Part shown: positions 1-64,000 of the stretch, piece by piece
Layout of the letters: every line of letters starts with the position of its first letter
Numbering within the stretch: the first letter of the stretch is position 1
NCBI GenBank assembly: GCA_019637875.1
Contig: JAHBUW010000002.1
Span: forward strand, 186,001-250,000
DNA length: 64,000 bases
Direction: 5' to 3'
DNA from: Pseudobdellovibrionaceae bacterium
Lineage (GTDB): Bacteria; Bdellovibrionota; Bdellovibrionia; Bdellovibrionales; Bdellovibrionaceae
Made by a program: the position numbers and the translations under genes
Notes under the pieces: model-generated
Seen by the model: the letters and a program-made list of their open reading frames with translations, nothing else
What the model was told of the DNA's origin: nothing
Databases searched by the model: none

Positions 1-651
1 GTAGGCCTCACCGGAAATTTGTCGCACGCCGATAACTTTCAGATCCGGCGAAAGCGTCACTTCGTAACCGTTACGTCGTGCGTTTTCGATGAATTGACGT
101 GCGTATTCGCGACGATAATCATCGTCGTAGACGGGCTGCTGGGCGCCTTGGCCCCCATGCAAAAGCTCATTTTGAATAACGTCGTTCGCGGACATCGTCA
201 GGGTGCGCGTATCGCGCAGGTCGCGGGCGGCGTTATTTTCAACGTTGTCGACATTCAGATTGAAAGCTTTGTTACTGTCTTTTTGGACGACGAACTGCCC
301 CACCTTCGGAATGCTGAAGGTCGCCTCCATTTTGATCTTCTCTTTTTCAATCTCCATCTGTCGATTGGTCATCTGCACGTGGCGGTTGACCATGGTCTCA
401 AGACGTTGACGATTCACGGGGTCTTGCACATCAATCGAGGCCGTGCGCCGCTGCTCGGAGGGTGGAGTCTTTCCTTCCATCCAGGCAAAAGCACCGACGG
501 CGATCGCGCACGCGATCAAAATGATCGCGAACCGATTACGGTTCTGTTCCGGATGCTGGATCTGCGGATTTGAACGCGAAAGCGAAGGTGGACGCGGCAC
601 CATCGGGATGTCATTCAACGTGGGAGGTTTCGCCCGCGGTTTCTGAGACAT
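1..651 (-). CDS. Unknown single-pass membrane protein, C-terminus outside the window
   Basis: About 217 codons are visible on the minus strand, running off the window edge without a stop. The protein opens with a proline-rich cytoplasmic tail (about residues 1-45), then one hydrophobic segment (FAIILIACAIAVGAFAW), then a charged, probably periplasmic region rich in Glu, Lys, Asn and Arg that may be partly coiled coil. I recognise no enzymatic motif. The ATG at 651 is preferred over the one at 657 because AGGA lies seven bases before it. It follows the histidine kinase gene by about 80 bases with no visible terminator, so it is probably the last known member of the sigma/anti-sigma/kinase operon. 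Function unknown. Confidence 0.7.
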   Translation of the reverse strand, partial: MSQKPRAKPPTLNDIPMVPRPPSLSRSNPQIQHPEQNRNRFAIILIACAIAVGAFAWMEGKTPPSEQRRTASIDVQDPVNRQRLETMVNRHVQMTNRQMEIEKEKIKMEATFSIPKVGQFVVQKDSNKAFNLNVDNVENNAARDLRDTRTLTMSANDVIQNELLHGGQGAQQPVYDDDYRREYARQFIENARRNGYEVTLSPDLKVIGVRQISGEAY

Positions 652-732
652 ATCCATATCCTACATCAAATTTGTGAAAGCGCTCCGCCTCACCCCACTT
701 CCCGCCCCAATCCGAGACACCATGAGGGTACC

Positions 733-2739
733 TTACTCGGCTTTGCGGTTAATACTGGCTTTGAGGACGGACTCGTCGGGCTTGACCGGGATCATAACGA
801 TAAACTCGGTGCCCGTGCCGGGTTGACTTTTAACTTGAATGTCGCCGCCGTGATTGAGGACGATCCCGTAAGTGATGGAAAGTCCCAGGCCCGTCCCCTG
901 ACCGACGCCCTTGGTCGAGAAGAAGGGATCGAAGATCTTTTCCTGAACTTCCGGCGTCATGCCTTTGCCGGAGTCTTGGATCGAGATCACGACCATCTCG
1001 CCCTTGCCACGTACGCGCGTGATTTTCGTCGTGATCCAGATCCGGCCACTGCCTTCGATCGCCTGGACGGCATTCGACAGAAGATTCATGAACACTTGGT
1101 TGATCTGGCTCGAGAAGCATTTCACCTTCGGGATCGAACCGAAGTTACGCTCGATTTCGATGCGGCCCTTGATCTCGCCCTTGATCAGATTGAGCGTACT
1201 TTCCAAGGACTCGTGAATATCGAGTTCTTTGAGCTCGGCCGCCTCTAGCCGCGAGAAATTCCGCAGTCCCAAAACGATGTCGCGGGTACGGCGCGCCCCA
1301 TCTTCGCAAGAACGGACCAACTTCGGTAAATCTTCTTTGATGAAGTCGATATCCAATTCTTTTTGCAGACGATGGATGTTGTGCGGGTTGCGTTCGGCCT
1401 CTTCCGCGTAACGCATAAGCTTTTCCGCGTAGTCGCGCAGATGGGACATATTCGAATAGATGAAACCGATGGGATTGTTCAACTCGTGCGCGACGCCAGC
1501 GACAAGTTGACCCAGTGAAATCATTTTCGAGTTGTGTACCAGCTTCGTCTGCGTGTCCTTGATCTGCAGATTCGCCTTTTCCAATTCGATGATTTTGTTT
1601 TTGAGCTCGGCGCGCGCGCGCGCGATGTTGCGGCTCATCGTATTGAAAGATTCCGTCAATAGGCCGATTTCGGTTTCGGACGTGACCGGAATTTCGACGG
1701 GCGAATCGTTGTTCTGAATGTTCTGAGTCGCGGCGACCAGATCCTGCAGCGGTTTCAACACCGCGTTCGAGCTGACCCAGATCATGATGATCAGAAGCCC
1801 CAAAACGGTGGCGACGACGACGTAAAATGCCAAATTCACGTTCCGCAGCACCGCCTTCGCGTCCCGCTTCGACGCCCCCAACGCCAGAAAGAAATCGGAG
1901 TTTCCGAAAGACATGGGATAAACCAAGAATCCATGGGGTTCACCGCGCACATCCAGGTCAAAAAAGGAATGTACGAGCGCCTTCGTGTACTCTTCGAAAT
2001 AGCCCTTTTCGTACATCGAGAAATCCGGCAGCGTCGCCGCCGAGACCGCACCCGTCGGGCGCAAGATCATCAGCTCGAGCTTCATGCGCTCTTTCTGCTT
2101 GATCAAGAAACGTGAATCGAGATCGAGGCTTTGCTCCAAATAGCCGACGTGTTTACCGGCCGCGTTCGAAAGCTTCGAAAACAAGATCAGCGAAAAGCGA
2201 CCGTTTTTCGAGTGTTCGACAAGTGCGTACTCATTCACGTAGCGAAGTTTATCTAAATTTTCCTGCGCGAGGACGAGGGCGCGACGGCCCGAAGGCACAA
2301 AGTCCTTCAACCGGCTTTGGTCATCACGGTAGACCGACGCGAGCATTCTTCCCTGACGATTGAAGAAGGTCAGGCTGGTCGAAATGTCGGCCTTTAACCA
2401 ATCGAGCGCCGTCCGACGGATGCCCGCGACGTCCCCCGTAGAAAGGGTGTAGATGAACGGCGTATCCGCGGCGTAGATGTTCCGACGATCCATCATGGAG
2501 CTTTTGAAATCGTCGAGGATCGCGTCGATCTCACGTGCGTTGGCCGCCAGTCGCTGCGCGAGTTCATTGTCGATGGCTTGCTCGTATTTCAATACGGAAT
2601 AACCCGTGACGAACGCCACAGGGACCACCGAAAACAGAATGAACCAGACGACGAGGATCGATCGAAGCGATCTTCGCGCGGTCCGCGGGGGTTTCTTTTT
2701 CACGACGACCCGAGCACTAAGGCTACTTTTTTTCCTCAA
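733..2739 (-). CDS. Membrane sensor histidine kinase
   Basis: 668 residues. Two membrane helices (about 27-50 and 302-324) enclose a periplasmic sensor region of about 250 residues. A HAMP linker follows (about 325-380), then a short coiled coil, a HisKA domain with phospho-acceptor His418 in VAGVAHELNNPIGF, and an HATPase_c domain with N-box (NLLSNAVQA), G1 (DSGKGM) and G2 (GTGLGLSITYG). The AHELNNP form of the H-box is typical of NtrB/ZraS-type kinases. The start is a TTG overlapping the end of the upstream anti-sigma-like gene by 17 bases, so translation is probably coupled. No response regulator lies beside it in the window, so the partner is unknown. The sensor region resembles no domain I can name. 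Confidence 0.93.
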   Translation of the reverse strand: MRKKSSLSARVVVKKKPPRTARRSLRSILVVWFILFSVVPVAFVTGYSVLKYEQAIDNELAQRLAANAREIDAILDDFKSSMMDRRNIYAADTPFIYTLSTGDVAGIRRTALDWLKADISTSLTFFNRQGRMLASVYRDDQSRLKDFVPSGRRALVLAQENLDKLRYVNEYALVEHSKNGRFSLILFSKLSNAAGKHVGYLEQSLDLDSRFLIKQKERMKLELMILRPTGAVSAATLPDFSMYEKGYFEEYTKALVHSFFDLDVRGEPHGFLVYPMSFGNSDFFLALGASKRDAKAVLRNVNLAFYVVVATVLGLLIIMIWVSSNAVLKPLQDLVAATQNIQNNDSPVEIPVTSETEIGLLTESFNTMSRNIARARAELKNKIIELEKANLQIKDTQTKLVHNSKMISLGQLVAGVAHELNNPIGFIYSNMSHLRDYAEKLMRYAEEAERNPHNIHRLQKELDIDFIKEDLPKLVRSCEDGARRTRDIVLGLRNFSRLEAAELKELDIHESLESTLNLIKGEIKGRIEIERNFGSIPKVKCFSSQINQVFMNLLSNAVQAIEGSGRIWITTKITRVRGKGEMVVISIQDSGKGMTPEVQEKIFDPFFSTKGVGQGTGLGLSITYGIVLNHGGDIQVKSQPGTGTEFIVMIPVKPDESVLKASINRKAE

Positions 2740-3877
2740 CTTCGACGATCAGTCGAATGATTCCCTCGGGCATGACTCGCTCGTGACGCTCTTTGCTGAT
2801 CACGAGTGTTCCATATTCCCGAAAGAACGCTTCCAGTTCTTCATATTTTGCTTCGGGAATTGTGAAATGGAAATAGGACCCCTGACCCTTCTGCCAGCCT
2901 AGGTCGACTTGTCCGGCCTTACGTCCACCTGCCGTGTTGACGAATTCAACCAGCTTGGGAGTCACGGCCTCGACGTTGGTCACCTGCAAGCGACCACGGT
3001 AAAGGAATCCGCGGAAAGCCACGGGATCTTGGGGTTTGGGCGCCGTCGCGGCCGCGATGGCCGCCGCCTGCGTGGGCGTCGCCACCGGTGCCTTCGCGAC
3101 GACGGGCGCGGGAACGACCACCGGTGCCGGAGCGACAGCGGGAACCGCCGGTACGGCGGGTGTTTCGGAGCTGGCGCTCCGCTTCGGCGGAGCCTCGGTG
3201 GGTTTCGCCGTTCCCGGTGCCGTCGGCGCCTGCGCCGCCGGAGCCGCTGCGGGCGCAACGTTCGCGGCCGCGGGCAACGTTGTATTGGGACCGGCCACTT
3301 GCGGAACGCCGGCGATGTCGTCGACGGTTTTTTGCGGCGACGTGAACGCCGATTCGGGCACGCCCTCATCGTCAAAGACAACGTCTTTCACGAGCTCCAT
3401 CAAAGTTTCGTCGGCGGTTTCGGGCGCGCTCTTACGTTGTTCGCGGCGAACTTCCGCGAGCGTCACGCTGCTGGTTTCATCCTGAATGACCTCGAAAAGC
3501 GCGTTCCAAGGAACGGCGATGGCGATCACAAAAATCACCGAAACGACCGCGATGGACTCAAGCCCCAGCTTCAAACCGGCGGGCCAGTCCTCGACGCGAA
3601 GTTTTTCGTTCACCTTGTCCATGAAGTTCGTCGAAACGCGAACGCGCTCCAGACTTTCATTCGACGCGCGGAAACTCGAAAGCCCATCCAGATAACCCAG
3701 GCCGCGACGGATGCGCTGAAGTTCACGCTGAAGCTCCGTATCGGTTTTCAGATACTCTTCCAACGCGAGCTTGCGATTGTCGTCGAGGGTGCCCTGCGCG
3801 TATTCGTAAAGCAGCTCTTCGGCGTGAAAGCGGCTCAAAGGGCGGATTCCGTCTTTCGAGTATGGGGTCAACTCCAT
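2723..3877 (-). CDS. Anti-sigma-factor-like membrane protein with Ala/Pro-rich linker
   Basis: 384 residues from the ATG at 3877; longer reading upstream would run back through the sigma-like gene. The N-terminus (about 15-65) is a helical segment (HAEELLYEYAQGTLDDNRKL) like anti-sigma domains, but without the HxxxCxxC zinc motif of ZAS proteins. A membrane helix spans about 101-124. A long Ala/Pro/Val linker (about 195-290) leads to a folded C-terminal domain of about 95 residues resembling the extracytoplasmic part of DUF4349-type proteins. The start overlaps the sigma-like gene by 10 bases and the end overlaps the kinase by 17, so the three are expressed together. An anti-sigma role is inferred from position and topology, not shown. 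Confidence 0.7.
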   Translation of the reverse strand: MELTPYSKDGIRPLSRFHAEELLYEYAQGTLDDNRKLALEEYLKTDTELQRELQRIRRGLGYLDGLSSFRASNESLERVRVSTNFMDKVNEKLRVEDWPAGLKLGLESIAVVSVIFVIAIAVPWNALFEVIQDETSSVTLAEVRREQRKSAPETADETLMELVKDVVFDDEGVPESAFTSPQKTVDDIAGVPQVAGPNTTLPAAANVAPAAAPAAQAPTAPGTAKPTEAPPKRSASSETPAVPAVPAVAPAPVVVPAPVVAKAPVATPTQAAAIAAATAPKPQDPVAFRGFLYRGRLQVTNVEAVTPKLVEFVNTAGGRKAGQVDLGWQKGQGSYFHFTIPEAKYEELEAFFREYGTLVISKERHERVMPEGIIRLIVEVEEKK

Positions 3878-4338
3878 GGGCGCCTCACTTGCGGGGTCGG
3901 TGCGTTTTCGAGTTTCAGCGAGAGTTTGCGAACCGCGCGGCTGAGGCGGTGCTGCAAAGTTCCGGCGCTCAGATCCAGCGCCTTGGCGATCGCCTCCAGC
4001 GGCAACTTCAGGATCAGCGCCCACACGACGACGATCAGTTCGTCGGGCGAAGCGCCTTTGAAATAGTCGCGCCAGGGACTCAGATCGATGTCCCGCGACT
4101 GGGCCGTGAGCGCGCTTTGCAAGGTGGCCTGCTTTCCTTTCAGCACCGCCTGATGATGGCGCTCGAACACGAGGTGGGTCACCTGCACAAACATGACGTC
4201 GAAGTTATCGTTGGGGCGCGTGCGCGCGAGCTGATCCAGGCGCTGATAAGCTTCTTGCGAGGCCTCTTCCGCGAGGACCTGATTCAAGAACGCGAACTGA
4301 AAAAATGTCAGGAGGGCCTGGGCCTGCTGATCGGTCAT
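3868..4338 (-). CDS. ECF-type sigma-factor-like protein, reduced
   Basis: 156 residues, shorter than the usual 170-200 for ECF sigma factors. The C-terminal third reads as a sigma region 4 helix-turn-helix (PDELIVVVWALILKLPLEAI followed by AKALDLSAGTLQHRLSRAVR), the part that contacts the -35 box. The N-terminal half is helical and could be a diverged region 2, but the usual DNA-melting signature is not obvious. It is the first gene of a coupled set with the anti-sigma-like protein and kinase. It may be a true sigma factor, or a region-4-only regulator; both are possible. An SD-like GAGAG lies before the ATG. Confidence 0.7.
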   Translation of the reverse strand: MTDQQAQALLTFFQFAFLNQVLAEEASQEAYQRLDQLARTRPNDNFDVMFVQVTHLVFERHHQAVLKGKQATLQSALTAQSRDIDLSPWRDYFKGASPDELIVVVWALILKLPLEAIAKALDLSAGTLQHRLSRAVRKLSLKLENAPTPQVRRPWS

Positions 4339-4430
4339 AACACTCTCATTTCCCCAAACCGGGGCCGTTCAATCAAGTCCAGCCGCCTGTATTACAAGCT
4401 TTTCATGCGGCCGAGGGGCTGGAAACGCCC

Positions 4431-5594
<1,164 letters not shown>

Positions 5595-5635
5595 TGCACG
5601 AGGTTAGAGGTTTTTCCCGGCGCCGACGCTGGGTG

Positions 5636-7273
5636 TTATTGCCCCCGCTTTTGGGTCCACTCGAGTTCGGATTCAATTCGCGCCCAAAGCGCCTGAACCT
5701 GTTCGTCTTTTTGCGCGTCCGTCCAGTTGAGGAACGACTGGAAAACCGCCGCCACCTTGGAAAGTGAGGCGGCGCCATGATCGCGTTCGGCGAGGAAAAG
5801 CGGGACACGGCGGAAGTAGAAATCCGCGATCGTCAGGCACATCGTCGTCGAAATCGCGTGGGCCGCTTCGTATTCGATCGCCGATTTCAGGCCCGCGAAG
5901 CTTTTGACCATATCGAAAGCCTCAAGCCCGTGGCGCTCCAGCAGCGTGCGGCACTCCTTCGCGGATAGCTTCGACGCCTTTTGCAGTTCGCGCGTATGCA
6001 CGTCGAGGCGCTGGAAAACGTCCCGTGTCACCTTCGGGTTCAGCGGCGCCTCGGTCTGGCAAACGCCGAATTTCACGCGATCGCCAATGGGGAAATGCTT
6101 CAAAATTTCGTTCATCGTCTGTTCGGCGATCAGACGGTAAGTCGTGTACTTCCCGCCCATCACGTAAGTCACGCCGTGCTCATCCGTCGTGATCGTATGT
6201 TCGCGCGAGGTTTTACCCTCCGTGGTCGCGTCGTCTTTCACCAAGGGGCGAACGCCCGCGTAGGACGCGACGATGTCTTGCGCGGTGATGTTCAGGCCCG
6301 GGAAGTATTTTTCGATCACGCCCAGCAGATACTTCACGTCTTCGGCTTCGGCGCGCACGCCGTTCAAGTCACCTTTGAAATCCGTATCGGTCGTCCCGAT
6401 GATCACCATCTCGTGGCGCGGGATCGCGAAAACGATCCGCGACTCGGCGGCCATGACGACCGCGCACGGAAGCGGGAAGCGTTCGCGCGTGAACGTCAGG
6501 TGAACGCCTTTCGTGGGACGGAGCTTATCCTGCCAGTCCTTGAAAAGCTGGTGTCCCAACTCGTCCGTCCACGGACCCACCGTCGACAGGAAGTGGTGCC
6601 CCCGAATCCAGAACTCTTCCCCCGTCCGCTCGTCGCGCGCCTTCAGCGCGACGACTTCGCCCTTTTCGTTTTGCTGCGCGCCGATCGCCTTCACGTAGTT
6701 CGCCGCGGTCAGATCCCGTTCGTTCGCCGAACGCAAAGTCTCGAACACCAGACGGTCGTCGTCCATGTAGGCGTCAGAGTAGGTGTAGCCGCCCAGCAGA
6801 TCTTGGGGCTGAAGACTCGGCACCAAATCCACCGACTCCTTCGCCGACCAACGGTCGTGGCTTTCGGGAGCGTCGAACAGCGCCAGCGCATCGTACGCCC
6901 ACATGCCCAGCCCCATTTTGGCCATGCCGACCCGTCCGCCTTGGTAAAGCGGAATGAAGAAACGGAGGGGGTGCACCAGGTGCGGCGCCAGATCGAGAAG
7001 CTTTTTGCGCTCGCTCAGCGCCTCGAACACCAGATGGAACTCGAAGTTTTCGAGGTAACGGATCCCGCCGTGAATGAGCTTCGATGATTTCGAGCTCGTG
7101 CCCGATGCGAAGTCGCGCGCTTCGATCAGCGCGACTTTCATGCCCCGCAAACACGCGTCCCGCGCGACGCCGGCGCCGTTGATCCCCCCGCCCACGATGA
7201 CCAAGTCGAAAACCTGGCTTTGCAAACGTTGACGGTGAACGGCACGGTCGGCGGGCGAAAATGATTTCTTCAT
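5636..7273 (-). CDS. glpD: Aerobic glycerol-3-phosphate dehydrogenase (FAD)
   Basis: 545 residues. Oxidises glycerol-3-phosphate to dihydroxyacetone phosphate at the inner membrane and passes electrons to quinone. The N-terminal FAD-binding fold is clear (DLVIVGGGINGAGVARDACL, then the SGTSSKSSKLIHGGIRYLE segment typical of GlpD), as is the mid-protein FAIPRHEMVIIGTTDTDF and the YAGVRPLV motif. The C-terminal DAO_C domain is present. I start at the ATG at 7273 because an AGGG lies just before it and the upstream gene stops at 7282; a longer reading would overlap that gene. No glpK or glpF is nearby. Confidence 0.95.
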   Translation of the reverse strand: MKKSFSPADRAVHRQRLQSQVFDLVIVGGGINGAGVARDACLRGMKVALIEARDFASGTSSKSSKLIHGGIRYLENFEFHLVFEALSERKKLLDLAPHLVHPLRFFIPLYQGGRVGMAKMGLGMWAYDALALFDAPESHDRWSAKESVDLVPSLQPQDLLGGYTYSDAYMDDDRLVFETLRSANERDLTAANYVKAIGAQQNEKGEVVALKARDERTGEEFWIRGHHFLSTVGPWTDELGHQLFKDWQDKLRPTKGVHLTFTRERFPLPCAVVMAAESRIVFAIPRHEMVIIGTTDTDFKGDLNGVRAEAEDVKYLLGVIEKYFPGLNITAQDIVASYAGVRPLVKDDATTEGKTSREHTITTDEHGVTYVMGGKYTTYRLIAEQTMNEILKHFPIGDRVKFGVCQTEAPLNPKVTRDVFQRLDVHTRELQKASKLSAKECRTLLERHGLEAFDMVKSFAGLKSAIEYEAAHAISTTMCLTIADFYFRRVPLFLAERDHGAASLSKVAAVFQSFLNWTDAQKDEQVQALWARIESELEWTQKRGQ

Positions 7274-7281
7274 CGCGGTCC

Positions 7282-7758
7282 CTACGCTTTCGTAGTTTTG
7301 GCGGACAGAACTTGCGGATTCCATTCTTCGGCGCGCATGTGCTTCGTCGAGTTCAGCGTCGCCGGGCTTTTCGGGAAATAAACTTTCTGCAGATGCTTTT
7401 CGCGGCTCAGGCGATAAGCGAGGTCACTGATCTCATCGCGCACTTGCAGCGACGAGTACTGAAGATGCTCCACCCACAAACTCTGCGTCTGCCCGTCGAG
7501 GAAGAGCAGCGGCTGCGCGATGAAGTAACCCATCAACAATCCGTCGTCCGAAAACTCCGACTTCACGGCCGTGTCGCGCGCGAGAAAACTCCATCCCATG
7601 GGAATGTAGTGCTCCAGCGCTTCTTTGCGCCAGCGAGCGTTCCACGACAAAAGCGCGCGGTCCTCTTCGTTGAGGATTTGTTCCGCGAGCTTGCGTTGTT
7701 CGTAATCCAAAATCTCGGGAATTTCCGAGACCTGAACGATTTTGAAATCCAGTGACAT
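7282..7758 (-). CDS. Conserved small cytoplasmic protein, possibly GNAT-like
   Basis: 158 residues, no signal peptide or membrane segment. The centre (DDGLLMGYFIAQPLLFLDGQ then SLWVEHLQ) has the strand pattern of GNAT acetyltransferases, where the V-strand supports acetyl-CoA, but I cannot see a clean pyrophosphate loop (Q/RxxGxG/A). It lies nine bases upstream of glpD and probably shares its transcript. The family name is tentative. Confidence 0.6.
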   Translation of the reverse strand: MSLDFKIVQVSEIPEILDYEQRKLAEQILNEEDRALLSWNARWRKEALEHYIPMGWSFLARDTAVKSEFSDDGLLMGYFIAQPLLFLDGQTQSLWVEHLQYSSLQVRDEISDLAYRLSREKHLQKVYFPKSPATLNSTKHMRAEEWNPQVLSAKTTKA

Positions 7759-7787
7759 AGCCGCATTATCTACATAGGCTTCGATTT

Positions 7788-8546
7788 GTGAAGTACAAAA
7801 AGAGCTATAAAAGTTGGCCCGATGAGATTTGGCGGACTCTCGAAAAAGCGCTCGCCGACGAGCTTTCCGTCAACCCCCGGCCGGTCGCCGCTTTCGATGC
7901 CGACGGCACCTTGTGGGACACCGATCTGGGCGAAAGCTTTTTCAAGTACCAGATTAAAAATAGCAACTTACCGAACATGCCCGCCGATCCCTGGCGCCAC
8001 TACCGCGACTGGAAAGAATCCGGCGATCCCCGCCCGGCCTATCTTTGGCTCGCGCAGATCAACCAGGGTCAGCGCCTGGAGCAGGTCCAAGCTTGGGCGA
8101 AAGCCTCCGTCGACAGCTTCGACCCCCTTCCCGTTTTCGAGGAGCAAAAGCGCTGGATCGAGCTTCTACTCAAAAACCGGGTGGATGTTTACATCGTGAC
8201 CGCTTCGGTGAAGTGGGCCGTCGAACCCGGCGCCCCCTATCTGGGATTGCGCGCGCAGGACGTTCTGGGCGTGCAAACGAAAGTCGTCGACGGCGTCGTG
8301 CAGACGGAGCAATTCGGACCGATGACCTACCGGGAAGGCAAACCCGACGCGCTTCTCGCCGCGACCGGCGGACGTAAACCCTTTTTCTGTTCGGGAAATA
8401 CCATGGGCGACTACGCCCTGCTGAAATCGGCGACCCGCGTGGGACTCGCCGTCGGCGCAGCCCCGGAGGGCCACGAACTCTGGAAAACCGAGGAAGACCT
8501 GCGCGGCAAAGCGGCCGAACACGGCTGGCTCGCCCACAAATTCTAG
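7788..8546 (+). CDS. HAD-superfamily phosphatase, SerB-like
   Basis: 252 residues. HAD motif I is AAFDADGTLWDTD, with the nucleophile Asp in DADGT; motif II is IVTASVKW; a conserved Lys lies in REGKPDAL; motif III is FCSGNTMGDYALL. The cap inserted after motif I and the order of motifs resemble phosphoserine-phosphatase-like (HAD-IB) enzymes, so a small phosphomonoester is the likely substrate. The start is a GTG at 7788 with a weak AGG nine bases before; it is divergent from the glpD pair. Confidence 0.88.
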   Translation: MKYKKSYKSWPDEIWRTLEKALADELSVNPRPVAAFDADGTLWDTDLGESFFKYQIKNSNLPNMPADPWRHYRDWKESGDPRPAYLWLAQINQGQRLEQVQAWAKASVDSFDPLPVFEEQKRWIELLLKNRVDVYIVTASVKWAVEPGAPYLGLRAQDVLGVQTKVVDGVVQTEQFGPMTYREGKPDALLAATGGRKPFFCSGNTMGDYALLKSATRVGLAVGAAPEGHELWKTEEDLRGKAAEHGWLAHKF

Positions 8547-8567
8547 AAAACGCGGACTAAGCCCGCT

Positions 8568-8671
8568 CCCGAGTCCAAGCCGGGTCGAGCGCGAGGCGGG
8601 AGGAGGAAGGCGTACGCTGGCCGTACGTCGACGACGACCAACGATATCGATCGGCCCGGCTTAGGCTCGGG
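8568..8671. repeat. Imperfect inverted-repeat element between HAD gene and pepP-like gene
   Basis: Arms at 8568-8591 and 8648-8671 are inverted copies matching at 20 of 24 positions. The centre carries a perfect CGTACG (8611-8616) and CGTACG (8622-8627) pair, flanked by GGAGGAGG on one side and CGACGACGAC on the other. The right arm covers the stop codon of the pepP-like gene. The layout (outer arms, GAG/GAC triplet runs, central palindrome) resembles part of the larger element at 12598-12863. It may act as a transcript end for both convergent genes. Confidence 0.6.
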
Positions 8672-9983
8672 CCATCACTTTTTCGATGTCGGCGATTTCT
8701 TTGGGACAATCCTTGGTGAGGATGTCGATCCCGCCGTTCGTGACGAGGATGTTGTCCTCGATCCGCACGCCGATACCACGGTATTTTTCCGCCGCGCTTT
8801 CGTCGTTCCACGGGATGTAAATGCCGGGCTCGACGGTGAAGACCATGCCGGGTTCGATCTCGCGGCGTTTGCCTTTGCGATCCAGGTAAAGTCCCGCGTC
8901 GTGAACGTCCATTCCCAGGAAGTGGCCGATCCCGTGGGGATAGTATTTCTTCTGCAGATTCGCGGCGATGATGTCCTCTTTACGACCGGTCAACAGTCCC
9001 AGCTCGAGCATCGCTTCGGTCAGCAGCTGCGTTCCCAGATCCTGCAGATCGTTGAACGGAAGTCCCGGACGTACGGCCGCGATGACTTTCTTCTGCACGT
9101 CGAGCACCGCTTGGTAAATTTCGGCCTGCGCCTTCGTGAAACGTCCGTTCACCGGGTAAGTACGTGTGATGTCCGAGGTGAAATAGTTATACTCGCCACC
9201 CGCATCCACCAACAACAGATCACCGTCTTTCAGCGGTTGATCGTTGAAAACGTAGTGGAGCGTGCACGCGTTCGCGCCGCCGGCCACGATGGAGTTGTAA
9301 CCCACACGGGCCGCGCCGTTTTTCATGATCTGGTACAGGAAGTAACCTTCCAGTTCGCGCTCGTTCACGCCGGGCTTCGTGTACTTCATGAGCTCCGTGT
9401 GCGCGTTCGCGGTCAGCTCGCACGCGGTCCGGTGATTCTGAATGTCGAGGTCGGATTTGATCACGCGGAACTCGCCCAGGAACTCGTCCGCGTCGAACAC
9501 CGGCAGCAGGCCGTAACCGCTGCGGCCCGTGCTCAGCTTGTGATTCAACAAAGCCGCGTTCATCCAGCGGTCGACTTCGGGATTTTTTTGGAAGCGGAAG
9601 TAAAGCGCGTCGGCCTTCGCCATCAGGCCCGCGATACGCTCCTCGAACTGTTCGATCGGATAGACTTCGTCGATCTTGAAATCGGTTTTCGTCTGCTTAG
9701 TTCCGAAACGGAAACCGTCCCAAGTCTCGCGTTCGACGTCTTTTTCGCGCAGGAACAAAACCGTTTCCGGAGTCCGCCCGGGCCGGAACACGAAGATGCT
9801 TTGCGGTTCTTCGAAACCGGTCAGGTAGTAGAGGTTCGAATCTTGGCGATAGGGATGCTCGACGTTGCCGTTGCGTTTCGCTTCGGGCATCGAAGCGACG
9901 ACGAGGACTCCGTCTTTGAGTTTTTCCGCCACTTTTTGGCGGCGCTCTTGGAAGAGTCTCATGTTTTCAAGCGGTCGGCGCAT
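8661..9983 (-). CDS. pepP: Xaa-Pro aminopeptidase (M24B)
   Basis: 440 residues, normal for PepP. Removes N-terminal residues preceding proline. The N-terminal AMP_N domain (about 1-140) precedes a pita-bread M24 domain with all five metal ligands: Asp in LLVDAGGEYN and SDITRTYP, His in HGIGHFLGMDVHD, Glu in VFTVEPGIYIP and Glu in GVRIEDNILVT. The ATG at 9983 has AAGGGA six bases upstream. It is last in the xseA-xseB-ispA-tlyA-lipoprotein-pepP run on this strand, 48 bases after the lipoprotein gene. Confidence 0.95.
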   Translation of the reverse strand: MRRPLENMRLFQERRQKVAEKLKDGVLVVASMPEAKRNGNVEHPYRQDSNLYYLTGFEEPQSIFVFRPGRTPETVLFLREKDVERETWDGFRFGTKQTKTDFKIDEVYPIEQFEERIAGLMAKADALYFRFQKNPEVDRWMNAALLNHKLSTGRSGYGLLPVFDADEFLGEFRVIKSDLDIQNHRTACELTANAHTELMKYTKPGVNERELEGYFLYQIMKNGAARVGYNSIVAGGANACTLHYVFNDQPLKDGDLLLVDAGGEYNYFTSDITRTYPVNGRFTKAQAEIYQAVLDVQKKVIAAVRPGLPFNDLQDLGTQLLTEAMLELGLLTGRKEDIIAANLQKKYYPHGIGHFLGMDVHDAGLYLDRKGKRREIEPGMVFTVEPGIYIPWNDESAAEKYRGIGVRIEDNILVTNGGIDILTKDCPKEIADIEKVMARA

Positions 9984-10031
9984 ATCGGATCCCTTCTGGA
10001 AAGCCGCCCGCGCTTGAAACGGAGTGTGAAC

Positions 10032-11015
10032 TCAGTCGAGTCCGTACTTCTTCAAAATGGGCTTCAGGCCCTTGGCGGCGGCTTCTTTCCCCTGCTTTAT
10101 CATGTCCCGGCGCCGAGAAAAAGACGTGATCTCGTCCGACAGCGGAATCCTCAGCACGTCGTCCACCAGGGTGGCCTGACTCGTCAGATGCGCCTGGGTC
10201 AAATTCCAGATGAGCTGAACGTTTTCGTCCCCGCGCGCGGGAAGCAATCGGCCCCGATCACCCAGGACGTCCACGTAAATCAGGTGAGTTGCCCCTTTTT
10301 GACGCATATATTTCGCAAGCACCGTCAGCTGGGACGCGGCCGCCATATGTCCTTCGTAACCGCGGAAGATCGGCGGATAGGACAGGCAAAAAGGCATGGC
10401 CTGCGCGTAGCCGCCCTTATTCAGGATCAGGATCTGCTGTTTTTCATTCTGGTAGGTTAGGCACGCGAAGGGAATGCGTGCGTCATCGATCCGGGTCGCT
10501 CCGAACTGCGCCTGAAAGTAGGGGCGCCAGTCTTTCAGATCCACCGCTTGGCTTCCGCCAATCAAGGTCCGGCGCACGAAGTCCTCGTCTTTCAGCTTCG
10601 ACATCTGCCACTCGGGTTCGAAAGCCTGGGGTTTCGCCGAGTACAAAGCCGCCGGCAGCGCCCCCATCTCGAGTCCCGCGATGAATTGGATCGGCAACTG
10701 GCTGCGATGAATCTCTTGCAGCACTCCCGCGTGGGCCCACGCGCGCATGCCGCCGGGTCCCAAAATCAGGCCGATCTTCGCGGCCCGGGTCTCGGGACGC
10801 GGGGGCGTGACGGGCTCGGGCGCAAGCGGCTCTTCCGAGGTCGGCGGAGCGGGCTCATCCACGTCGGCCGTCGGCGCGCTGACCGGCGGCGGGGCGCCCG
10901 TCGATGCGGGAGGGGTCGTGGGACGAGTTTCACGACCGGGAGCTTTTTTGACGCTTTGGCAACCCGCCAGCACCGCGAGCGACAGCAGAATAAGGGGGAA
11001 GCGAATGCTATTCAT
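10032..11015 (-). CDS. Lipoprotein with patatin-like fold lacking catalytic Ser and Asp
   Basis: 327 residues. A type II signal sequence (SLAVLAGC, lipidated Cys19) and a Pro/Ala-rich spacer (about 25-75) lead to a patatin-like domain. The oxyanion loop is kept (GLILGPGGMRAWAHAGVLQ), but the nucleophile elbow GxSxG reads GLEMG with Glu116, and the DG of the Ser-Asp dyad reads EG (Glu221). Active patatins need both Ser and Asp, so this is likely a pseudoenzyme or has another role. The ATG at 11015 overlaps the tlyA stop by eight bases and gives a proper signal peptide; longer starts do not. Confidence 0.82.
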   Translation of the reverse strand: MNSIRFPLILLSLAVLAGCQSVKKAPGRETRPTTPPASTGAPPPVSAPTADVDEPAPPTSEEPLAPEPVTPPRPETRAAKIGLILGPGGMRAWAHAGVLQEIHRSQLPIQFIAGLEMGALPAALYSAKPQAFEPEWQMSKLKDEDFVRRTLIGGSQAVDLKDWRPYFQAQFGATRIDDARIPFACLTYQNEKQQILILNKGGYAQAMPFCLSYPPIFRGYEGHMAAASQLTVLAKYMRQKGATHLIYVDVLGDRGRLLPARGDENVQLIWNLTQAHLTSQATLVDDVLRIPLSDEITSFSRRRDMIKQGKEAAAKGLKPILKKYGLD

Positions 11016-11766
11016 TTTCGAAGTGGGCATAAAGAAAATACTCCTGATTGCCGTCCTTGCCCGCGAGTCCCGAAGGAATCCACGCGTGCATTCGGCCGCC
11101 GAGCTCATGGACGCGATTTTCAAAACGCGCCTTCAGATCAGAAATCAATTCGGTGTTTTGCACAAGTCCCTTTTTATTCAGCGCTTCGGGACCGAGCTCG
11201 AACTGCGGCTTCACGAGAAGAAGAAGACGCGACGACCACGCGCTCAGCTGAGGCAAATGTCCCAGACTCGAAATGAAAGAAAGATCCGCGACGGTCAGAT
11301 CGAAGCGACGGCCGCGAAATTCGGAATGTTGCGCGAGATCTTTGAAGTGCAAATTCTCGTACGATGTCACTCGCCCGTCGCCCTTCACGCGCGCATCGAG
11401 CTGCTGACTGCCGACATCGATACCGGTCACCGCCTTCGCGCCCCGCTGCAGGACGCAGTCGGTGAAGCCGCCCGTGCTTTGCCCGATGTCGAGCACGTGG
11501 AAATTCGTGACGTCGAGGCCCAACTCGACGAGCGCGGACTCGAGTTTTCGTCCGCCCCGCGAAACGTAGCGTAGAACTTCGTCCGCGCGCACGTCCACTT
11601 CGGTCGTCGCGACGGGCACTTTCAGCGACGATGCCACGACCACCTGGCCGCGAAAACGCACGGCGCCTTCGTCGATCAGCTCTTGAGCCTTCGCGCGGCT
11701 GGGCGCCAGGCCCTTCTCGACGAGCCAGACGTCGATACGGATTAAATTTTTCGGATTTGGTTCCAT
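11008..11766 (-). CDS. tlyA: TlyA-family rRNA 2'-O-methyltransferase
   Basis: 252 residues. An N-terminal S4 RNA-binding domain (RIDVWLVEKGLAPSRAKAQE) is followed by a Rossmann methyltransferase (FHVLDIGQSTGGFTDCVLQ, then DLTVADLSFISS and LVKPQFELG). TlyA proteins methylate ribosomal RNA cytidines; some homologues have haemolysin-like names with no proven lytic role. I begin at the ATG at 11766, which overlaps the ispA stop by 25 bases; no better start exists before the S4 domain. Confidence 0.92.
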   Translation of the reverse strand: MEPNPKNLIRIDVWLVEKGLAPSRAKAQELIDEGAVRFRGQVVVASSLKVPVATTEVDVRADEVLRYVSRGGRKLESALVELGLDVTNFHVLDIGQSTGGFTDCVLQRGAKAVTGIDVGSQQLDARVKGDGRVTSYENLHFKDLAQHSEFRGRRFDLTVADLSFISSLGHLPQLSAWSSRLLLLVKPQFELGPEALNKKGLVQNTELISDLKARFENRVHELGGRMHAWIPSGLAGKDGNQEYFLYAHFENE

Positions 11767-12593
11767 TTGACGATCTCGACGAGCGGCCCCTGACGCACCC
11801 CCAGGCGCTCCAGCTGCGCCAAGGCCCGCGCGGTTTCCGCAGCTAGAAGTTCTTGAGTCGCGGCGACGCCGATCAAATCGGGCAAACTTCCCTTTTCCAC
11901 TTCGTGCGTGGAATCCAGGATATCGTCGGCGAGCTGAAAGCAAAGGCCCAGCGCCGCGCCGAAATCGCGCGCGGCCTCTTGCGCCGGCGCTTCGCTGCCG
12001 ATGGCGACGGTCACGCCTTCACAAATCACGCGAAAGAGCGCACCGGTCTTGCGGGCGTGCATATCGAGCAGCCCCTCGCGCGTCGGCAGCTCCTTCTGCG
12101 CTTCGAGATCCAGCGCCTGACCACCGGCCATGCCGCGGTAGCCGGCCGCTTCGCTGAGCAGTTGCACCAAGCGGATCGCTTTTCCCGGATCGGTATTGTA
12201 GCGACGGGCGATGTGGCCGAAGGCTTCGGTCAAAAGCGTGTCGCCCGCGAGCAGCGCGAACGATTCGCCAAAGACCACGTGATTCGTGGGACGACCGCGA
12301 CGTTCATCGTCGTCATCCATGCAGGGCAGGTCGTCGTGAATCAGCGAGTAGGTGTGGATCAGTTCGACCGCGAGCACCCAGGGCAGCACGCGCTGGGGGC
12401 GCACGCCGAACGCCTCGGCCAGCAGAATCCCGAGCACGGGACGCGTGCGTTTGCCTCCGGTCAGCAGCGAGTACGCCATCGACTCGGACAAACGGGTCAT
12501 CCCCGTTTGTTCGGTGCGGGCTTCGTACTCGGCCACCCATTCGCGCGCGGCGTCCTCGATAAGTTCGAGAGGTCCCGGGAACTGATCCAGCAT
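11742..12593 (-). CDS. ispA: Polyprenyl (farnesyl/geranylgeranyl) diphosphate synthase
   Basis: 283 residues. Condenses isopentenyl diphosphate onto allylic diphosphates for quinones and the undecaprenyl carrier. The first Asp-rich motif is DDLPCMDDDDERRG, with two extra residues as in short-chain bacterial enzymes; the second is QLADDILD. The GGKRTRP substrate motif is present. The ATG at 12593 has AGG eight bases before it; the 39 extra upstream codons fall inside the repeat element and are not family sequence. It is separated from xseB by that element; these genes are often close neighbours. Confidence 0.94.
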   Translation of the reverse strand: MLDQFPGPLELIEDAAREWVAEYEARTEQTGMTRLSESMAYSLLTGGKRTRPVLGILLAEAFGVRPQRVLPWVLAVELIHTYSLIHDDLPCMDDDDERRGRPTNHVVFGESFALLAGDTLLTEAFGHIARRYNTDPGKAIRLVQLLSEAAGYRGMAGGQALDLEAQKELPTREGLLDMHARKTGALFRVICEGVTVAIGSEAPAQEAARDFGAALGLCFQLADDILDSTHEVEKGSLPDLIGVAATQELLAAETARALAQLERLGVRQGPLVEIVKWNQIRKI

Positions 12594-12597
12594 GTTA

Positions 12598-12863
12598 GAG
12601 CCTAACCCAGGACCAGAGAGGGGTTGAACAGGCCGGAAAGAGCCTTGACCGAGGCGCCTCCGGCGAAGGACTGGCCCAAGCCAATTCGAGCCGGATGCAA
12701 CGAAGGACAAGGCTCTTTCCGGCCTGCCCTACGGGTCGAATGGAAAAAGTCCATCTGACAGCGTCGCTCCTCCTCGCCATAGGCGAGCTATGACTCGTCG
12801 TCGCTCCTTGCATCTGGTCTTTTTCCATTCGATTCAACCCCTCTCTGGTCCTGGGTTAGGCTC
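12598..12863. mobile_element. MITE-like element of three perfect nested inverted repeats
   Basis: Outer arms are exact inverted copies over 32 bases (12597-12628 and 12833-12864). Directly inside lie two further perfect stems: 19 bases (12629-12647 with 12708-12726) and 14 bases (12736-12749 with 12819-12832). Together they would fold as a three-way junction joined by nine unpaired bases (12727-12735). The second inner hairpin has its own tip, CTCGCC-ATA-GGCGAG. TTA occurs at 12595-12597 and 12864-12866, as a target duplication would. It fills the whole xseB-ispA gap. A short reading frame across it looks accidental. Confidence 0.75.
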
Positions 12864-13085
12864 TTACTCTTCGCTCTTGAAGTCTTGCGTGACGGGACGG
12901 CCGTCGCCGTCGAAGCCGGTCAATTGCTTCACTTTCGCTTCCGCCGCCGTCAACTGGGTTTGGCATTCACGCGACAAGCGCACGCCCTCTTCGAACAGCT
13001 TCAGCGAATCTTCCAAGGCGAGTTCGCCCTTTTCCATCTTTTGGACGATCTCTTCCAAACGTCCCAGTTTCTTTTCAAAGTCCAT
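12864..13085 (-). CDS. xseB: Exodeoxyribonuclease VII small subunit
   Basis: 73 residues, the usual size. It has the XseB pattern (FEKKLGRLEEIVQKMEKGEL then SLKLFEEGVRLSRECQ), a two-helix protein that packs on XseA. It sits 11 bases after xseA. The stop codon is the edge of the inverted-repeat element. Confidence 0.95.
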   Translation of the reverse strand: MDFEKKLGRLEEIVQKMEKGELALEDSLKLFEEGVRLSRECQTQLTAAEAKVKQLTGFDGDGRPVTQDFKSEE

Positions 13086-13096
13086 GTCGAACTCCT

Positions 13097-14635
13097 TTAG
13101 TTTTCTTGTTTCTTTTTGCCCGTCACTTGCGCCTGGATGAAGCCATCGCTCACCCGCACCTGAAGGGCGTCGTTCACGGCAACCTGATCCACCGAACGCA
13201 CGATCGTCTGTCCGTCCTCGCGGTAAGCGAGTGCGTAGCCCCGATCGAGCGTCCGCAAGGGACTGTAAGCATCCAAGCGCCCCATGGCGCCCTTCAATCG
13301 CGCATCCGCGCGCAGCAGGCGTTTTTGGTTCGCCCCATCCAGTCGCGTGAACAGCTGTTGCACGGTTTGGCGGGCGGCCGCGAGAGTCTTTTCCGGCGAG
13401 TGCAGACGGCTACGCAACAGCTGGCGGCGCGATTCTTTGCGGCGCAGTTGGTTTTCGATCGCGGTCTGCAAACGATCCAGCAGCTCGTCGTTGCGCTGGA
13501 TGAGGTCTTGCAGTGTCTTGCGCGGATCGATCAGGCGACGTTGCAAATGGCTCAAGTTGTTGCGGGTATTCGTCATGGTCCGCTGAAGCGAAACCCACAA
13601 CATCCGCTTCAACTTCGTGATGCGGTCATTCAGCTCGGCGACGTTTTGCACGACGAGTTCCGCCGCGGCCGACGGCGTCGGCGCGCGCAAGTCCGCGACG
13701 AAGTCCGCGATCGTGAAGTCGATTTCGTGACCGACGGCCGAAATGATCGGCACCGGCGACTCCGCGATCGTGCGCGCGAGCGCTTCGTCGTTGAAGGCCC
13801 ACAGATCTTCGATCGAGCCGCCGCCGCGACCGACGATGATCACGTCGACGTCCGGCAAGCGGTAGGCTTTCTTCAAGGCCTCGATGATTTTCGGCGCGGC
13901 GGCCTCGCCCTGCACGATGGTCGGAATCAGCGTGACGGGAATACCACGATTGCGGCGCGCGAGGATGTTGAGCATGTCGCGGATCGCGGCGCCGGTCGGC
14001 GAAGTGACCAGCGCGATGCCGCGCGGGAACGGCGGCAAGGGCCGTTTCCTCGCGCCGTCGAACAAACCTTCGGAGTGAAGTTTATCTTTGAGCTGCTCGT
14101 AAGCTTTCTGCAGAGCGCCCGCCCCGACGGGCTCCATCGTTTCGACGGTGATCTGGTAATCGCCACGCGGCTCGTAAACCGTGATGCGTCCGCGCATGAT
14201 CACTTCGAGTCCGTCATGGGGCTTGAACTTCAAACGTGAATTGAAGCCACGGAACATGACCGCTTTGATTTGCGCTTTCGAATCTTTCAGCGAGAAATAG
14301 AAATGCCCCGAGCTGTGCGGCTTGAAATTCGAAAGCTCACCTTGCACCCATACCAGATCGAATTTTTTCTCGAGGGTGCCCCGGATCTCTTTATTGAGTT
14401 GTTCCACCGTCAAAACGACGGGTGTGTCGGTCGCCGGAGTTTCCGCCGCGGCCGCCTCGGTCCCCGGGAATTCATTCATCGCGGCATCGAGTTCGAAGCT
14501 TTGCTGCTCGGTCGCTTTCGTGCGCGTGGACTTGGCCGCCGTTTTCGTCGGCGCCTTGCCGGCGGCGATCTGCTCGTTCGCGGCGTTCACGATGGCCTTA
14601 CGGGATTTCCAACTGGGTTCCTGAGGAAACGACAT
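13097..14635 (-). CDS. xseA: Exodeoxyribonuclease VII large subunit
   Basis: 512 residues. Exo VII degrades single-stranded DNA. An OB-fold (LVWVQGELSNFKPHSSGHFY, about 93-190) is followed by the catalytic domain with RGIALVTSPTGAAIRDML, VIIVGRGGGSIEDLWAFND and ISAVGHEIDFTIADFVADLR, then a long coiled-coil region and a C-terminal DRGYALAY segment. The N-terminus carries about 70 residues of Ala/Thr/Lys/Glu-rich sequence before the OB-fold, longer than in most homologues; a later ATG (MNEFPGTEAAAAET) is an alternative start. Confidence 0.95.
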   Translation of the reverse strand: MSFPQEPSWKSRKAIVNAANEQIAAGKAPTKTAAKSTRTKATEQQSFELDAAMNEFPGTEAAAAETPATDTPVVLTVEQLNKEIRGTLEKKFDLVWVQGELSNFKPHSSGHFYFSLKDSKAQIKAVMFRGFNSRLKFKPHDGLEVIMRGRITVYEPRGDYQITVETMEPVGAGALQKAYEQLKDKLHSEGLFDGARKRPLPPFPRGIALVTSPTGAAIRDMLNILARRNRGIPVTLIPTIVQGEAAAPKIIEALKKAYRLPDVDVIIVGRGGGSIEDLWAFNDEALARTIAESPVPIISAVGHEIDFTIADFVADLRAPTPSAAAELVVQNVAELNDRITKLKRMLWVSLQRTMTNTRNNLSHLQRRLIDPRKTLQDLIQRNDELLDRLQTAIENQLRRKESRRQLLRSRLHSPEKTLAAARQTVQQLFTRLDGANQKRLLRADARLKGAMGRLDAYSPLRTLDRGYALAYREDGQTIVRSVDQVAVNDALQVRVSDGFIQAQVTGKKKQEN

Positions 14636-14767
14636 GTTTTGGGTTACCGAAGGCGGCGGCGGAAATCACCCAAAAACCCTTTGGAATGAAGCGGCATTTT
14701 GTCTCGAGCTGAGTCGATGCTCCGAGGGCGTGGCGAAGTTGTCGACAATCCGGCTAAGCATGTAAGT

Positions 14768-14788
14768 CGTGTCCGCCCGACGGACACG
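14768..14788 (+). promoter_or_regulatory. Hairpin upstream of lipoprotein gene
   Basis: CGTGTCCG (14768-14775) and CGGACACG (14781-14788) form a perfect eight-base stem with a five-base loop, about 30 bases before the lipoprotein start. A TTGTCGACAA palindrome lies at 14739-14748. No T-run follows, so a terminator is unlikely; it may be an operator or leader structure. Confidence 0.4.
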
Positions 14789-14818
14789 GCATTCTAAGAA
14801 CAGATGAAGGGAGATTCC

Positions 14819-15217
14819 ATGCGCATTCTCTATATCACTTTTCTCCTCTCGGTTCTGGCTCTCTTTCAAAACTGCTCGCCGAACGAATTTCTTAGCGTCG
14901 CTGCGGCGGAAGACCTCTCGAGCACCGGCGCGCCCGAAGCTCCCGTGACCGGCGGCGCGCCCAGCGCCCCGACGGCGCCCGTGATACCGCAAACGCCCGT
15001 GGCTCCCACCGCGCCGACCTGCTTTGCGCCCGGACAAAAACTCTTCGCGGACCGCGCATTCATTCATTACCGTGTCTGCGAAAATGAGCGCGCCGATTGG
15101 CAAGTGATCGCCAATCGTTATTGTTGCAGTGGTGAAGCGACGATCATCGACGTCGAAACTCACGCGGACGCGCATTGTGCCGAGGGACGAATCGCGGGCG
15201 TCGCTTACTGTGAGTAG
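14819..15217 (+). CDS. Small cysteine-rich lipoprotein with FQNC lipobox
   Basis: 132 residues. Signal peptide MRILYITFLLSVLALFQNC, with lipidation expected at the Cys of LFQNC. An Ala/Pro/Thr-rich stretch (about 35-68) leads to a compact Cys-rich domain (CFAPGQKLF, YRVCENERADW, YCCSGEA, AHCAEG, YCE) likely held by disulfides in the periplasm or outside the cell. The ATG at 14819 is chosen because AAGGGAG lies six bases before it; an ATG at 14804 precedes that site. Function unknown. Confidence 0.8.
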   Translation: MRILYITFLLSVLALFQNCSPNEFLSVAAAEDLSSTGAPEAPVTGGAPSAPTAPVIPQTPVAPTAPTCFAPGQKLFADRAFIHYRVCENERADWQVIANRYCCSGEATIIDVETHADAHCAEGRIAGVAYCE

Positions 15218-15228
15218 AATCGGTGCTC

Positions 15229-15441
15229 TTAGCCGAGCAAAATGTTCTGTAACGACCAGAGTCCGCAGACGATCGTCATCGTATAAAGAAAACGGCGGCC
15301 TCCTGGGTTATCCCATTGGGAGGGCAAAACGAGGTTTGCGCGAATCCTTTGGAAGGCCGGAAAATCAACAAGAAAAAGGACGAAAACTCCATAAAAAAAG
15401 ACGATGAAGGGAAAGTAAAAATCGAGTTGAGACGTATCCAC
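15229..15441 (-). CDS. Small membrane protein, 70 residues
   Basis: Two hydrophobic stretches (FYFPFIVFFYGVFVLFLVDF and a C-terminal FLYTMTIVCGLWSLQNILLG) suggest a two-helix inner-membrane protein. The GTG start at 15441 has a strong AAGGGGGT seven bases upstream, which supports translation. It converges on the small lipoprotein gene with an 11-base gap. No family recognised. Confidence 0.7.
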   Translation of the reverse strand: MDTSQLDFYFPFIVFFYGVFVLFLVDFPAFQRIRANLVLPSQWDNPGGRRFLYTMTIVCGLWSLQNILLG

Positions 15442-15537
15442 TTTCTACCCCCTTCACGACCTTCTTTTCGGCGACCGGGAGTGACAAAAAGAGTCCTGAA
15501 GATCCATGAATCTTCGCGTCCAGCACGCGAGTCCCGA

Positions 15538-15566
15538 TTGAACTTTCGCGGAAGTTTGGATAGACT
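15538..15566 (+). promoter_or_regulatory. Candidate sigma-70 promoter for the metalloprotease transcript
   Basis: TTGAAC (15538-15543), a 17-base spacer and TAGACT (15561-15566) match four or five and four of six consensus bases respectively. A start near 15573 would give a leader of about 300 bases before the ATG at 15878. Confidence 0.45.
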
Positions 15567-15679
15567 GTCTTTGGGTCTCAGAGAGCAACGAAAAATAACC
15601 CGACAAGCATATTATCGGGGGCCGTCCCTAACGATGGTGAGCAAGCCCAGCCCGTACTGGGAAGCCTAAAGTCGTAATC

Positions 15680-15799
15680 ATGGTCACCCACTTTTTTGCA
15701 ATGGGGTTATTCTTTCTAGCCTTTCTGGGGCTTTTTTTTGCCCGAAATTCGCTCGTCTCAATTCGAGAAAAAACTCCTCCGAAATTGTCGAAGTCCTGA
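15680..15799 (+). CDS. Possible 39-residue hydrophobic leader peptide
   Basis: Reads MVTHFFAMGLFFLAFLGLFF followed by ARNSLVSIREKTPPKLSKS, one membrane helix and a basic tail, a shape common in small membrane peptides. A GGGAAG lies about 15 bases upstream, rather far for a ribosome site. Its stop (15797-15799) falls inside the first arm of the competing stem at 15795-15848, which is why I report it. It may be chance. Confidence 0.35.
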   Translation: MVTHFFAMGLFFLAFLGLFFARNSLVSIREKTPPKLSKS

Positions 15800-15910
15800 A
15801 CGTTCAAACTCGTGATTTCCTAACGATCACCGACTTTTGTCGTTCAGGCGGAAGTCGAGTTTTCCGATACCTTAGTCATGGTATCGATCGGTCAACGCGA
15901 CTTCCGCCTG
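15795..15910 (+). promoter_or_regulatory. Competing stem-loops over the metalloprotease start codon
   Basis: Stem A: 15795-15802 pairs with 15841-15848 (CCTGAACG/CGTTCAGG). Stem B: 15845-15857 pairs with 15898-15910 (13 perfect base pairs, CAGGCGGAAGTCG/CGACTTCCGCCTG). Nested inside B, CGATACC (15865-15871) pairs with GGTATCG (15880-15886), with the ATG at 15878-15880 at the loop edge. A and B share 15845-15848, so they cannot both form. B would bury the start codon. A translational switch is inferred. Confidence 0.55.
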
Positions 15911-17737
15911 GGACTTCTATTGGCCTTCATCGGCCTTTTGCTCTCGGCGTGCGCGAAGAATGCGGGACCGAGCGAACCGACCTTCCGGCCCCAGACTCCC
16001 GAGAAGCCGTACACCGGCAATCAGCCCATCGCCTACACGGGTCCCCTGACGACGATCACCGGGACCGCTCGTTACAACTATTATGACGATACCGGCGCCA
16101 CGGGACTGAACAACTTCGGCGCCGCGAAACCGATCCGACATGCCGAAGTGCACATCCTCGATGCCGCGGGTAACGAAATTCAGCGCGGCGAAACGAACGG
16201 CTCAGGAGCGATCTCTCTAACGATCCCGCGCGCCGCCGGATCCTATGTCTTGCGCGTGAACTCACGCGCAGAGAACGTTCACTACCGCGTGAGCGTACTG
16301 GCTGACCCTTACGATACCCAATACTACTCGCTCGACACTGGATTCAGCCTAACGGGTTCCGAGACCACGCTGGCCGTGACGATCGCGAACGCCCCCGCCA
16401 CGAATTCATCGAGCGTGCTTGGCGGTGCGTTCAGTATTCTGGATCAAATTCTCGAAGCGAATGAATACTTGCGCACGCAAGTGACGACGGCTTCCTCCTG
16501 CACGACCTGCGTGAAGGATTTCGATGTCGCGCCCAAAATTCAGATCTACTGGCAAAAAGGGCTGACCCCCGCCGCCTATTACGGCTCGCCCCAGTCGCCG
16601 ATCTCCTTCTTCCTTTCAGAATCCGGAGGCGGCCTTTACCGCGGGATCTATATGCTCGGCGGGATCGAAGGCGACGTCTGCACCGATACCGATCATTTCG
16701 ACCGCTCGGTCATCCTTCATGAGTACGGTCACTTCTTAGAGAACGCTTACGGCAAGTCCTCTTCTCCCGGTGGTTCGCACAACGGAAACGAGCAGCTCGA
16801 CCCGCGCCTGGCGTGGAGTGAAGGTTGGGCGGATTTCTTCCAAGCCGCGGTTCTGGGACGCTCATACTATCGAGACACAAAAAGAAACGGCGGCTGCCCG
16901 GCGATCGGCATGGGCTCCACGGCCCAGCTCAGCTTCCCCGACTTCCGCATGGATAAACAAAATGGCGTCGACGTTCCCGGGCCGGACGAGGGCATCTTCC
17001 GCGAAATTTCGGTCGCGCGCACGCTGTACGCTTCGATTCATGCGGATTCCGCCGTCAATGACGGCAGCGGTCCCGGAGCCGAAATGAAATTCGCGCCGAT
17101 CTGGCAGGCGTTCCGCAACATCGGCAACAATGCGTTGAGCTTCCAGAACATGGGACAAATGAACATGAATCTGCGCACGCTCGCGAACTCGCACTCGTCC
17201 GGCATGCTTGCGGATCTCGACGCGATCCTTGCCGCCGAACGCCAGGTTCCGAACCAAACTCAGTACGCAGAGCCCCGTTCGCTGAAAGCCGCCGCCCGCG
17301 GTTCCTGCAGCGCGACCTATTTGCAAGGCACAGTCGCCGCCGATACGCGCGACAGCCAAGGCTATATCACCTCGACCAATATGCAGAAGTCGAACGACTA
17401 TTATCGCTTCGATTACGACGGCAATCCCGCGAACGGCGTGATGGTCATGCGTTACGCGAAGTCCGGCGGCAGCATTTCGACGCCTTACGATTTGGACGTG
17501 TATGTTTACACCGAAAAACACGTCCTGCTAAATCCCGACGACATCCGCATCATCAGTGAAGCCGTCTATCCCGAAACCGGTGGCGGCGGCGCTTACCCCG
17601 GCTACGAGTACATCAACTTCACGGGACTGCCGGCGGGACGTTATCTGATCAACGTCAAAGCCTACTATCTGACGTCAAAAGCCGACACGACCTATTTCAT
17701 CGAAACCCCGTCCGGAGATCGCCAGCTATGCCCGTAA
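15878..17737 (+). CDS. Lipoprotein zinc metalloprotease (HExxH, gluzincin-like)
   Basis: 619 residues. Canonical lipobox LLSAC with Cys25. Residues about 55-175 look like a beta-sandwich (carboxypeptidase-regulatory-like). The catalytic region has HEYGH (281-285) in SVILHEYGHFLENAYG and a likely third zinc ligand Glu315 in AWSEGWADFF, the order seen in gluzincin peptidases. A C-terminal beta domain (about 475-615) resembles bacterial pre-peptidase C-terminal modules (RYAKSGG, YDLDVYVY, GLPAGRYLINVKAY). Probably anchored in the outer membrane and active on external or prey protein. The downstream gene overlaps its end by ten bases. The start lies inside a strong RNA fold. Confidence 0.85.
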   Translation: MVSIGQRDFRLGLLLAFIGLLLSACAKNAGPSEPTFRPQTPEKPYTGNQPIAYTGPLTTITGTARYNYYDDTGATGLNNFGAAKPIRHAEVHILDAAGNEIQRGETNGSGAISLTIPRAAGSYVLRVNSRAENVHYRVSVLADPYDTQYYSLDTGFSLTGSETTLAVTIANAPATNSSSVLGGAFSILDQILEANEYLRTQVTTASSCTTCVKDFDVAPKIQIYWQKGLTPAAYYGSPQSPISFFLSESGGGLYRGIYMLGGIEGDVCTDTDHFDRSVILHEYGHFLENAYGKSSSPGGSHNGNEQLDPRLAWSEGWADFFQAAVLGRSYYRDTKRNGGCPAIGMGSTAQLSFPDFRMDKQNGVDVPGPDEGIFREISVARTLYASIHADSAVNDGSGPGAEMKFAPIWQAFRNIGNNALSFQNMGQMNMNLRTLANSHSSGMLADLDAILAAERQVPNQTQYAEPRSLKAAARGSCSATYLQGTVAADTRDSQGYITSTNMQKSNDYYRFDYDGNPANGVMVMRYAKSGGSISTPYDLDVYVYTEKHVLLNPDDIRIISEAVYPETGGGGAYPGYEYINFTGLPAGRYLINVKAYYLTSKADTTYFIETPSGDRQLCP

Positions 17738-18315
17738 ATAAAATTGCCCTCGGGGCCATCACCGGAATTTTGCTGGGCGCGAGCATCGGGTATTTCTCGC
17801 AACCGAATGAAACGAAACCTGGTTTGATGGATCAACTGCGCCCGCGTCTGGCGGTGCACGCGCAGAAACCCAATCAATCGCTCAGCGCGACGATTCAGAA
17901 TCTTCAAGATTTACCGGACGATCCCGCGCAAGAGCTGCGGTTGCAAATCACCGTCAGCGCGAATCGCCATCTCGATGGCGACACGGACCTGCAACTGCGC
18001 CTGCCCGCGGGCGTGCAACTGGTTTCGGGATTGGATGCGCGCGAACGTTTGCAACTCGAGCCCGGAGCGACTTGGACTCGCGAATTCACCGTGCGCGGCG
18101 TCTCGAACCAAGCTCCCGTCGTGATCAAGGCCGAACTCGCCGCGCAGATCGATGGCGTTCCCATCGGGGGCGAAGGCTTTTTTTCGAGCCACCCACTCCA
18201 GGCCGACCTAAGCCGTAAACCCTTGCCCAAACGCGAGGATCGCGGTTTCTTCCGCAAGGCGGGCACCGAAGCGCCCGCGGCCGCTCCCCGCCTGCCCGCC
18301 GGCATTCAGTTTTGA
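17728..18315 (+). CDS. Unknown exported or anchored partner of the metalloprotease
   Basis: 195 residues. A short hydrophobic N-terminus (KIALGAITGILLGASIGYF) could be an uncleaved anchor or signal. The rest (about 45-160) looks like an all-beta domain (LRLQITVSANRHLDGDTDLQ, then a TWTREFTVRG strand pair), similar in feel to DUF11-like or Ig-like modules. It starts inside the metalloprotease gene (ten-base overlap), so the two are made together and may interact. No enzyme motif seen. Confidence 0.75.
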   Translation: MPVNKIALGAITGILLGASIGYFSQPNETKPGLMDQLRPRLAVHAQKPNQSLSATIQNLQDLPDDPAQELRLQITVSANRHLDGDTDLQLRLPAGVQLVSGLDARERLQLEPGATWTREFTVRGVSNQAPVVIKAELAAQIDGVPIGGEGFFSSHPLQADLSRKPLPKREDRGFFRKAGTEAPAAAPRLPAGIQF

Positions 18316-18372
18316 TTTCAACATCCTCACCGGAAGCTTGATGCCTCAGCGTGCCCGCGATAATTTGCGGGC

Positions 18373-19176
18373 ATGAGTCGTCAATGGGTCATGATCCGCG
18401 GGATGATGAGCGAGTCCTTCCACTGGTGGGATTTTTTGCCGCGCCTGCGCGAAACCTTTCCTCAAGATGAAATCCATACGCCCGACGTTTTGGGTACGGG
18501 ACGTACCGGGCATTTGCCGACGCCGCTGCGGCTGGATCGCAACGTGGCCGCCCTTCGTGAGCAAGTTCCTTCAAGCGGTAAGAAGATCATCTTCGGTTTC
18601 TCGCTCGGAGGGATCCTGGGCCTGGAATGGGCTTACCAGCACCCCGAAGAGGTCGAGGCCCTTATTCTAATCAACATCAGCCTGGGGAATTCACCGATCT
18701 ACCGGCGGATGCGGCCCGGCGCCCTTCGTCAGATCGCGCGCTTTTCGATGGTCCCGCCGGGAGTCCGCCGCGACGAACTCAGCCTGGCCATGACGACGGC
18801 TTTGGAAAACGAAAAGCTGCGCGAGCTCGCGCCCCACTGGGCGAAGCGGGCCGCGGAGTACCCCGTGCGTCCGATGAATTTCTTCGCGCAAGTCGCACTC
18901 GCCGGGCGCGCGAAGTTCCGCGCCGAACCTCCGCCCGTACCGCTCTTGATGCTCGCGTCGGGACAAGACCAAGTCGTGCATCCTGAATGTTCGAACCGTA
19001 TCGCGAACACGTGGAAGGTGCCGCTCGAGCTGCACCCGACGGCGGGACACGATCTGAGTCTCGAACAACCCGAATGGATTTTGGAGCGACTACGGAACTG
19101 GCAGGCCCTGAGCCCAGACGCGCAGAATTTCGTCGACGGCCGGGGCCACGGCCAACGCCACGGTGTGAACCCATAG
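18373..19176 (+). CDS. Alpha/beta hydrolase
   Basis: 267 residues, no signal peptide. Nucleophile elbow GFSLGG (Ser in FGFSLGGILGLEWA), acid Asp in ASGQDQVVHPE and His in TAGHDLSLEQPEW complete a triad. The N-terminal strand carries MIRGMMSESFHWW, where the oxyanion residues would lie. Substrate cannot be told; simple esters or thioesters are typical. Its 3' end overlaps the convergent membrane phosphatase gene by 87 bases, which is long but both frames look real. Confidence 0.85.
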   Translation: MSRQWVMIRGMMSESFHWWDFLPRLRETFPQDEIHTPDVLGTGRTGHLPTPLRLDRNVAALREQVPSSGKKIIFGFSLGGILGLEWAYQHPEEVEALILINISLGNSPIYRRMRPGALRQIARFSMVPPGVRRDELSLAMTTALENEKLRELAPHWAKRAAEYPVRPMNFFAQVALAGRAKFRAEPPPVPLLMLASGQDQVVHPECSNRIANTWKVPLELHPTAGHDLSLEQPEWILERLRNWQALSPDAQNFVDGRGHGQRHGVNP

Positions 19177-19776
19177 CGCGGTGACCGCGCCCGCGAAAAC
19201 GTCCATCGTCCAGTGCGCTCTCAGCAACAACACCGTCATCACTTCGAACGCGATGATCGCGACGCCCAGAAGCAGCCAAGGCCCGCCGCCCGTCGCGGTC
19301 GCAAGCTCCAAAGCTCCGTAGACCGCGAGCGCCGTGTGTCCCGAGAAGAACAGATCGTTACTCACGCCATAGGTGACGAACACCGACGGGAAACCGGGAT
19401 GGCGCCAGATCATGCCCTCGGGCACGGGTAGACTCGTCAGCGCTTGATTGAGTTGGCGTAATCCGAACAGGATAAACAGACCGATCAGCGGGCGTAGCGT
19501 CTCGCCGAAGATCGCGCTTCCCAAAAGATAAAAACCCAGAATGTCGATCACGAGGGAGCTCGAGATCAGCAGGGCGTTCGCCGCCGCCGCATGGGCCGCG
19601 AGCATGTGGAAGAGGGGCGCGGTCCACTCGTGAACACGGTCACGAATCTCACGCGAGGTATTCATCATGTGGCGGCCGATCCACTTCTGACTCTGCAACC
19701 ACAACAAAATGCCCACGAGGGCGATGCCGACTTTCAAGGCGATAAGCACGCGATCCATCTCCGTTGAACCGGTCAT
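19090..19776 (-). CDS. PAP2-C-type membrane phosphatase (sphingomyelin-synthase-like fold)
   Basis: 228 residues with about five or six membrane helices. The motifs SNDLFFSGHTALAVYG and LLLRAHWTMDVFAG match the C2 and C3 motifs (SGHT, HxxxD) of the PAP2_C family, which act on lipid phosphates or transfer headgroups. The classical KxxxxxxRP motif of bacterial PAP2 enzymes is missing. A second ATG at 19758 is possible. Convergent with the alpha/beta hydrolase. Confidence 0.82.
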   Translation of the reverse strand: MTGSTEMDRVLIALKVGIALVGILLWLQSQKWIGRHMMNTSREIRDRVHEWTAPLFHMLAAHAAAANALLISSSLVIDILGFYLLGSAIFGETLRPLIGLFILFGLRQLNQALTSLPVPEGMIWRHPGFPSVFVTYGVSNDLFFSGHTALAVYGALELATATGGGPWLLLGVAIIAFEVMTVLLLRAHWTMDVFAGAVTALWVHTVALAVAPAVDEILRVWAQGLPVP

Positions 19777-19931
19777 AGCCGCACTCTGGTGCCTTTGCCA
19801 ACTTTTAGACGGGCGTGGACCCGGAATGTCCCCCGTCCCGCTTTGAGACGCCGGGAAGCCCTGAATTCGATCTCAGGGGGTGCCAGCATTGCACTTTCGG
19901 GGGTGAGGTCCCCTTACGGCCAGGAGTCGCC

Positions 19932-22900
19932 ATGCGTGCACAAGCCATCTTCAGCCTGATCCTCAGCGTGATTTGTATGGGCGCTCATGCCCAAACCGCC
20001 GCCCCCGCTGCGGCCCAACGCAAGATCCTGATCGCGGTCGATGGACTCAGCTACGACGCTTTAATTGAAGCCCAACGCCAAGGGATGCTGAAAGAGTTCA
20101 CGAACAAGTCCGTGCACATCGCGCCCTTCCCCACCATGACCGATATTTCGTGGGCGACCATGACCGACACCGTGGAGCTGTTCGGCGAAGAGGGCCGCAT
20201 CAAAAACGTCGAAGCCACCTTCTTCGACGAAGCCACCCAATCCGTACAGGGTGACCCGCGCGACTACTATCAACGTTTGGCCTTTCCGAAATATTACCTG
20301 GGCGCTTTCCACGCCGTTTTCAATCCTTATATCGAGGCGCTCGTTTACTTCCCCACGAAGGAAGTTCCGCGGATGGAGGCGAAATCCGTCGTCGATCAGA
20401 TTCTGTCCTCGAAAGAAAAACACATTACCGCCTACATCGGCTCGGTGGATTCAACCGCGCACACGCAGTTGAACCGGCTTTACCCGATGATCCGCGATCT
20501 GGATGTCGAACTCAAACGGATGATGACCGCATTCAAATCCCGCGGTGAAGACCCCGAAATCTATCTTGTCTCGGACCACGGAAACCGCGGTCGTTTCACC
20601 GAAGGTCAGCCCGAACAAGAATTGCTGCCGGTCGAGATCACCAAAACCATCGAAAAAGCGGGACTGAAAATGGTGCCGCAGCTAAAAGAGAAGACCGACG
20701 TCGCCATGCCCTTGCTCGCTTTGGGTTCGTGGGGTCCGGTCTACTTCAAAGACCGCAAAAATATGCCCGCATTACTGCAAGCCCTGCGCGGCGAAAGCTG
20801 GTTCGATCTCGCGATGTACGTGAATCGCAACAACGCTCGGCAAACCATCATGACCGTCGTTTCCTCCACGGGCGACGCACGGCTGGAGCTCGATAAACAG
20901 AAACGTCAGTACCGCTACTATCCGGGACACGGCAATCCGTTGCAAATTCACGCGGCTTACCACTCCACGGCCGCGAAGGTGACCGATATCCCCTTCGAAA
21001 AAGTCGAAGAGATCAGCGCCGCGACGGAATATCCGGACGCGCTTTACCGGTTGCTGGAGTCAGCCTCGAACCGGAACTTCGACTTCCCCGATATGATCGT
21101 GACTTTGAAAGACGGTCACTTCATCCAGAACGCCCTGGGCGGCTTCACGAAGATGTACCGCACGCACGGCGCGCTCTCGCGCTCGTCGTCTTCGGGAATG
21201 CTCGTCTCGAACCGCAAGTCCTTGCCTGCGCAGGTCCGCACGAAGGACATCTTCCCGCTCTTGGGCTTCGATGCCCGTTCTTTGTTCGGCGACACTTACA
21301 AAACGCACTCGGCCACCGGACGCGAAGCGCTGGTGATGGCGGGCAAACAGCGTCAAAAAGGTCTCGAAACTCACGCGCGCGACTTCAGCGATACGCGGGT
21401 CTTCCGTCACTTGTCGCGCTTCATCTCGGATACCCGTCCCTACTTCTTAGTTTCCGAAATCGCGGATTTCCAGAAGGCCTTCAAATCAAACCCCATGACC
21501 GATCCCAGCGGTCAGGGCCTCACCCCCATGAACTTCGACATTTCAAAGTTCGATATGGCGAAAATCCTGACTCCGGAAGATCTGGGCGGCTTGACCGACG
21601 CGGTACTGACCGCGGGTGCGCCCGAGAAATTAATGGATGATCCCCGCGTGCGCGAACTGCGTGAAAAAATCGAAACCGCCGCAAACTGGAAGATGCCCAC
21701 GGCCGCCGCCGATGCGGGACGGGGCGCGGAAGCCGGATTCCTCGGTTCGATTTCGCAGTTCCTGCTTCCCGGAAAACGTTCGGTCATGAAGCTCTACCAG
21801 ATTCCGTATCTGTTGCAGAATTCGCTCGTCATCCAAGAGAAGACTTTCCTACCCGAGACGCGCGACCTGAACTTCGCATCGGCTTGGCTGCGCGACCGTG
21901 AATCGCTCGTGGTTTCGGACCGTGCGCTGGGTACGACTTACGAAAATCAGAAGCTGCCCACGGCCGAAAAGCTGTTCGCGGAAATTCGTACCGAAGCCGA
22001 GCTGCAGGACCGCATGTACCCGACGCCGCTCGGGAAAATCTATAACGACAAGCTCGGCCCGATCACCATCGTTTACGTTCCGGGGATCTACAATGCGATC
22101 TTCGACAAAGAGATCTTCTCTTTGGGAATCCAGTCGTTGAAAGACGATTTGGGCCTGCGCGTGATCCAACCGCCCGTGGAAAGCACCTGCTCCTCCGACC
22201 ACAACGCGAAGATCATCCGCGACTATCTGATCGAGGACTCCCGCTCCCGCGCGGCCCGCAGCCTGCCCCGCGCGCGCTACCTGTTCTTGAGTTACTCGAA
22301 AGGGGCCGTGGATACGCTCCACTACTTCCTGTCGATGCCGAACTTCGTTGCGGACTCGGTCGTGGGAATGGTGTCGATCGCGGCGCCCCTGCAAGGCTCT
22401 TCGATCTTGGACAAAAGCGACATGCCCTACGAGGTCGTGACCGCTTTGGCCGGAGCGAAAGGTCCCGACATCTGCCGGACCGAGAAGACCGCGGCGAAAT
22501 CCATCACACCCGCGGCGATGAGCTCCTTCTGGCGCCGCAACACGCGCGCGCTGACGGGACTGACGCGGTACTATTCGCTCAGCTTCGTCTCCACGCCCGA
22601 AGATTCGCATCTGTTCATGCGCGCGACCAAATTGATCGCGCAGTTCGATGAAGACAATGATGGTGTCGTGCCGTTGAGCTCTTCGAAATTCCCCGAAAGT
22701 TTGCGCGCCGTGGACTTCGGGATCGTCCCCGCCGATCACTTGGCCGGTATCCTGTCGTCGCGTTTCAACCAAAAAGCGTTCCTGCGCTCGATCGTGACCG
22801 CCGTGCGCGAGCTGAATGGCGCGGACTGGAACGGCAACTTCGCTTGGAACTCGAAGATCATTCTGGATGAAGCGAACAAAGAGAAATACTTCTGGAACAA

Positions 22901-23819
22901 GCAGACCTTGAAGGGGCTGGTTTACGCGAACTCCTTCGACCTCAATCGCCAACTGTTACCGTACATTCCCGATCCCGCCGACAGCTACGAGCCCGTCGTG
23001 AAGCTCCCCGCGTCGGCGTTCAAATTCGATCCCTACGCGACCCTCGACATCCAGAAGATGCCTTCGGTACTTGAAAAAGTGCGCGTCAATCCCGCGCTGC
23101 CTTCAAATCTCGGACTGGGAATCAACATCGATTTCCATCACAAGAACATGGTGCATTTCCGCATGGACCACCAGTTCAACTACGAATCGCGGTCCCCGGT
23201 CGGACTCGACGACAATACGAACTTCGGTTATACGCCCGCGACCTTCAACGGTGAAGAGGGCTGGCTCCGTATGCGTTCCGCGAACAACTCGATGCGCATG
23301 ACGACCATGGCTTACCGCTTCCGTCCCGCCGACTTCCCGCGATTCTCGATGAAACTCGCCGTGACCGAAGAGGTTCCCGGCGCCGATCCCGTCATCGGCA
23401 AGACCGGCAAGGACGACTCGGCCTTCCAAGCTTGGTTCTCGATCCGCATCGGTGCGGCGAACGGCGACCGCTCGACCATCGACTCGGGCAAGGACCGCGT
23501 CGTGCTCTTCGGCTACTACTGGGGCTCGAAAGTCGCGGGCGAAAACCGCAAGGCCGGCGACATCTACGAAAACTGGTACTCGAACAAAAACATCGTGGTC
23601 GCGACCTTGCCCGAAGCGAAGCAGCTGCTGCTCAACAACCCGGAGATGTTAGGCACGGCGCAAATCTACGAACGCAATTTCCGCGACGACCTGGCCCGCG
23701 CTTTCCCGAACGACAACGTGGACGACATGGACATCATCTCCATCACGCTCCAACACGACTCCAACGACACAGGCACTTCCTCGAACGCCTACCTCAAGTA
23801 CCTCCGCTTCCAGCCCTAG
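19932..23819 (+). CDS. Secreted phosphodiesterase-lipase fusion
   Basis: 1295 residues with a Sec signal ending near GAHAQ. The N-terminal domain (about 28-430) is an alkaline-phosphatase-superfamily phosphodiesterase: Asp37 (LIAVDGLSYD), nucleophile Thr70 (FPTMTDISWATM), Asp173 and His177 (GSVDSTAHT), Asp215-His216 (LVSDHGNRG) and His412 (YRTHGALSR) form the full two-metal set. A second hydrolase lies at about 700-980: VYVPGIYN strand and nucleophile Ser789 in FLSYSKGAVDT, a lipase-type alpha/beta fold, with candidate acid in DEDNDGVVPLSS and His in PADHLAG. The C-terminal 300 residues look beta-rich. The ATG at 19932 has AGGAG six bases upstream. Likely degrades phospholipid or nucleotides outside the cell. 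Confidence 0.85.
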   Translation: MRAQAIFSLILSVICMGAHAQTAAPAAAQRKILIAVDGLSYDALIEAQRQGMLKEFTNKSVHIAPFPTMTDISWATMTDTVELFGEEGRIKNVEATFFDEATQSVQGDPRDYYQRLAFPKYYLGAFHAVFNPYIEALVYFPTKEVPRMEAKSVVDQILSSKEKHITAYIGSVDSTAHTQLNRLYPMIRDLDVELKRMMTAFKSRGEDPEIYLVSDHGNRGRFTEGQPEQELLPVEITKTIEKAGLKMVPQLKEKTDVAMPLLALGSWGPVYFKDRKNMPALLQALRGESWFDLAMYVNRNNARQTIMTVVSSTGDARLELDKQKRQYRYYPGHGNPLQIHAAYHSTAAKVTDIPFEKVEEISAATEYPDALYRLLESASNRNFDFPDMIVTLKDGHFIQNALGGFTKMYRTHGALSRSSSSGMLVSNRKSLPAQVRTKDIFPLLGFDARSLFGDTYKTHSATGREALVMAGKQRQKGLETHARDFSDTRVFRHLSRFISDTRPYFLVSEIADFQKAFKSNPMTDPSGQGLTPMNFDISKFDMAKILTPEDLGGLTDAVLTAGAPEKLMDDPRVRELREKIETAANWKMPTAAADAGRGAEAGFLGSISQFLLPGKRSVMKLYQIPYLLQNSLVIQEKTFLPETRDLNFASAWLRDRESLVVSDRALGTTYENQKLPTAEKLFAEIRTEAELQDRMYPTPLGKIYNDKLGPITIVYVPGIYNAIFDKEIFSLGIQSLKDDLGLRVIQPPVESTCSSDHNAKIIRDYLIEDSRSRAARSLPRARYLFLSYSKGAVDTLHYFLSMPNFVADSVVGMVSIAAPLQGSSILDKSDMPYEVVTALAGAKGPDICRTEKTAAKSITPAAMSSFWRRNTRALTGLTRYYSLSFVSTPEDSHLFMRATKLIAQFDEDNDGVVPLSSSKFPESLRAVDFGIVPADHLAGILSSRFNQKAFLRSIVTAVRELNGADWNGNFAWNSKIILDEANKEKYFWNKQTLKGLVYANSFDLNRQLLPYIPDPADSYEPVVKLPASAFKFDPYATLDIQKMPSVLEKVRVNPALPSNLGLGINIDFHHKNMVHFRMDHQFNYESRSPVGLDDNTNFGYTPATFNGEEGWLRMRSANNSMRMTTMAYRFRPADFPRFSMKLAVTEEVPGADPVIGKTGKDDSAFQAWFSIRIGAANGDRSTIDSGKDRVVLFGYYWGSKVAGENRKAGDIYENWYSNKNIVVATLPEAKQLLLNNPEMLGTAQIYERNFRDDLARAFPNDNVDDMDIISITLQHDSNDTGTSSNAYLKYLRFQP

Positions 23820-23823
23820 ACGA

Positions 23824-23859
23824 AAGGTACCACGTACCGCATGCGGTAGATGGTACCTT
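23824..23859. repeat. 36-base near-perfect palindrome between convergent genes
   Basis: AAGGTACCA (23824-23832), core TACCGCATGCGGTA (23835-23848) and TGGTACCTT (23851-23859) form a palindrome with only the two-base steps at 23833-23834 and 23849-23850 unpaired. It lies between the phosphodiesterase stop and the RAYT-like stop, which it overlaps. It may be a two-way transcript end or a REP-like unit. Confidence 0.65.
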
Positions 23860-24418
23860 ATGGCGGGGCTTGGGCGCGGGCTTCGAGCGGAGTGAAGCGC
23901 CAGAGCGCGAAGGAATGGTGAGCCGTCGCCGGGGTGATCCGGTGCGCGGACAGGGCGTCCGTCAGAATTCGGAAATAGGATGCGACCGCGCGGATCGACG
24001 ATGGATCTTTCAGCACGCGTGTGTAGCTTAAGCCATCCCAGAAACGACCGAAGGGGCTTCCCTTCTTGGCGCCCGTGATTTCGCGCGCGATCAGGCAGGT
24101 CATCACCCTTAAAAAGTTTTGCAGATCTTCTTTGCGGTGCGCGCGGAGGCGGAACTGCAAGAGTTTTCCCGCATTCACCATCTCGGCGATTTCGATGCCG
24201 TAATCTTTTTGCGCGCGTTTTCGGATCTCGTCGACCTTGAGCCAATTCTTCGGCAATCGCAATCCGTAGCGGCCCGTCGCTTTTTCCGAGCGCAGAACCA
24301 CGTGCATCCAAGTGTGTTTACGAAACGCGCGCGCGTGGCGGGAACTGCCACGGGCTACACCCCCGCCGCATTCCGTTGCGGCGGAGGCTCTCGGAAAAGG
24401 CATCGATGAACGAGTCAT
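23858..24418 (-). CDS. Degenerate RAYT (REP-associated transposase-like) protein without HUH
   Basis: 186 residues from the ATG at 24418 (24403 also possible). The layout matches REP-associated tyrosine transposase relatives: Gly-rich start (ECGGGVARG), a MHVVLRSEKATG strand, a helix region, and REITGAKKGSPFGRFWDGL near the end. The histidine pair that binds metal in active enzymes (NHxH) reads GKLLQF (84-89), so both His are lost. A tyrosine remains in VASYFRIL. It probably no longer cuts DNA; it may bind hairpins. Palindromes sit at both ends of the gene (23824-23859 and 24436-24469). Cargo or domestication cannot be told from sequence alone. Confidence 0.7.
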   Translation of the reverse strand: MTRSSMPFPRASAATECGGGVARGSSRHARAFRKHTWMHVVLRSEKATGRYGLRLPKNWLKVDEIRKRAQKDYGIEIAEMVNAGKLLQFRLRAHRKEDLQNFLRVMTCLIAREITGAKKGSPFGRFWDGLSYTRVLKDPSSIRAVASYFRILTDALSAHRITPATAHHSFALWRFTPLEARAQAPP

Positions 24419-24435
24419 CGACAACAGCCGATCGA

Positions 24436-24469
24436 GGAGCTCCCGCTTCGTAAAAGAAGCGGGAGCTCC
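24436..24469. repeat. Perfect 14-bp hairpin upstream of the RAYT-like gene
   Basis: GGAGCTCCCGCTTC (24436-24449) pairs with 24456-24469 over a six-base loop (GTAAAA). It begins 18 bases before the RAYT-like ATG. A perfect stem this long in front of a REP-transposase relative fits a REP/BIME-type site the protein might recognise. Confidence 0.65.
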
Positions 24470-24710
24470 CATGGAATGATCCGCTGAGAACCGAGCGCGA
24501 GGCTTTGCGCACTGGAATCGAACTTCGATTCGAGGCCCGACCTCCGCCGGTTCCGAGCTCGGGAGGAGCGACGGTTCATACACTCATCATCGGCATCGCC
24601 CAAACTTTCGTCAACAATTTTCAGCGGTATTATTTCAGGGAGAAATCGGGGCGCGTCATCGGCGATCGAAGATCGCGATTGTGGATATCTCGGTGGACGA
24701 TGGGGAAACG

Positions 24711-24741
24711 AAAAAGGCTCCGGTTTTCACCGAAGCCTTTT
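24711..24741 (-). terminator. Rho-independent terminator of the suf operon
   Basis: On the minus strand GGCTTCGGT (24737-24729), loop GAAA and ACCGGAGCC (24724-24716) form a nine-base stem with one mismatch, followed by TTTTT. It lies about 26 bases after the last suf gene. A weaker T-run on the other side is also present. Confidence 0.75.
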
Positions 24742-24766
24742 CAAAGTTCAGACGTTTGCGACGAGC

Positions 24767-25342
24767 TTAGTTGACGGGAATGACTTCGATCGCGGGATTG
24801 AATTCGTCGCGCAGGATGCCTTCGATCGCCATGAGCGTTCCGGTCGTCGAACTCGGACAAGTGCCGCACGCGCCTTGGTAAACGACGTGCAGTTGATTGC
24901 TTTCGAATTTCACGACTTCGATGTCGCCGCCATCACTTTGCAAGCCGGGGCGGATCGTGCGATCAAGAATTTCTTCGATCTGTTGCAGCTCGGGCGACAG
25001 ATGTTCACGCGAAGCCTTCTTCGATTCCTTCACGCCGAACGAAGGATCATGGACGGGCATACGCGTTTGGATGACGGCGCATGCATCACGTTGAATGTCT
25101 TCGGGCTCGACGTCGAAACGCGCCGTCAGCGTAATCACGTTCTCGAAGAAGTGGACCTGCTTCACGCCCGGCAGCGACAGCAGATCGAGCGCCAGACGGT
25201 TCCCGTAAGCCTCCTCCGGTGTGGAATAAGTCGCCTTCCCCTCCAGAAGCACGGGGCGGTCGACGACGAATTTCCACGCATTGGGATTCGGCGTGTCCTG
25301 AATACGAATCAACACTTCGGAATTCGGTGTCGTGGGTGTCAT
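24767..25342 (-). CDS. Nfu-type iron-sulfur carrier
   Basis: 191 residues. An N-terminal Nfu_N domain (IRIQDTPNPNAWKFVVDRPV) and a C-terminal NifU-like domain (RPGLQSDGGDIEVVKFESNQ, then GACGTCPSSTTGTLMAIEG) with the CxxC that holds a 4Fe-4S cluster for delivery to client proteins. Overlaps sufS by four bases (ATGA). It takes the place that SufE, SufU or SufT often occupies at the end of such operons. Confidence 0.9.
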   Translation of the reverse strand: MTPTTPNSEVLIRIQDTPNPNAWKFVVDRPVLLEGKATYSTPEEAYGNRLALDLLSLPGVKQVHFFENVITLTARFDVEPEDIQRDACAVIQTRMPVHDPSFGVKESKKASREHLSPELQQIEEILDRTIRPGLQSDGGDIEVVKFESNQLHVVYQGACGTCPSSTTGTLMAIEGILRDEFNPAIEVIPVN

Positions 25343-26580
25343 GACAAAAGCTCCTTCGCTTTGATCAGACCTTTGATCAAAGCGTCGACATCGGACATTT
25401 GATTGTAAATCGAAAAAGACGCCCGCACCGTCGCGCTGACGCCCAGTCGCTTCATCAACGGCTGCGTGCAGTGGTGGCCCGCCCGAACGGCGATATTCTC
25501 TTGATCAAGAATTTGTCCGACATCCGAAGCATGGCCCTGATCGAAAACGAACGAACTGATGGGACCTTTATCTTTCGCGATCCCGATCACGCGGTAACCC
25601 GGAATTTCGGCGAGCTTCGCTTCAAAGGCCTCACGCAAATTGCGCTCGTACGTTTCCATCGCCGCAAAATCCTGAGCCCGGATGTAGTCCACGGCGGCCT
25701 TCAACCCCAGAACCCCTTCGATATTCGGCGTCCCCGCCTCGAAGCGGTGGGGAATATCGTGGTAAGTCGTGCGCTCGATGGTGACTTCGGAAATCATGCT
25801 GCCGCCCCCTTGATACGGCGGCATCGCCGTCAAGAGCTCGCGACGACCGTAAAGGACGCCGACTCCGTAAGGACCGAACATCTTGTGACCCGAAAACGCG
25901 TAAAAATCCGCGCCAAGCTCCTGCACGTTCACGGGGGCGTTGCAGACCATCTGCGCGCCATCGACCACAACGATCGCACCGACCTTTTTCGCGGCCGCCG
26001 CGATCTGCTTGATCGGGTTGATGGTACCCAACGTATTCGAGCAGTGCACGACCGAGACAACCTTCGTCTTCGGCGTGAGCAGTTCGGGAAGCGTCGAAAG
26101 ATCGAGCTCGCCCTGATCGGTCACCGGAATCGCGCGGACTTTGGCGCCCACGCGTTCGGCGACGAGCTGCCACGGAACGATGCCGGAGTGGTGCTCCATT
26201 TCGGTGATCAGAATTTCATCGCCGGCCTTCAGATTCGCGCCGCCCCAGCTTTGCGCGACCAAGTTCATCGATTCGGTCGTCCCGCGGGTGAAAATGATCT
26301 CGGCCGCTTCCTGAGCGCCGATGAAAGACGCGACTCCTTGACGGGCATCTTCAAAGGCCGCGGTCGCCTCGTTCGAAAGGTGATGCGCTCCGCGATGGAC
26401 GTTCGAGGTCTGGTAGGTCAAGAAGTGACCGACGCGCTCGATGACCCGCCAAGGCTTCAACGAAGTCGCCGCCGTGTCGAGATAGACAAGCTGCTTCCCC
26501 CGCACTTTTTGCGTGAGCAGCGGAAAGTCCATACGCCATTTCGATTTATCAAGGTTCAGATTGCCAATCAGTTCACTCAT
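25339..26580 (-). CDS. sufS: Cysteine desulfurase SufS
   Basis: 413 residues, class II group of PLP desulfurases. The PLP lysine is in YAFSGHKMFGPYGVGVLYG; the persulfide Cys is in VRAGHHCTQPLM. His in TEMEHHSGIVPW stacks on the cofactor. Supplies sulfur for Fe-S assembly on SufBCD. Its start overlaps sufD by eight bases. No SufE or SufU activator is encoded beside it. Confidence 0.97.
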   Translation of the reverse strand: MSELIGNLNLDKSKWRMDFPLLTQKVRGKQLVYLDTAATSLKPWRVIERVGHFLTYQTSNVHRGAHHLSNEATAAFEDARQGVASFIGAQEAAEIIFTRGTTESMNLVAQSWGGANLKAGDEILITEMEHHSGIVPWQLVAERVGAKVRAIPVTDQGELDLSTLPELLTPKTKVVSVVHCSNTLGTINPIKQIAAAAKKVGAIVVVDGAQMVCNAPVNVQELGADFYAFSGHKMFGPYGVGVLYGRRELLTAMPPYQGGGSMISEVTIERTTYHDIPHRFEAGTPNIEGVLGLKAAVDYIRAQDFAAMETYERNLREAFEAKLAEIPGYRVIGIAKDKGPISSFVFDQGHASDVGQILDQENIAVRAGHHCTQPLMKRLGVSATVRASFSIYNQMSDVDALIKGLIKAKELLS

Positions 26581-27808
26581 GAATTCTCCGGTAAGCGACG
26601 CCGAGGGCCCGGGTCAGGCTCTGCTTCAGCTCATCGCCATCCAATTCGTCAACCAGACCCACCACGGAGCCCAGCGCGATCATCTCTTGCGCTTGCGCGC
26701 GCGGAATCCCCCGGCTGCGCAAATAGAAAACTTCGTCATCATTCAGCTGACCGATCGCCGACCCGTGCGTCGCCTTCACGTCGTCCGCGAAGATTTCGAG
26801 CTCGGGCTTCGAGTCGATTTCCGACCGATCGCTGAGCAATAAATTTTGATTCAATTGTTCGCTAGATGCCTTCTGCGCGTTCTTCTGGATGACGACCCGG
26901 CCGTTGAATACGGCTTGTGCGTCGGAACCCAAGATGCCTTTGTAAAGCTGACGTGTCTGCGACCCACCGACCGCGTGGTCGACCAGCGTGTGGAAGTCGA
27001 CCGTCTGCCCGGGGCCCACGAGGGAAATCCCGTTCAGCGTGACGTCGGCGCCCTCACCGTTCACGTGATAATCGACGTTCTGACGGGCGAGTGCGCCCCC
27101 CGCCGCGATATGCAAAACGCGCACTTGCGCGCGCGCCGCGACCACGAAGCGCGAACGCTGCACCATGAAGTCCGCCGCCGAAAGATTCTGCCACTGCGTC
27201 CACTGCAGTCGCGCGCCCGTCGCCACGTTGACCCGCACCTCGGGCTGCGCCCAGCAAGGATTTCGCAATCCCGCATTCACCGGACCACTGACGTGTTGTT
27301 CAAACACGTCGACGTCGGCGCCTTCCGCGACCTCGACCAAAGTTTGCGACGGCGCCCAGGTGGCACCGCCCACGGATTGCGAGATGTAAAGAAGCTGCAC
27401 TTGCCGTTTCGCCCCTTCAGCCACGCGCAGCCGTACGCCCCCGCCCCAGCGGGATTCATTCATGGAGTCGAAGTAGTCGACGACCAGAGTTTTCGCGGTC
27501 ACGCCTTCAATCGACGAAGCCCATTCGACCGGCGACAGCTCCGCCACGTCCGCAACGAGCGACAGCTCCCGTACGAACTGACCGTTCCAGAAAACGAAAA
27601 CCTCGCGCCCCGGCAGCGCATGATCGCGCACGAGCACGCGTGCAGCTTGCAGCTGCTCGGCCGTCGCGCCCCCCGCCGGAACCCATGCGGTTTCACGCAG
27701 GGCTTTCAAGTTGAGGTAACGGTAAGACTCCGTCCGGCGCTGGGGATATCCCAGGGCCTGGGCGCGGGCGAACGCGGTTTCACGGAGGGCGGCCAGACTC
27801 AAGCTCAT
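26573..27808 (-). CDS. sufD: Fe-S assembly scaffold subunit SufD
   Basis: 411 residues. C-terminal SufBD beta-helix core with the typical [40 protein letters not shown] and [16 protein letters not shown] segments. The N-terminal 150 residues are diverged, as usual for SufD. Partners with SufB and SufC. Four-base overlap with sufC. Confidence 0.95.
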
Positions 27809-28596
27809 TGCTCGGCACCCGACGGCGGCGCCGTCTCACGCCCGCTAGGCACGAGCCAATCGTAGCCCTTCTTCTCAAGCTCGAGCGCGAGTTCGGGACC
27901 ACCGGTTTGAATGATCTGGCCATTCGCCAAAACGTGAACGAACTGGGGTTTGATGTAGTCCAAAAGCCGCTGGTAGTGCGTGATCAGAACGATCGCGTTG
28001 TTCTTCGACTTCAGACGGTTCACGCCTTCCGAAACCGTACGGAGAGCGTCGATATCCAATCCCGAATCGGTTTCGTCCAACAGTGCCAAGCGCGGTGACA
28101 GGACGGCCATCTGCAAGATTTCGTTCCGCTTCTTTTCTCCACCCGAGAAACCCACGTTCACGGGCCGCTCGATGTACTCCGGTTTCATCTGCACAATTTC
28201 CATCTTACGTTTCAGGATTGCGCGGAACTCTTCCTCGTTCAGCTCTTCCGATCCCTGGTGTTTCAAAATCGAGTTCAGCGAACTGTGCAGAAAATTGAAA
28301 TTCGAAACGCCGGGCACCTCGATCGGGTACTGGAAGGCGAGGAAGATACCCTCTTTCGCACGCTCATCCGGATCCATGTCCACGATGGACTTCATTTTGA
28401 AATTCACGTCGAACAAAACGTCGCCCGAGGTGATCTCGTAAGAGGGATGCCCCGCGATGACTTTCGAAAGCGAGCTTTTACCCGACCCGTTCGGCCCCAT
28501 GATGGCGTGGACCTCGCCAGGATTCACCTTCAGGTTGATCCCGTTCAAGATCTGCTTATCGCCCACTTTCGCTTTCAAATTCCGAATCTCTAACAT
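27805..28596 (-). CDS. sufC: Fe-S assembly ATPase SufC
   Basis: 263 residues, cytoplasmic ABC ATPase. Walker [17 protein letters not shown], signature [14 protein letters not shown], Walker [13 protein letters not shown] and switch His in [10 protein letters not shown]. Drives structural change in the SufB-SufD pair. The gap to sufB is 39 bases. Confidence 0.97.
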
Positions 28597-28635
28597 GACA
28601 TCTATCCTTTGCGCGGCCCTTCGGGCCGCCCCTGA

Positions 28636-30105
28636 CTAACCGACCGAATTCTCGAGTTTCATTTCGATGAGTTTGACCGCTTCCACGGCGAACTCGAGAG
28701 GCAATTCCTTGAAGACTTCCTTACAGAATCCGTTCACCAGCATCGAAATCGAGGCCTCCATATCGAGACCGCGCGATTGCAGGTAGAAGATCTGGTCTTC
28801 CGAAATCCGCGACGTCGAGGCTTCGTGCTCGAGAACCGCGGATTTATTTTTGACTTCGATGTACGGATAAGTTTTCGCCGCCGAATTTTCCCCCACCAGC
28901 ATCGAGTCGCACTGCGAGTAGTTCCGTGCATTGTCCGCCGAGGGCATGATCTTGACCTGACCGCGGTACGCGTTCACCGAATGGCCGGTCGAAATCCCTT
29001 TCGAGATGATCGTGGACTTGGTGTTTTTCCCCACGTGGATCATCTTCGTACCGGTGTCGGCTTGCATGTAGTCGTGAGTCAAGGCGACGGAATAAAACGC
29101 GCCTTCGCTGTCATCGCCATGCAGAACGACGCTCGGGTACTTCCAAGTGATCGCCGAGCCCGATTCGACTTGCGTCCACGAGATCTTCGAGCGCGCGCCC
29201 GAACACTTGCCACGTTTCGTGACGAAGTTGTAGATCCCGCCTTTTCCGTTCTTGTCACCCGTATACCAATTCTGCACCGTGGAGTATTTGATCTCGGCAT
29301 CGTCCAAAGCGATCAGCTCGACGACCGCCGCATGCAATTGATTCTCGTCCCGCTGGGGCGCCGTGCAGCCCTCGAGGTAGTTCACGAACGCACCTTCGTC
29401 GCAAACGATCAACGTGCGCTCGAACTGACCGGTTTCCGACGCATTGATACGGAAGTAAGTCGAAAGGTCGATCGGGCAACGCACGCCTTTCGGCACGTAC
29501 ACGAAAGAGCCGTCCGTGAAGACGGCCGAATTCAAAGCCGCGTAGTAGTTGTCGGCCACGGGCACGACCGATCCCATATATTTCTTCACGAGCTCGGGAT
29601 ACTTGTGGACCGCTTCCGAAATCGAGCAGAACACGACGCCCGCTTTTTCCAGAACTTCGTTATTCGTCTGACCGATCGAAACGGAATCAAAAACGACGTC
29701 AACCGCAATCCCCGAGATCCGTTTCTGTTCTTGCAGCGGGATTCCCAGACGCTCGAACGTTTTCAATAACTCGGGATCCAGATCGTCCATGGACTTCGGG
29801 TTCTCGGGTTTATGTTTCGGCGCGGAGTAATAGCGCAGATCTTGAAAATCGATGGGGGGATAGCTGAGGTCGGCCCATTCCGGCGTACTCATCTTCTGCC
29901 ACATGCGGTACGCCTTCAGGCGAAACTCCAAAAGCCACTCGGGTTCGTTCTTTTTCGCCGAGATCCAACGGATGATCTCTTCGTTCAAACCTTTCGGGGC
30001 CTGATCGACTTCGATCTCGGTCACGAAACCGTGTTTATACTCCATGCTCGAGTCGAGGGGACTCGACACGGTGGACTCTGCGGAAGCGTTTTTCACTTCA
30101 GACAT
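28636..30105 (-). CDS. sufB: Fe-S assembly scaffold subunit SufB
   Basis: 489 residues. Beta-helix core with [40 protein letters not shown] and [20 protein letters not shown], which hold the cysteine and glutamate used in cluster building. The ATG at 30105 overlaps the rrf2 stop by eight bases and has a GGGGGCGG six bases before it; ten further upstream codons belong to the rrf2 gene. Confidence 0.97.
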
Positions 30106-30541
30106 GGGTGACCGCCCCCAACGTCGTTTTCTCAACGCGCTGGAAGAGAACGTCTTGCACGCTCAACGCGCGATAGAACTCGTTCAGTTTTTGATTCAGA
30201 TTTTGGATCGGCGACATGATGTTGCACGAGCCCTGGATTTCGCAGGCCTCGTTTTTCTGCAGACACTTCGCGATCTCGACCGGTCCCTGGAGCAAAGTGA
30301 CCAGATCGTGCATCGTCACTTTCGAAAGATCCCGCGTGATTTGGTAACCGCCCTGCGCACCCTGCTCGGCGCGAAGGATGGATTTCTGCGCGAGCAGTTG
30401 AAGCACGCGCGCCATCACGTCAAAGGGAGCGTGCACGGAATCGGCGACCTCTTTCGCGGAGGTCAATTCGCCGGGCCGCTTCAGGCTCATCACCTTCAGC
30501 GCCATCAACGCGTATTCGATCTTTCGTTGAACCTTAATCAT
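30098..30541 (-). CDS. Rrf2-family Fe-S-sensing regulator (IscR/SufR-like)
   Basis: 147 residues. Winged helix ([20 protein letters not shown] then [20 protein letters not shown]) followed by three cysteines in [14 protein letters not shown] (C-x6-C-x5-C), close to the C-x5-C-x5-C that binds a 2Fe-2S cluster in IscR. It is the first gene of the suf operon, so it likely represses it when Fe-S supply is adequate. The ATG at 30541 fits the family start; the longer frame runs through the promoter region. Confidence 0.92.
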
Positions 30542-30585
30542 TGGGGCTGGAATTAAATGAAATCCAATTGAAAGTCCACATCCAA

Positions 30586-30606
30586 ATACGACTATTTTTA
30601 TCGTAT
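30586..30606. promoter_or_regulatory. Candidate Rrf2-family operator in the suf-osmC gap
   Basis: ATACGA (30586-30591) and TCGTAT (30601-30606) form an inverted repeat around the A/T-rich core CTATTTTTA, 45 bases before the regulator ATG. The general look (ATA...GACT, A/T centre, TAT) recalls IscR-type sites. A second pair, GGAC/GTCC, lies at about 30612-30624. Placement would allow control of suf and perhaps osmC. Confidence 0.45.
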
Positions 30607-30744
30607 ATCGACGGACCGAGAGTCCAGTTCGGCCACATAACTCCCTTGAAACACTGGGAAATAATGCCATTTTGACGGGCAACAAAGGCCGGAGTTGCAC
30701 AGGACCTTTCCTCCAGAGCAGGATAAAACCCATTTGGAGGACCC

Positions 30745-31158
30745 ATGGTGCAAATGAAAGTCGATTACCAAGGCGAGAAGCTCTGTCAGCTGACCCACGG
30801 CCCGTCGGGCAGCCAGATTCAGACCGACGCCCCCACCGATAACGGCGGGAAGGGTTCCCGCTTTTCACCCACCGATCTGATGGGCGCGGCCTTGGGCTCA
30901 TGCATCCTGACGACCATGGATATTCTCGCGCAAAAGGAAGGTCGAAAAATCAATCTGCAGGGCGCCCTCGCGGAGGTCGGTAAAGAGATGTCGGGCCCGC
31001 CCCGCCGGATCAGCCGCCTGCAAGTGAAGATCACGATGCCCAAGGGAATCGCCGCGGCCGACCGCGCTTTCCTCAATGAAGTCGTGCACGCCTGTCCCGT
31101 CGCCCGCAGCCTGCACCCCGATCTGAAGATCGACGCGCAAGTCGTCTATCCCGACTGA
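30745..31158 (+). CDS. OsmC/Ohr-family peroxidase
   Basis: 137 residues. The two reactive cysteines are in FSPTDLMGAALGSCILTTMD and VVHACPVARSLHP, as in OsmC-type thiol peroxidases that reduce organic hydroperoxides. GGAGG lies just before the ATG. Divergent from the suf operon; oxidative damage to Fe-S clusters makes the pairing sensible. A CTGTCAG/CTGACAG hairpin (31168-31185) follows it. Confidence 0.9.
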   Translation: MVQMKVDYQGEKLCQLTHGPSGSQIQTDAPTDNGGKGSRFSPTDLMGAALGSCILTTMDILAQKEGRKINLQGALAEVGKEMSGPPRRISRLQVKITMPKGIAAADRAFLNEVVHACPVARSLHPDLKIDAQVVYPD

Positions 31159-31223
31159 AAATTCCCCCTGTCAGCGGACTGACAGTCGCGCGCGGGACCG
31201 TCTTTGAGGGAAACTGGGGCTTC

Positions 31224-31988
31224 ATGCGTGAAGCCCGGATCGTTCTTTTCTTGCTGATGTTCACCCACGCCCTGCACGCGGCGGCGTTCACGCACGCGAG
31301 CCCGAGCGCCGAAATTCTGCGACCCGGTCAAGTGGCGTTCCAACCGTATCCGGGTTCAAATCCGATTCAAGACTACGCCTTTCTGACGAACTCGCTCTCT
31401 GTGGGCGTCTTCAACGGCTGGGAGATCGGTACCGTGCCGATCATGTGGCAATCGACCGACGAGTATTCGCTGCGCAACTTCAACTGGAAAAGCCGTTTGT
31501 GGCGTTCGCCGGAATGGGCCGTCGCGTGGGGCACGCAGCATTTGTTCTACGAATCGAAAGGGAAGACGCGCGAACACTACGACAATTTCCGCGTCGACCA
31601 GATCGGCATCGGCGTGGAGTATCGCCCTCTCGGCTCGCGCTTCCAATTCCGCTACAACATCGCGACATCGCAGATGATGATCCAAGGACTCACCCTAATG
31701 CGCTTGTCCGACGGCACGAGCCTGAAAATGTCGACTTGGTATGTGCCGGGCGGCGTGGATCACTATCTGGACATCGGTTACGCCGCTTCGGACACCAACT
31801 TCTGGATCCTGGGACTGACCCAGAACCACGATTGGCTTTCGGGATTGGGTAGCCGGGACAAAGCCGCCTACGGAGCGGGGCTCTCGCACGCCTGGAAAAT
31901 CAAAGGCCGCTTCCTCAGCGGCCTTTCTTTGGGTTTCCATCTCCGAGAGCGCTCGGGTCCGAAAGCCCTGATGTCCGTTGTCTTCTAA
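31224..31988 (+). CDS. Exported beta-rich protein, probably outer membrane
   Basis: 254 residues with a signal peptide ending near ALHAA. Alternating strands rich in aromatic and glycine residues (SLSVGVFNGWEIGTVPIMW, GIGVEYRPLGSRFQFRYN, YLDIGYAASDTNFWILGLT) and a terminal Phe (SVVF) suggest a small beta-barrel. No family recognised. Convergent with the haem-motif lipoprotein, two bases apart. Confidence 0.7.
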   Translation: MREARIVLFLLMFTHALHAAAFTHASPSAEILRPGQVAFQPYPGSNPIQDYAFLTNSLSVGVFNGWEIGTVPIMWQSTDEYSLRNFNWKSRLWRSPEWAVAWGTQHLFYESKGKTREHYDNFRVDQIGIGVEYRPLGSRFQFRYNIATSQMMIQGLTLMRLSDGTSLKMSTWYVPGGVDHYLDIGYAASDTNFWILGLTQNHDWLSGLGSRDKAAYGAGLSHAWKIKGRFLSGLSLGFHLRERSGPKALMSVVF

Positions 31989-31990
31989 AA

Positions 31991-33709
31991 CTACTCGATC
32001 TTCAAGTAATCGTCGTCGGTGAATTTCGGCAAGATCGGCACTTGTTTGAAGACATCATCAAACTCAAACTTGAACTGGCCCAGCGCCATGATCGCGACTT
32101 CCGCGATGATGCTGCCATGGAAGTTACCGTTGTAACGACTTTCGATTCGGGGCGCGTTCAAGAGCAAACGCTCATAGCTCACGGCCCGATTCGAACAAGC
32201 GGCGTCGTACTGGGGATAGACCGAGTTGTAGTACTCGTTATAAAGCTCGCTGTTGACCGTCGCGACCGCGCGGGCATCGCGCGTGTTGTGATAGATGTTC
32301 GGCCAGAAATGCTTCAACCGATTGATCGCCGTGTCGTTGAGCGCCTTTTCATAGTCCGCACGCGACCCCAAATAGTAGTCGGTATCGATTGTCTGCAACC
32401 GCTGCCAGTACCAGTCCTGCCCTGCGGGCTTACCCTCTTCGCAGTGCCGGTTCGATGAATTCCGCAACGAACCCAATCCCATCTGAATCGATGCGGAACT
32501 GGTGATCTGCAAATTGTGCAGCGAACCGTTCGTGATGTTCACGTAAGAGATCGGACCATAAATATAAACCGAGCCCGTGACGTACAAACGGCAACCATTG
32601 TGCGTGCGGATTTTCGCATTCTTCAAAAGCAGGCGTCCGTTGATCATCAAATCGCCGTCGCACTCCAAGGTGTTGTCGACCTCGAAGTACTTTCCGGCGT
32701 CACGCAGTCCGCGCAAGCCCAAGGCTCCCGCCGCCGCATCTTTTTCGTAAATGAAATTGGATTGGCCGGACACCCAATTGAACGCGCCGCGAATGCGACT
32801 CGCGGTCGGGGCCCCGATGTAGACTTTCGACTTCTCGGTCACGATGGCGCTCGCGGTTCCGGTCTTGGGCGAGGCCGCGAAACGATGCTCCAAATAGCCC
32901 TTCAGCGTCGATACGCCGGTCTTGTCTTTCGCATCCTGCACGGGCAAAACCGCATTCTTCGGGATGAAAACCTGCTGACCCGCCTTCAACTGAAGGTTCG
33001 CCCAGTTCCCTATACGAGTTGCACCTTCTTTACTCTTGGTGAAGGCTTCGAAGTCACCGTAGGTACTTCCCAGGTTCCACGAATAACCCGAGGTATTCAC
33101 GTTGCGCGCGAAGAAAAATCCCGAACCGTATCCCATATCGGTCACGATATTCGAGCGAACGTCCGCGTGACACATCACGCAGCCCGCACCGCGAACCGCG
33201 AGCGCCGGCTGGAAGTGGTTCAGCGAGTTGCCGACGTCGATTTTGACCTCGACGGAGCTTTTCAAGACGCCCTTGTCATCCAGAGCGTAAAGCCAAATCA
33301 CTAAAGTCCCACGGTAGCCAATCTCCGGAACGAAACGAAGCGCGAAAGTTTGGGGATCGAGGATCTCGACGCTTCCCTTATCCGGAATATCGAGCGTGTT
33401 CTTGTCCGAGTTGTTGGCGAGGCTGATGTGATAAGGATCTTTCACGCCGTCGTAGGGCGCGCTCCAATCCTTCGGCGTATTCATTTCGGTGCGAATCGTG
33501 TGCGTCAGCAGATCGAAAGGTTTTGTGGGATCCACGGGACAATCCGACGGCGGAGCACATTCCTGCGGATCTACGGGGCGCCCCGTCTCGTCCGTTCCCG
33601 CGACGAATGATTTCGGCGCACAGTTTTGAAACGAGAATAAAATCACGGGCACGATTGCCATCACGAGCACGAAATGCCCAGCCAGTGTTCGCAAGGTGTT
33701 TTTTCTCAA
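31991..33709 (-). CDS. FQNC lipoprotein with a c-type haem motif and beta-helix-like region
   Basis: 572 residues. The TTG start is supported by AAGGGG five bases before it. Lipobox FSFQNC gives lipidated Cys30. Residues about 105-160 resemble a beta-sandwich. A single haem-binding CVMCH (177-181) follows in RGAGCVMCHADVRSN. Residues about 340-420 have repeated short strands with gaps (GDLMINGRLLLKNAKI, GCRLYVTGSVYIYGPI) like a beta-helix or bactofilin-type fold. The C-terminal 150 residues are unknown. It would be a periplasm-facing or surface protein able to bind one haem. I cannot assign a pathway. Confidence 0.72.
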   Translation of the reverse strand: MRKNTLRTLAGHFVLVMAIVPVILFSFQNCAPKSFVAGTDETGRPVDPQECAPPSDCPVDPTKPFDLLTHTIRTEMNTPKDWSAPYDGVKDPYHISLANNSDKNTLDIPDKGSVEILDPQTFALRFVPEIGYRGTLVIWLYALDDKGVLKSSVEVKIDVGNSLNHFQPALAVRGAGCVMCHADVRSNIVTDMGYGSGFFFARNVNTSGYSWNLGSTYGDFEAFTKSKEGATRIGNWANLQLKAGQQVFIPKNAVLPVQDAKDKTGVSTLKGYLEHRFAASPKTGTASAIVTEKSKVYIGAPTASRIRGAFNWVSGQSNFIYEKDAAAGALGLRGLRDAGKYFEVDNTLECDGDLMINGRLLLKNAKIRTHNGCRLYVTGSVYIYGPISYVNITNGSLHNLQITSSASIQMGLGSLRNSSNRHCEEGKPAGQDWYWQRLQTIDTDYYLGSRADYEKALNDTAINRLKHFWPNIYHNTRDARAVATVNSELYNEYYNSVYPQYDAACSNRAVSYERLLLNAPRIESRYNGNFHGSIIAEVAIMALGQFKFEFDDVFKQVPILPKFTDDDYLKIE

Positions 33710-33870
33710 GCTGTCCCCTTCGGACGATCCCGGTCGCCCTACCCCTATGATCGGAATATTCTTGAGTTTTCAAAAGAAAAAGCCCCCGATTTCCCATTCT
33801 GAGACGCTGACGCGCTCCCCGTGCGCCCATCTCCTTGACAGTCGCCCATGATCTCTCTGATTTAGAGGGC

Positions 33871-34647
33871 ATGCGATTCTTCATGCTGGTCTTTGGCCTG
33901 ATTGCGACAATGGCGGTGATTTACTTCGTGGTCCTGTTCTGGGGCCTGGGAAGAACTCTCCAAAAATTCGAACACCCCTTCGCAAAGTTGGAAAAGCCCC
34001 AAGCCGCAGTGCCATGGGATTCCGAAATTTGGACGACGGCCACGGAAGCGCAGAAAGCACGCGTGATTTTGTGGGTCGATGTTTACCGCTCTAAAGATGG
34101 GCAACTGCGCGCATTGCCTTCCCGCTTGCGTCCCGATGCGCAGGACGTGCTGCCGAAAGAGATCGGCGACGAAGGACGCAACCTGAAAGAGCTGCTGACC
34201 GAATTCACCGACCGACCCATCATCTTGAACGTCCTTTCCAGTGTTGATCGCATCGATACCCAGGTGAACGACGAACTCGCGGACCTGAAACTCCCGCGCG
34301 TGCTCGTCCAGTCCGAATACGATAACGTGATGCTCTCCATTAAAAGGCTTCAGCCCATGTGGATCTATGGGACATCGGCCAGCGACCGCGTGCGCTGGAA
34401 TATGTTCGTGTCACTGGGACTCGCGCCCGCCGTGAATTTCACCGGTGATATCTACGTGACCCCTCTTCACGTCCGCAACTTACCCGCGATGAATGCGGGC
34501 ATCTTAGCCGAAGTGAATCGCCGCGGATTGATGTTGTTGATGGGTCCATTGTCCACCGTTGACGAGGTTCGGCAAGCGCAAGCGTTCCATCCGAACATTT
34601 TTTTCGTTACAAGCAGCGAAGCGTTCACTGCCTTGCCCGGTTTTTAG
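33871..34647 (+). CDS. Membrane-anchored GDPD-like protein with weak active site
   Basis: 258 residues. An N-terminal membrane helix (FFMLVFGLIATMAVIYFVVL), then a fold resembling glycerophosphodiester phosphodiesterases: VILWVDVYRSKDGQLRALPS matches the GxELDVxxTKDGxxVxxHD strand, but the His that starts acid-base chemistry is not there and the metal-binding Glu is changed. Later strands (PIILNVLSS, LVQSEYDNVMLSIKRLQP) follow the TIM-barrel order. The ATG at 33871 has an SD placed close to it; a TTG at 33835 is also possible. Function unclear. Confidence 0.6.
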   Translation: MRFFMLVFGLIATMAVIYFVVLFWGLGRTLQKFEHPFAKLEKPQAAVPWDSEIWTTATEAQKARVILWVDVYRSKDGQLRALPSRLRPDAQDVLPKEIGDEGRNLKELLTEFTDRPIILNVLSSVDRIDTQVNDELADLKLPRVLVQSEYDNVMLSIKRLQPMWIYGTSASDRVRWNMFVSLGLAPAVNFTGDIYVTPLHVRNLPAMNAGILAEVNRRGLMLLMGPLSTVDEVRQAQAFHPNIFFVTSSEAFTALPGF

Positions 34648-34741
34648 TTCGGTTTTACGAAACCCATATTGGCACTGGGCCACGAGCCAAATTCTCGGGT
34701 TTTCATTGCCATCACCAGTGGCAAGTCTTAGGCTTTTGGCT

Positions 34742-35479
34742 ATGAATTTCGCATACGCCGCACCCGTGCAGTCGCAAGCCGCTACTCAAACTCAAGCCGC
34801 CGTCGAATGGGGAATCTGGAGCGCCGTTTGGAACGCCAGCCCCATCGTACAGCTGACGCTTCTCGGACTGATCTTCCTGTCAGTTCTGTGCTGGGCCGTC
34901 GCCATTTCGAAGTTCCAGCAGATCCGCCGCATGACGGAAGGTAACGAAGCCTTCTTGAAACGTTTCTGGAAAGCGAACTCGCTCGACGAGTTGAATGCGG
35001 ACGCCGAGGACATGGCGAAGATCAGCACGGTCGCGCGCGTTTTCAAAGCAGGCTTCGGCGAACTGCAAAAACTGGCGAATAACAAAAGCGGCGGCGTCTC
35101 GAGCCATCTTTCCGGTTCAGACAATTTGGAACGCGCGCTTCGCAAAGCCAGCGGCCAAGAGATCTCGGCCATGGAGTCGCGCCTGACGATCCTCGCCACC
35201 ACGGGTTCGACCGGCCCCTTCGTCGGACTGTTCGGGACCGTCTGGGGAATCATGAACTCGTTCCACAAGATCGGCGCCAGCGGATCGGCCAGTCTGGCGG
35301 TCGTCGCCCCCGGAATCTCCGAGGCCCTCTTCGCCACCGCCATCGGTCTGATCGCGGCCATTCCCGCCGTCGTGCTTTACAACCACTTCGTCGCGCAGAT
35401 CCGCCGCGAGGAAGAAGAGCTCGCGAATTTCTCGACCGATTTTCTGAACATCGCCAAACGCAACTTCTTCAAGGACTGA
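34742..35479 (+). CDS. tolQ: TolQ/ExbB-family proton channel protein
   Basis: 245 residues with three membrane helices. TM1 is at about 35-57 (SPIVQLTLLGLIFLSVLCWA). The conserved TGSTGPFVGLFGTVWGIMNS and SEALFATAIGLIAAIPAVVLYN mark the channel helices. With TolR it uses the proton gradient to drive TolA across the envelope during constriction. A longer upstream frame lies within the GDPD-like gene and is not used. Six bases to tolR. Confidence 0.93.
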   Translation: MNFAYAAPVQSQAATQTQAAVEWGIWSAVWNASPIVQLTLLGLIFLSVLCWAVAISKFQQIRRMTEGNEAFLKRFWKANSLDELNADAEDMAKISTVARVFKAGFGELQKLANNKSGGVSSHLSGSDNLERALRKASGQEISAMESRLTILATTGSTGPFVGLFGTVWGIMNSFHKIGASGSASLAVVAPGISEALFATAIGLIAAIPAVVLYNHFVAQIRREEEELANFSTDFLNIAKRNFFKD

Positions 35480-35485
35480 TCGCTC

Positions 35486-35911
35486 ATGGGAATGTCCGGC
35501 GGAAATCAAGGATCGAAAAAAAGCCGCATGACGATCAGCGAGATCAACGTCACCCCGCTCGTGGACGTGATGTTGGTTCTACTGATCATGTTCATGGTGA
35601 CCGCGCCGATGATGCAGCAAGGGATCGACGTAGACTTACCGAAGACCGCGGCGTCGGGCGTGGCGGCCTCGCAGGAACCCATGGTTCTGGTGATCTCGGC
35701 CGACCGCAAACTCAGCATCGCGAAACGCAATATCCCTTCGGACCAATTGCGGGCGCGTTTGACCGGAATTTTCGAGACCCGCAAAGACAAAGCGCTCTAC
35801 ATCCAGGCCGATCGCCGGGTGGACTACGGCTTCGTCGCCGAAACCATGGCGGAAGTGCGCGCGGCGGGAATCACCAATGTGGGATTGATCACCTTACCTA
35901 GGAATCAGTAG
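35486..35911 (+). CDS. tolR: TolR/ExbD-family protein
   Basis: 141 residues. One N-terminal helix holds the proton-carrying Asp (VTPLVDVMLVLLIMFMVTAP), then the periplasmic domain with DVDLPKT and YIQADRRVDYGFVAETM. Normal length. Confidence 0.93.
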   Translation: MGMSGGNQGSKKSRMTISEINVTPLVDVMLVLLIMFMVTAPMMQQGIDVDLPKTAASGVAASQEPMVLVISADRKLSIAKRNIPSDQLRARLTGIFETRKDKALYIQADRRVDYGFVAETMAEVRAAGITNVGLITLPRNQ

Positions 35912-35915
35912 GTCG

Positions 35916-36707
35916 ATGACGGAAGCCACGCCGAACGATTCATTCCAAAGATACGTTCTGCTGTCACTGGGACTGCACGTCTCGATCGTTTTGCTTTTCA
36001 CGGTCCGCATGGTCGTTTTTCCCAGCGAACCCGTCGTTTTCCAATCGGCCTTGCGCGTGGATTTAGTCGCGCTTCCGGATAAGATCCAAACTCCCGCGCC
36101 CGCAGCCCCGGTCCCGGCGCCCGCCGCCAGCGAGCCCGCCGCGGCGAAACCCGAGCCGAAGAAATCCACGCCACCGCCGAAGGTGGAAGAGAACACCGTG
36201 AACCTGAATCCGCCCAAGCCGGACGCGAAGGCGGCCCCCAAGGTGGACAATAAAAAAATCGAAAAGCAGCAAGACGCCGCCATCAACCGCCTGAAGCAAC
36301 AGTCCGCCCTTGATCGTCTGGAGCGGGACTTCCGCGAGGCCGAGGCGAACAAAGTGCGCGAGGCCGCGCGGACCTTCAAGGGCAACGCCATTTCCAAAGG
36401 CAGCGAACTCACCGGTATCGCGCAGCTCGAGCACGATGAATACGTCGCGGCGGTCGAACGTCACGTGCGCTCGAAGTGGGAGCTTCCGCAATGGCTGGCG
36501 AATAAAGATCTGAAAGCCCAAGTCCGCGTGAAGTTTGACGAACGTGGAAATGTCATCGGTAAACAATTGGTGCGATCGAGCGGTAACCCCGCTTTCGACG
36601 AAGTCGTGATGGACACCGTCACGAAAGCTTCGCCGGCCCCCGCACCGCCCGAAAAATTCGTTCGCCTTTTGGCGAACGAGGGGATCCTGTTCGGATTCCC
36701 GGAATAA
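35916..36707 (+). CDS. tolA: TolA/TonB-family energy transducer
   Basis: 263 residues. N-terminal membrane helix ([20 protein letters not shown]), a Pro/Ala/Lys-rich span (about 55-110), a charged helix, and a C-terminal TonB-type domain ([19 protein letters not shown] then [13 protein letters not shown] and [14 protein letters not shown]). Position between tolR and tolB points to TolA rather than a nutrient-uptake TonB. Five bases after tolR. Confidence 0.88.
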
Positions 36708-36721
36708 CACGGAGGTTTCGT

Positions 36722-38191
36722 ATGGTGAAACTGCTCGCCCCCCTTTTCGCGCTGATGCTCGGTGCCGCTCCGGCATGGTCGCAAACCGGCGCCCCCATGG
36801 ACGACGCCCCCACGGCCCCCACCGGCGGTCCCGCCCCGGTGGACGGCGGAAGCGCGACTTCGGACGCTTCCGGCTCGGGCATCTACATCAAAATCGGCGA
36901 AGCGCAGAAGAAGAAAAGTCTGCTCGCCATGCCCGCATTCAACTACGTCGGCAACGCGGCCGCCGCGCCGAACCACCAGGCCCTCGGTTCTGAAATCTTC
37001 CGCGTCGTGAACAACGACCTGAGCGTCTCGGGCTATTTCCAGTTCATGAACGAAAGCGCCTTTCTGGAAGATCCCGCGAAGACCGCCATCCGTCCGAAAC
37101 CGATCGACGCCAACGGTTTCACTTTCGATAGCTGGCGCCAAATCGGCGCGGAGTTTTTGATTCGCGCCTCGTATTCGATTGCGGGCGACACGCTCACGCT
37201 CGAGACTTACACGTACCACGTGCCGAAAGGCCAACTGGTCCTGGGCAAACGCTATCGCGGTGGCAAAGACGCCCTTCGCCGGATCGCGCACACCTTCGGC
37301 AACGATCTGCTGCAGGCGCTGACCGGAACTCGCGGCATGTTCCTGTCGCGCATCACCTACGGCAGCGATCGCGGCGGCGGCGGATTCAAAGAGATTTACG
37401 TTTCCGACTGGGACGGCGCGAACATCGACCGCATCACGAATCACAAATCCATCGCGCTCTCACCAGCGTGGTCACCCGACGGCAAGCGCGTGGCGTACAC
37501 CGCCTTCGTTCAGCGGGCGAAAACCAAAACCCGCAACGCCGACATGTTCATCTACGAACTCCAGACCGGAAAACGCTGGCTGGTGAGTTACCGCCAAGGG
37601 ATCAACTCGGGCGCGAACTTCCTGCCCGACAACAAGTCCATGCTTTTGACCCTCTCGCAGTCGGGAACACCGGATATTTACCGGATGAACTTCGACGGTG
37701 AGCTCTTGGGTAAAATCACGAACGGCCCGCGCGGCGCGATGAACGTCGAGCCCGCCATCAGCCCCGACGGCTCGAAGATCGCGTTTTCGAGTGATCGCGC
37801 GGGCAATCCCATGATCTACATCATGAATGCCGACGGTTCGAACCCGAAACGGGTCACCTTCGCCGGAAAGTACAATGCGACCCCTTCGTGGTCGCCGGAT
37901 GGAAAACGGATCGCCTTCGCGGGTTGGACCTCGGGGAACTTTGACATCTTCGTCATGAATGCCGACGGCACGAATATGGTTCGCCTGACCTCGGCGAGGA
38001 AACCGAACGGGCGCCCCGCGAACAACGAGGATCCTTCGTTCTCACCCGACGGACGCTATGTGATCTACGCCTCGAATCGTACGGGACGTAACCAACTTTA
38101 CATCTCGAACGTGGAAGGCACTGAAGAGCGCCGGATCACCAACGATCAGTTCAACTACTTCAAACCCAAGTGGTCGAATAACCTTGAATAG
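36722..38191 (+). CDS. tolB: Periplasmic beta-propeller protein TolB
   Basis: 489 residues. Signal peptide ([13 protein letters not shown]), an N-terminal TolB_N domain and a six-bladed propeller with repeated [36 protein letters not shown] and [15 protein letters not shown]. Works with TolA and Pal at the division site. Pal, usually the next gene, is not present in this window; a GlnE gene overlaps the end by eight bases. Confidence 0.95.
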
Positions 38192-40607
38192 CCCAGAAGA
38201 GTGGGAAGAGCTGCACCGGTTCTTCCCCGTGACCCGCGTCTATCGCCAACGCCTCGAGTCCGCGAAGAATCGCGCGGATCTGGATTTGGCGGCCCGCCTA
38301 CGCTTGCAAAAAACCGAAGACTTCCTGCAAGTCGTGACGGACACGCACTTCCAGAAACGTTCGGCCGCCGAAATTCATTTGAACTGGTCGATGACCACCG
38401 AAAGCCGTTTGCAAACGGCGCTCATGGCCGTCGCGGACGAAGCGGGTCAGCGCGCCGATCCCCCGTGGGCGGTCTTCGCCTACGGAAAACTCGGCAGCTT
38501 CGAGCTCAACCTCAGCTCGGATGTCGATCTGGTCTGGATCCGCGCCCCCGGCCGCGCCGAAGACACCGACGAATCGAACACCATGAAGAACAACGGCGCT
38601 CGGCAGCTGCGACATCTGCTGGCCGACGTCACCGAATGGGGTTTCGCCCACCGTTTGGATTTCGATCTGCGGGCGGGTGGACGTCTTGGCCCCCTCGTCT
38701 CGGGCCTTGATGAATGGACCGATTACTTTTCGAACTTCGGTGAAGCCTGGGAGCGCCTGGCATTCGTTCGGTTCCGCCCGATCTGGGGATCCGCCGACAT
38801 CACGACGAACGCCATGGCGGCCTCGGCGAAATTCACCTATCGTCGCTATCTCGATTTCTCGCTGATGGAGTCCTTCAAAGAGCTGCGCCAGAAAATTCAC
38901 GAGCAAAACTGGACGCGTTCGAAAGAAGGACAAATCGATTTGAAGCTCGGTCTGGGCGGAATCCGCGACCTGGAGCTTTTCGTGCATACCTTGCAAGTCG
39001 TCTACGGCGGAAAATCCCAAGCCGTGCGATTGACCTCCACTACGGGAGCCTTGCAAGAGCTGCAAAAGATCGGTGCCCTGACCGCCACGGACGCCGAGTT
39101 TTTGGAAACGCACTATTGGCATATGCGCCAACTGGAGAATTTGGTCCAAGCGCGCGAAGACCAGCAGACCCACATCCTGATCGAAAGCGACTGGCGCGAC
39201 TACGCGCCGACGCTGGATCTGAAGCTTCTGCGCGAAGGCATGCAACACTGCCAAGAGATCGTGACCGGGTTTTTAGGTCCCGTGGATCCGCAGCGCCGCA
39301 GCCTTCCCGACTCCGAAACGGATCGCCACCATTGGCTGCAAGGCTTGGGACTACGGGAAGAGCTGATCGAATCGGTGTGGAAACCCCTGCTCGAGCAGGA
39401 AGTCTTCAGCCGTCAGAAAGATCGCGACGACCGTTGGCGGAAAGCCTTCCTTTACCAGGCCCTCGAACGCGCCAGCCAACTGGGATTGGATGTGAATGAG
39501 CTGCTGCCGCGACTGAGCGAATTCGTGCGCAAGATCCGCGCGAAGGCGACGCTTTTCCATCTGCTCGCTCACCGGCCCGAGCTCATCGGTCATCTGGTCC
39601 GGTTGATGAGCCAATCGGATTACCTCGGACAGATCCTGATTCATCGACCCGAGCTGCTGGATAGTTTCATTTACCAGCAGCGCCCGGAGATCGGTGAAAA
39701 CCTCGACAAAGAACAGATGCACCAGATTCTGCGCGATCAGAAACTCTTGAGCGAGCTGGGCGCGGGTTTGGATTTTTTGGCCAGCGGTGATTTGGAATCC
39801 GTCTTGAAACCCCAAACCTCCACGGCGGATTCGATCTGTCAGGAAATTTTGCGCGGCCTGAAACGCGAGTTCCATTCGGATCTCGAAATCCTGGCCCTCG
39901 GAAAATGGGGCGCGGGCGAACTGGGGCTCGCCTCGGATCTGGATTTCATTTTCATCAGCTCTCGCGTGCCGGAAGCCGTCGACCACCAGATCGCGCGGCG
40001 TTTTCTGACCTTCCTGACCCAATCGCCGACGCTGTATCCGGTCGACCTGCGACTGAAACCGAATTCCGGCGTGCTCGTCACCACCTGGGACGACTTACAC
40101 GAATTTTTGCTGAACGAAGCACCGGCCTGGCAGCGACAAGTTTACCTGCGTTCGCGGACATTGGATCACGTCGGTCCCGATCCGCGTTGCGCCCGTATCT
40201 TTCAGGATCTGGCGGATCGCGGACTCAGCGAAACGGAGCTCGCCGAGCTCGAGGTCATTCGCCAAAACCTTATCGCGCAGAACGCGAAAAAGGATGCGAT
40301 CAAATTTGGCGCGGGCGGCCTCGTGGAAATCGAACTCGCCGTCCAGACCGCGATCCTTTTCCACCGCGTGCGCATTTCCGAGGCGTCGACAAAAGCCCAT
40401 TTCCAAGCCCTCGAAGACGCACATCCCGAATGGAAAAAACAGGCTCCCGCGCTGTGGCAAAACTATCGTGACCTGCGTAAATTGGGTCTGCTCAAACGCG
40501 TAGCCGCAGGCTCAAACTCATTGAAAATCCAAGATAATTCCAGTGACCTGATGTTCCAGAACACCGCGCTCTTGCAGCTTCTTGACCCTCGTCAGGGCGC
40601 CCGCTAG
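38184..40607 (+). CDS. glnE: Glutamine synthetase adenylyltransferase/adenylyl-removing enzyme
   Basis: 807 residues, shorter than the usual 900-950. Two nucleotidyltransferase domains are present: the first has [19 protein letters not shown] (deadenylylating type) and the second [19 protein letters not shown] with [13 protein letters not shown]. Each keeps the Asp-x-Asp metal motif. The N-terminus before the first motif is about 95 residues, which accounts for much of the shorter length. GlnE controls glutamine synthetase in response to PII. It starts inside tolB, an unusual partner; no glnA or glnB is nearby. Confidence 0.9.
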
Positions 40608-40616
40608 CACAAAGTT

Positions 40617-41258
40617 ATGAAAAACCACATGATGAAAGCTTTCTGGATTTACGTCGTTGCGTTGGCCCTGTTCGCATTTTCGTTTCCGACATTTGCAGCC
40701 GAGCCCAAAGCAACCACCAAAAAAGAAGCTCCCGCTAAGAAAGGCAAAGACATGATCGCCGTTTTCGAAACCAACAAAGGCACTTTCAAAATTAAACTCT
40801 TCGCGGACAAAGCGCCGAAGACCGTCGAAAACTTCGTGGGCCTGGCGGAAGGCACCAAAGAATACAAAGATCCGAAGTCCGGAAAAATGACCAAGGGCAA
40901 ATACTACGACGGGCTGGTTTTCCACCGCGTGATCCCGAACTTCATGATCCAAGGTGGCGACATCTTGGGTAACGGAACCGGCGGCCCCGGTTATACTTTC
41001 GGCGACGAAATCGTTCCCGAGCTGAAGCACAGCAAACCCGGAATCCTCTCCATGGCGAACGCGGGTCCCGGCACCAACGGTAGCCAGTTCTTCGTGACCG
41101 TGGCGGCGACGCCCTGGCTCGACGGCAAACACACCGTTTTCGGTGAAGTCACTGAAGGCATGGATATCGTGAACGCGATTTCGATGGCACGCACTCAACC
41201 CGGCGACCGCCCCGTTGAGCCCATCGTGATCAACCACCTGAAAATCGAGCGGAAGTAG
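40617..41258 (+). CDS. Exported cyclophilin-type peptidyl-prolyl isomerase
   Basis: 213 residues with a signal peptide ([16 protein letters not shown]), then a Lys-rich spacer and a cyclophilin domain: [19 protein letters not shown] (catalytic Arg), [14 protein letters not shown] and [11 protein letters not shown]. Acts on folding of periplasmic proteins. Ten bases after glnE and last before a strong terminator, so it belongs to the tol transcript. Confidence 0.93.
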
Positions 41259-41266
41259 TCCGCCTC

Positions 41267-41321
41267 CAGTGGCCTCGGCCACTGTCCAAAGTCTTTACAC
41301 CTGGCTGCCGAAGCGCAGGTG
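41267..41321 (+). other. Two hairpins before the tol-operon terminator
   Basis: CAGTGGCC/GGCCACTG (41267-41274, 41277-41284) and CACCTG/CAGGTG (41298-41303, 41316-41321) sit in series between the cyclophilin stop and the terminator. They may protect the transcript end or be processing sites. Confidence 0.45.
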
Positions 41322-41331
41322 ACATTCAAAG

Positions 41332-41370
41332 CCCCAGCTTTCTAAATTGCTGAAAGTTGGGGTTTTTTTT
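41332..41370 (+). terminator. Strong rho-independent terminator of the tol-glnE-cyclophilin operon
   Basis: CCCCAGCTTTC (41332-41342) pairs with GAAAGTTGGGG (41352-41362) over 11 bases with one G-U, followed by eight T. The best terminator in the window. Confidence 0.93.
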
Positions 41371-41424
41371 ATGCCTTGAGCGGCCTCCGCCTTGCTGTTG
41401 TCAGGGCTAAGGAGTCACCCGCCC

Positions 41425-44346
41425 ATGCCCCGTACGTTTGCCCCTTATCGGACCCTGCTCGCCGTATTGACCTGCCTGTTAGGTCTGCTGTTGGCATTTC
41501 CGGATCTCGCGAGCGCACAGGCCTTATCGACTCTCGGTCGCGGCAACGCCTATTTCGGTCGCGGTGCCGGCGTCTTCTCTTTGGAAAAGCTGCGCGCCGC
41601 GGGCGTGACCGAAGTCAAAACCCTGGCTGGCCAAAAGGAAATGACCCTGGTCTTCATGGGCGCAAATGGCAAAGCCCTTCGTCAATTCGTCTGGCAAAGA
41701 ACCGCGCCCAAAACTTTAGAGGAGTTCCGTCCCTCCAAAGTTCGCCAATGGCTGAAAACCATGAAGTCGAACTCGGGCTCGATCCTGACCTCAAAAGTGC
41801 GCCACTTCCCGTTCGAAGCCGCCGCGTTCTTCACCGCCATCGGCGCGATCAATATGTACGACCTGATTTTCCACTATCAACATAACCCGGTCATCATGAA
41901 GCAGTTCGGTGAGAGCCAAATGGATCCCGTCACGCACGTGAGTTTCATGGCTTTCATGGCGGCGAATGGGATGACGTCGGAGCCTCTGCAAGAGGTCATG
42001 CGTAACCCGCGTCTACATTACTTTCTGCCCTACTTCGGAATGTCCATGGGGATGATGGCCTCGAACATCGTTCACGATGTGTGGGCCTCGAAGATGCTTC
42101 GCGCCTGCGCGAAATCAATGTTCAGCAACAATCCCGACGTCGACATGGCCTGCGATCAGGCCTGGGACGATATGAACAAGCACTGGAACGACAAATGGGG
42201 ACAGTACGCCACGGGCTGGCTGTCCATGATGGGATCCACCGCCATCGGCGGCGCGGTCGACTGGCTGGCGGGAACCGCCGCCCGGCGCGCACTGCAGTTT
42301 GCGGGACTCGAACTCGCCTTCAGCTTCGGCACGGGCGGAATGTCCATGGCCGCGCGTTTCGCTTGGACCGTCGTGAAGAACGTGCAGTTCCTGGCGCTCG
42401 ATTTCTGGCTACGACAACCGATCGAAACGGTTTGGCTCAACGTCTTCGGTAAGGCCTCCGAACTCAATAGTACCGCGATGTGTTTAGGTACGCTTCACCA
42501 GATGCACCGGCTACAGACCCACGCAGGAACGCATCCACGCAAAGCCGCATTCGACCTGATGAAATCGAAGTTCTGCGGCGAGGAACTGATCCCCGCGCTG
42601 CAAACCTACTCACGCTTGAGCCAAGAGTGGCGCATGGAAAACATGAAGCAGACTCTGGCCGCGCACCAGAACTGGCAGATGTACCTGGCCAACTTCGCCG
42701 GTCACTACCGCAGCACGCGTCTTTTCTATCAGCATTTGACCGACCAGATCTGGAAGAAGAACTACGGTTCGAACGGTCAGCCTTCGCCCCTCGATCAGAC
42801 GAACAACTTCTTCGGCGTTCTGCCCGACGGCGCCACCGAAGTGGACTGGACGCTTTACCTTCAAGACATCCGTCCCTTGGAAGAGGCCCAGCGGAAGCGC
42901 ATCCAAAAGGTCGCGGCGAAATGGCTACTCTTCAAAAATACGGAAATCTTCAATCAGCTCGTGATCATGGAACAGCGCCGCTACGAACGTTTCATCGGTC
43001 GCCTGGCTTCCTCGGAAGTGAGTGAGATCCGCAAAGCGTTGGAAGAACTCAACCTCAGCATGCCTGACCAAGACCCTTCGGCCGTGCGTCCCCCCATTGG
43101 ATATCTGACCGACTACGGCCCTTCCAGTGAAGAGTATCGCGCCATCATGGAGACGATTGTCAAAGACCTCGGACGCCCCCGTCCCGTCTCGAGTCCCGGT
43201 GAAGGTTTCCTGAAAGCGTGGGCCCAATGGCAAGGACGCGATCGCGAGGCCGAAACGAGCGGTGCGATCCAACCTTTCGCGCGTCAACATGGACCGATCA
43301 CCACCTTGTCTGCACCGGAGTATATGGCCGCGGCCATGACCGCCGGACCCGATATCGAAAAAGACGGACAACTGATCAACCGCTCTCGCTGGGGAGGGAT
43401 GGCGCAGTTCAATCCGCCCTCGATCCTTTTCGACGGCGAAATCACCTACAGCAACAACCTACCCTTGCGCTCCGACAATCGCGGTTACGAAACCATCTTC
43501 TCGAAGCTGGGCCGTCATTCGAAATTCGAGTGTCAGAAACAATCGCGTCACGAATGTATGGCGCCGACCTGGAAATGGCTGAGCAGTGGCTGGGTTCGCC
43601 CCAGCGTGATGGATAAAAGCGGGAACCATATGGCGAAATGGTGGGCCGAAAAAGTCGAGCCGCCCTACCTTGACGCTTGGTACGAGTTCGAAACGGAATA
43701 CGAAACCGTCGTGAAACAATACGCACAACAGCTGCTGGACATCGGCCAACACTGGTCGAACGGAACGGGCTTCGCCAACGCCGGTGTCGCGAGCCTCGAA
43801 CAGGAGCGGGCAACTTATCTGACTTTCGTGAACGACTATATGATCGCACGCACCGGCAAAGAGCTGACCATCATTGATGCCCCCTACCGCATGCATAACC
43901 GCGCGGCCGAAGAGGTCAAAGATCTGCGCCCCGAACTCGACAAGTACATGAAGTCTTGGGACGAAGTGATTTCGTACCTGCCCCGCATGAAAACGGATCT
44001 GAATGAACAAATGGACGCCGCGAAAGGCGTGCTTCTCTCGCGCGTGCCGAACGAAAAGCTCGAAGAGGGCGTGAAGAAGATGGACGAAGCACTGGACGAG
44101 GTCTTGAAGGGACTGGGGATCGCCGAAGATACCCAAAACCCCCAAGAGCAAGTCGCCCTCGTCACTCTACGCGCGTTGAAAAACACGCACCAAGAGATCT
44201 TGGATTACGGACTCGTTCTGAATACCGCAAGCTACTCGGAAAACCACGCCCTGAACGGAAAACCGCAGAAGCAGCGCTGCCTCAACCTGCCCTCTTCGGG
44301 AGGTGCGGCGAACTTCCGCGGCCAGAATACGAAGGGGTGCCCTTAA
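41425..44346 (+). CDS. Large exported, helix-rich protein of unknown function
   Basis: 973 residues. Signal-like N-terminus (YRTLLAVLTCLLGLLLAFPD then LASAQ). Between about 130 and 340 several hydrophobic stretches (AAAFFTAIGAINMYDLIF, YFLPYFGMSMGMMASNIV, WLSMMGSTAIGGAVDWLAG, GGMSMAARFAWTVVKNVQFL) could be membrane helices; the rest is charged, helical and rich in Trp, Met and Gln, with paired cysteines (FECQKQSRHECM). AAGGAG lies ten bases before the ATG at 41425. I know no domain in it. It lies after a terminator, so has its own promoter, and 111 bases before another exported protein gene. Confidence 0.8.
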   Translation: MPRTFAPYRTLLAVLTCLLGLLLAFPDLASAQALSTLGRGNAYFGRGAGVFSLEKLRAAGVTEVKTLAGQKEMTLVFMGANGKALRQFVWQRTAPKTLEEFRPSKVRQWLKTMKSNSGSILTSKVRHFPFEAAAFFTAIGAINMYDLIFHYQHNPVIMKQFGESQMDPVTHVSFMAFMAANGMTSEPLQEVMRNPRLHYFLPYFGMSMGMMASNIVHDVWASKMLRACAKSMFSNNPDVDMACDQAWDDMNKHWNDKWGQYATGWLSMMGSTAIGGAVDWLAGTAARRALQFAGLELAFSFGTGGMSMAARFAWTVVKNVQFLALDFWLRQPIETVWLNVFGKASELNSTAMCLGTLHQMHRLQTHAGTHPRKAAFDLMKSKFCGEELIPALQTYSRLSQEWRMENMKQTLAAHQNWQMYLANFAGHYRSTRLFYQHLTDQIWKKNYGSNGQPSPLDQTNNFFGVLPDGATEVDWTLYLQDIRPLEEAQRKRIQKVAAKWLLFKNTEIFNQLVIMEQRRYERFIGRLASSEVSEIRKALEELNLSMPDQDPSAVRPPIGYLTDYGPSSEEYRAIMETIVKDLGRPRPVSSPGEGFLKAWAQWQGRDREAETSGAIQPFARQHGPITTLSAPEYMAAAMTAGPDIEKDGQLINRSRWGGMAQFNPPSILFDGEITYSNNLPLRSDNRGYETIFSKLGRHSKFECQKQSRHECMAPTWKWLSSGWVRPSVMDKSGNHMAKWWAEKVEPPYLDAWYEFETEYETVVKQYAQQLLDIGQHWSNGTGFANAGVASLEQERATYLTFVNDYMIARTGKELTIIDAPYRMHNRAAEEVKDLRPELDKYMKSWDEVISYLPRMKTDLNEQMDAAKGVLLSRVPNEKLEEGVKKMDEALDEVLKGLGIAEDTQNPQEQVALVTLRALKNTHQEILDYGLVLNTASYSENHALNGKPQKQRCLNLPSSGGAANFRGQNTKGCP

Positions 44347-44457
44347 TTTGCGGGGTGTCCAAGACTTAAACGGTGGCCCCCACGCGGGAATGAATATCTC
44401 GTCACTGGTGAGGGCATAGGAATTGATATTGAAACCAATTAACAGAGGTCTTTAAAC

Positions 44458-45264
44458 ATGAAAACGACAGCTTTGTCCTTGTTGCTCATCCTGCCCGTAA
44501 CCCTTTCCGCACTGACCGTGCATGCGGCCCCCTCGGCCCGTGAGCGCGCCCGTCAAGAGCAGATCGAACGCGAAACGCGCGAAGCCCAAAAGGTCCGTCA
44601 GGGCCAGGTTCGTGACCAACGCGCCAGCGGACAACGTGAAGATGCCGATTACTCGGTGACATCGTATCTGTCGCAGATCTCGGGCGGTAAAGTCGACAGC
44701 ATGCAGCTGGATATGGCTCGCCGGACTCAATATATGGTTGAAGTTCCCAACCGCAGCGGCACTTCGTCGAAGGCCGTCGAAGTGAAAGTCACCGAGCTCG
44801 CGGACCAGCTTTCGAAAAATATCACGGCCTTGGAAAAGGTCCGTCTGGAAGTTCTGACTCCCGAGCAACTTTCGCTGCACAACTCGAAAATCGAGTTGGG
44901 TAAAGCGACCGTGCAACTGCTGACCCTGGCTTCGAAACGTTATGAAGGTTCGGACGCCGATATGGTTCTGGCCCGCGACGCTTACGCTCGCCAGGTCGAA
45001 ACCGCGGTGAAGATCGCTTCGAAAGAGTCCATCGCCACGGCGGAAGAAGTCGCCCAACACATGGAATTCGTGACCGCGATGAACCGCGAAAAAGAACTGA
45101 ACGCGGGACTGACGGACGCGGAAGCGACCATGCTCGGCGTGCGCAAAGCTTACCGCGAAGGTTTCGAGCGTCGCTGCAAAGACGGTTCGTGCAAAGTCCC
45201 CTCGGACGCGGTGCTGGAAGCCGGTGCGAAAACTCGCATGAAAGACATGAAAGAGTGCATCTAA
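44458..45264 (+). CDS. Exported charged helical protein, unknown
   Basis: 268 residues. Signal peptide MKTTALSLLLILPVTLSALT ending near VHAAP, then a very charged helical segment (ARERARQEQIERETREAQK), and a helical body with few aromatics. Two cysteines near the end (RRCKDGSCKV) plus KECI at the C-terminus could form a disulfide. AGAGG precedes the ATG. Lies between the 973-residue protein and a terminator. No family recognised. Confidence 0.8.
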   Translation: MKTTALSLLLILPVTLSALTVHAAPSARERARQEQIERETREAQKVRQGQVRDQRASGQREDADYSVTSYLSQISGGKVDSMQLDMARRTQYMVEVPNRSGTSSKAVEVKVTELADQLSKNITALEKVRLEVLTPEQLSLHNSKIELGKATVQLLTLASKRYEGSDADMVLARDAYARQVETAVKIASKESIATAEEVAQHMEFVTAMNREKELNAGLTDAEATMLGVRKAYREGFERRCKDGSCKVPSDAVLEAGAKTRMKDMKECI

Positions 45265-45310
45265 TTTCACGTCACCGCTTCGCGGTCGACGCTGAATATC
45301 TCTCTGTTTG

Positions 45311-45336
45311 AAAGGCGGCCCCCGGGTCGCCTTTTT
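45311..45336 (+). terminator. Rho-independent terminator after the charged exported protein
   Basis: AAAGGCG (45311-45317) and CGCCTTT (45328-45334) form a seven-base stem over a GC-rich loop, followed by a T-rich run. Lies 47 bases after the stop and also close to the motB end. Confidence 0.75.
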
Positions 45337-45353
45337 CATTTTTGGAATTCGAC

Positions 45354-46133
45354 CTAAAATTCGTCGAAAGGGCTATCACCCGTGACGAAAAGGATTTCAA
45401 TCCGCCGGTTCTTCGCACGGCTCTCTTCATCCTTATTCGGGGCCAGCGGACGCTGATCGGCGTAAGAGACCGCCGCCAGGCGCGACTCGGGAATCGAATG
45501 AACCTTGGCCAGGTAACGTACAACCTGGGTCGCCCGCGCACTGCCCAGCTCCCAGTTGGAGTCAAACTGTCCGCCCGCGGGAATGGCCTGGTCGTCGGTA
45601 TGCCCTTCCACGAGCATCTTGAACTGATTCCCCTTCATGAGTTGCGCGATCTTATCCAGAACCGGCAAAGCCTCGCGACGGATCTTCGCGGAACCCGTGG
45701 GAAACAGCATCGATGCCGCCAGCGACATGCGCACGCCGAAGAGGTCATGACGTAAACTCGTGACGGTCTGCTTTTCAGCGTCCGTGAATTTTCCGCCGAT
45801 CTCTTTTTCCAACTTCTCTTGATATTCGGCGTTCGAAGCCAAGCGCTCTTGGCTATCGGCGGATGCCCGCGGCGTTTCCAAACCGGCTTGCTGCGCCAAG
45901 GTCGGCGCGCCACCGCCAGGTCCGCCCCCCCCGCCACCGGGAGCGCCGCTCGCCGGAAGCTTCAGATTTTCGCGGATCGACTCTTCGAATTTTTTCTCTT
46001 TTTCGACGTTCTGTGAGGAGGTGGCGTAAAGCACGACGAAGAACGCGAACAATAGCGTGATGAAGTCGGCATAGCTCACCAACCAGCGTTCATGATTTTC
46101 GTGTTCTTCGTGGGCCTTACTTTTTCTTCTCAT
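45354..46133 (-). CDS. motB: Flagellar stator protein MotB
   Basis: 259 residues. The single membrane helix keeps the proton-binding Asp (RWLVSYADFITLLFAFFVVL). A Gly/Pro-rich linker (about 62-80) precedes an OmpA-like peptidoglycan-binding domain (MLVEGHTDDQAIP, SARATQVVRYLAKV, KNRRIEILFV). Anchors the stator in the cell wall. Starts inside motA (17-base overlap). Confidence 0.93.
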   Translation of the reverse strand: MRRKSKAHEEHENHERWLVSYADFITLLFAFFVVLYATSSQNVEKEKKFEESIRENLKLPASGAPGGGGGGPGGGAPTLAQQAGLETPRASADSQERLASNAEYQEKLEKEIGGKFTDAEKQTVTSLRHDLFGVRMSLAASMLFPTGSAKIRREALPVLDKIAQLMKGNQFKMLVEGHTDDQAIPAGGQFDSNWELGSARATQVVRYLAKVHSIPESRLAAVSYADQRPLAPNKDEESRAKNRRIEILFVTGDSPFDEF

Positions 46134-46881
46134 ATGACGAACCCAGGTACGCGCGTAATTTCATTTCAAGAAGCGCGGGGCTCAGGCCCGCCTGGATTCC
46201 GAGCGCGCCGGCGATGATCATCTGGCGGCCCTTCATGTCTTGTTGGATTTTGCGTTTAAGCTTGTTGCCGAGGGGCAAGAATAGAAGATTCGCGAAGCCC
46301 ACGCCGTAAACGGTCGCGACGAAAGCGACCGCGATCCCGCCGCCGAGCTTACTGGTATCGGTCAAATTTCCCATCACGTGGATCAGTCCTAAGACCGCAC
46401 CGATGATCCCGATCGTCGGCGCGAAGCCGCCAGCGTCGGTCCAAATCCGCGCGCCCGCCAGCAGATGTTCTTCCTCGACATCGAGCTGCTGATGGAGCGT
46501 ATCTTCCAAAAGCTTCGGCTCCATCCCATCGAGCACCGAGCGCAGCGCCGTTTGCATGAATTCATTGGAAAGATTTGGAATTTTCGCCTCAAGCGCCAGC
46601 AGACTTTCTTTTTTCGCCAGGCGCGCGCACTCCATCAGCGAACGTAAGATACTTTCGTTCTCGCGTTCGGAGTCCTCCTGGAAAGCCTTGCCCACCATAC
46701 GAAATCCGAGCTTCAGATCGTCGCGTCGCGAAGACACCAGAACCGCGCCCGCGGTTCCCGTCAGCACGATCACGAAGGCCGCGCCCTGAACAAGCGAGCC
46801 CATATGCCCGCCCTCGGCCATGTTTCCCAATAAAATCCCGCCGATGCCGACGATGATTCCGAAGACTGTCGTCAAATCCAT
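46117..46881 (-). CDS. motA: Flagellar stator protein MotA
   Basis: 254 residues, four membrane helices. Conserved FAPTIGIIGAVLGLIHVMGN and GGGIAVAFVATVYGVGFANL line the proton path, and the cytoplasmic loop carries the charged residues that touch FliG. Forms the MotA5B2 unit. Bdellovibrio genomes typically carry several motAB pairs. Divergent from the PAP2 gene. Confidence 0.93.
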   Translation of the reverse strand: MDLTTVFGIIVGIGGILLGNMAEGGHMGSLVQGAAFVIVLTGTAGAVLVSSRRDDLKLGFRMVGKAFQEDSERENESILRSLMECARLAKKESLLALEAKIPNLSNEFMQTALRSVLDGMEPKLLEDTLHQQLDVEEEHLLAGARIWTDAGGFAPTIGIIGAVLGLIHVMGNLTDTSKLGGGIAVAFVATVYGVGFANLLFLPLGNKLKRKIQQDMKGRQMIIAGALGIQAGLSPALLEMKLRAYLGSSYEKKK

Positions 46882-46955
46882 GCTGAAATGTTGCCATGGA
46901 AAATCACGTTTGAGACCTCGACTTTCCTCGTGATTGTGAATAATCTTGGGCCCTT

Positions 46956-47573
46956 ATGCTCGAGACCCTTCTGCAGTGGGATGCCGAATTGTTCTTATGG
47001 TTGCACCATAACGTGGTGGCCGGCTGGGCGGATGTGTTCTTTCCGTTCATCACCAATCTGAACAAAACCTGGGGCTTCAAGTTCGTCGCGGTCCCGCTGA
47101 TCGTCGCGTCCAGTCTGTACTTCTTCCGGCGCTGGGGCATCTTCTTCCTGCTTTGCATGATCATCTCGGTCGCGATGTCGGACATGGTCGGATCGCAAAT
47201 TATGAAGCCCGCCTTCGATCGCCCCCGGCCCAATGTCGCCGGACTGGACGTCAACCTGAAGTCCCACCACTACGGCGGCAAAAGTTTTCCCTCGAATCAT
47301 TCGGCGAATATGTTCGCGCTCGCGACCTTTCTCTCTTTGATCTTCAGGTTCGCTCCCCGTGGGGCCTGGGCCTGCGCCGGGTTTTTCACGTTCGCCGGCC
47401 TTGTGGCCTACAGTCGTATCTACGTCGGCGTTCACTATCCGCTGGATATCACCGCGGGCGCCGCGCTCGGCATCGCTTGCGGTTTCACGGGCTACTGGTT
47501 TTTGAAAACGATCACGCTTCGGTACGGCGAGCGAATGCAATTGAGGGCGCCACTATGGCTCAAATTCTCGTAA
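46956..47573 (+). CDS. PAP2-family membrane phosphatase
   Basis: 205 residues, about five membrane helices. The three motifs are KPAFDRPRPN, KSFPSNHSANMF (PSNH replacing PSGH, a common variant) and SRIYVGVHYPLDITAG. Such enzymes dephosphorylate undecaprenyl pyrophosphate or phosphatidylglycerophosphate. The link to a transglycosylase two genes on makes the undecaprenyl role plausible. Overlaps the next gene by 19 bases. Confidence 0.9.
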   Translation: MLETLLQWDAELFLWLHHNVVAGWADVFFPFITNLNKTWGFKFVAVPLIVASSLYFFRRWGIFFLLCMIISVAMSDMVGSQIMKPAFDRPRPNVAGLDVNLKSHHYGGKSFPSNHSANMFALATFLSLIFRFAPRGAWACAGFFTFAGLVAYSRIYVGVHYPLDITAGAALGIACGFTGYWFLKTITLRYGERMQLRAPLWLKFS

Positions 47574-48571
47574 CGGGCGGAAGCGGTTTCTTGGGTGCGT
47601 GGGTGATCCGTCGCCTCCTGAATGATGGGCATCAAGTTCGCGTGCTGGTCCGTCCCACCAGCGACCGCAGTGAACTCGCCGGTTTGGACTGTGAATACGT
47701 CTATGGTGACGTCACCGATCTGAACTCGCTGCGCGCCGCCTGCGAAGGGCAGAACGCCGTATTTCACTTGGCGGGATTGATCGCCTACAAACGCAGCCAA
47801 CGGGCCGCGATGGAAAAAATCAACGTCGACGGCACCGCGAACGTCATCACCGCGGTCGAAGAAAAAGGCGTGCAACGACTGGTGCACCTCAGCTCGGTCG
47901 TCGCCGTTGGCGCGGGCTATACACCCGAACAGGTTTTGAATGAAGACTCCCCCTACAATGTCGCGCAACTTGATATGGGTTACTTCGAGACCAAACGTAA
48001 AGCCGAAGAACTCGTTCGCGAAGCGGTCAAACGCGGGCGCATCGATGCCGTCATGCTGAATCCCTCGACGATCTATGGTCCCGGCGACGCCCGCAAAGGC
48101 AGCCGCAAGAATCAGCTGAAAGTCGCGCAAGGGAAGATGAAGTTCTATACTTCGGGTGGCGTGAACGTGGTCCACGTAGAAAACTGCGTGGACGGAATCG
48201 TTCGCGGTTGGCTGAACGGTCGTTCGGGCGAACGCTACATCCTGTGCGGCCAGAATATGACCATCAAACAGCTTTTCGAAATCATCGCCGAGTGTGCGGG
48301 CGTCCCTGCGCCGAAGCTGCGCCTTCCCGATTGGTTACTGCATGTCGTGGGTTTCACCGGCGACACCTTGACCGCCATGGGATACCCCATCGGCGTCAGT
48401 CGCGAAAATGCATACACCGCGACGATGTACCACTATTTCGACAGCGCGAAAGCGCAGCGCGAGCTCGGCTTCGTGCCGGGCGATTCCCGCCGGGCCATCG
48501 AAGACAGCGTGCGCTGGAGTCGCGAACACGGACTCCTGGGCCGAATGCCGAACCTTGGGGCGAAAGCGTGA
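47555..48571 (+). CDS. NAD(P)-dependent reductase/epimerase (extended SDR, DFR-like)
   Basis: 338 residues. Rossmann motif TGGSGFLGAWVIRRLL, the VFHLAGLIAYKRS strand and an active-site Tyr-x-x-x-Lys in YFETKRKAEE. Resembles dihydroflavonol-reductase-like and HpnA-type proteins, whose substrates range from sugars to lipids. GAGGG lies seven bases before the ATG; the longer frame upstream runs through the PAP2 gene. Overlaps mtgA by four bases (GTGA). Confidence 0.9.
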   Translation: MAQILVTGGSGFLGAWVIRRLLNDGHQVRVLVRPTSDRSELAGLDCEYVYGDVTDLNSLRAACEGQNAVFHLAGLIAYKRSQRAAMEKINVDGTANVITAVEEKGVQRLVHLSSVVAVGAGYTPEQVLNEDSPYNVAQLDMGYFETKRKAEELVREAVKRGRIDAVMLNPSTIYGPGDARKGSRKNQLKVAQGKMKFYTSGGVNVVHVENCVDGIVRGWLNGRSGERYILCGQNMTIKQLFEIIAECAGVPAPKLRLPDWLLHVVGFTGDTLTAMGYPIGVSRENAYTATMYHYFDSAKAQRELGFVPGDSRRAIEDSVRWSREHGLLGRMPNLGAKA

Positions 48572-49524
48572 CCGAGTCCAAGCCCCGCCTCTTTTGGCTG
48601 CGCCAGATGCTGAAGGGCCTTTTTCTATTCTTGGCCTTTTTGGCGACGTTCTTCCTGTTCCTCGCCGTCATTGTCATGAGCCAAATTCCCTCGCGCGAGG
48701 CCATTCGTGGCTGCATGACCACCGTCCTGTTCGAGGTCGAACTCTGTCCCGGCGGCAAAGATTATGTACCACTCAAAAAAATCTCGAAACACCTGCAACA
48801 GGCCGTGATCGTCACGGAGGATTCCGCCTTCTACGACCACCGTGGTTTCGACTTCATGGAGATCCAACGCAGCTTCGAAAAGAATCTCGAGCAGGGCCGC
48901 TTCGCCCGCGGCGGATCGACGATCTCGCAACAGCTGGCGAAAAATCTTTTTCTGTCCTCCGAAAAATCTCTCCAACGGAAGATGATGGAAGCGGTCATCA
49001 CCGTGCAGCTCGAGAAGCACCTCTCGAAAAACGAGATTCTGGAGCGCTACCTGAACGTCGTTCAATTCGGACCCAAGATTTACGGCGTAAAAGAGGCCGC
49101 GCAGTTTTATTTCAAAAAATCTCCCGCCGATCTCGACCTGATCGAGTCCGCGTGGCTCGCCTTCCTGCTCCCCAGCCCGGATAAGTACTCGGTGTCATTT
49201 TTCAAGAAACAACTCACGCCCTTCGCGCGCAAACGCCTGCGCCAGATCGTGACCAATATGTACCGCTTCCACCGTGCGACCGAAGATCAGTACCGTTTGG
49301 CACTGGGACGTTTGGATCACTTCTTGGTGGGCGGAGCCGCCGTCGATATTCCCGACGGTCTGGATCTCGACGCGCCCGAGGATGACGGCGGTCTTGACTT
49401 CTTACCCGAGGACGAACTGCAGCCCATCCCGGGCGAGATGGCCCCGCCGCCCGAAATCGAAGTCCCTGATCCCCAGGCGACACCGCCCGAAAGCGACTTC
49501 GAATCCGAAGATCTCACTCTTTAA
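48568..49524 (+). CDS. mtgA: Monofunctional peptidoglycan transglycosylase (GT51)
   Basis: 318 residues from a GTG that overlaps the previous stop. One membrane helix (GLFLFLAFLATFFLFLAVIV) and a GT51 domain: catalytic Glu in IVTEDSAFYDHRGFD, then RGGSTISQQLAKNLFLSSEK, a second Glu in KNEILERYLNVVQFG. No transpeptidase domain. The C-terminal 70 residues are an acidic, Pro-rich tail (LDAPEDDGGLDFLPEDELQP) not seen in E. coli MtgA. Confidence 0.93.
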   Translation: MTESKPRLFWLRQMLKGLFLFLAFLATFFLFLAVIVMSQIPSREAIRGCMTTVLFEVELCPGGKDYVPLKKISKHLQQAVIVTEDSAFYDHRGFDFMEIQRSFEKNLEQGRFARGGSTISQQLAKNLFLSSEKSLQRKMMEAVITVQLEKHLSKNEILERYLNVVQFGPKIYGVKEAAQFYFKKSPADLDLIESAWLAFLLPSPDKYSVSFFKKQLTPFARKRLRQIVTNMYRFHRATEDQYRLALGRLDHFLVGGAAVDIPDGLDLDAPEDDGGLDFLPEDELQPIPGEMAPPPEIEVPDPQATPPESDFESEDLTL

Positions 49525-49526
49525 AA

Positions 49527-49553
49527 ATGAAAAGGCCGGCGTTCCCACCGGCC
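49527..49553 (-). terminator. Terminator of the HbpS-like gene
   Basis: GGCCGG (49534-49539) and CCGGCC (49548-49553) form a six-base stem; on the minus strand TTTTCATTTTT follows. It lies 33 bases after the stop of the HbpS-like gene and three bases past mtgA. Confidence 0.7.
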
Positions 49554-49585
49554 ACGAAACCGCAAAACGGACCTCGGTCTCTCGA

Positions 49586-50323
49586 TTACTTTTTCAGCGA
49601 ACGCGAAGCGGGCAATGTCGACGCGAGTTCGACCTCTTTACCGCCGCAAGCGGGATGACCGAAGCCGGCGGCGCTTTTTCCGTCTTTGATGTCATAGATG
49701 ATGTTGTCGTTCATCTGCGGGCTCACACCGGCCGGAACGTAGTCCAACTCCAGCGTATTGCGCAGGCGCCAAGCAATGGCGTGGTCCGCACACGAGGTGT
49801 CACCACTAACGCCCAGGGCACCGACGATTTCACCTTTCGCATTGTAAAGGGCCAAACCCCCGCCGAAGACATTCACGCCGCCGACTTTTTCGCCGACCAT
49901 GGGGTCTTTATTCGAACCATAGCGAGCCGCATCGCCTTTGTAAGCGACTTGAGTGTTCACGGGATTCGACTCCTGCAGTCCGAAGAGGCTACCGCCGGGC
50001 TGAACCGCCGAATACAGATTCGCGGTGGAAAGCGACAGACCCTTCAAGCTGAACGCGTTTGCCGTATTGGCTTTCTGCGCTGAAATCACGCGGCTACCCA
50101 GCCATTGCGAGTCGACCTTTTCACCGGTGTAAGCGATCATGCACACGTTCCCTTGGCGGTCCACCAACGTGCCCCACATCTCCAGATTCAAGCCACCGTT
50201 GTCCGCTTGGCGGGCCGAGACCAGCGCCTTTTTGAAAGAGTCGTAAGAAGGCAAGCCTTCACATTTCGCGTGGGCCGCGCCCGCCGCTAAAACCGATACC
50301 ATCAGGGCGACAAGTTGTTTCAT
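49586..50323 (-). CDS. Exported HbpS/GlcG-family protein
   Basis: 245 residues. Signal peptide MKQLVALMVSVLAAGAAHAK. The HbpS-like domain is seen in GGLALYNAKGEIVGALGVSG followed by DTSCADHAIAWRLRN. Some members bind haem, but the ligands differ between groups and I cannot confirm it here. The ATG at 50323 has AGGAG nine bases upstream; an ATG at 50344 lies before that site. Divergent from marR across a shared operator. Confidence 0.85.
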   Translation of the reverse strand: MKQLVALMVSVLAAGAAHAKCEGLPSYDSFKKALVSARQADNGGLNLEMWGTLVDRQGNVCMIAYTGEKVDSQWLGSRVISAQKANTANAFSLKGLSLSTANLYSAVQPGGSLFGLQESNPVNTQVAYKGDAARYGSNKDPMVGEKVGGVNVFGGGLALYNAKGEIVGALGVSGDTSCADHAIAWRLRNTLELDYVPAGVSPQMNDNIIYDIKDGKSAAGFGHPACGGKEVELASTLPASRSLKK

Positions 50324-50381
50324 TTTAAAATTCTCCTGTTTCATTTCGGCTCCGGAGAGATTTCCGGGTTGCCTTTATTTT

Positions 50382-50416
50382 TATAAGCATGCTTATATAG
50401 TATCAGCATGCTTATA
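50382..50416. promoter_or_regulatory. Double palindromic MarR operator
   Basis: A perfect 16-base palindrome TATAAGCATGCTTATA (50382-50397) is followed by a second AGCATGCTTATA (50405-50416). The two AGCATGCT cores are 19 bases apart, about two helical turns. They lie between the divergent HbpS-like and marR genes, ending 13 bases before the marR start, where MarR dimers usually bind. Confidence 0.75.
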
Positions 50417-50429
50417 GAAAGAGGGTCCC

Positions 50430-50867
50430 GTGCGTTTTGAAGAAACAACAGGCCTCAGCGACATTCTGAAGAAAACCGAACTGGCGATGCGCTTTTGCAT
50501 CGATCTGGGATTGGCGCCGTTGAAGATGACCTTCAGCCAATATCAAGTCCTGTCCTGTCTTGAGGTTTCGAAGAATCTGACCAATGCCGACCTGGCCCGC
50601 AAGTCGCAGGTCACCCCCCAGACGATGATCCGCATTCTACAGAACCTGGAACGGGATGGATTCATCCGCAAATGCGCCCCGACCGAAAACAAACTCAAAA
50701 TCGAAATGGAACTGACCCCGCGCGGTCTGAAAGCCATCTGCGACGCACATATCGTTGTGAACGAAATCGAACTGAAAGCCCTCAAAGGGCTCGGGAAAAA
50801 AGAAAGGGCCGCTTTTCAAGCGACCCTCGAACACTGCTTGGGAAATCTGCTCAAAGGTAAGGGCTAA
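50430..50867 (+). CDS. MarR-family transcription regulator
   Basis: 145 residues, GTG start with GAGGG close upstream. The winged helix is clear (KNLTNADLARKSQVTPQTMI recognition helix, then RDGFIRKCAPTENKLKIEME wing). The ligand is unknown. Likely represses itself and the divergent HbpS-like gene through the double palindrome. Confidence 0.9.
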   Translation: MRFEETTGLSDILKKTELAMRFCIDLGLAPLKMTFSQYQVLSCLEVSKNLTNADLARKSQVTPQTMIRILQNLERDGFIRKCAPTENKLKIEMELTPRGLKAICDAHIVVNEIELKALKGLGKKERAAFQATLEHCLGNLLKGKG

Positions 50868-50871
50868 GCCC

Positions 50872-51642
50872 CTACTGCTGCAGCCGACGGGTCATGCGGC
50901 GAATCGACACCCGGGTCAAAACCACGGCCAGGATCACCAAAATTCCGGCATGTGCGACCATCATCACATTCCATTGATCCAGCGCCATGCCCCGCACCAG
51001 CGTCGTGACGTGAGTGAGCGGCAGCAAATAGCTGAGCATCCGAAACGCCGGATGAAGTTCATCCACCGGGAAGTAGGTGCCCGCGAACAACGACATGGGC
51101 ACGATCAGACCCGAAGTCGGGTAGATGATCTGATCGTAGTTCCGCACCAAAGAGGTCACGATCATTCCCACGCACGAAAAAATCCAGGCGTTCAAGAACA
51201 GGACCGGCAAAGACGCCACGGCCCCCAACGACTGCCCCAGTCCGAAAAACTGACCGACCAGCAAAATCGCGAGCGCGCTCAGAATCCCTTTCGAAGCCCC
51301 CCAGAATAGATCGCCCACGATCAATTCCGGAATCGTGACGGGCGACAACATCTGCGCCGAATAGACTTTCGAGTAGGACAGCTTCGAGAAGTTACCGTAG
51401 GTTCCCTCGAAGAACGCGACCATCATGGTGCTCGAACACAGTAGACCCGGAAAAAAGAACTCGGCATACGAAACGCCGCCCATGGTTTTCACGTAAGCGC
51501 CCAAACCGAACCCCAAAGCCGCCAGCATGAAAACGGGTTCCAAGATCACCCAGAACACCGATACCAGCCAGGTACGCTTGAAGATGATGTAGTTGCGGTA
51601 CCAGACCCGCATCGCCTGAATGAAGATCAGCTGATTTTTCAC
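50872..51642 (-). CDS. ABC-2 type permease, NodJ-like
   Basis: 256 residues with six membrane helices. Matches the NodJ group of ABC-2 permeases (FFFPGLLCSSTMMVAFFEGT, YPTSGLIVPMSLFAGTYFPV, LPLTHVTTLVRGMALDQWN). NodIJ exports lipo-oligosaccharides in rhizobia; in other bacteria substrates are mostly unknown lipids or glycans. Four-base overlap with the ATPase gene. Confidence 0.9.
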   Translation of the reverse strand: MKNQLIFIQAMRVWYRNYIIFKRTWLVSVFWVILEPVFMLAALGFGLGAYVKTMGGVSYAEFFFPGLLCSSTMMVAFFEGTYGNFSKLSYSKVYSAQMLSPVTIPELIVGDLFWGASKGILSALAILLVGQFFGLGQSLGAVASLPVLFLNAWIFSCVGMIVTSLVRNYDQIIYPTSGLIVPMSLFAGTYFPVDELHPAFRMLSYLLPLTHVTTLVRGMALDQWNVMMVAHAGILVILAVVLTRVSIRRMTRRLQQ

Positions 51643-52577
51643 TGATCCCCCTCGGCCGCGTTCGAAAGGTCGTGTCCGGCCAGGCTCAAGAAGACGTCGC
51701 TTAAGTTCGTCTTACGAAGCGCGATCCGACGCGATTTGATCTGCCCAATCAACTCACGCGCACCCGACTCGTTGTTGAAAGGAACGTAAACCTGATCCCC
51801 GACGACGAAGTAGCGCAGCTTCTTCTCTTTCAGGCGATTCAAGAAATAGCCGATCTCGCTGGAAGCCGCTTCGAATTCCACCATCTCGGTGCCCAGGTGT
51901 TTTTCGATCAGTTCGCGCGGCGAGCCCACCGCCAGAATCTGCCCACGGTTCACGAAAGCCAGGCGATCGCAAAGCGATTCGGCCTCTTCCATATAATGCG
52001 TGGTCAAGATCAAGGTCTTCTTCTGCTCTTTGATTTTCTGCAGGAAGCTCCACATCCAGATGCGCACCTGCGGATCCAGACCCACGGTGGGCTCATCCAG
52101 AATCAAGAGTTCGGGATGGTTCATCAGACTGCGCGCGATGGCGAGACGGCGGCGAAAACCCCCGCTCAGATTTTCGACGCGCTCGTCGAGTTTTTCGTCG
52201 AGCCTCATCATCTTCAGCAAATCGAGCGCGCGACCATGTGCGGTCTTCCCGTCGATGCCGAAGTATTTCGAAAAGATCAGAAGGTTTTCAAGGACGGTCA
52301 GTTCCGCATCCAGGCCCTCGTCTTGGGGAACGACGCCGATGCGCGAACGGATCTCGCGACCCGCATCGCGAACGTTCATGCCGAGCACGAACAGTTCGCC
52401 GCTGGTGGGCTGGATATGCCCATAGATCATCTTGAGGGTTGTCGACTTGCCGGCCCCATTGGGGCCCAGCAATCCGAAACATTCCCCCGGTTGAACTTCA
52501 AAGCTGACTCCGTTCAGCGCTTTGAAGTCCCCGAAACTCTTCACGAGGCTTCTTGCCTCCAGAGCCAGACCGCTCAT
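51639..52577 (-). CDS. ABC transporter ATPase, NodI-like
   Basis: 312 residues. Walker A LLGPNGAGKSTTLKMIYG, signature NLSGGFRRRLAIARSLM, Walker B LLILDEPTVGLDP and switch His in LILTTHYMEEAE. The C-terminal extension of about 80 residues is typical of NodI/DrrA-type exporters. Shares one base with the typA stop (TAATG), so it is translationally coupled to it. Confidence 0.93.
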   Translation of the reverse strand: MSGLALEARSLVKSFGDFKALNGVSFEVQPGECFGLLGPNGAGKSTTLKMIYGHIQPTSGELFVLGMNVRDAGREIRSRIGVVPQDEGLDAELTVLENLLIFSKYFGIDGKTAHGRALDLLKMMRLDEKLDERVENLSGGFRRRLAIARSLMNHPELLILDEPTVGLDPQVRIWMWSFLQKIKEQKKTLILTTHYMEEAESLCDRLAFVNRGQILAVGSPRELIEKHLGTEMVEFEAASSEIGYFLNRLKEKKLRYFVVGDQVYVPFNNESGARELIGQIKSRRIALRKTNLSDVFLSLAGHDLSNAAEGDQ

Positions 52578-54397
52578 TACTCGGCCGTCGCCTTTTTGCG
52601 ACGTTTATGCGGATCGAGTTCACGGCAACGAATACGGATGTTGTTCGGCGTGACCTCGATGAGTTCGTCATCCGAAACCCACTCGATCGCCTGCTCCAGC
52701 GTCATCGGCTTCACGGGAACCAACGTCAACTTCTCGTCCGCGCCCGAAGCACGAACGTTCGTCAGTTTTTTCTCGCGAACGATGTTCACTTCGAGATCGT
52801 TTTCTTTCGCGTGCTCACCGACGACCATACCTTGGTAGGTCTCGACACCGGGAAGGACCAACATCTTACCGCGCTCTTGCAAGTTGAAGATCGCGTAGGT
52901 CGTGGTCACACCTTGACGATCCGAGATCATCGAGCCGTTGTTGCGGGCGACGATTTCACCGCGGAAATCATCCCAACCGTGGAACTGGGTATTCAGCAGA
53001 CCCGTACCGCGAGTGTCGGTCATGAATTCCGAACGGTAACCGATCAAACCGCGCGAAGGGATCAGGAACTCCAGACGCGTACGTCCCGAACCTTTCGACA
53101 TCATGTTCTGCATAACGCCCTTACGGATACCGAGCTTCTCGGTCACGACGCCGACATAGGCATCCGCCACGTCGATGATCGCCATTTCGAAGGGCTCTTT
53201 CTTCACACCATTTTCGGTCTTGAAGATGACCTGGGGTTTCGAAGCGCAAAGCTCGAAACCTTCACGACGCATTTGTTCGATCAAGACACCCAGCTGAAGC
53301 TCACCACGGCCGATGACCTTGAAGGCTTCGTTCGAATCCGTGCGCTCCATACGGATCGCGACGTTCGACAGCAGCTCGCGCTCCAGACGGTCCAAGATTT
53401 GGCGCGAAGTGACCTTCTTGCCTTCACGACCCGCAAAGGGTCCATCGTTGACCGAGAAGATCATGGCAACGGTGGGCTCTTCGACGCGGATCCGCGGCAA
53501 AGGCATGGGCTTTTCGATCGAGGTCAAAGTATCACCGATCTGGAAGTCTTCCATGCCCGCGACGATCGCGATATCCCCGGCACCGATCTCTTGGACCTGC
53601 ACGGGAGCCGCAACCTTGTACTGGAACAAAGCCGAAACTTTGAATTTCTTGTTTCCATCTTCTTGAGCGCAAATCAGCTCATCGCCGACTTTCACTTTAC
53701 CGGCGCGAACGCGGCCCACGGCCAGACGGCCGACAAAGCTCGAATACGAAAGGTTCGACACCATGATCTGCAGCGAGTCGATGTCATTGATTTGCGGCGG
53801 GGGGACTTCGTTGATGATTTTTTCGTAAAGAACTTCCAGCGAGTTGGTCCGCACGTTCGGATCCAAAGTCGCCATCCCCTCACGCGCGATCGCGTAGACG
53901 GGTTGGAAATCCAGTACCGTGTCCGGAGCATCCAGATCGATCATCAGATCGAAGACTTCGTTCAAAACTTCCTGATGGCGGGCATCCGAACGATCGATCT
54001 TGTTGATGCAGACGATGACTTTCAGTTTTTGTTCCAAAGCCTTACGCAGCACGAAGCGCGTTTGCGGGAGCGGTCCTTCCGAAGCGTCGCAAAGCAGGAT
54101 GGCGCCGTCGACCATGTTCAAGACGCGCTCGACCTCACCACCGAAGTCACTGTGCCCGGGGGTGTCGACGATATTGATCTTGTAGTCTTTGTAGATGAAG
54201 GAGGCGTTCTTCGCGGCGATGGTGATTCCGCGCTCGCGTTCAAGGTCCATGGAGTCCATCAGGCGTTCTTCGACCTGTTCGTTTTCGCGGAAAGTTCCCG
54301 CTTGTTTGATCAGGTGGTCGACGAGGGTCGTTTTACCGTGGTCGACGTGCGCGATAATGGCGATGTTACGAATTTTCTGGGGATCAACAATAGACAT
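52577..54397 (-). CDS. typA: Ribosome-associated GTPase TypA/BipA
   Basis: 606 residues, standard length. G-domain motifs: [14 protein letters not shown] (G1), [13 protein letters not shown] (G2), [12 protein letters not shown] (G3) and NKIDRSDAR (G4). EF-G-like domains follow and the C-terminal BipA domain carries [16 protein letters not shown]-like sequence ([19 protein letters not shown]). Helps 50S assembly at low temperature. Confidence 0.97.
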
Positions 54398-54453
54398 ACA
54401 GTTTCGGACTCACTTTCTGAAAACGGAATTCCAATTTAAAAAACTCAAAATTT

Positions 54454-55560
54454 TTAACCATGCCCGCCCATCAAGAACCCCTCGTTATCGGGGTTGACCT
54501 GATCGTCGATGGTCAATGATGCGAAAAAGGAGAGGGCCATATCAAGAAGCTGCGCCGTCGATGTGGCTTGAAAAACCTGTTTCCGAAATTGAGCGGCCCC
54601 AGGATAACCTGTCGCGAACCATGCGGCAAATTTCTTAAGCTGAATCTGAAGGATTCTTTCCGGACAGTGCGCGGCGAAACAGTCGTGGAGCTCCTGGAAT
54701 AGCTTTGCATAGTTCCGGGGCACCGGAATTCCATGACCACTCCGGGGCATCTTGACACTCTCATGACCTGAAAGCTGCGTCAGGGCGTCCTGAAAGATAT
54801 AGGGGTTCTTTAAAGCCCCCCGTCCAATCATCACCCCGTCACACCCGCTTTCGGTCAGGCGTTTCACGGCTTGTCCCGAGGTCACGATGTCGCCATTCCC
54901 GATGATCGGTAGTTTCGCCCCGGCCTTGACCTCACGGATGAAATCCCAGTCGGCAAAGCCCGTATAGCCTTGGGCACGAGTGCGACCGTGGATCGCCATC
55001 CAGGTTATGCCTTCGTTCGCGGCGATGTGGGCGATTTCCAGGGCGTTGCGCATATTTGCGTCCCAGCCGGTGCGAACCTTGATGGTCACCGGAATAGAAA
55101 CGGCGGCCACGACCTGACGGAGCATTTCCGCCATCAAGAGCGGCTCTTTCATCATCGCCGAGCCGGCTCCCTTTTTGACGACCTTGGGGACGGGACAGCC
55201 AAAATTGAGGTCGACGAAGTCCGCCCCCCGCTCTTCAACGATCTTCGCGGCGGCCGCAACCTGTGCGGGCTCTTCGCCGAAAAGCTGAATCCCGATAGGG
55301 TGTTGAGTCTCGTCGAAGCTCATCAAATCGAAGGTCTTTTGCGACTCGTACTGAATCCCCGCCGCCGAGACGAGCTCCGTGATCACGACGCTGGAGCCCC
55401 GGGCCTTCATGAAGCTGCGAAAGCCGTGGTCCGTAATTCCCGCCATGGGGGCCAAAATGAAGGGGTTCGCACGCAGCGCCGCGAGAATATCCGCACGCGG
55501 AGCGCGACCCGAGTTCGCATGTGGAATGGGTTGGGGACTTTGGGATTCCGCGTAGGCCAT
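54454..55560 (-). CDS. dusB: tRNA-dihydrouridine synthase B
   Basis: 368 residues. FMN TIM-barrel with [20 protein letters not shown], catalytic Cys in [30 protein letters not shown] and [17 protein letters not shown]. Reduces uridines in the D-loop. An N-terminal extension of about 25 residues is less conserved; a later start cannot be excluded. 18 bases after the fibre gene. Confidence 0.95.
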
Positions 55561-55578
55561 GAAGGCCCAAGGATTGCC

Positions 55579-58020
55579 TTAGCGGGCGAGTCTTTTCAAG
55601 GTCTCTTTCAGCTCATCCACGTCACGACGGAGCTGTTGATTGTCATCTTCCAAACGACGCACTTTATCCGTCATGGCGTCCAGCTGGGCCCGGTCCGCCC
55701 GACGTTCCCCCTCCAGACGTGAGAATTTTTCAGCCCACTCACGCTGCAAACGCTCAGTTTGCGATTTCGCCATCTGACAGAGCCCATAGAGCTCTTTCGT
55801 CGACTCTACGAGGGGGGCCACGACGTTCGCATACTTCACGCCTTTGGTGCCATCCTCCGACGTCACAACCAGGTCGGGATCCACCGCCTCCACCTCTTGG
55901 GCGATGAATCCGATGTCCTCGCGACCATCGGTCTTCCAGGTGAAACGGTGACCTTGAAGTTTTAGAATCAAAGCCAGGCCTTCAACGCCGCGCACGTTTT
56001 TCTTCAAACGGCCGTCCGACGTGGTGACCAACGTCTGGCCGCGGACGCTGCCCGAAGCCAGGATGTTGCCGTCAACTTCAAGCCGTTCGCTGGGCGCCGC
56101 CTTGTTGATGCCCACAAATCCCGTACTCAGAACCGAAATTCGCGCATGTCCCGACGTCACCAACGACACATCCTGGGCGTCGTTCGAGCCGATCGTCATC
56201 GACGAACCCGTCGAGTTCCCCGTCGCACGCACGACCGCTTGCTCCAAAAGGCCCGAATCAATCCGCGCGGCACCGTTCAGCTCGACCAGATTTCCCGCGG
56301 CCACGCCGAAATTTTTCCCCGCGGCCGTTCCGCGATCCAAAATTTGCGCCAAAAGAATGGAGATGTTCGAACACACGAATGCCCCCGAACCCGCGTCCCA
56401 AGTCAGAACTTGCGAAGCCGAGCAGCCCCCGGTCGGGATCTGCTGCACGCCACTCGCGGAATTACGGATTTGCGTGTAGTCGAAATACGAAGGAACCCAT
56501 TCCGTCAGGTTGAATTTCGGGACCATCCCCGTCGAAGGTGCGCCCGCGTTGAACGAGTAGCCGCGGATTTTCGTAACCGTCGGCGCGGGATAGTCGCCCG
56601 CCAGATCACCCGTCGCCGTGCCCGTCGGCGCGCGACTGTTCGTCAATCGTGCATCGTTCGACGCCAAGGCGCGGGCCCCGTTCGACTCGTTATTCGCCGC
56701 GAGCTGCACCACGCCGACCGAGCTGCTCGTCGCGTTCGCGATAGAAATGCCGACCTCGTGAGAGGCCGTGTTCACCGAAACGGGAAACACTCCCGTCACC
56801 GCCACCAAAGAGGAAACGGGACGTATCACGCCGGTGCCTGCTTGATACTTGAGAATATCGTTCGTGTTGTCGAACCACAGCGCGCCGACGTACGCGTTGG
56901 TCAAGGTCGATGGGTTCCCCGCGCTGCGACCGACACTGATGAATTTGTCGTTCGCCATCACGATGTGACCAGAGTTCGCGAGTGAAAAATCCGCCATATC
57001 GATGGCGCCGCTCATCGTCCCACCGGTTAACGAAAGCTTTTTCGTCGCTTCCGTATCGACGTAGTTTTTCGTCGCGGCGGCCCCCGTCGCGCCGGGTTCG
57101 CCCAGATTCGTGATCTGTTGACCACCCATATTCAAAGCTCCGCTGATCGTACCACCGGTCAGCGGTAACGTGGAACCGATCCGGGTATCGACATACAATT
57201 TGGTCGCGGCATCCCCCGTCGCCGCCGGCGCTCCCAGGTTCACGATCCGCTGCGCGCCCATTTCGATCGCGCCGGACATCGTGCCACCGCTCCGTAAAAG
57301 AGCGGTCGCGATGAGCGAGTCCGCGTAGTTGCGGTTGACGGCGTCGGTTCCGGCGATGGGGTTGGCAACGTTCGTCAGGCCGCCGCCCCCCAGATCCAGG
57401 GCGCCGCCGCTCGCATAATTTGAAAGTTTGCCGAAGTTAGTTCCTTGGAAGAAATTCGCGAAGTTCGTTTGGTTCGCGGCGCCGTCCACTTGGATGAAAT
57501 TGGTGATCGGTTTGCCCGCAAGCTTCTGCGCGTTCACCGCTTCGACGGTGGGACGCATGGTTTGCGCGTCGATTTCGTCCCAGCCATCCGCATTGTCCAT
57601 TTTGAAATAAACCAGAATTTGAATCACCGGATAACTACCGGCCGCGATGGTCTGTCCCGTCGCCACTCCCGACTCATCGAAACAGGTGCGCGGCTGACTT
57701 CCATCAAAGACGCGCTCCAAACCACCCGGCTGATTGAAGCGCGGCTGGGCATCATCCAGCACGACGGAGAAAACGCCGTCCGCATCGGTTTGCGTGTTAT
57801 TGATATGGGTTTCCGATCCCATACTGCCTTGACGATATTGGTACAGATAACATGCAGCCGGCCCGACGTTCACCGCGGTCTTGATATCGAAACGGACGAA
57901 AATGTTTACGTTCGTCGCGGGATCACCGTCGGTTTCCAGCAAACGCCCATTGTACGTCAACTCCAGCGCGTGCGCGGGAAGGACGAAGAGCAGAAGAAGG
58001 AAGGTGATGAGCGGTCTCAT
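55579..58020 (-). CDS. Fibre-like surface protein with S74 chaperone domain (MAT-type)
   Basis: 813 residues with a signal peptide (LITFLLLLFVLPAHALEL). An N-terminal beta domain (about 18-150) is followed by tail-fibre-like repeats of about 45 residues (SGGTMSGAIEMGAQRIVNLG, then ATGDAATKLYVDTRI, three units), a beta-rich shaft, a Gly/Cys-containing head-like module (GCSASQVLTWDAGSGAFVCS), and a C-terminal intramolecular chaperone (peptidase S74). Ser668 and Lys673 in TSDGRLKKNV match the self-cleavage dyad, and GFIAQEVEAVDPDLV is typical. The end is a coiled coil (about 750-813). This matches Bdellovibrio mosaic adhesive trimers that recognise prey. ATGA overlap with the lipoprotein gene. 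Confidence 0.87.
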   Translation of the reverse strand: MRPLITFLLLLFVLPAHALELTYNGRLLETDGDPATNVNIFVRFDIKTAVNVGPAACYLYQYRQGSMGSETHINNTQTDADGVFSVVLDDAQPRFNQPGGLERVFDGSQPRTCFDESGVATGQTIAAGSYPVIQILVYFKMDNADGWDEIDAQTMRPTVEAVNAQKLAGKPITNFIQVDGAANQTNFANFFQGTNFGKLSNYASGGALDLGGGGLTNVANPIAGTDAVNRNYADSLIATALLRSGGTMSGAIEMGAQRIVNLGAPAATGDAATKLYVDTRIGSTLPLTGGTISGALNMGGQQITNLGEPGATGAAATKNYVDTEATKKLSLTGGTMSGAIDMADFSLANSGHIVMANDKFISVGRSAGNPSTLTNAYVGALWFDNTNDILKYQAGTGVIRPVSSLVAVTGVFPVSVNTASHEVGISIANATSSSVGVVQLAANNESNGARALASNDARLTNSRAPTGTATGDLAGDYPAPTVTKIRGYSFNAGAPSTGMVPKFNLTEWVPSYFDYTQIRNSASGVQQIPTGGCSASQVLTWDAGSGAFVCSNISILLAQILDRGTAAGKNFGVAAGNLVELNGAARIDSGLLEQAVVRATGNSTGSSMTIGSNDAQDVSLVTSGHARISVLSTGFVGINKAAPSERLEVDGNILASGSVRGQTLVTTSDGRLKKNVRGVEGLALILKLQGHRFTWKTDGREDIGFIAQEVEAVDPDLVVTSEDGTKGVKYANVVAPLVESTKELYGLCQMAKSQTERLQREWAEKFSRLEGERRADRAQLDAMTDKVRRLEDDNQQLRRDVDELKETLKRLAR

Positions 58021-58622
58021 TCCTCGACTCTTCCTTTGAACTTGAATGTTCCCGCCGCGTTCCCTTTGCGGGGCTCGGCTTCGTATTGCAAGGAGGACAC
58101 TTTGAAGCCGGTCGTTCCCACCGGATGAAGTGATCGCGCGATTTCGGCTCCGCCGGACCAAGCGCTGAGTGAGCGAAAGCCCGAACCAAGTTTACCGATC
58201 GTGATATTCAAAGCCGGCGTACGACCGAAAGGTCCCGAACCACGCAGCTGAAGCGTGCGACGATCCCCCGCGTGCATCGATTGCAGCTCGGTCCAACGGG
58301 CCCCCAAATCGGTGACGGCGAAAGTGAACTTGCACTCGGCTTGGCAGTCGTCACTTCGATCGATAGAGTCCGCGGGAAGCAGCAGAGATTTCCAAGTCTG
58401 TCCTCCGTCTAAACTCACTTCCAACGTGTCGATCGACCGCGGGAGCGTCCCGCTCAAAGGCATCGCGATGCGCCCGATGTTTTTGGCCTCAAAATGAGTA
58501 AGGTCGAGCTGAATGGCCGCAAGGTCTTCGGTCGCTTTGATCGAAAGGTCGCCCGAATCGCAACCCACGACAAAGGAAGCAAACGTCACAATTGTGAGGT
58601 TTTTAAAAAGACTTAACGTCAT
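58017..58622 (-). CDS. Lipoprotein encoded with the fibre
   Basis: 201 residues. Signal peptide with lipidated Cys in ASFVVGCDSGD. The body (about 30-190) looks like a beta-sandwich (DTLEVSLDGGQTWKSLLL, FAVTDLGARWTELQS), a pattern seen in carbohydrate or Ig-like modules. Two cysteines (DDCQAECKF) may pair. It precedes and overlaps the fibre gene by four bases, so the two proteins probably work together, for instance as an outer-membrane base for the fibre. That role is inferred. Confidence 0.78.
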   Translation of the reverse strand: MTLSLFKNLTIVTFASFVVGCDSGDLSIKATEDLAAIQLDLTHFEAKNIGRIAMPLSGTLPRSIDTLEVSLDGGQTWKSLLLPADSIDRSDDCQAECKFTFAVTDLGARWTELQSMHAGDRRTLQLRGSGPFGRTPALNITIGKLGSGFRSLSAWSGGAEIARSLHPVGTTGFKVSSLQYEAEPRKGNAAGTFKFKGRVEE

Positions 58623-58641
58623 CGCCAGTTATATCGGCATT

Positions 58642-58659
58642 TTAAGTCCAGCCACTTAA
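58642..58659. promoter_or_regulatory. Inverted repeat upstream of the fibre operon
   Basis: TTAAGT (58642-58647) and ACTTAA (58654-58659) form a perfect inverted repeat around six bases, 20 bases before the lipoprotein start, near a TAAAAT -10-like box on the minus strand. A candidate operator; the regulator is unknown. Confidence 0.4.
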
Positions 58660-58742
58660 GAGGAATTAAGGGAGCGACTCGCCTTAGGACAGGCTAACCG
58701 TATCGGCTCAACTCGCGGGCATTCGGTCGTTCGAAAAACGAT

Positions 58743-59876
58743 CTACTTCAAGACACCGCGGACGAAAGTGATGACGGCATTGCGGCTGATCTGCCCCCCG
58801 GGTCCATTGGGGTTGAAATCAAACCCGTGCGTTCCCCACTTCAAGTCGATGAGCGCGACCGGCGTTCCACTTTGAATCAATCGACGCCGCAAACGCTCAC
58901 CGTGTTTGTGCCAAACGAGGCGATCACCTTCACCGTACAAAAGCAGACTCGGAACGGGGCGAATCGCCGCCGAGGCGATCACCGATGAAGTGCGGTACAT
59001 CTCGACGGATGAATCCGGATCTCCACTTAGAAGCCGGCGCAAGATGTTGCGCGAATCGATGATGTCGCCCTCGACGGTCACCTCAAAACCGAAATCCAGA
59101 TCCGTCGGTCCGTAGAAATCGACATAACCTTTGATCGGCAATTCGGTCCGCGTGTAAGCGACGACGCCCGCGATCTGCGCGCCCGCGGAGCGTCCCAAGA
59201 TCAACAATCGATCCGGATCGAAGCCGAGCTCATCCGCGCGGCCGCGTAGAACATTGATCCCCGCGACGATGTCTTCCATCTGTCCGGGCCAGACCGTCGC
59301 CGGCGAAAAACGATAACTCAACGAAGCGACGGCGAATCCCGCGTGGGCCAACTCCCAATTCAGAGCGGGCAATTGTTGGGTGTTGCCCCCCTCCCAACCG
59401 CCGCCATGAACGACCACCACGAGCGGAGGTTTCGTCACATCTTTCCGCACGACCGGATAGAAGTCCGCGTGCAGGGCATGCCCGTCCGGTCCGGTGTACT
59501 CGATGCGCCGGCAAGAGGTCTCTTTCAACCACGCCATTTCCCACAACGCGGGAATCGAGAAGAGCGAATGACCTTCGACGGCGTAGCCCAACTTCGCCAC
59601 CTCGGCCGTGTATTCGGCGTCGTAGCGACTGGCCAGATAGACCGGACGAATGAAACTGCATGCGGCGATCGCGGTCAGTATAAAAACCGCGCGACGTTTC
59701 GCGCGGGGATAATAAAAACGGCGACGCCAAACGTAGACGGCCACCAAAAGCGCGACGAAGAAAAGCCAGTGCCCGAACTCGCGCGACAAAACCGAAAATT
59801 GCCACAATAAAACGATGTCGAAATCGAACCAGTTCAATCCCGACCACAGCGCCAGAAGCAAAGCGAGAAGAACCAT
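58743..59876 (-). CDS. Membrane-anchored esterase (HSL/BD-FAE-like alpha/beta hydrolase)
   Basis: 377 residues. Three hydrophobic N-terminal stretches (MVLLALLLALWSGLNWF, WLFFVALLVAVYVW, AVFILTAIAACSFI) precede an alpha/beta hydrolase with HGGGWEGG oxyanion motif, GRSAGA nucleophile elbow (Ser in LLILGRSAGAQIAG), Asp in LLYGEGDRLVWHK and His in KWGTHGFDFNPN. The catalytic domain probably faces the periplasm. Its ATG overlaps the nitroreductase stop by one base (TAATG). Confidence 0.88.
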   Translation of the reverse strand: MVLLALLLALWSGLNWFDFDIVLLWQFSVLSREFGHWLFFVALLVAVYVWRRRFYYPRAKRRAVFILTAIAACSFIRPVYLASRYDAEYTAEVAKLGYAVEGHSLFSIPALWEMAWLKETSCRRIEYTGPDGHALHADFYPVVRKDVTKPPLVVVVHGGGWEGGNTQQLPALNWELAHAGFAVASLSYRFSPATVWPGQMEDIVAGINVLRGRADELGFDPDRLLILGRSAGAQIAGVVAYTRTELPIKGYVDFYGPTDLDFGFEVTVEGDIIDSRNILRRLLSGDPDSSVEMYRTSSVIASAAIRPVPSLLLYGEGDRLVWHKHGERLRRRLIQSGTPVALIDLKWGTHGFDFNPNGPGGQISRNAVITFVRGVLK

Positions 59877-60478
59877 TAGCGATCCATCCAGGTCACGCGA
59901 CCTTCCGTTTGACGAGCGGCTTTCGGGGGTTCGTGATCCGGATACCCCAACGTCACCGCGCACAGCAGCTCCAACTCGCCACGCTGATACTCGGGCCAAG
60001 ATTTCACTCCCAAAAACTCGTCGACTTCGTCTTTGATTTCAAGCGGCGCGCCCATTGTGCAACAACCCAATCCCTCAACCTGCACGGCCAGATTGATGTT
60101 TTCCACCGCCATATACACCGAACCGATGCTCGTGTGATAACGCTCGTCCGGCGTGTTCGAAGAATAACAAAAGATGATCACCGGCGCCTCGCCCAGCGTA
60201 TAGAAAAATCTTTCGGTGAACTCGTAAAGCGAGGGCTTCAAACGCTGTTTGAGAACCGGCTGAATTCCCAGCCAGCTTTTTTGCGAGTACTTGAGATAAG
60301 CGTCGCGCTTTTCCCCGGTGACGACGAAGAAACGCCAGTTCTGCCGGTTTTTCCCGCTGGGCGCATGGGTCGCGGCTTCCAGAATGCGCTCCAGAACCTC
60401 TCGCGGCGGCATCTCGGGCTTGTACTTACGGATGGATTTGCGCGATCGGATCAGCGAGTAAAATTCATCTTTGTTCAT
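59876..60478 (-). CDS. Nitroreductase-family flavoprotein
   Basis: 200 residues. FMN-binding start LIRSRKSIRKYKPEMPPREV, then THAPSGKNRQNWRFFVVTG and the GLGCCTMGAPLEIKDEV segment. Reduces nitro, quinone or similar compounds with NAD(P)H, or could do dehalogenation-like steps; the substrate is unknown. A GGGG precedes the ATG closely. Confidence 0.9.
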   Translation of the reverse strand: MNKDEFYSLIRSRKSIRKYKPEMPPREVLERILEAATHAPSGKNRQNWRFFVVTGEKRDAYLKYSQKSWLGIQPVLKQRLKPSLYEFTERFFYTLGEAPVIIFCYSSNTPDERYHTSIGSVYMAVENINLAVQVEGLGCCTMGAPLEIKDEVDEFLGVKSWPEYQRGELELLCAVTLGYPDHEPPKAARQTEGRVTWMDR

Positions 60479-60509
60479 ACCCCTTCGGTAGCTATACTAC
60501 GTCAGAGTC

Positions 60510-61010
60510 ATGAGCAACGATAACGCGCCCAAGCGCCCCAAACATTTAGCTTCGAACATCGCCTTCGTCGTTCTCGGGCTCGCCGTGCTTGGCGTTTCGG
60601 TCGTGGCGAGCGTGCCGTCCTGGCGGGATACGGTGCGCGCGCGTTTCCAAGGCCCCTACCGCCAGGTCCTCGCCAAAGCGCGGGGCGATTTGACCGGTCA
60701 AGGCTTCGTCGTCAGTGTCGTTAAGTTGAAAACCCAAGAAGGCATCCTGGTCGAAATCTACGAGCGTGGCCTGGATAGCGACAGCGAAAACCTGCTCGCG
60801 CGCCTGAAGTTCGACGAACGCCGGGACGGACACTTCAGCATCCGCGGCCAGGCGACGAATTTGGCGCTGATGGATCTCGACGGCGACGGCGTCCTCGAAG
60901 TGATCGTTCCCGTTTACGATGAGAACCTGATCCCCCGCCTGCACGTCTTCCGTTTCGACCCCATGGGCAAGGTGTTTGTCCGCATGGGGCCCGAGAACGT
61001 TCAGCTTTAA
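60510..61010 (+). CDS. Small anchored protein with a calcium-like DxDxDG loop
   Basis: 166 residues. One membrane helix (NIAFVVLGLAVLGVSVVASV) then a periplasmic part. MDLDGDGVLEVIVPVYDENL matches a FG-GAP/VCBS-type DxDxDG loop that may bind calcium. Divergent from the nitroreductase and convergent with mltG (four bases apart). Function unknown. Confidence 0.72.
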   Translation: MSNDNAPKRPKHLASNIAFVVLGLAVLGVSVVASVPSWRDTVRARFQGPYRQVLAKARGDLTGQGFVVSVVKLKTQEGILVEIYERGLDSDSENLLARLKFDERRDGHFSIRGQATNLALMDLDGDGVLEVIVPVYDENLIPRLHVFRFDPMGKVFVRMGPENVQL

Positions 61011-61013
61011 AAT

Positions 61014-62102
61014 TCAGTCTTTCGATTTTTGCAGATTTTCGCCGGTCCGCTTCTGGCCGAGTTCCCGCCAGCTACGCCCTTCGCGCGCCTTGCGATTGAC
61101 CTGGAAGTCTTGCACCGCGCGGAAGTGCTCTTGGTACGTCTTCGTGAAAATGTGCGTGCCGTCGTTCTGGCTCACGAAGAAAAGATAGTCCGTCGATTCG
61201 GGGCGCAAGGCCGCCAGCAAGGCCGCACGACCGGGATTCGCGATCGGTCCCGGGGGCAAGCCCTTGATCACGTAGGTATTGTATTCGGTCGGTGTCGTCA
61301 GATCCTTGCGCGTGATCGAAAGCTCGAAGACTCCCGCCGCGCGGGCTTTTCCGTAAAGCACCGTCGGATCCGTTTGCAGCATCATCCCTTTGCGCAGCCG
61401 GTTGTGAAAAACGCTCGAAATCCGGGGGCGTTCTTCCGGCGCGCCCGTTTCCTTTTCGATGATGCTCGCCAAGGTCACGATCTGGTGGCGGGTCATGCCC
61501 GAATCCAAAGCGATGGGTTGCACGTCGCGCATGTAGGTGTCCAGAAAGCGCGCGACCATCGCGCGGATCACGCTTTTCGTGTCGGTGTACTTCGTGATCT
61601 GGTAGGTCTCCGGAAAAAGGTAACCTTCCAGCGAGGTCACGCGTTCGCCGACGAGCGACGATGCGAAATCCGCGTCGGTGACCCATTTCCAAAACTCCGC
61701 TTTCGAGCCGAAGCCCGCCTTGCCGTAAATGTCCGCGATCTCGAAAATGTTCAAACCTTCCGAAACGGTGAAATTGCGACCGAGCGAACGCCCCGACGTG
61801 ATCACCTCCAAAACCTCGGTGGGCTTCATGTTGAGGGTCAGCAGGTACTCGCCGACCTTCATCGCGTTCTGTTGACCGCGAAAGCGCGCCAAAAGCAGAA
61901 ACCAGTCCGCGTTCCGCACGATACGTTTGTCTTCGAGATCGTGCGCCACGCGGGTCAGGGTCAGACCGGGCCGGACTTCGTAGACGACTTCGGTGGACAA
62001 GCTCGTCGCGGGCGAATTCACGAATCCGTTCCACACGTACCAGCCGCCGCCTCCCAGCGCCGCCATGAACAGCAGCGCCGAGAGCCAAACCGCGGCCTTC
62101 AT
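61014..62102 (-). CDS. mltG: Endolytic murein transglycosylase MltG
   Basis: 362 residues. One N-terminal membrane helix (VWLSALLFMAALGGGGWYVW), a LysM-like domain, and a YceG domain with catalytic Glu in TLASIIEKETG, then ISSVFHNRLRKGMMLQTDPT and KGLPPGPIANPGRAAL. Cuts nascent glycan strands and sets chain length. The ATG overlaps astD by four bases. Confidence 0.95.
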   Translation of the reverse strand: MKAAVWLSALLFMAALGGGGWYVWNGFVNSPATSLSTEVVYEVRPGLTLTRVAHDLEDKRIVRNADWFLLLARFRGQQNAMKVGEYLLTLNMKPTEVLEVITSGRSLGRNFTVSEGLNIFEIADIYGKAGFGSKAEFWKWVTDADFASSLVGERVTSLEGYLFPETYQITKYTDTKSVIRAMVARFLDTYMRDVQPIALDSGMTRHQIVTLASIIEKETGAPEERPRISSVFHNRLRKGMMLQTDPTVLYGKARAAGVFELSITRKDLTTPTEYNTYVIKGLPPGPIANPGRAALLAALRPESTDYLFFVSQNDGTHIFTKTYQEHFRAVQDFQVNRKAREGRSWRELGQKRTGENLQKSKD

Positions 62103-63619
62103 CGCTGGTCTCCGGTGGGGTAGTTCATGCCGGTCAAAGTTTTGGTCGGATCGAACGGCGTCGGATCTTCCAGGCTCGCGACCGGCACCGCGCAATAGTC
62201 GATCGCGAAATGCGCCGACGCGCGGTCATTGCCGGATTTCCCCATGCCGCCGAACGGGAGCTTCGAGCTCGCGCCGTTCGTGGTGCGGTTCCAGTTCAGC
62301 AGGCCGACTTTGCACTCCAGCAACGCCTTTTCGTAAAGCGCGCGATTCTTCGTGAACAGCGCCGCCACCAGGCCGAAGCCCGTGGAGTTCACCATGTCCA
62401 GAGTCTCGTCGAAGTCGTTCACTTTCGTGATCGAAACGTTCGGACCGAAAATTTCGGACTTCTGGTAGATCGAATTCGGATCGTACTTCTGCACCAGGTT
62501 GATGCTCGGGGTGACGAAGTGCCCTTTCCATTTCAGATCCAGCGCTTTCCCGCGCATCAGGCTTTCGCAGTTTTCGCGTTTCGCGATCTCTTGAAAACGC
62601 AGATACTTTTCGACCGAGGATTCGTTGATGAGCGGGCCCATGAACGGATTTTCGCTCCAGTGACCGATGCTCAGACGTTTCGCCGCCTGGTAGAATCTTT
62701 CGGTGAATTCGTCGGCGATTCTTTCGTGCACGAAAACGCGGCTCGTGCAGGCGCAGCGCTGCCCCGAGGTCATGAACGCGCCGACGATCGTTTCGTAAAC
62801 GGCCTTATCCATGTCCGAATCGTCCCACACCATCGTGGCGTTCTTACCACCCATCTCGAGCGCGAGAATTTTCCAGTAATGGGTCAGGGTCTCTTGCTTG
62901 ATTTTCAGACCGACTTCGTAACTTCCGGTGAACAGGATCCCGTCGACGTTTTCATGCAGCACCAACTTACGCCCGGTTTCCGCCACGCCTTGAATCATGT
63001 TGAAAACGCCCGCCGGGAACTCCGCGAGCTGGAACAGCTTCGCGTAAAGCTGACCCACCGCCGGCGTCTGCTCGGAAGGTTTGTAAACGACCGTGTTCCC
63101 CATCAAGAGCGCGGGCACGATGTGACCGTTAGGCAAATGCGCGGGGAAGTTGAACGGACCGATGACCGCCATCACCCCACGCGGCTTGAAGCGCGTCACG
63201 CCCTCGACACCGGGAAGGGCGTTCGGCAAATGCTCCGCTTCGACCAGCTTGATCGAGTGGTTGACGGTGATGTCGATTTTACCGATGCAGGCCGTGACCT
63301 CCGTTTTGGATTCCCAAAGGGGTTTTCCGGTGTCGCGCGCGATCGCCATCGCCAGTTCGTCTTGATGCGCTTCAAAAACGCCCTTCAGTTTCATCAGGCG
63401 GTTTTTACGTTCATCCATCGACAGGCGCGCCCAGGGAAGATACGCCTTCTTCGCCGCCGCCACCGCCGCGTCCACGTGGTCCGCGTTGTAGGGAACCTCG
63501 ATGACGATATCGTTCAAATCGGCCGGGCTTTTATCGACGATTTTACCTTCGGCCTGTTTGACCGGGTTAAAACTTCCATCAATGAAATCGCCCAGGTAGG
63601 TCATGCGTTCCGTGCTCAT
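62099..63619 (-). CDS. astD: Succinylglutamate-semialdehyde dehydrogenase
   Basis: 506 residues, ALDH superfamily. Catalytic Cys in SGQRCACTSRVFVHERI and Glu in LALEMGGKNATMVWDD, with RFKPRGVMAVIGPFNFPAHL and PFGGMGKSGNDRASAHFAI close to AstD. Fourth step of the arginine succinyltransferase pathway. GGAG lies five bases before the ATG. It overlaps astA by four bases. astB, astC and astE are not in the window. Confidence 0.93.
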   Translation of the reverse strand: MSTERMTYLGDFIDGSFNPVKQAEGKIVDKSPADLNDIVIEVPYNADHVDAAVAAAKKAYLPWARLSMDERKNRLMKLKGVFEAHQDELAMAIARDTGKPLWESKTEVTACIGKIDITVNHSIKLVEAEHLPNALPGVEGVTRFKPRGVMAVIGPFNFPAHLPNGHIVPALLMGNTVVYKPSEQTPAVGQLYAKLFQLAEFPAGVFNMIQGVAETGRKLVLHENVDGILFTGSYEVGLKIKQETLTHYWKILALEMGGKNATMVWDDSDMDKAVYETIVGAFMTSGQRCACTSRVFVHERIADEFTERFYQAAKRLSIGHWSENPFMGPLINESSVEKYLRFQEIAKRENCESLMRGKALDLKWKGHFVTPSINLVQKYDPNSIYQKSEIFGPNVSITKVNDFDETLDMVNSTGFGLVAALFTKNRALYEKALLECKVGLLNWNRTTNGASSKLPFGGMGKSGNDRASAHFAIDYCAVPVASLEDPTPFDPTKTLTGMNYPTGDQR

Positions 63620-64000
63620 GTTTGCTCCTTATGCGGTCGCGGATAGTGGAACGGCGAAACGAAAACTTCTTGGCCGGCTTCGGCGCCGACCGTCTTTTGT
63701 GATTTCGGAGAAAGGAAAATACTGTCGCCTTCGCGATCGAAGGTGACGAGTCCCGCGCGAAACCCCTCATCCCCGACGTAGCCCAAGAGACCCGTCTCGG
63801 GATAGCTATCGGCGATCCCGCCTTCCAGCACGAACCGCTGCCCCAACTTGATCGGCAACGCTTCTTTGAACGACACCCCGAAGTGCGGGCCGCCGTCGAA
63901 GGGATCGACTTCCTCCAGATATTTGAAGCCGATCGACTCCAGAAGATGCTGCGCGGGTTTGGTTTGCTCGCCCACACGCCCCAGAACCAAACGCGCTTTC
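63616..64000 (-). CDS. astA: Arginine N-succinyltransferase, C-terminal part
   Basis: About 127 codons are visible, the rest beyond the window edge. The visible sequence (RLVLGRVGEQTKPAQHLLES, VDPFDGGPHFGV, VSPFHYPRPHK) fits the C-terminal half of AstA (PF04958), first step of arginine succinylation. Neighbouring astD supports it. Confidence 0.85.
   Translation of the reverse strand, partial: KARLVLGRVGEQTKPAQHLLESIGFKYLEEVDPFDGGPHFGVSFKEALPIKLGQRFVLEGGIADSYPETGLLGYVGDEGFRAGLVTFDREGDSIFLSPKSQKTVGAEAGQEVFVSPFHYPRPHKEQT

Follow-up and report, generated by a model that had tools for sequence, protein, structure and literature searches.

A palindromic MITE at the stop/start seam of xseB and ispA: maintained stems, a hairpin core found in many phyla and a possible translational coupler

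The xseB-ispA seam and the architecture of the element

The DNA analyzed (the window) is a 64,000-nucleotide stretch of contig JAHBUW010000002.1 of a Pseudobdellovibrionaceae bacterium. Here xseB and ispA, both encoded on the minus strand, are separated by an element that occupies the seam between the xseB stop codon and the ispA start codon (Table 1). The gap between these genes is -8 to +10 nt in 22 relatives versus about 270 nt here. Another copy of the element splits gap and pgk in the same genome, a pair spaced by -1 to +5 nt in most relatives. Empty sites in relatives, a criterion for MITEs, were found at both xseB-ispA and gap-pgk. No terminator-like or promoter-like site was found, and a terminator reading was dropped. 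The original prediction that the element splits or tunes the operon holds as regards position, which is exactly between stop and start codon; a function is only inferred.

Table 1. Features at the xseB-ispA seam (window coordinates)
Feature	Position	Strand	Remarks
xseB, exonuclease VII small subunit	12864-13085	minus	PF02609
ispA, polyprenyl synthetase; AUG 12593-12591	11742-12593	minus	PF00348; start matches relatives
Whole element (266 bp)	12598-12863	.	Read on minus strand in xseB-ispA transcript
Outer arm (terminal inverted repeat), left	12597-12628	.	Minus-strand 3′ arm; ends 3 nt before ispA start codon
Outer arm (terminal inverted repeat), right	12833-12864	.	Minus-strand 5′ arm; begins at xseB stop codon
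Hairpin A	12629-12726	.	Model R1; 19-bp stem
Mini-hairpin CCCTACGGG, at junction between hairpins A and B	12727-12735	.	
Hairpin B	12736-12832	minus	Covariance model R2; 14-15-bp stem and family core
Core 3′ side, GGAGGAGCGACGC	12761-12773	minus	
Core 5′ side, GCAAGGAGCGACGAC	12797-12811	minus	
Shine-Dalgarno-like UUAGG, within outer stem	12601-12605	minus	7 nt before ispA AUG; anti-SD -4.5 kcal/mol
TTA direct repeat, left	12595-12597	.	
TTA direct repeat, right	12864-12866	.	Doubles as xseB stop codon (TAA, minus strand)

The element folds as a three-way junction. The two outer arms pair exactly over 32 bp, hairpin A is closed by 19 exact pairs (12629-12647 with 12708-12726) and hairpin B by 14 (12736-12749 with 12819-12832). 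The predicted RNA fold energy of 12598-12863 was -180.8 kcal/mol versus -102.7 ± 5.2 kcal/mol for shuffled sequences (z -15), none of which matched it, and folding as DNA gave a z of -16 versus shuffles. Within hairpin A, the inner helices TCCGGC/GCCGGA and TGGC/GCCA accompany a conserved internal loop, GAAGGAC/ATTCGA, while the core of hairpin B, read on the minus strand, is made up of two tandem GA/GA steps and the single Watson-Crick pairs that separate them. The original prediction had described three perfect nested stems of 32, 19 and 14 bases, a clean three-way junction and TTA on both flanks; the stems and repeats are all present, and the fold bears out the junction.

Mobile origin of the copies and maintenance of their stems

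The genome holds five further full copies with 80-88% local identity to the window element. The copies lie at mutually unrelated sites, namely xseB|ispA, purB|purC, gap|pgk, carboxyl transferase|enoyl-CoA hydratase and HIT protein|rhomboid, with one further copy ahead of a mannosyltransferase-like gene. A further two copies, L012 and C4:24152-24356, are three-way but divergent, having the loops in common with the full copies, not the stems; L012 is flanked by a KdsA-like gene and a GDPD gene. A solo-end remnant, L181 (near position 1501; G000:C10:169714-169731), keeps a single 22-base end directly after a gene end and is read as what a deletion left of a further copy. Single-hairpin relatives with a GTAC-rich inner hairpin were also observed in the same genome (G000 C9:104130, C3:298643, C16:68064 and C2:23816; L029, L031, L032 and L033).

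Terminal inverted repeats ARGRGCC..GGCYCTT are common to the six full copies, meeting another criterion for MITEs. Direct TA or TAA repeats flank four of seven copies (L001, L003, L004 and L012) and are unclear in L002, L005 and L006; the three-base TTA repeat is unique to the window copy, with TA in three others. No IS630-type (DDE_3) transposase was found in this genome, nor was any second-end pairing at IS distance, and for want of the transposase the copies look stranded. A missing autonomous partner is common for old MITEs. BLASTN searches of 59 relatives returned no homologous copy; the sole match (L009) was a chance match within coding sequence.

The analysis shows that the element is a non-autonomous palindromic mobile element of the TA-target MITE type, inserted at the stop/start seam of a tightly coupled operon. 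The original prediction offered either a recent MITE-like insertion or an RNA whose structure is strongly constrained. It is supported by empty sites in relatives, by copies with different flanks, six full copies having been found at unrelated junctions, and by the compensatory changes described below. The description as recent is not: differences between copies amount to 12-20% and the genome retains no DDE_3 transposase, so that the perfection of the arms appears to be maintained rather than a sign of youth. The reading of TTA as a target duplication gains from the clear repeats at four of seven copies and is weakened by the three copies at which none is clear.

Maintenance is apparent in the stems themselves. 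Their sequences differ by 24% from copy to copy, but of 400 long-stem pairs 390 (97.5%) are Watson-Crick; free decay would break roughly 24%, versus the 10 pairs that are not. In an alignment of the six full copies, pairing is kept in 97.2% of all paired cells, and sliding the structure by one column lowers this to 44%. The compensatory changes that the original prediction had named as a check were found, with two-sided changes in at least one copy at 38 of 106 pairs versus 13.8 ± 2.7 in shuffles; in the outer helix, 17 of 31 pairs carry such a change. When copies were compared pairwise, both sides of a pair differed in 226 cases and one side in 30. At an orthologous locus in three species of one genus (g7; flanks 75-87% identical), a related hairpin carries paired changes of like kind. 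Six full copies are too few, and their non-canonical pairs (two G.T, one A.C) too evenly split, to tell RNA folding from DNA folding. As a separate observation, L038, L039, L043, L048 and L036 have a recurrent mismatch, G.A or similar, at one position some 6-9 bp from the outer stem end, retained while adjacent pairs change.

The element resembles TA-target MITEs such as Correia/NEMIS, RUP with IS630-Spn1, and ERIC in being short and non-coding, with terminal inverted repeats, TA ends, dispersed intergenic copies and long-stem transcripts (PMC2229807). It differs from them in its 266 bp, its three helices with two inverted core hairpins, and the retention of nearly all pairs through two-sided change. 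It is unusual among them in its placement at stop/start seams, in the maintenance of its arms and in an inner core common to elements of many phyla whose ends differ. An assignment to the REP elements of RAYT transposases, which carry a GTAG/CGTC tag beside a short palindrome and are linked to a Y1 transposase, is disfavoured by the size of the element, its TA flank and its inverted ends. Integron attC sites are likewise strand-specific imperfect hairpins; the GCCTAAC...GTTAGGC of the window copy is a chance likeness. Most other copies lack the RYYYAAC/GTTRRRY pair, and there is no cassette array. The attC reading was dropped; among the aligned copies, with their ATC/GAT variants, these boxes are present in the window copy only.

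The hairpin core in other bacteria

A covariance model of hairpin B (R2) found relatives in 36 of 147 related genomes. Read on one strand, what these relatives have in common is CAAGGCGC-GA-G-GA-G ... C-GA-C-GA-G-CAACGC, a core in which single Watson-Crick pairs separate two tandem GA/GA steps; the window element retains the GA steps but has the middle pair reversed. The core pattern was scanned in data with one genome per species. Among the matches listed were Acidobacteria, Gammaproteobacteria (Dokdonella, Pseudoxanthomonas, Nevskia), Janthinobacterium, Myxococcales, Omnitrophota, Planctomycetota, Verrucomicrobia and Chitinophagales. The phyla and classes with the core in TA-flanked palindromic elements include Acidobacteria, Gamma- and Betaproteobacteria, Myxococcota, Omnitrophota and Planctomycetota. 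A strict test of arm pairing was passed by 53 of the 81 sites listed and failed by 22, with six at contig edges; about nine of the listed pattern matches lie inside predicted genes, and some are chance. Just outside the pattern, CAAGGC is nearly invariant, with one looser position. Many core elements have CTAG flanks and repeated copies within one genome, and TAG stop codons stand at 25 of 43 element ends in other phyla, which is consistent with insertion at the TA of CTAG. In Acidobacteria, a two-hairpin form also carries the mini-hairpin of the window element. In Chiayiivirga sp., two 1193-bp copies of a DDE_3 insertion sequence (IS630-type; L251, L252) have nearly the same ends as the core elements there (TAGTGTGGTGTTCCGCAAATAA, with a CTAG target); they differ from these in possessing a transposase and lacking the core hairpin, and their ends are related to those of the window family, not identical.

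No Rfam family matched the element or core above gathering score, and sub-threshold matches such as mir-617 were put down to chance. Searching 5,426 complete E. coli genomes with a 55-nt core gave nothing. Plasmid collections gave no match when queried with one or two whole elements, nor did phage collections when queried with one; a single viral-contig match (L256) shows no hairpin when inspected by eye and is probably a chance one. No description came up in searches of the literature, some of them by core sequence. The survey shows that the element belongs to a family, not listed in Rfam or described in the literature searched, whose inner hairpin core is conserved across many bacterial phyla in elements with differing ends.

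Three side observations concern individual core elements. A 120-nt subfamily (L052, L057, L059, L060), found just after stop codons, has arms AAAAAGG..CCTTTTT like those of bidirectional transcription terminators. Many core elements (L085, L087, L127) occur in a MAG labelled Klebsiella pneumoniae (CAMCBY01), a label that may be wrong in view of the absence of matches in E. coli. In L093 (6487-6650), an element lies between convergent genes and has a TAG stop codon at either end; the CTAG insertion site seems to have provided both.

Stem mismatches on the strand carrying the GA core are 112 G.T to 22 A.C across phyla and 23 to 4 in the wider group of the window, an excess by which folding of that single strand seems to be kept. 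In complete genomes of genus g7, the hairpins switch strand between chromosome halves; the hairpin-B relatives oriented in this way are single-hairpin forms (G006, G033, G036, G061, G075, G077, G079, G080 and G083), with G065 mixed and a few exceptions in G067. Local GC skew identifies the core strand as the C-rich one for 50 of 56 matches in this genus (p about 1e-9 versus one half and 6e-5 versus 0.65), leading-strand gene bias being allowed for through the 0.65 comparison alone. In the same genus, the stop codon of the opposite-strand gene lies 0-9 nt ahead of the hairpin in 36 of the 56 and is TAA or TAG in 33. The replichore bias was seen in single-hairpin relatives; three-way elements hold both core orientations. 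A fixed orientation of the core to genes was tested across phyla and not found (15 sense, 12 antisense). The facts of strand and replication favour a role of folded DNA for the core, or else reflect oriented insertion as its by-product; the idea of a coupler developed below concerns the three-way element and is a separate matter.

A possible role in translational coupling

All six full copies have one orientation to the downstream gene, and the 3′ end lies 1-4 nt ahead of its start codon. In these surveys, gene starts and strands came from a simple script rather than a curated gene caller, and start codons (one of them TTG) were inferred. The 3′ ends read UUAGG, AUAGG or AUGGG and in all six match the anti-SD sequence moderately well, with energies of -4.4 to -6.9 kcal/mol versus a mean of -2.4 kcal/mol in random windows (linear). 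In silico, the probability that this SD-like stretch is unpaired was 0.00 in the free transcripts of all six copies and 0.29-0.84 when the first 12 nt of the 5′ arm were blocked; for UUAGG in the window copy it rose from 0.00 to 0.59 when a ribosome was modelled at the xseB stop. Upstream of the element there is an older ribosome-binding site, strong in three of the six (purB|purC, gap|pgk and carboxylase|ECH) and weak in the other three; a split site of the T4 type calls for an SD ahead of the structure at an effective spacing of 5-11 nt.

From the placement of the six copies, their SD-like 3′ ends and this modelled unmasking, a translational coupler is inferred. In the free transcript, the arms would be paired and the weak ribosome-binding sequence of the 3′ arm hidden. 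A ribosome terminating on the upstream gene could then open roughly the first dozen bases of the 5′ arm, which would expose the 3′ end of the element and allow the next gene to be translated, while the fold would keep the stop codon next to the start codon despite the 266 bases between them. Loss of pairing would be expected to uncouple genes such as pgk, purC and ispA, and it is proposed that copies in seams were kept for coupling, their stems remaining matched long after mobility was lost. The modelled unmasking fits RNA unfolding, an established model of translational coupling (PMC12548453). Phage T4 genes 38 and 25 provide a likeness, in that intercistronic RNA structure can bring two initiation signals to working distance; those split ribosome-binding sites span 22-27 nt (PMC3014915), whereas the window element spans 266 nt, is of mobile origin and has a strong SD upstream in only three of six copies. 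Several points weigh against a coupler: PMC12548453 reports that coupling can be lowered by structure that closely follows a stop codon; a coupler requires the outer stem alone, yet the stems of hairpins A and B likewise stay matched; L002 has no co-directional gene just upstream; in L004 the upstream stop codon falls within the 5′ arm; the start codons are inferred; and the six copies do not tell RNA folding from DNA folding.

The stems could also be matched without selection, through quasi-palindrome correction (mismatch repair or template switching by which one arm is copied from the other when the palindrome extrudes on one DNA strand during replication) in a passive MITE relic that survived where no reading frame was broken. 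Such correction accords with the dominance of two-sided changes and near absence of half-changed pairs, with their spread over all stems rather than the base alone, with their presence at a fixed orthologous locus and with equal G.T and A.C mismatches in copies of the genome itself. It is nonetheless thought unlikely, as correction alone leaves unexplained the single orientation and start-codon placement of six of six copies and the conservation of the core, and because the core strand of the wider family has a fivefold excess of G.T over A.C, which points to constraint on one folded strand. That same bias speaks for a DNA-level role, in which the core forms a one-strand ssDNA hairpin during replication or transposition, is recognised by a recombinase or host factor, and sits in operons as a by-product of the TA target in stop codons. 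Across phyla the core is conserved in mobile elements that have differing ends and are not oriented in a fixed way to genes, which agrees with this, as do the C-rich strand and stop-codon placement in genus g7 and the TAG stops at element ends in other phyla. No partner protein has been recognised, however, the linked insertion sequence (L251) has only its ends in common with the core elements, and the replichore bias was seen in single-hairpin relatives and not in the three-way elements, so that this role too is held to be doubtful.

Cleavage by RNase III, by which the long helix in the operon mRNA would be cut, the transcript separated and the downstream ribosome-binding site freed, would suit the strong fold and its 32-bp perfect outer helix, and RNase III processing has been proposed for the NEMIS/Correia elements of Neisseria (PMC2229807). 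There are no RNA data, and a processing site offers no reason for an element to end exactly at start codons; the likelihood given to it is low. A stand-alone regulatory RNA native to the xseB-ispA operon (a riboswitch, attenuator or terminator) could be argued from the very strong fold and conserved internal loops. It is regarded as highly improbable given the copies in unrelated operons, the empty site in relatives and the lack of an Rfam match or of a terminator- or promoter-like site.

The reading preferred here is that a MITE, from a family with a hairpin core found across phyla, entered the seam and that seam copies were kept as a translational coupler; with coupling inferred and no expression data, its probability is put at about 0.5. 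A wider formulation is offered only tentatively and is believed more likely wrong than right: that these are cross-phylum chromosomal palindromes defined by a one-strand G.A-step core rather than by their ends, which enter the TA of stop codons and are oriented by the replication fork in at least one genus, that the core may be a ssDNA signal, and that the doubled form in the lineage of the window serves as a coupler at the seams of essential operons.

Two questions become testable. One is what recognises a hairpin core that is conserved between groups as distant as Acidobacteria and Gammaproteobacteria, yet missing from Rfam and not found in plasmid or phage collections with the queries tried. 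The other is whether arms stay matched after mobility ends through selection on RNA or through arm-to-arm copying. If the coupler reading is true, it would show how a mobile element gets into the tightest position of an operon while leaving the operon intact, and how it is then locked in by the need for its stem to pair.

Follow-up and report, generated by a model that had tools for sequence, protein, structure and literature searches.

An overlapping lipoprotein gene as a candidate tether for an S74-class MAT fibre in a Pseudobdellovibrionaceae bacterium

Gene content of the locus

The window considered here is the whole stretch of DNA analysed, 64,000 nucleotides from a Pseudobdellovibrionaceae bacterium, and all positions are counted along it. 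Two genes lie on its minus strand at 55579-58622: a lipoprotein gene of 201 aa (58017..58622), defined by its open reading frame and by alignment of its family, and an S74-class MAT fibre gene of 813 aa (55579..58020), defined by its frame from the ATG, by the models PF13884 and NF053851, and by BLAST against Bd3182 of Bdellovibrio bacteriovorus. The lipoprotein gene comes first, and the two are joined by an ATGA stop/start overlap (58017..58020, minus strand) that is present in both frames, as an earlier sequence-only reading had proposed. The fibre coordinates and the catalytic residues Ser668 and Lys673 given in that reading are likewise correct, judged by the frame itself and by the Pfam S74 match.

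The fibre opens with a signal peptide read from the sequence (residues 1-18, MRPLITFLLLLFVLPAHA; 57967..58020, minus strand, as for all features below). It is followed by the MAT N-terminal beta domain (residues 19-179; 57484..57966), which is the proposed docking site for the lipoprotein. A conserved beta domain of about 130 aa, placed after a signal peptide, is a mark of the MAT superfamily. This domain was recognized with the NCBIfam model Bdello_MAT_N (NF053851), which matches residues 9-179 (E=1.8e-9) with 37.6 bits, below its curated cut-off of 60; the same model gives 109.8 bits for Bd3182 and 248.7 bits for one main-group MAT. Modelled with AlphaFold, residues 17-193 are mostly beta (mean pLDDT 81.7, pTM 0.72), and a search of PDB folds with this N-domain model returned no convincing match. 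A repeat shaft (residues 195-600; 56221..57438), detected by PHROG profiles and by matches in other MATs, leads to the tip region adjoining the S74 cut (residues 600-667; 56020..56223), which contains VGINKAAPSERL and was placed by alignment to the Bd3182 tip. The Peptidase_S74 self-cleaving chaperone (Pfam PF13884, residues 668-718; 55867..56019) reaches 51.5 bits against a cut-off of 22 bits (E=1.3e-13). Its SDxxxK motif, the mark of the S74 branch, is intact as S668-D-G-R-L-K673, with D669 as the Asp (Ser668 codon, 56017-56019; Lys673 codon, 56002-56004). A coiled-coil-like stretch (residues 755-813; 55582..55758), indicated by weak coiled-coil-type Pfam matches and by a similar end in Bd3182, completes the protein.

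Bd3182 is a crystallised S74 fibre (PDB 8ojn; PMC10769870), and residues 632-782 of a fibre encoded in the Bdellovibrio genome G036 are identical to its crystallised tip. BLAST of the window fibre against this G036 fibre gave 34% identity over the tip and S74 (2e-23) and 25% over the N-domain (4e-7). The mosaic adhesive trimer (MAT) design suggested in the sequence-only reading is borne out by the Bdello_MAT_N match, this similarity, the intact S74 motif and the capping-loop-like VGINKAAPSERL. For the tail-fibre repeats and the S74 domain, chance is excluded by the PHROG tail-fibre and baseplate matches (best E=1.8e-19) and by PF13884. The window fibre is thus filed, from its sequence, as a putative divergent S74-class MAT. 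It would be expected to trimerise into a beta-helical fibre and to cleave itself at S74, and from the MAT family only we infer a part in prey recognition by this organism.

A distinct, possibly new head had been placed near residues 520-600. Residues ~417-600 recur, however, in many MAT genes of relatives (matches 417-580, 427-593, 460-626 and others), and one phage protein matches part of the stretch too. Because it is found in so many other MATs, the stretch reads as a shared shaft module, and there is no support for a private head at 520-600. The exposed tip more likely lies at residues 600-667, beside the predicted S74 cut.

The window genome holds six S74 loci and eight MAT N-domains. A second lipoprotein-MAT pair occurs at L045:1307-8142 (contig C2, about 161.8-168.6 kb of this genome, G000); its MAT of 2075 aa has an S74 domain and a shaft with collagen-like GxT repeats (TGATGATGETGATG), and the pair is followed by a third gene, of 336 aa, overlapping by 4 bp. 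A very long MAT is encoded elsewhere (G000:C19:41185-57291; L002, L144), by an open frame of 5498 aa that carries its MAT N-domain and its S74 domain at opposite ends.

Neighbourhood and phylogeny of the pair

The genes around the window pair include typA, dusB and one for a nitroreductase; with further genes, this neighbourhood is common to genome G018. The same neighbourhood in G018 (L049:4690-7022) carries a lipoprotein gene of the window family (A type) and a MAT without S74, and the pair is inverted relative to that at 55579-58622. Compared by sequence, the two loci differ by an apparent exchange of tips, together with an inversion, at a conserved site. The PHROG tail-fibre and baseplate matches could also be read as the trace of a prophage, the fibre being a leftover or domesticated tail fibre. 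Such an origin is very improbable, since the protein has a signal peptide and a MAT N-domain, it has a lipoprotein partner, and the flanks are those shared with G018, the identified flanking genes not being phage-like.

In a tree of 101 MAT N-domains, a starred clade of 28 contains the window fibre together with the Bd3182 group and further members, and 27 of the 28 have a lipoprotein upstream. Two A-type pairs of G018 fall outside this clade, and the A-linked rows do not form one clade.

The lipoprotein and its conserved tail

The lipobox of the lipoprotein, read from the frame, is VVG|C, with the Cys21 codon at 58560-58562 (minus strand). No significant family match was found for the protein in Pfam, NCBIfam or PHROGs; two of its homologues touched a bacterial Ig domain. 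AlphaFold predicts residues 38-148 (58179..58511) as a confident Ig/FN3-like sandwich (block means about 80-96), and Foldseek with the model returned Ig and FN3 domains as the best PDB matches, at low TM-score. The remaining C-terminal part, residues 150-201 (58020..58175), is proposed as the docking element on the basis of the family alignment and the AlphaFold model. Two repeats of the type G-x-hydrophobic-K-hydrophobic-x-G-R-I are kept in this tail across a 30-member alignment, yet its pLDDT is <50 when the protein is modelled alone, as would be expected of a segment that becomes ordered when it binds a partner. The low pLDDT may instead reflect a plain disordered linker.

Gene fusions between lipoprotein and MAT were considered and rejected: in the loci read, the long proteins matched by the profile (~500-2800 aa) are further lipoproteins, related to the window protein in their N-terminal domain. 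Six of these loci (L115, L116, L117, L121, L122 and L125) encode lipoproteins of ~1000-1570 aa in which an N-terminal Ig-like domain, shared with the window lipoprotein, is followed by other domains. Large proteins of the L115 type are, by their sequences, a wider class of putative surface lipoproteins in these bacteria.

At position +2 the window lipoprotein has Asp, whereas the other 29 members of the 30-homologue set carry S, T or Q there. In Escherichia coli, Asp at this position is the inner-membrane retention signal of lipoproteins. If that rule applies here, sorting of the window copy to the outer membrane is disfavoured. The residue lends some weight to the main rival of a tether, in which an inner-membrane lipoprotein aids trimerisation or surface delivery of the fibre and is no part of the mature structure, as SadB of Salmonella also has Asp at +2 (PMC3953254). 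A helper of this kind is nevertheless rather unlikely, given the S, T or Q of nearly all homologues. Moreover, many lipoproteins encoded upstream of MATs are minimal (64-85 aa mature) and look small for a folded chaperone, and the MAT sequences read here have no autotransporter barrel, so that they must be retained at the cell in some other way. A position of the lipoprotein at the outer membrane, as the base of the fibre, is plausible from the sequences.

Pairing of lipoprotein and MAT genes

Homologues of the lipoprotein were collected first from the window genome and five relatives and then by a profile search across the order, giving a set (A3) of 30 full-length members of the A type. A MAT N-domain gene lies directly downstream in 28 of the 30. 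The set was gathered by lipoprotein similarity and not by adjacency, so this count is not circular, with the caveat that the profile was built on six initial members, which had been spotted through their neighbours. The spacing is narrow: 25 have the same 4-bp overlap, one has a gap of +4 bp, and two lie ~83 bp apart. One of the two exceptions is the distant L126, and the other is only 191 bp away from the end of its contig, and no MAT start can be seen in that stretch. In G036, the Bd3182 gene is itself preceded by an A-type lipoprotein gene with a 4-bp overlap.

MATs were also sampled from the other side, by the N-domain alone (94 non-redundant loci), and an upstream lipoprotein was counted when its gene was on the same strand and ended -30 to +80 bp from the MAT start. 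This was so at 27 of the 94 loci, compared with 1 of 30 control frames of outer-membrane proteins (Fisher p=0.0024, with orthologues included and hence a smaller effective n). Most MATs of G036 have no lipoprotein gene directly upstream, and a private base is therefore not universal.

A profile was built from seven of the minimal lipoproteins encoded upstream of MATs, and relatives of these short forms were detected with it in 50 of 66 genomes from the family. Among 29 readable loci, 20 adjoin a MAT gene (11 upstream of it and 9 directly downstream), and about nine have no adjacent MAT in the stretch read. One guess is that the lipoproteins of those nine loci provide a base shared among MATs. 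The genome bearing Bd3182 has a single short-lipoprotein match (L262:1443-1794; G036 contig C1, ~3.191 Mb), directly downstream of a MAT gene and inside a MAT cluster. This lipoprotein could serve the many MATs of G036 that have none of their own.

The adjacency might also reflect co-transcription for shared regulation, the lipoprotein acting elsewhere at predator-prey contact without touching the fibre. The 2 of 30 A3 homologues and the roughly nine short-lipoprotein loci away from MATs would suit this, but it is improbable in view of a strict directional adjacency, with a 4-bp overlap, that is seen in many species and in both lipoprotein families irrespective of tip type. A partnership of lipoprotein and fibre, as the sequence-only reading had it, is instead strongly supported by the conserved pairing in both families.

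Whether the long and short lipoproteins share a tail was addressed in several ways. Other MAT-upstream lipoproteins score above decoy lipoproteins with an HMM of the tail (Mann-Whitney p=3.5e-8, although at least two 'decoys' came from MAT loci and related sequences were counted singly). The whole-family profile matched a short lipoprotein beside a MAT in G012 at its two ends only (7-32, E=0.1; 148-189, E=0.001). With hhalign, only the N-terminal parts of the two families align (probability 64%), and a hand-made tail pattern showed no clear enrichment in non-A lipoproteins (9/20, against 8/32 decoys). A docking tail common to both families is therefore put forward as a hypothesis.

Proposed mechanism

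According to the paper that describes MATs (PMC10769870), these proteins combine a signal peptide and a conserved N-domain with a trimeric fibre and a variable tip, and a surface element, which the authors leave unidentified, is expected to bind the N-domain. The word lipoprotein is absent from the paper's main text. A surface-exposed lipobox adhesin has already been described in a Bdellovibrio predator (PMC11003981). We consider it probable, though well short of certain, that the bicistron encodes an S74-class MAT fibre and a dedicated lipoprotein that tethers it through the N-domain; the lipoprotein would then be the surface element that the MAT paper called for. Translation of the two proteins would be coupled by the 4-bp overlap, and Sec would carry both across the inner membrane. 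The fibre would trimerise under the S74 chaperone, which would then cleave itself at Ser668 and bare the tip at 600-667. The N-terminal lipid would hold the lipoprotein in a membrane, and the S or T usual at +2 in the family, if taken as a guide, points to the outer membrane. The conserved C-terminal tail of the lipoprotein would bind the fibre N-domain, the Ig-like domain serving as spacer. In this way the fibre would be fixed to the cell at its base, leaving the tip to meet its target.

More tentatively, and with the balance slightly against it, MATs of Bdellovibrionota may as a rule be based on small lipoproteins whose conserved C-terminal tail docks to the fibre N-domain, either their own (Ig-spaced or minimal, 64-85 aa) or shared, with bases and tips evolving as separate cassettes. 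If this is true, prey-binding tips can be exchanged on a lipid tether that is itself conserved. The lipoprotein family offers a concrete, conserved candidate for the missing piece that fastens MAT fibres to the cell, and since one member adjoins the Bd3182 gene in a genetically workable predator, anchoring or assisted export of the fibre is directly testable.

Comparison with known systems

The phage long tail fibres with S74 (PDB 6f45) have the same type of intramolecular chaperone, with a sequence match at E=1.2e-5. Unlike them, the window fibre is encoded by the cell and secreted, and it comes with both a MAT N-domain and a partner lipoprotein. In the SadBA operon of Salmonella (PMC3953254), as in the window pair, the gene of a small lipoprotein immediately precedes that of a trimeric adhesin, and this copy of the lipoprotein has Asp at +2 in common with SadB. 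However, SadA is a type V autotransporter, whereas the window MAT is of the S74 type, and SadB has a MATH-like fold (PMC3953254), whereas the window lipoprotein is modelled as Ig/FN3-like over residues 38-148 with a loose tail, so that the MATH-like C-terminal domain of SadB has no counterpart in it. Bd3182 has a solved trimer, to which the window tip is likened by sequence, and the N-domain of the window fibre is divergent from that of Bd3182 (37.6 vs 109.8 bits with NF053851). The two fibres are alike in their signal peptide, MAT N-domain, repeat shaft, S74 domain with SDxxxK and terminal coiled-coil-like stretch, as well as in a capping-loop-like motif, where VGINKAAPSERL of the window fibre resembles VGVGTTAPTSAL of Bd3182. 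Both also have an A-type lipoprotein gene directly upstream.
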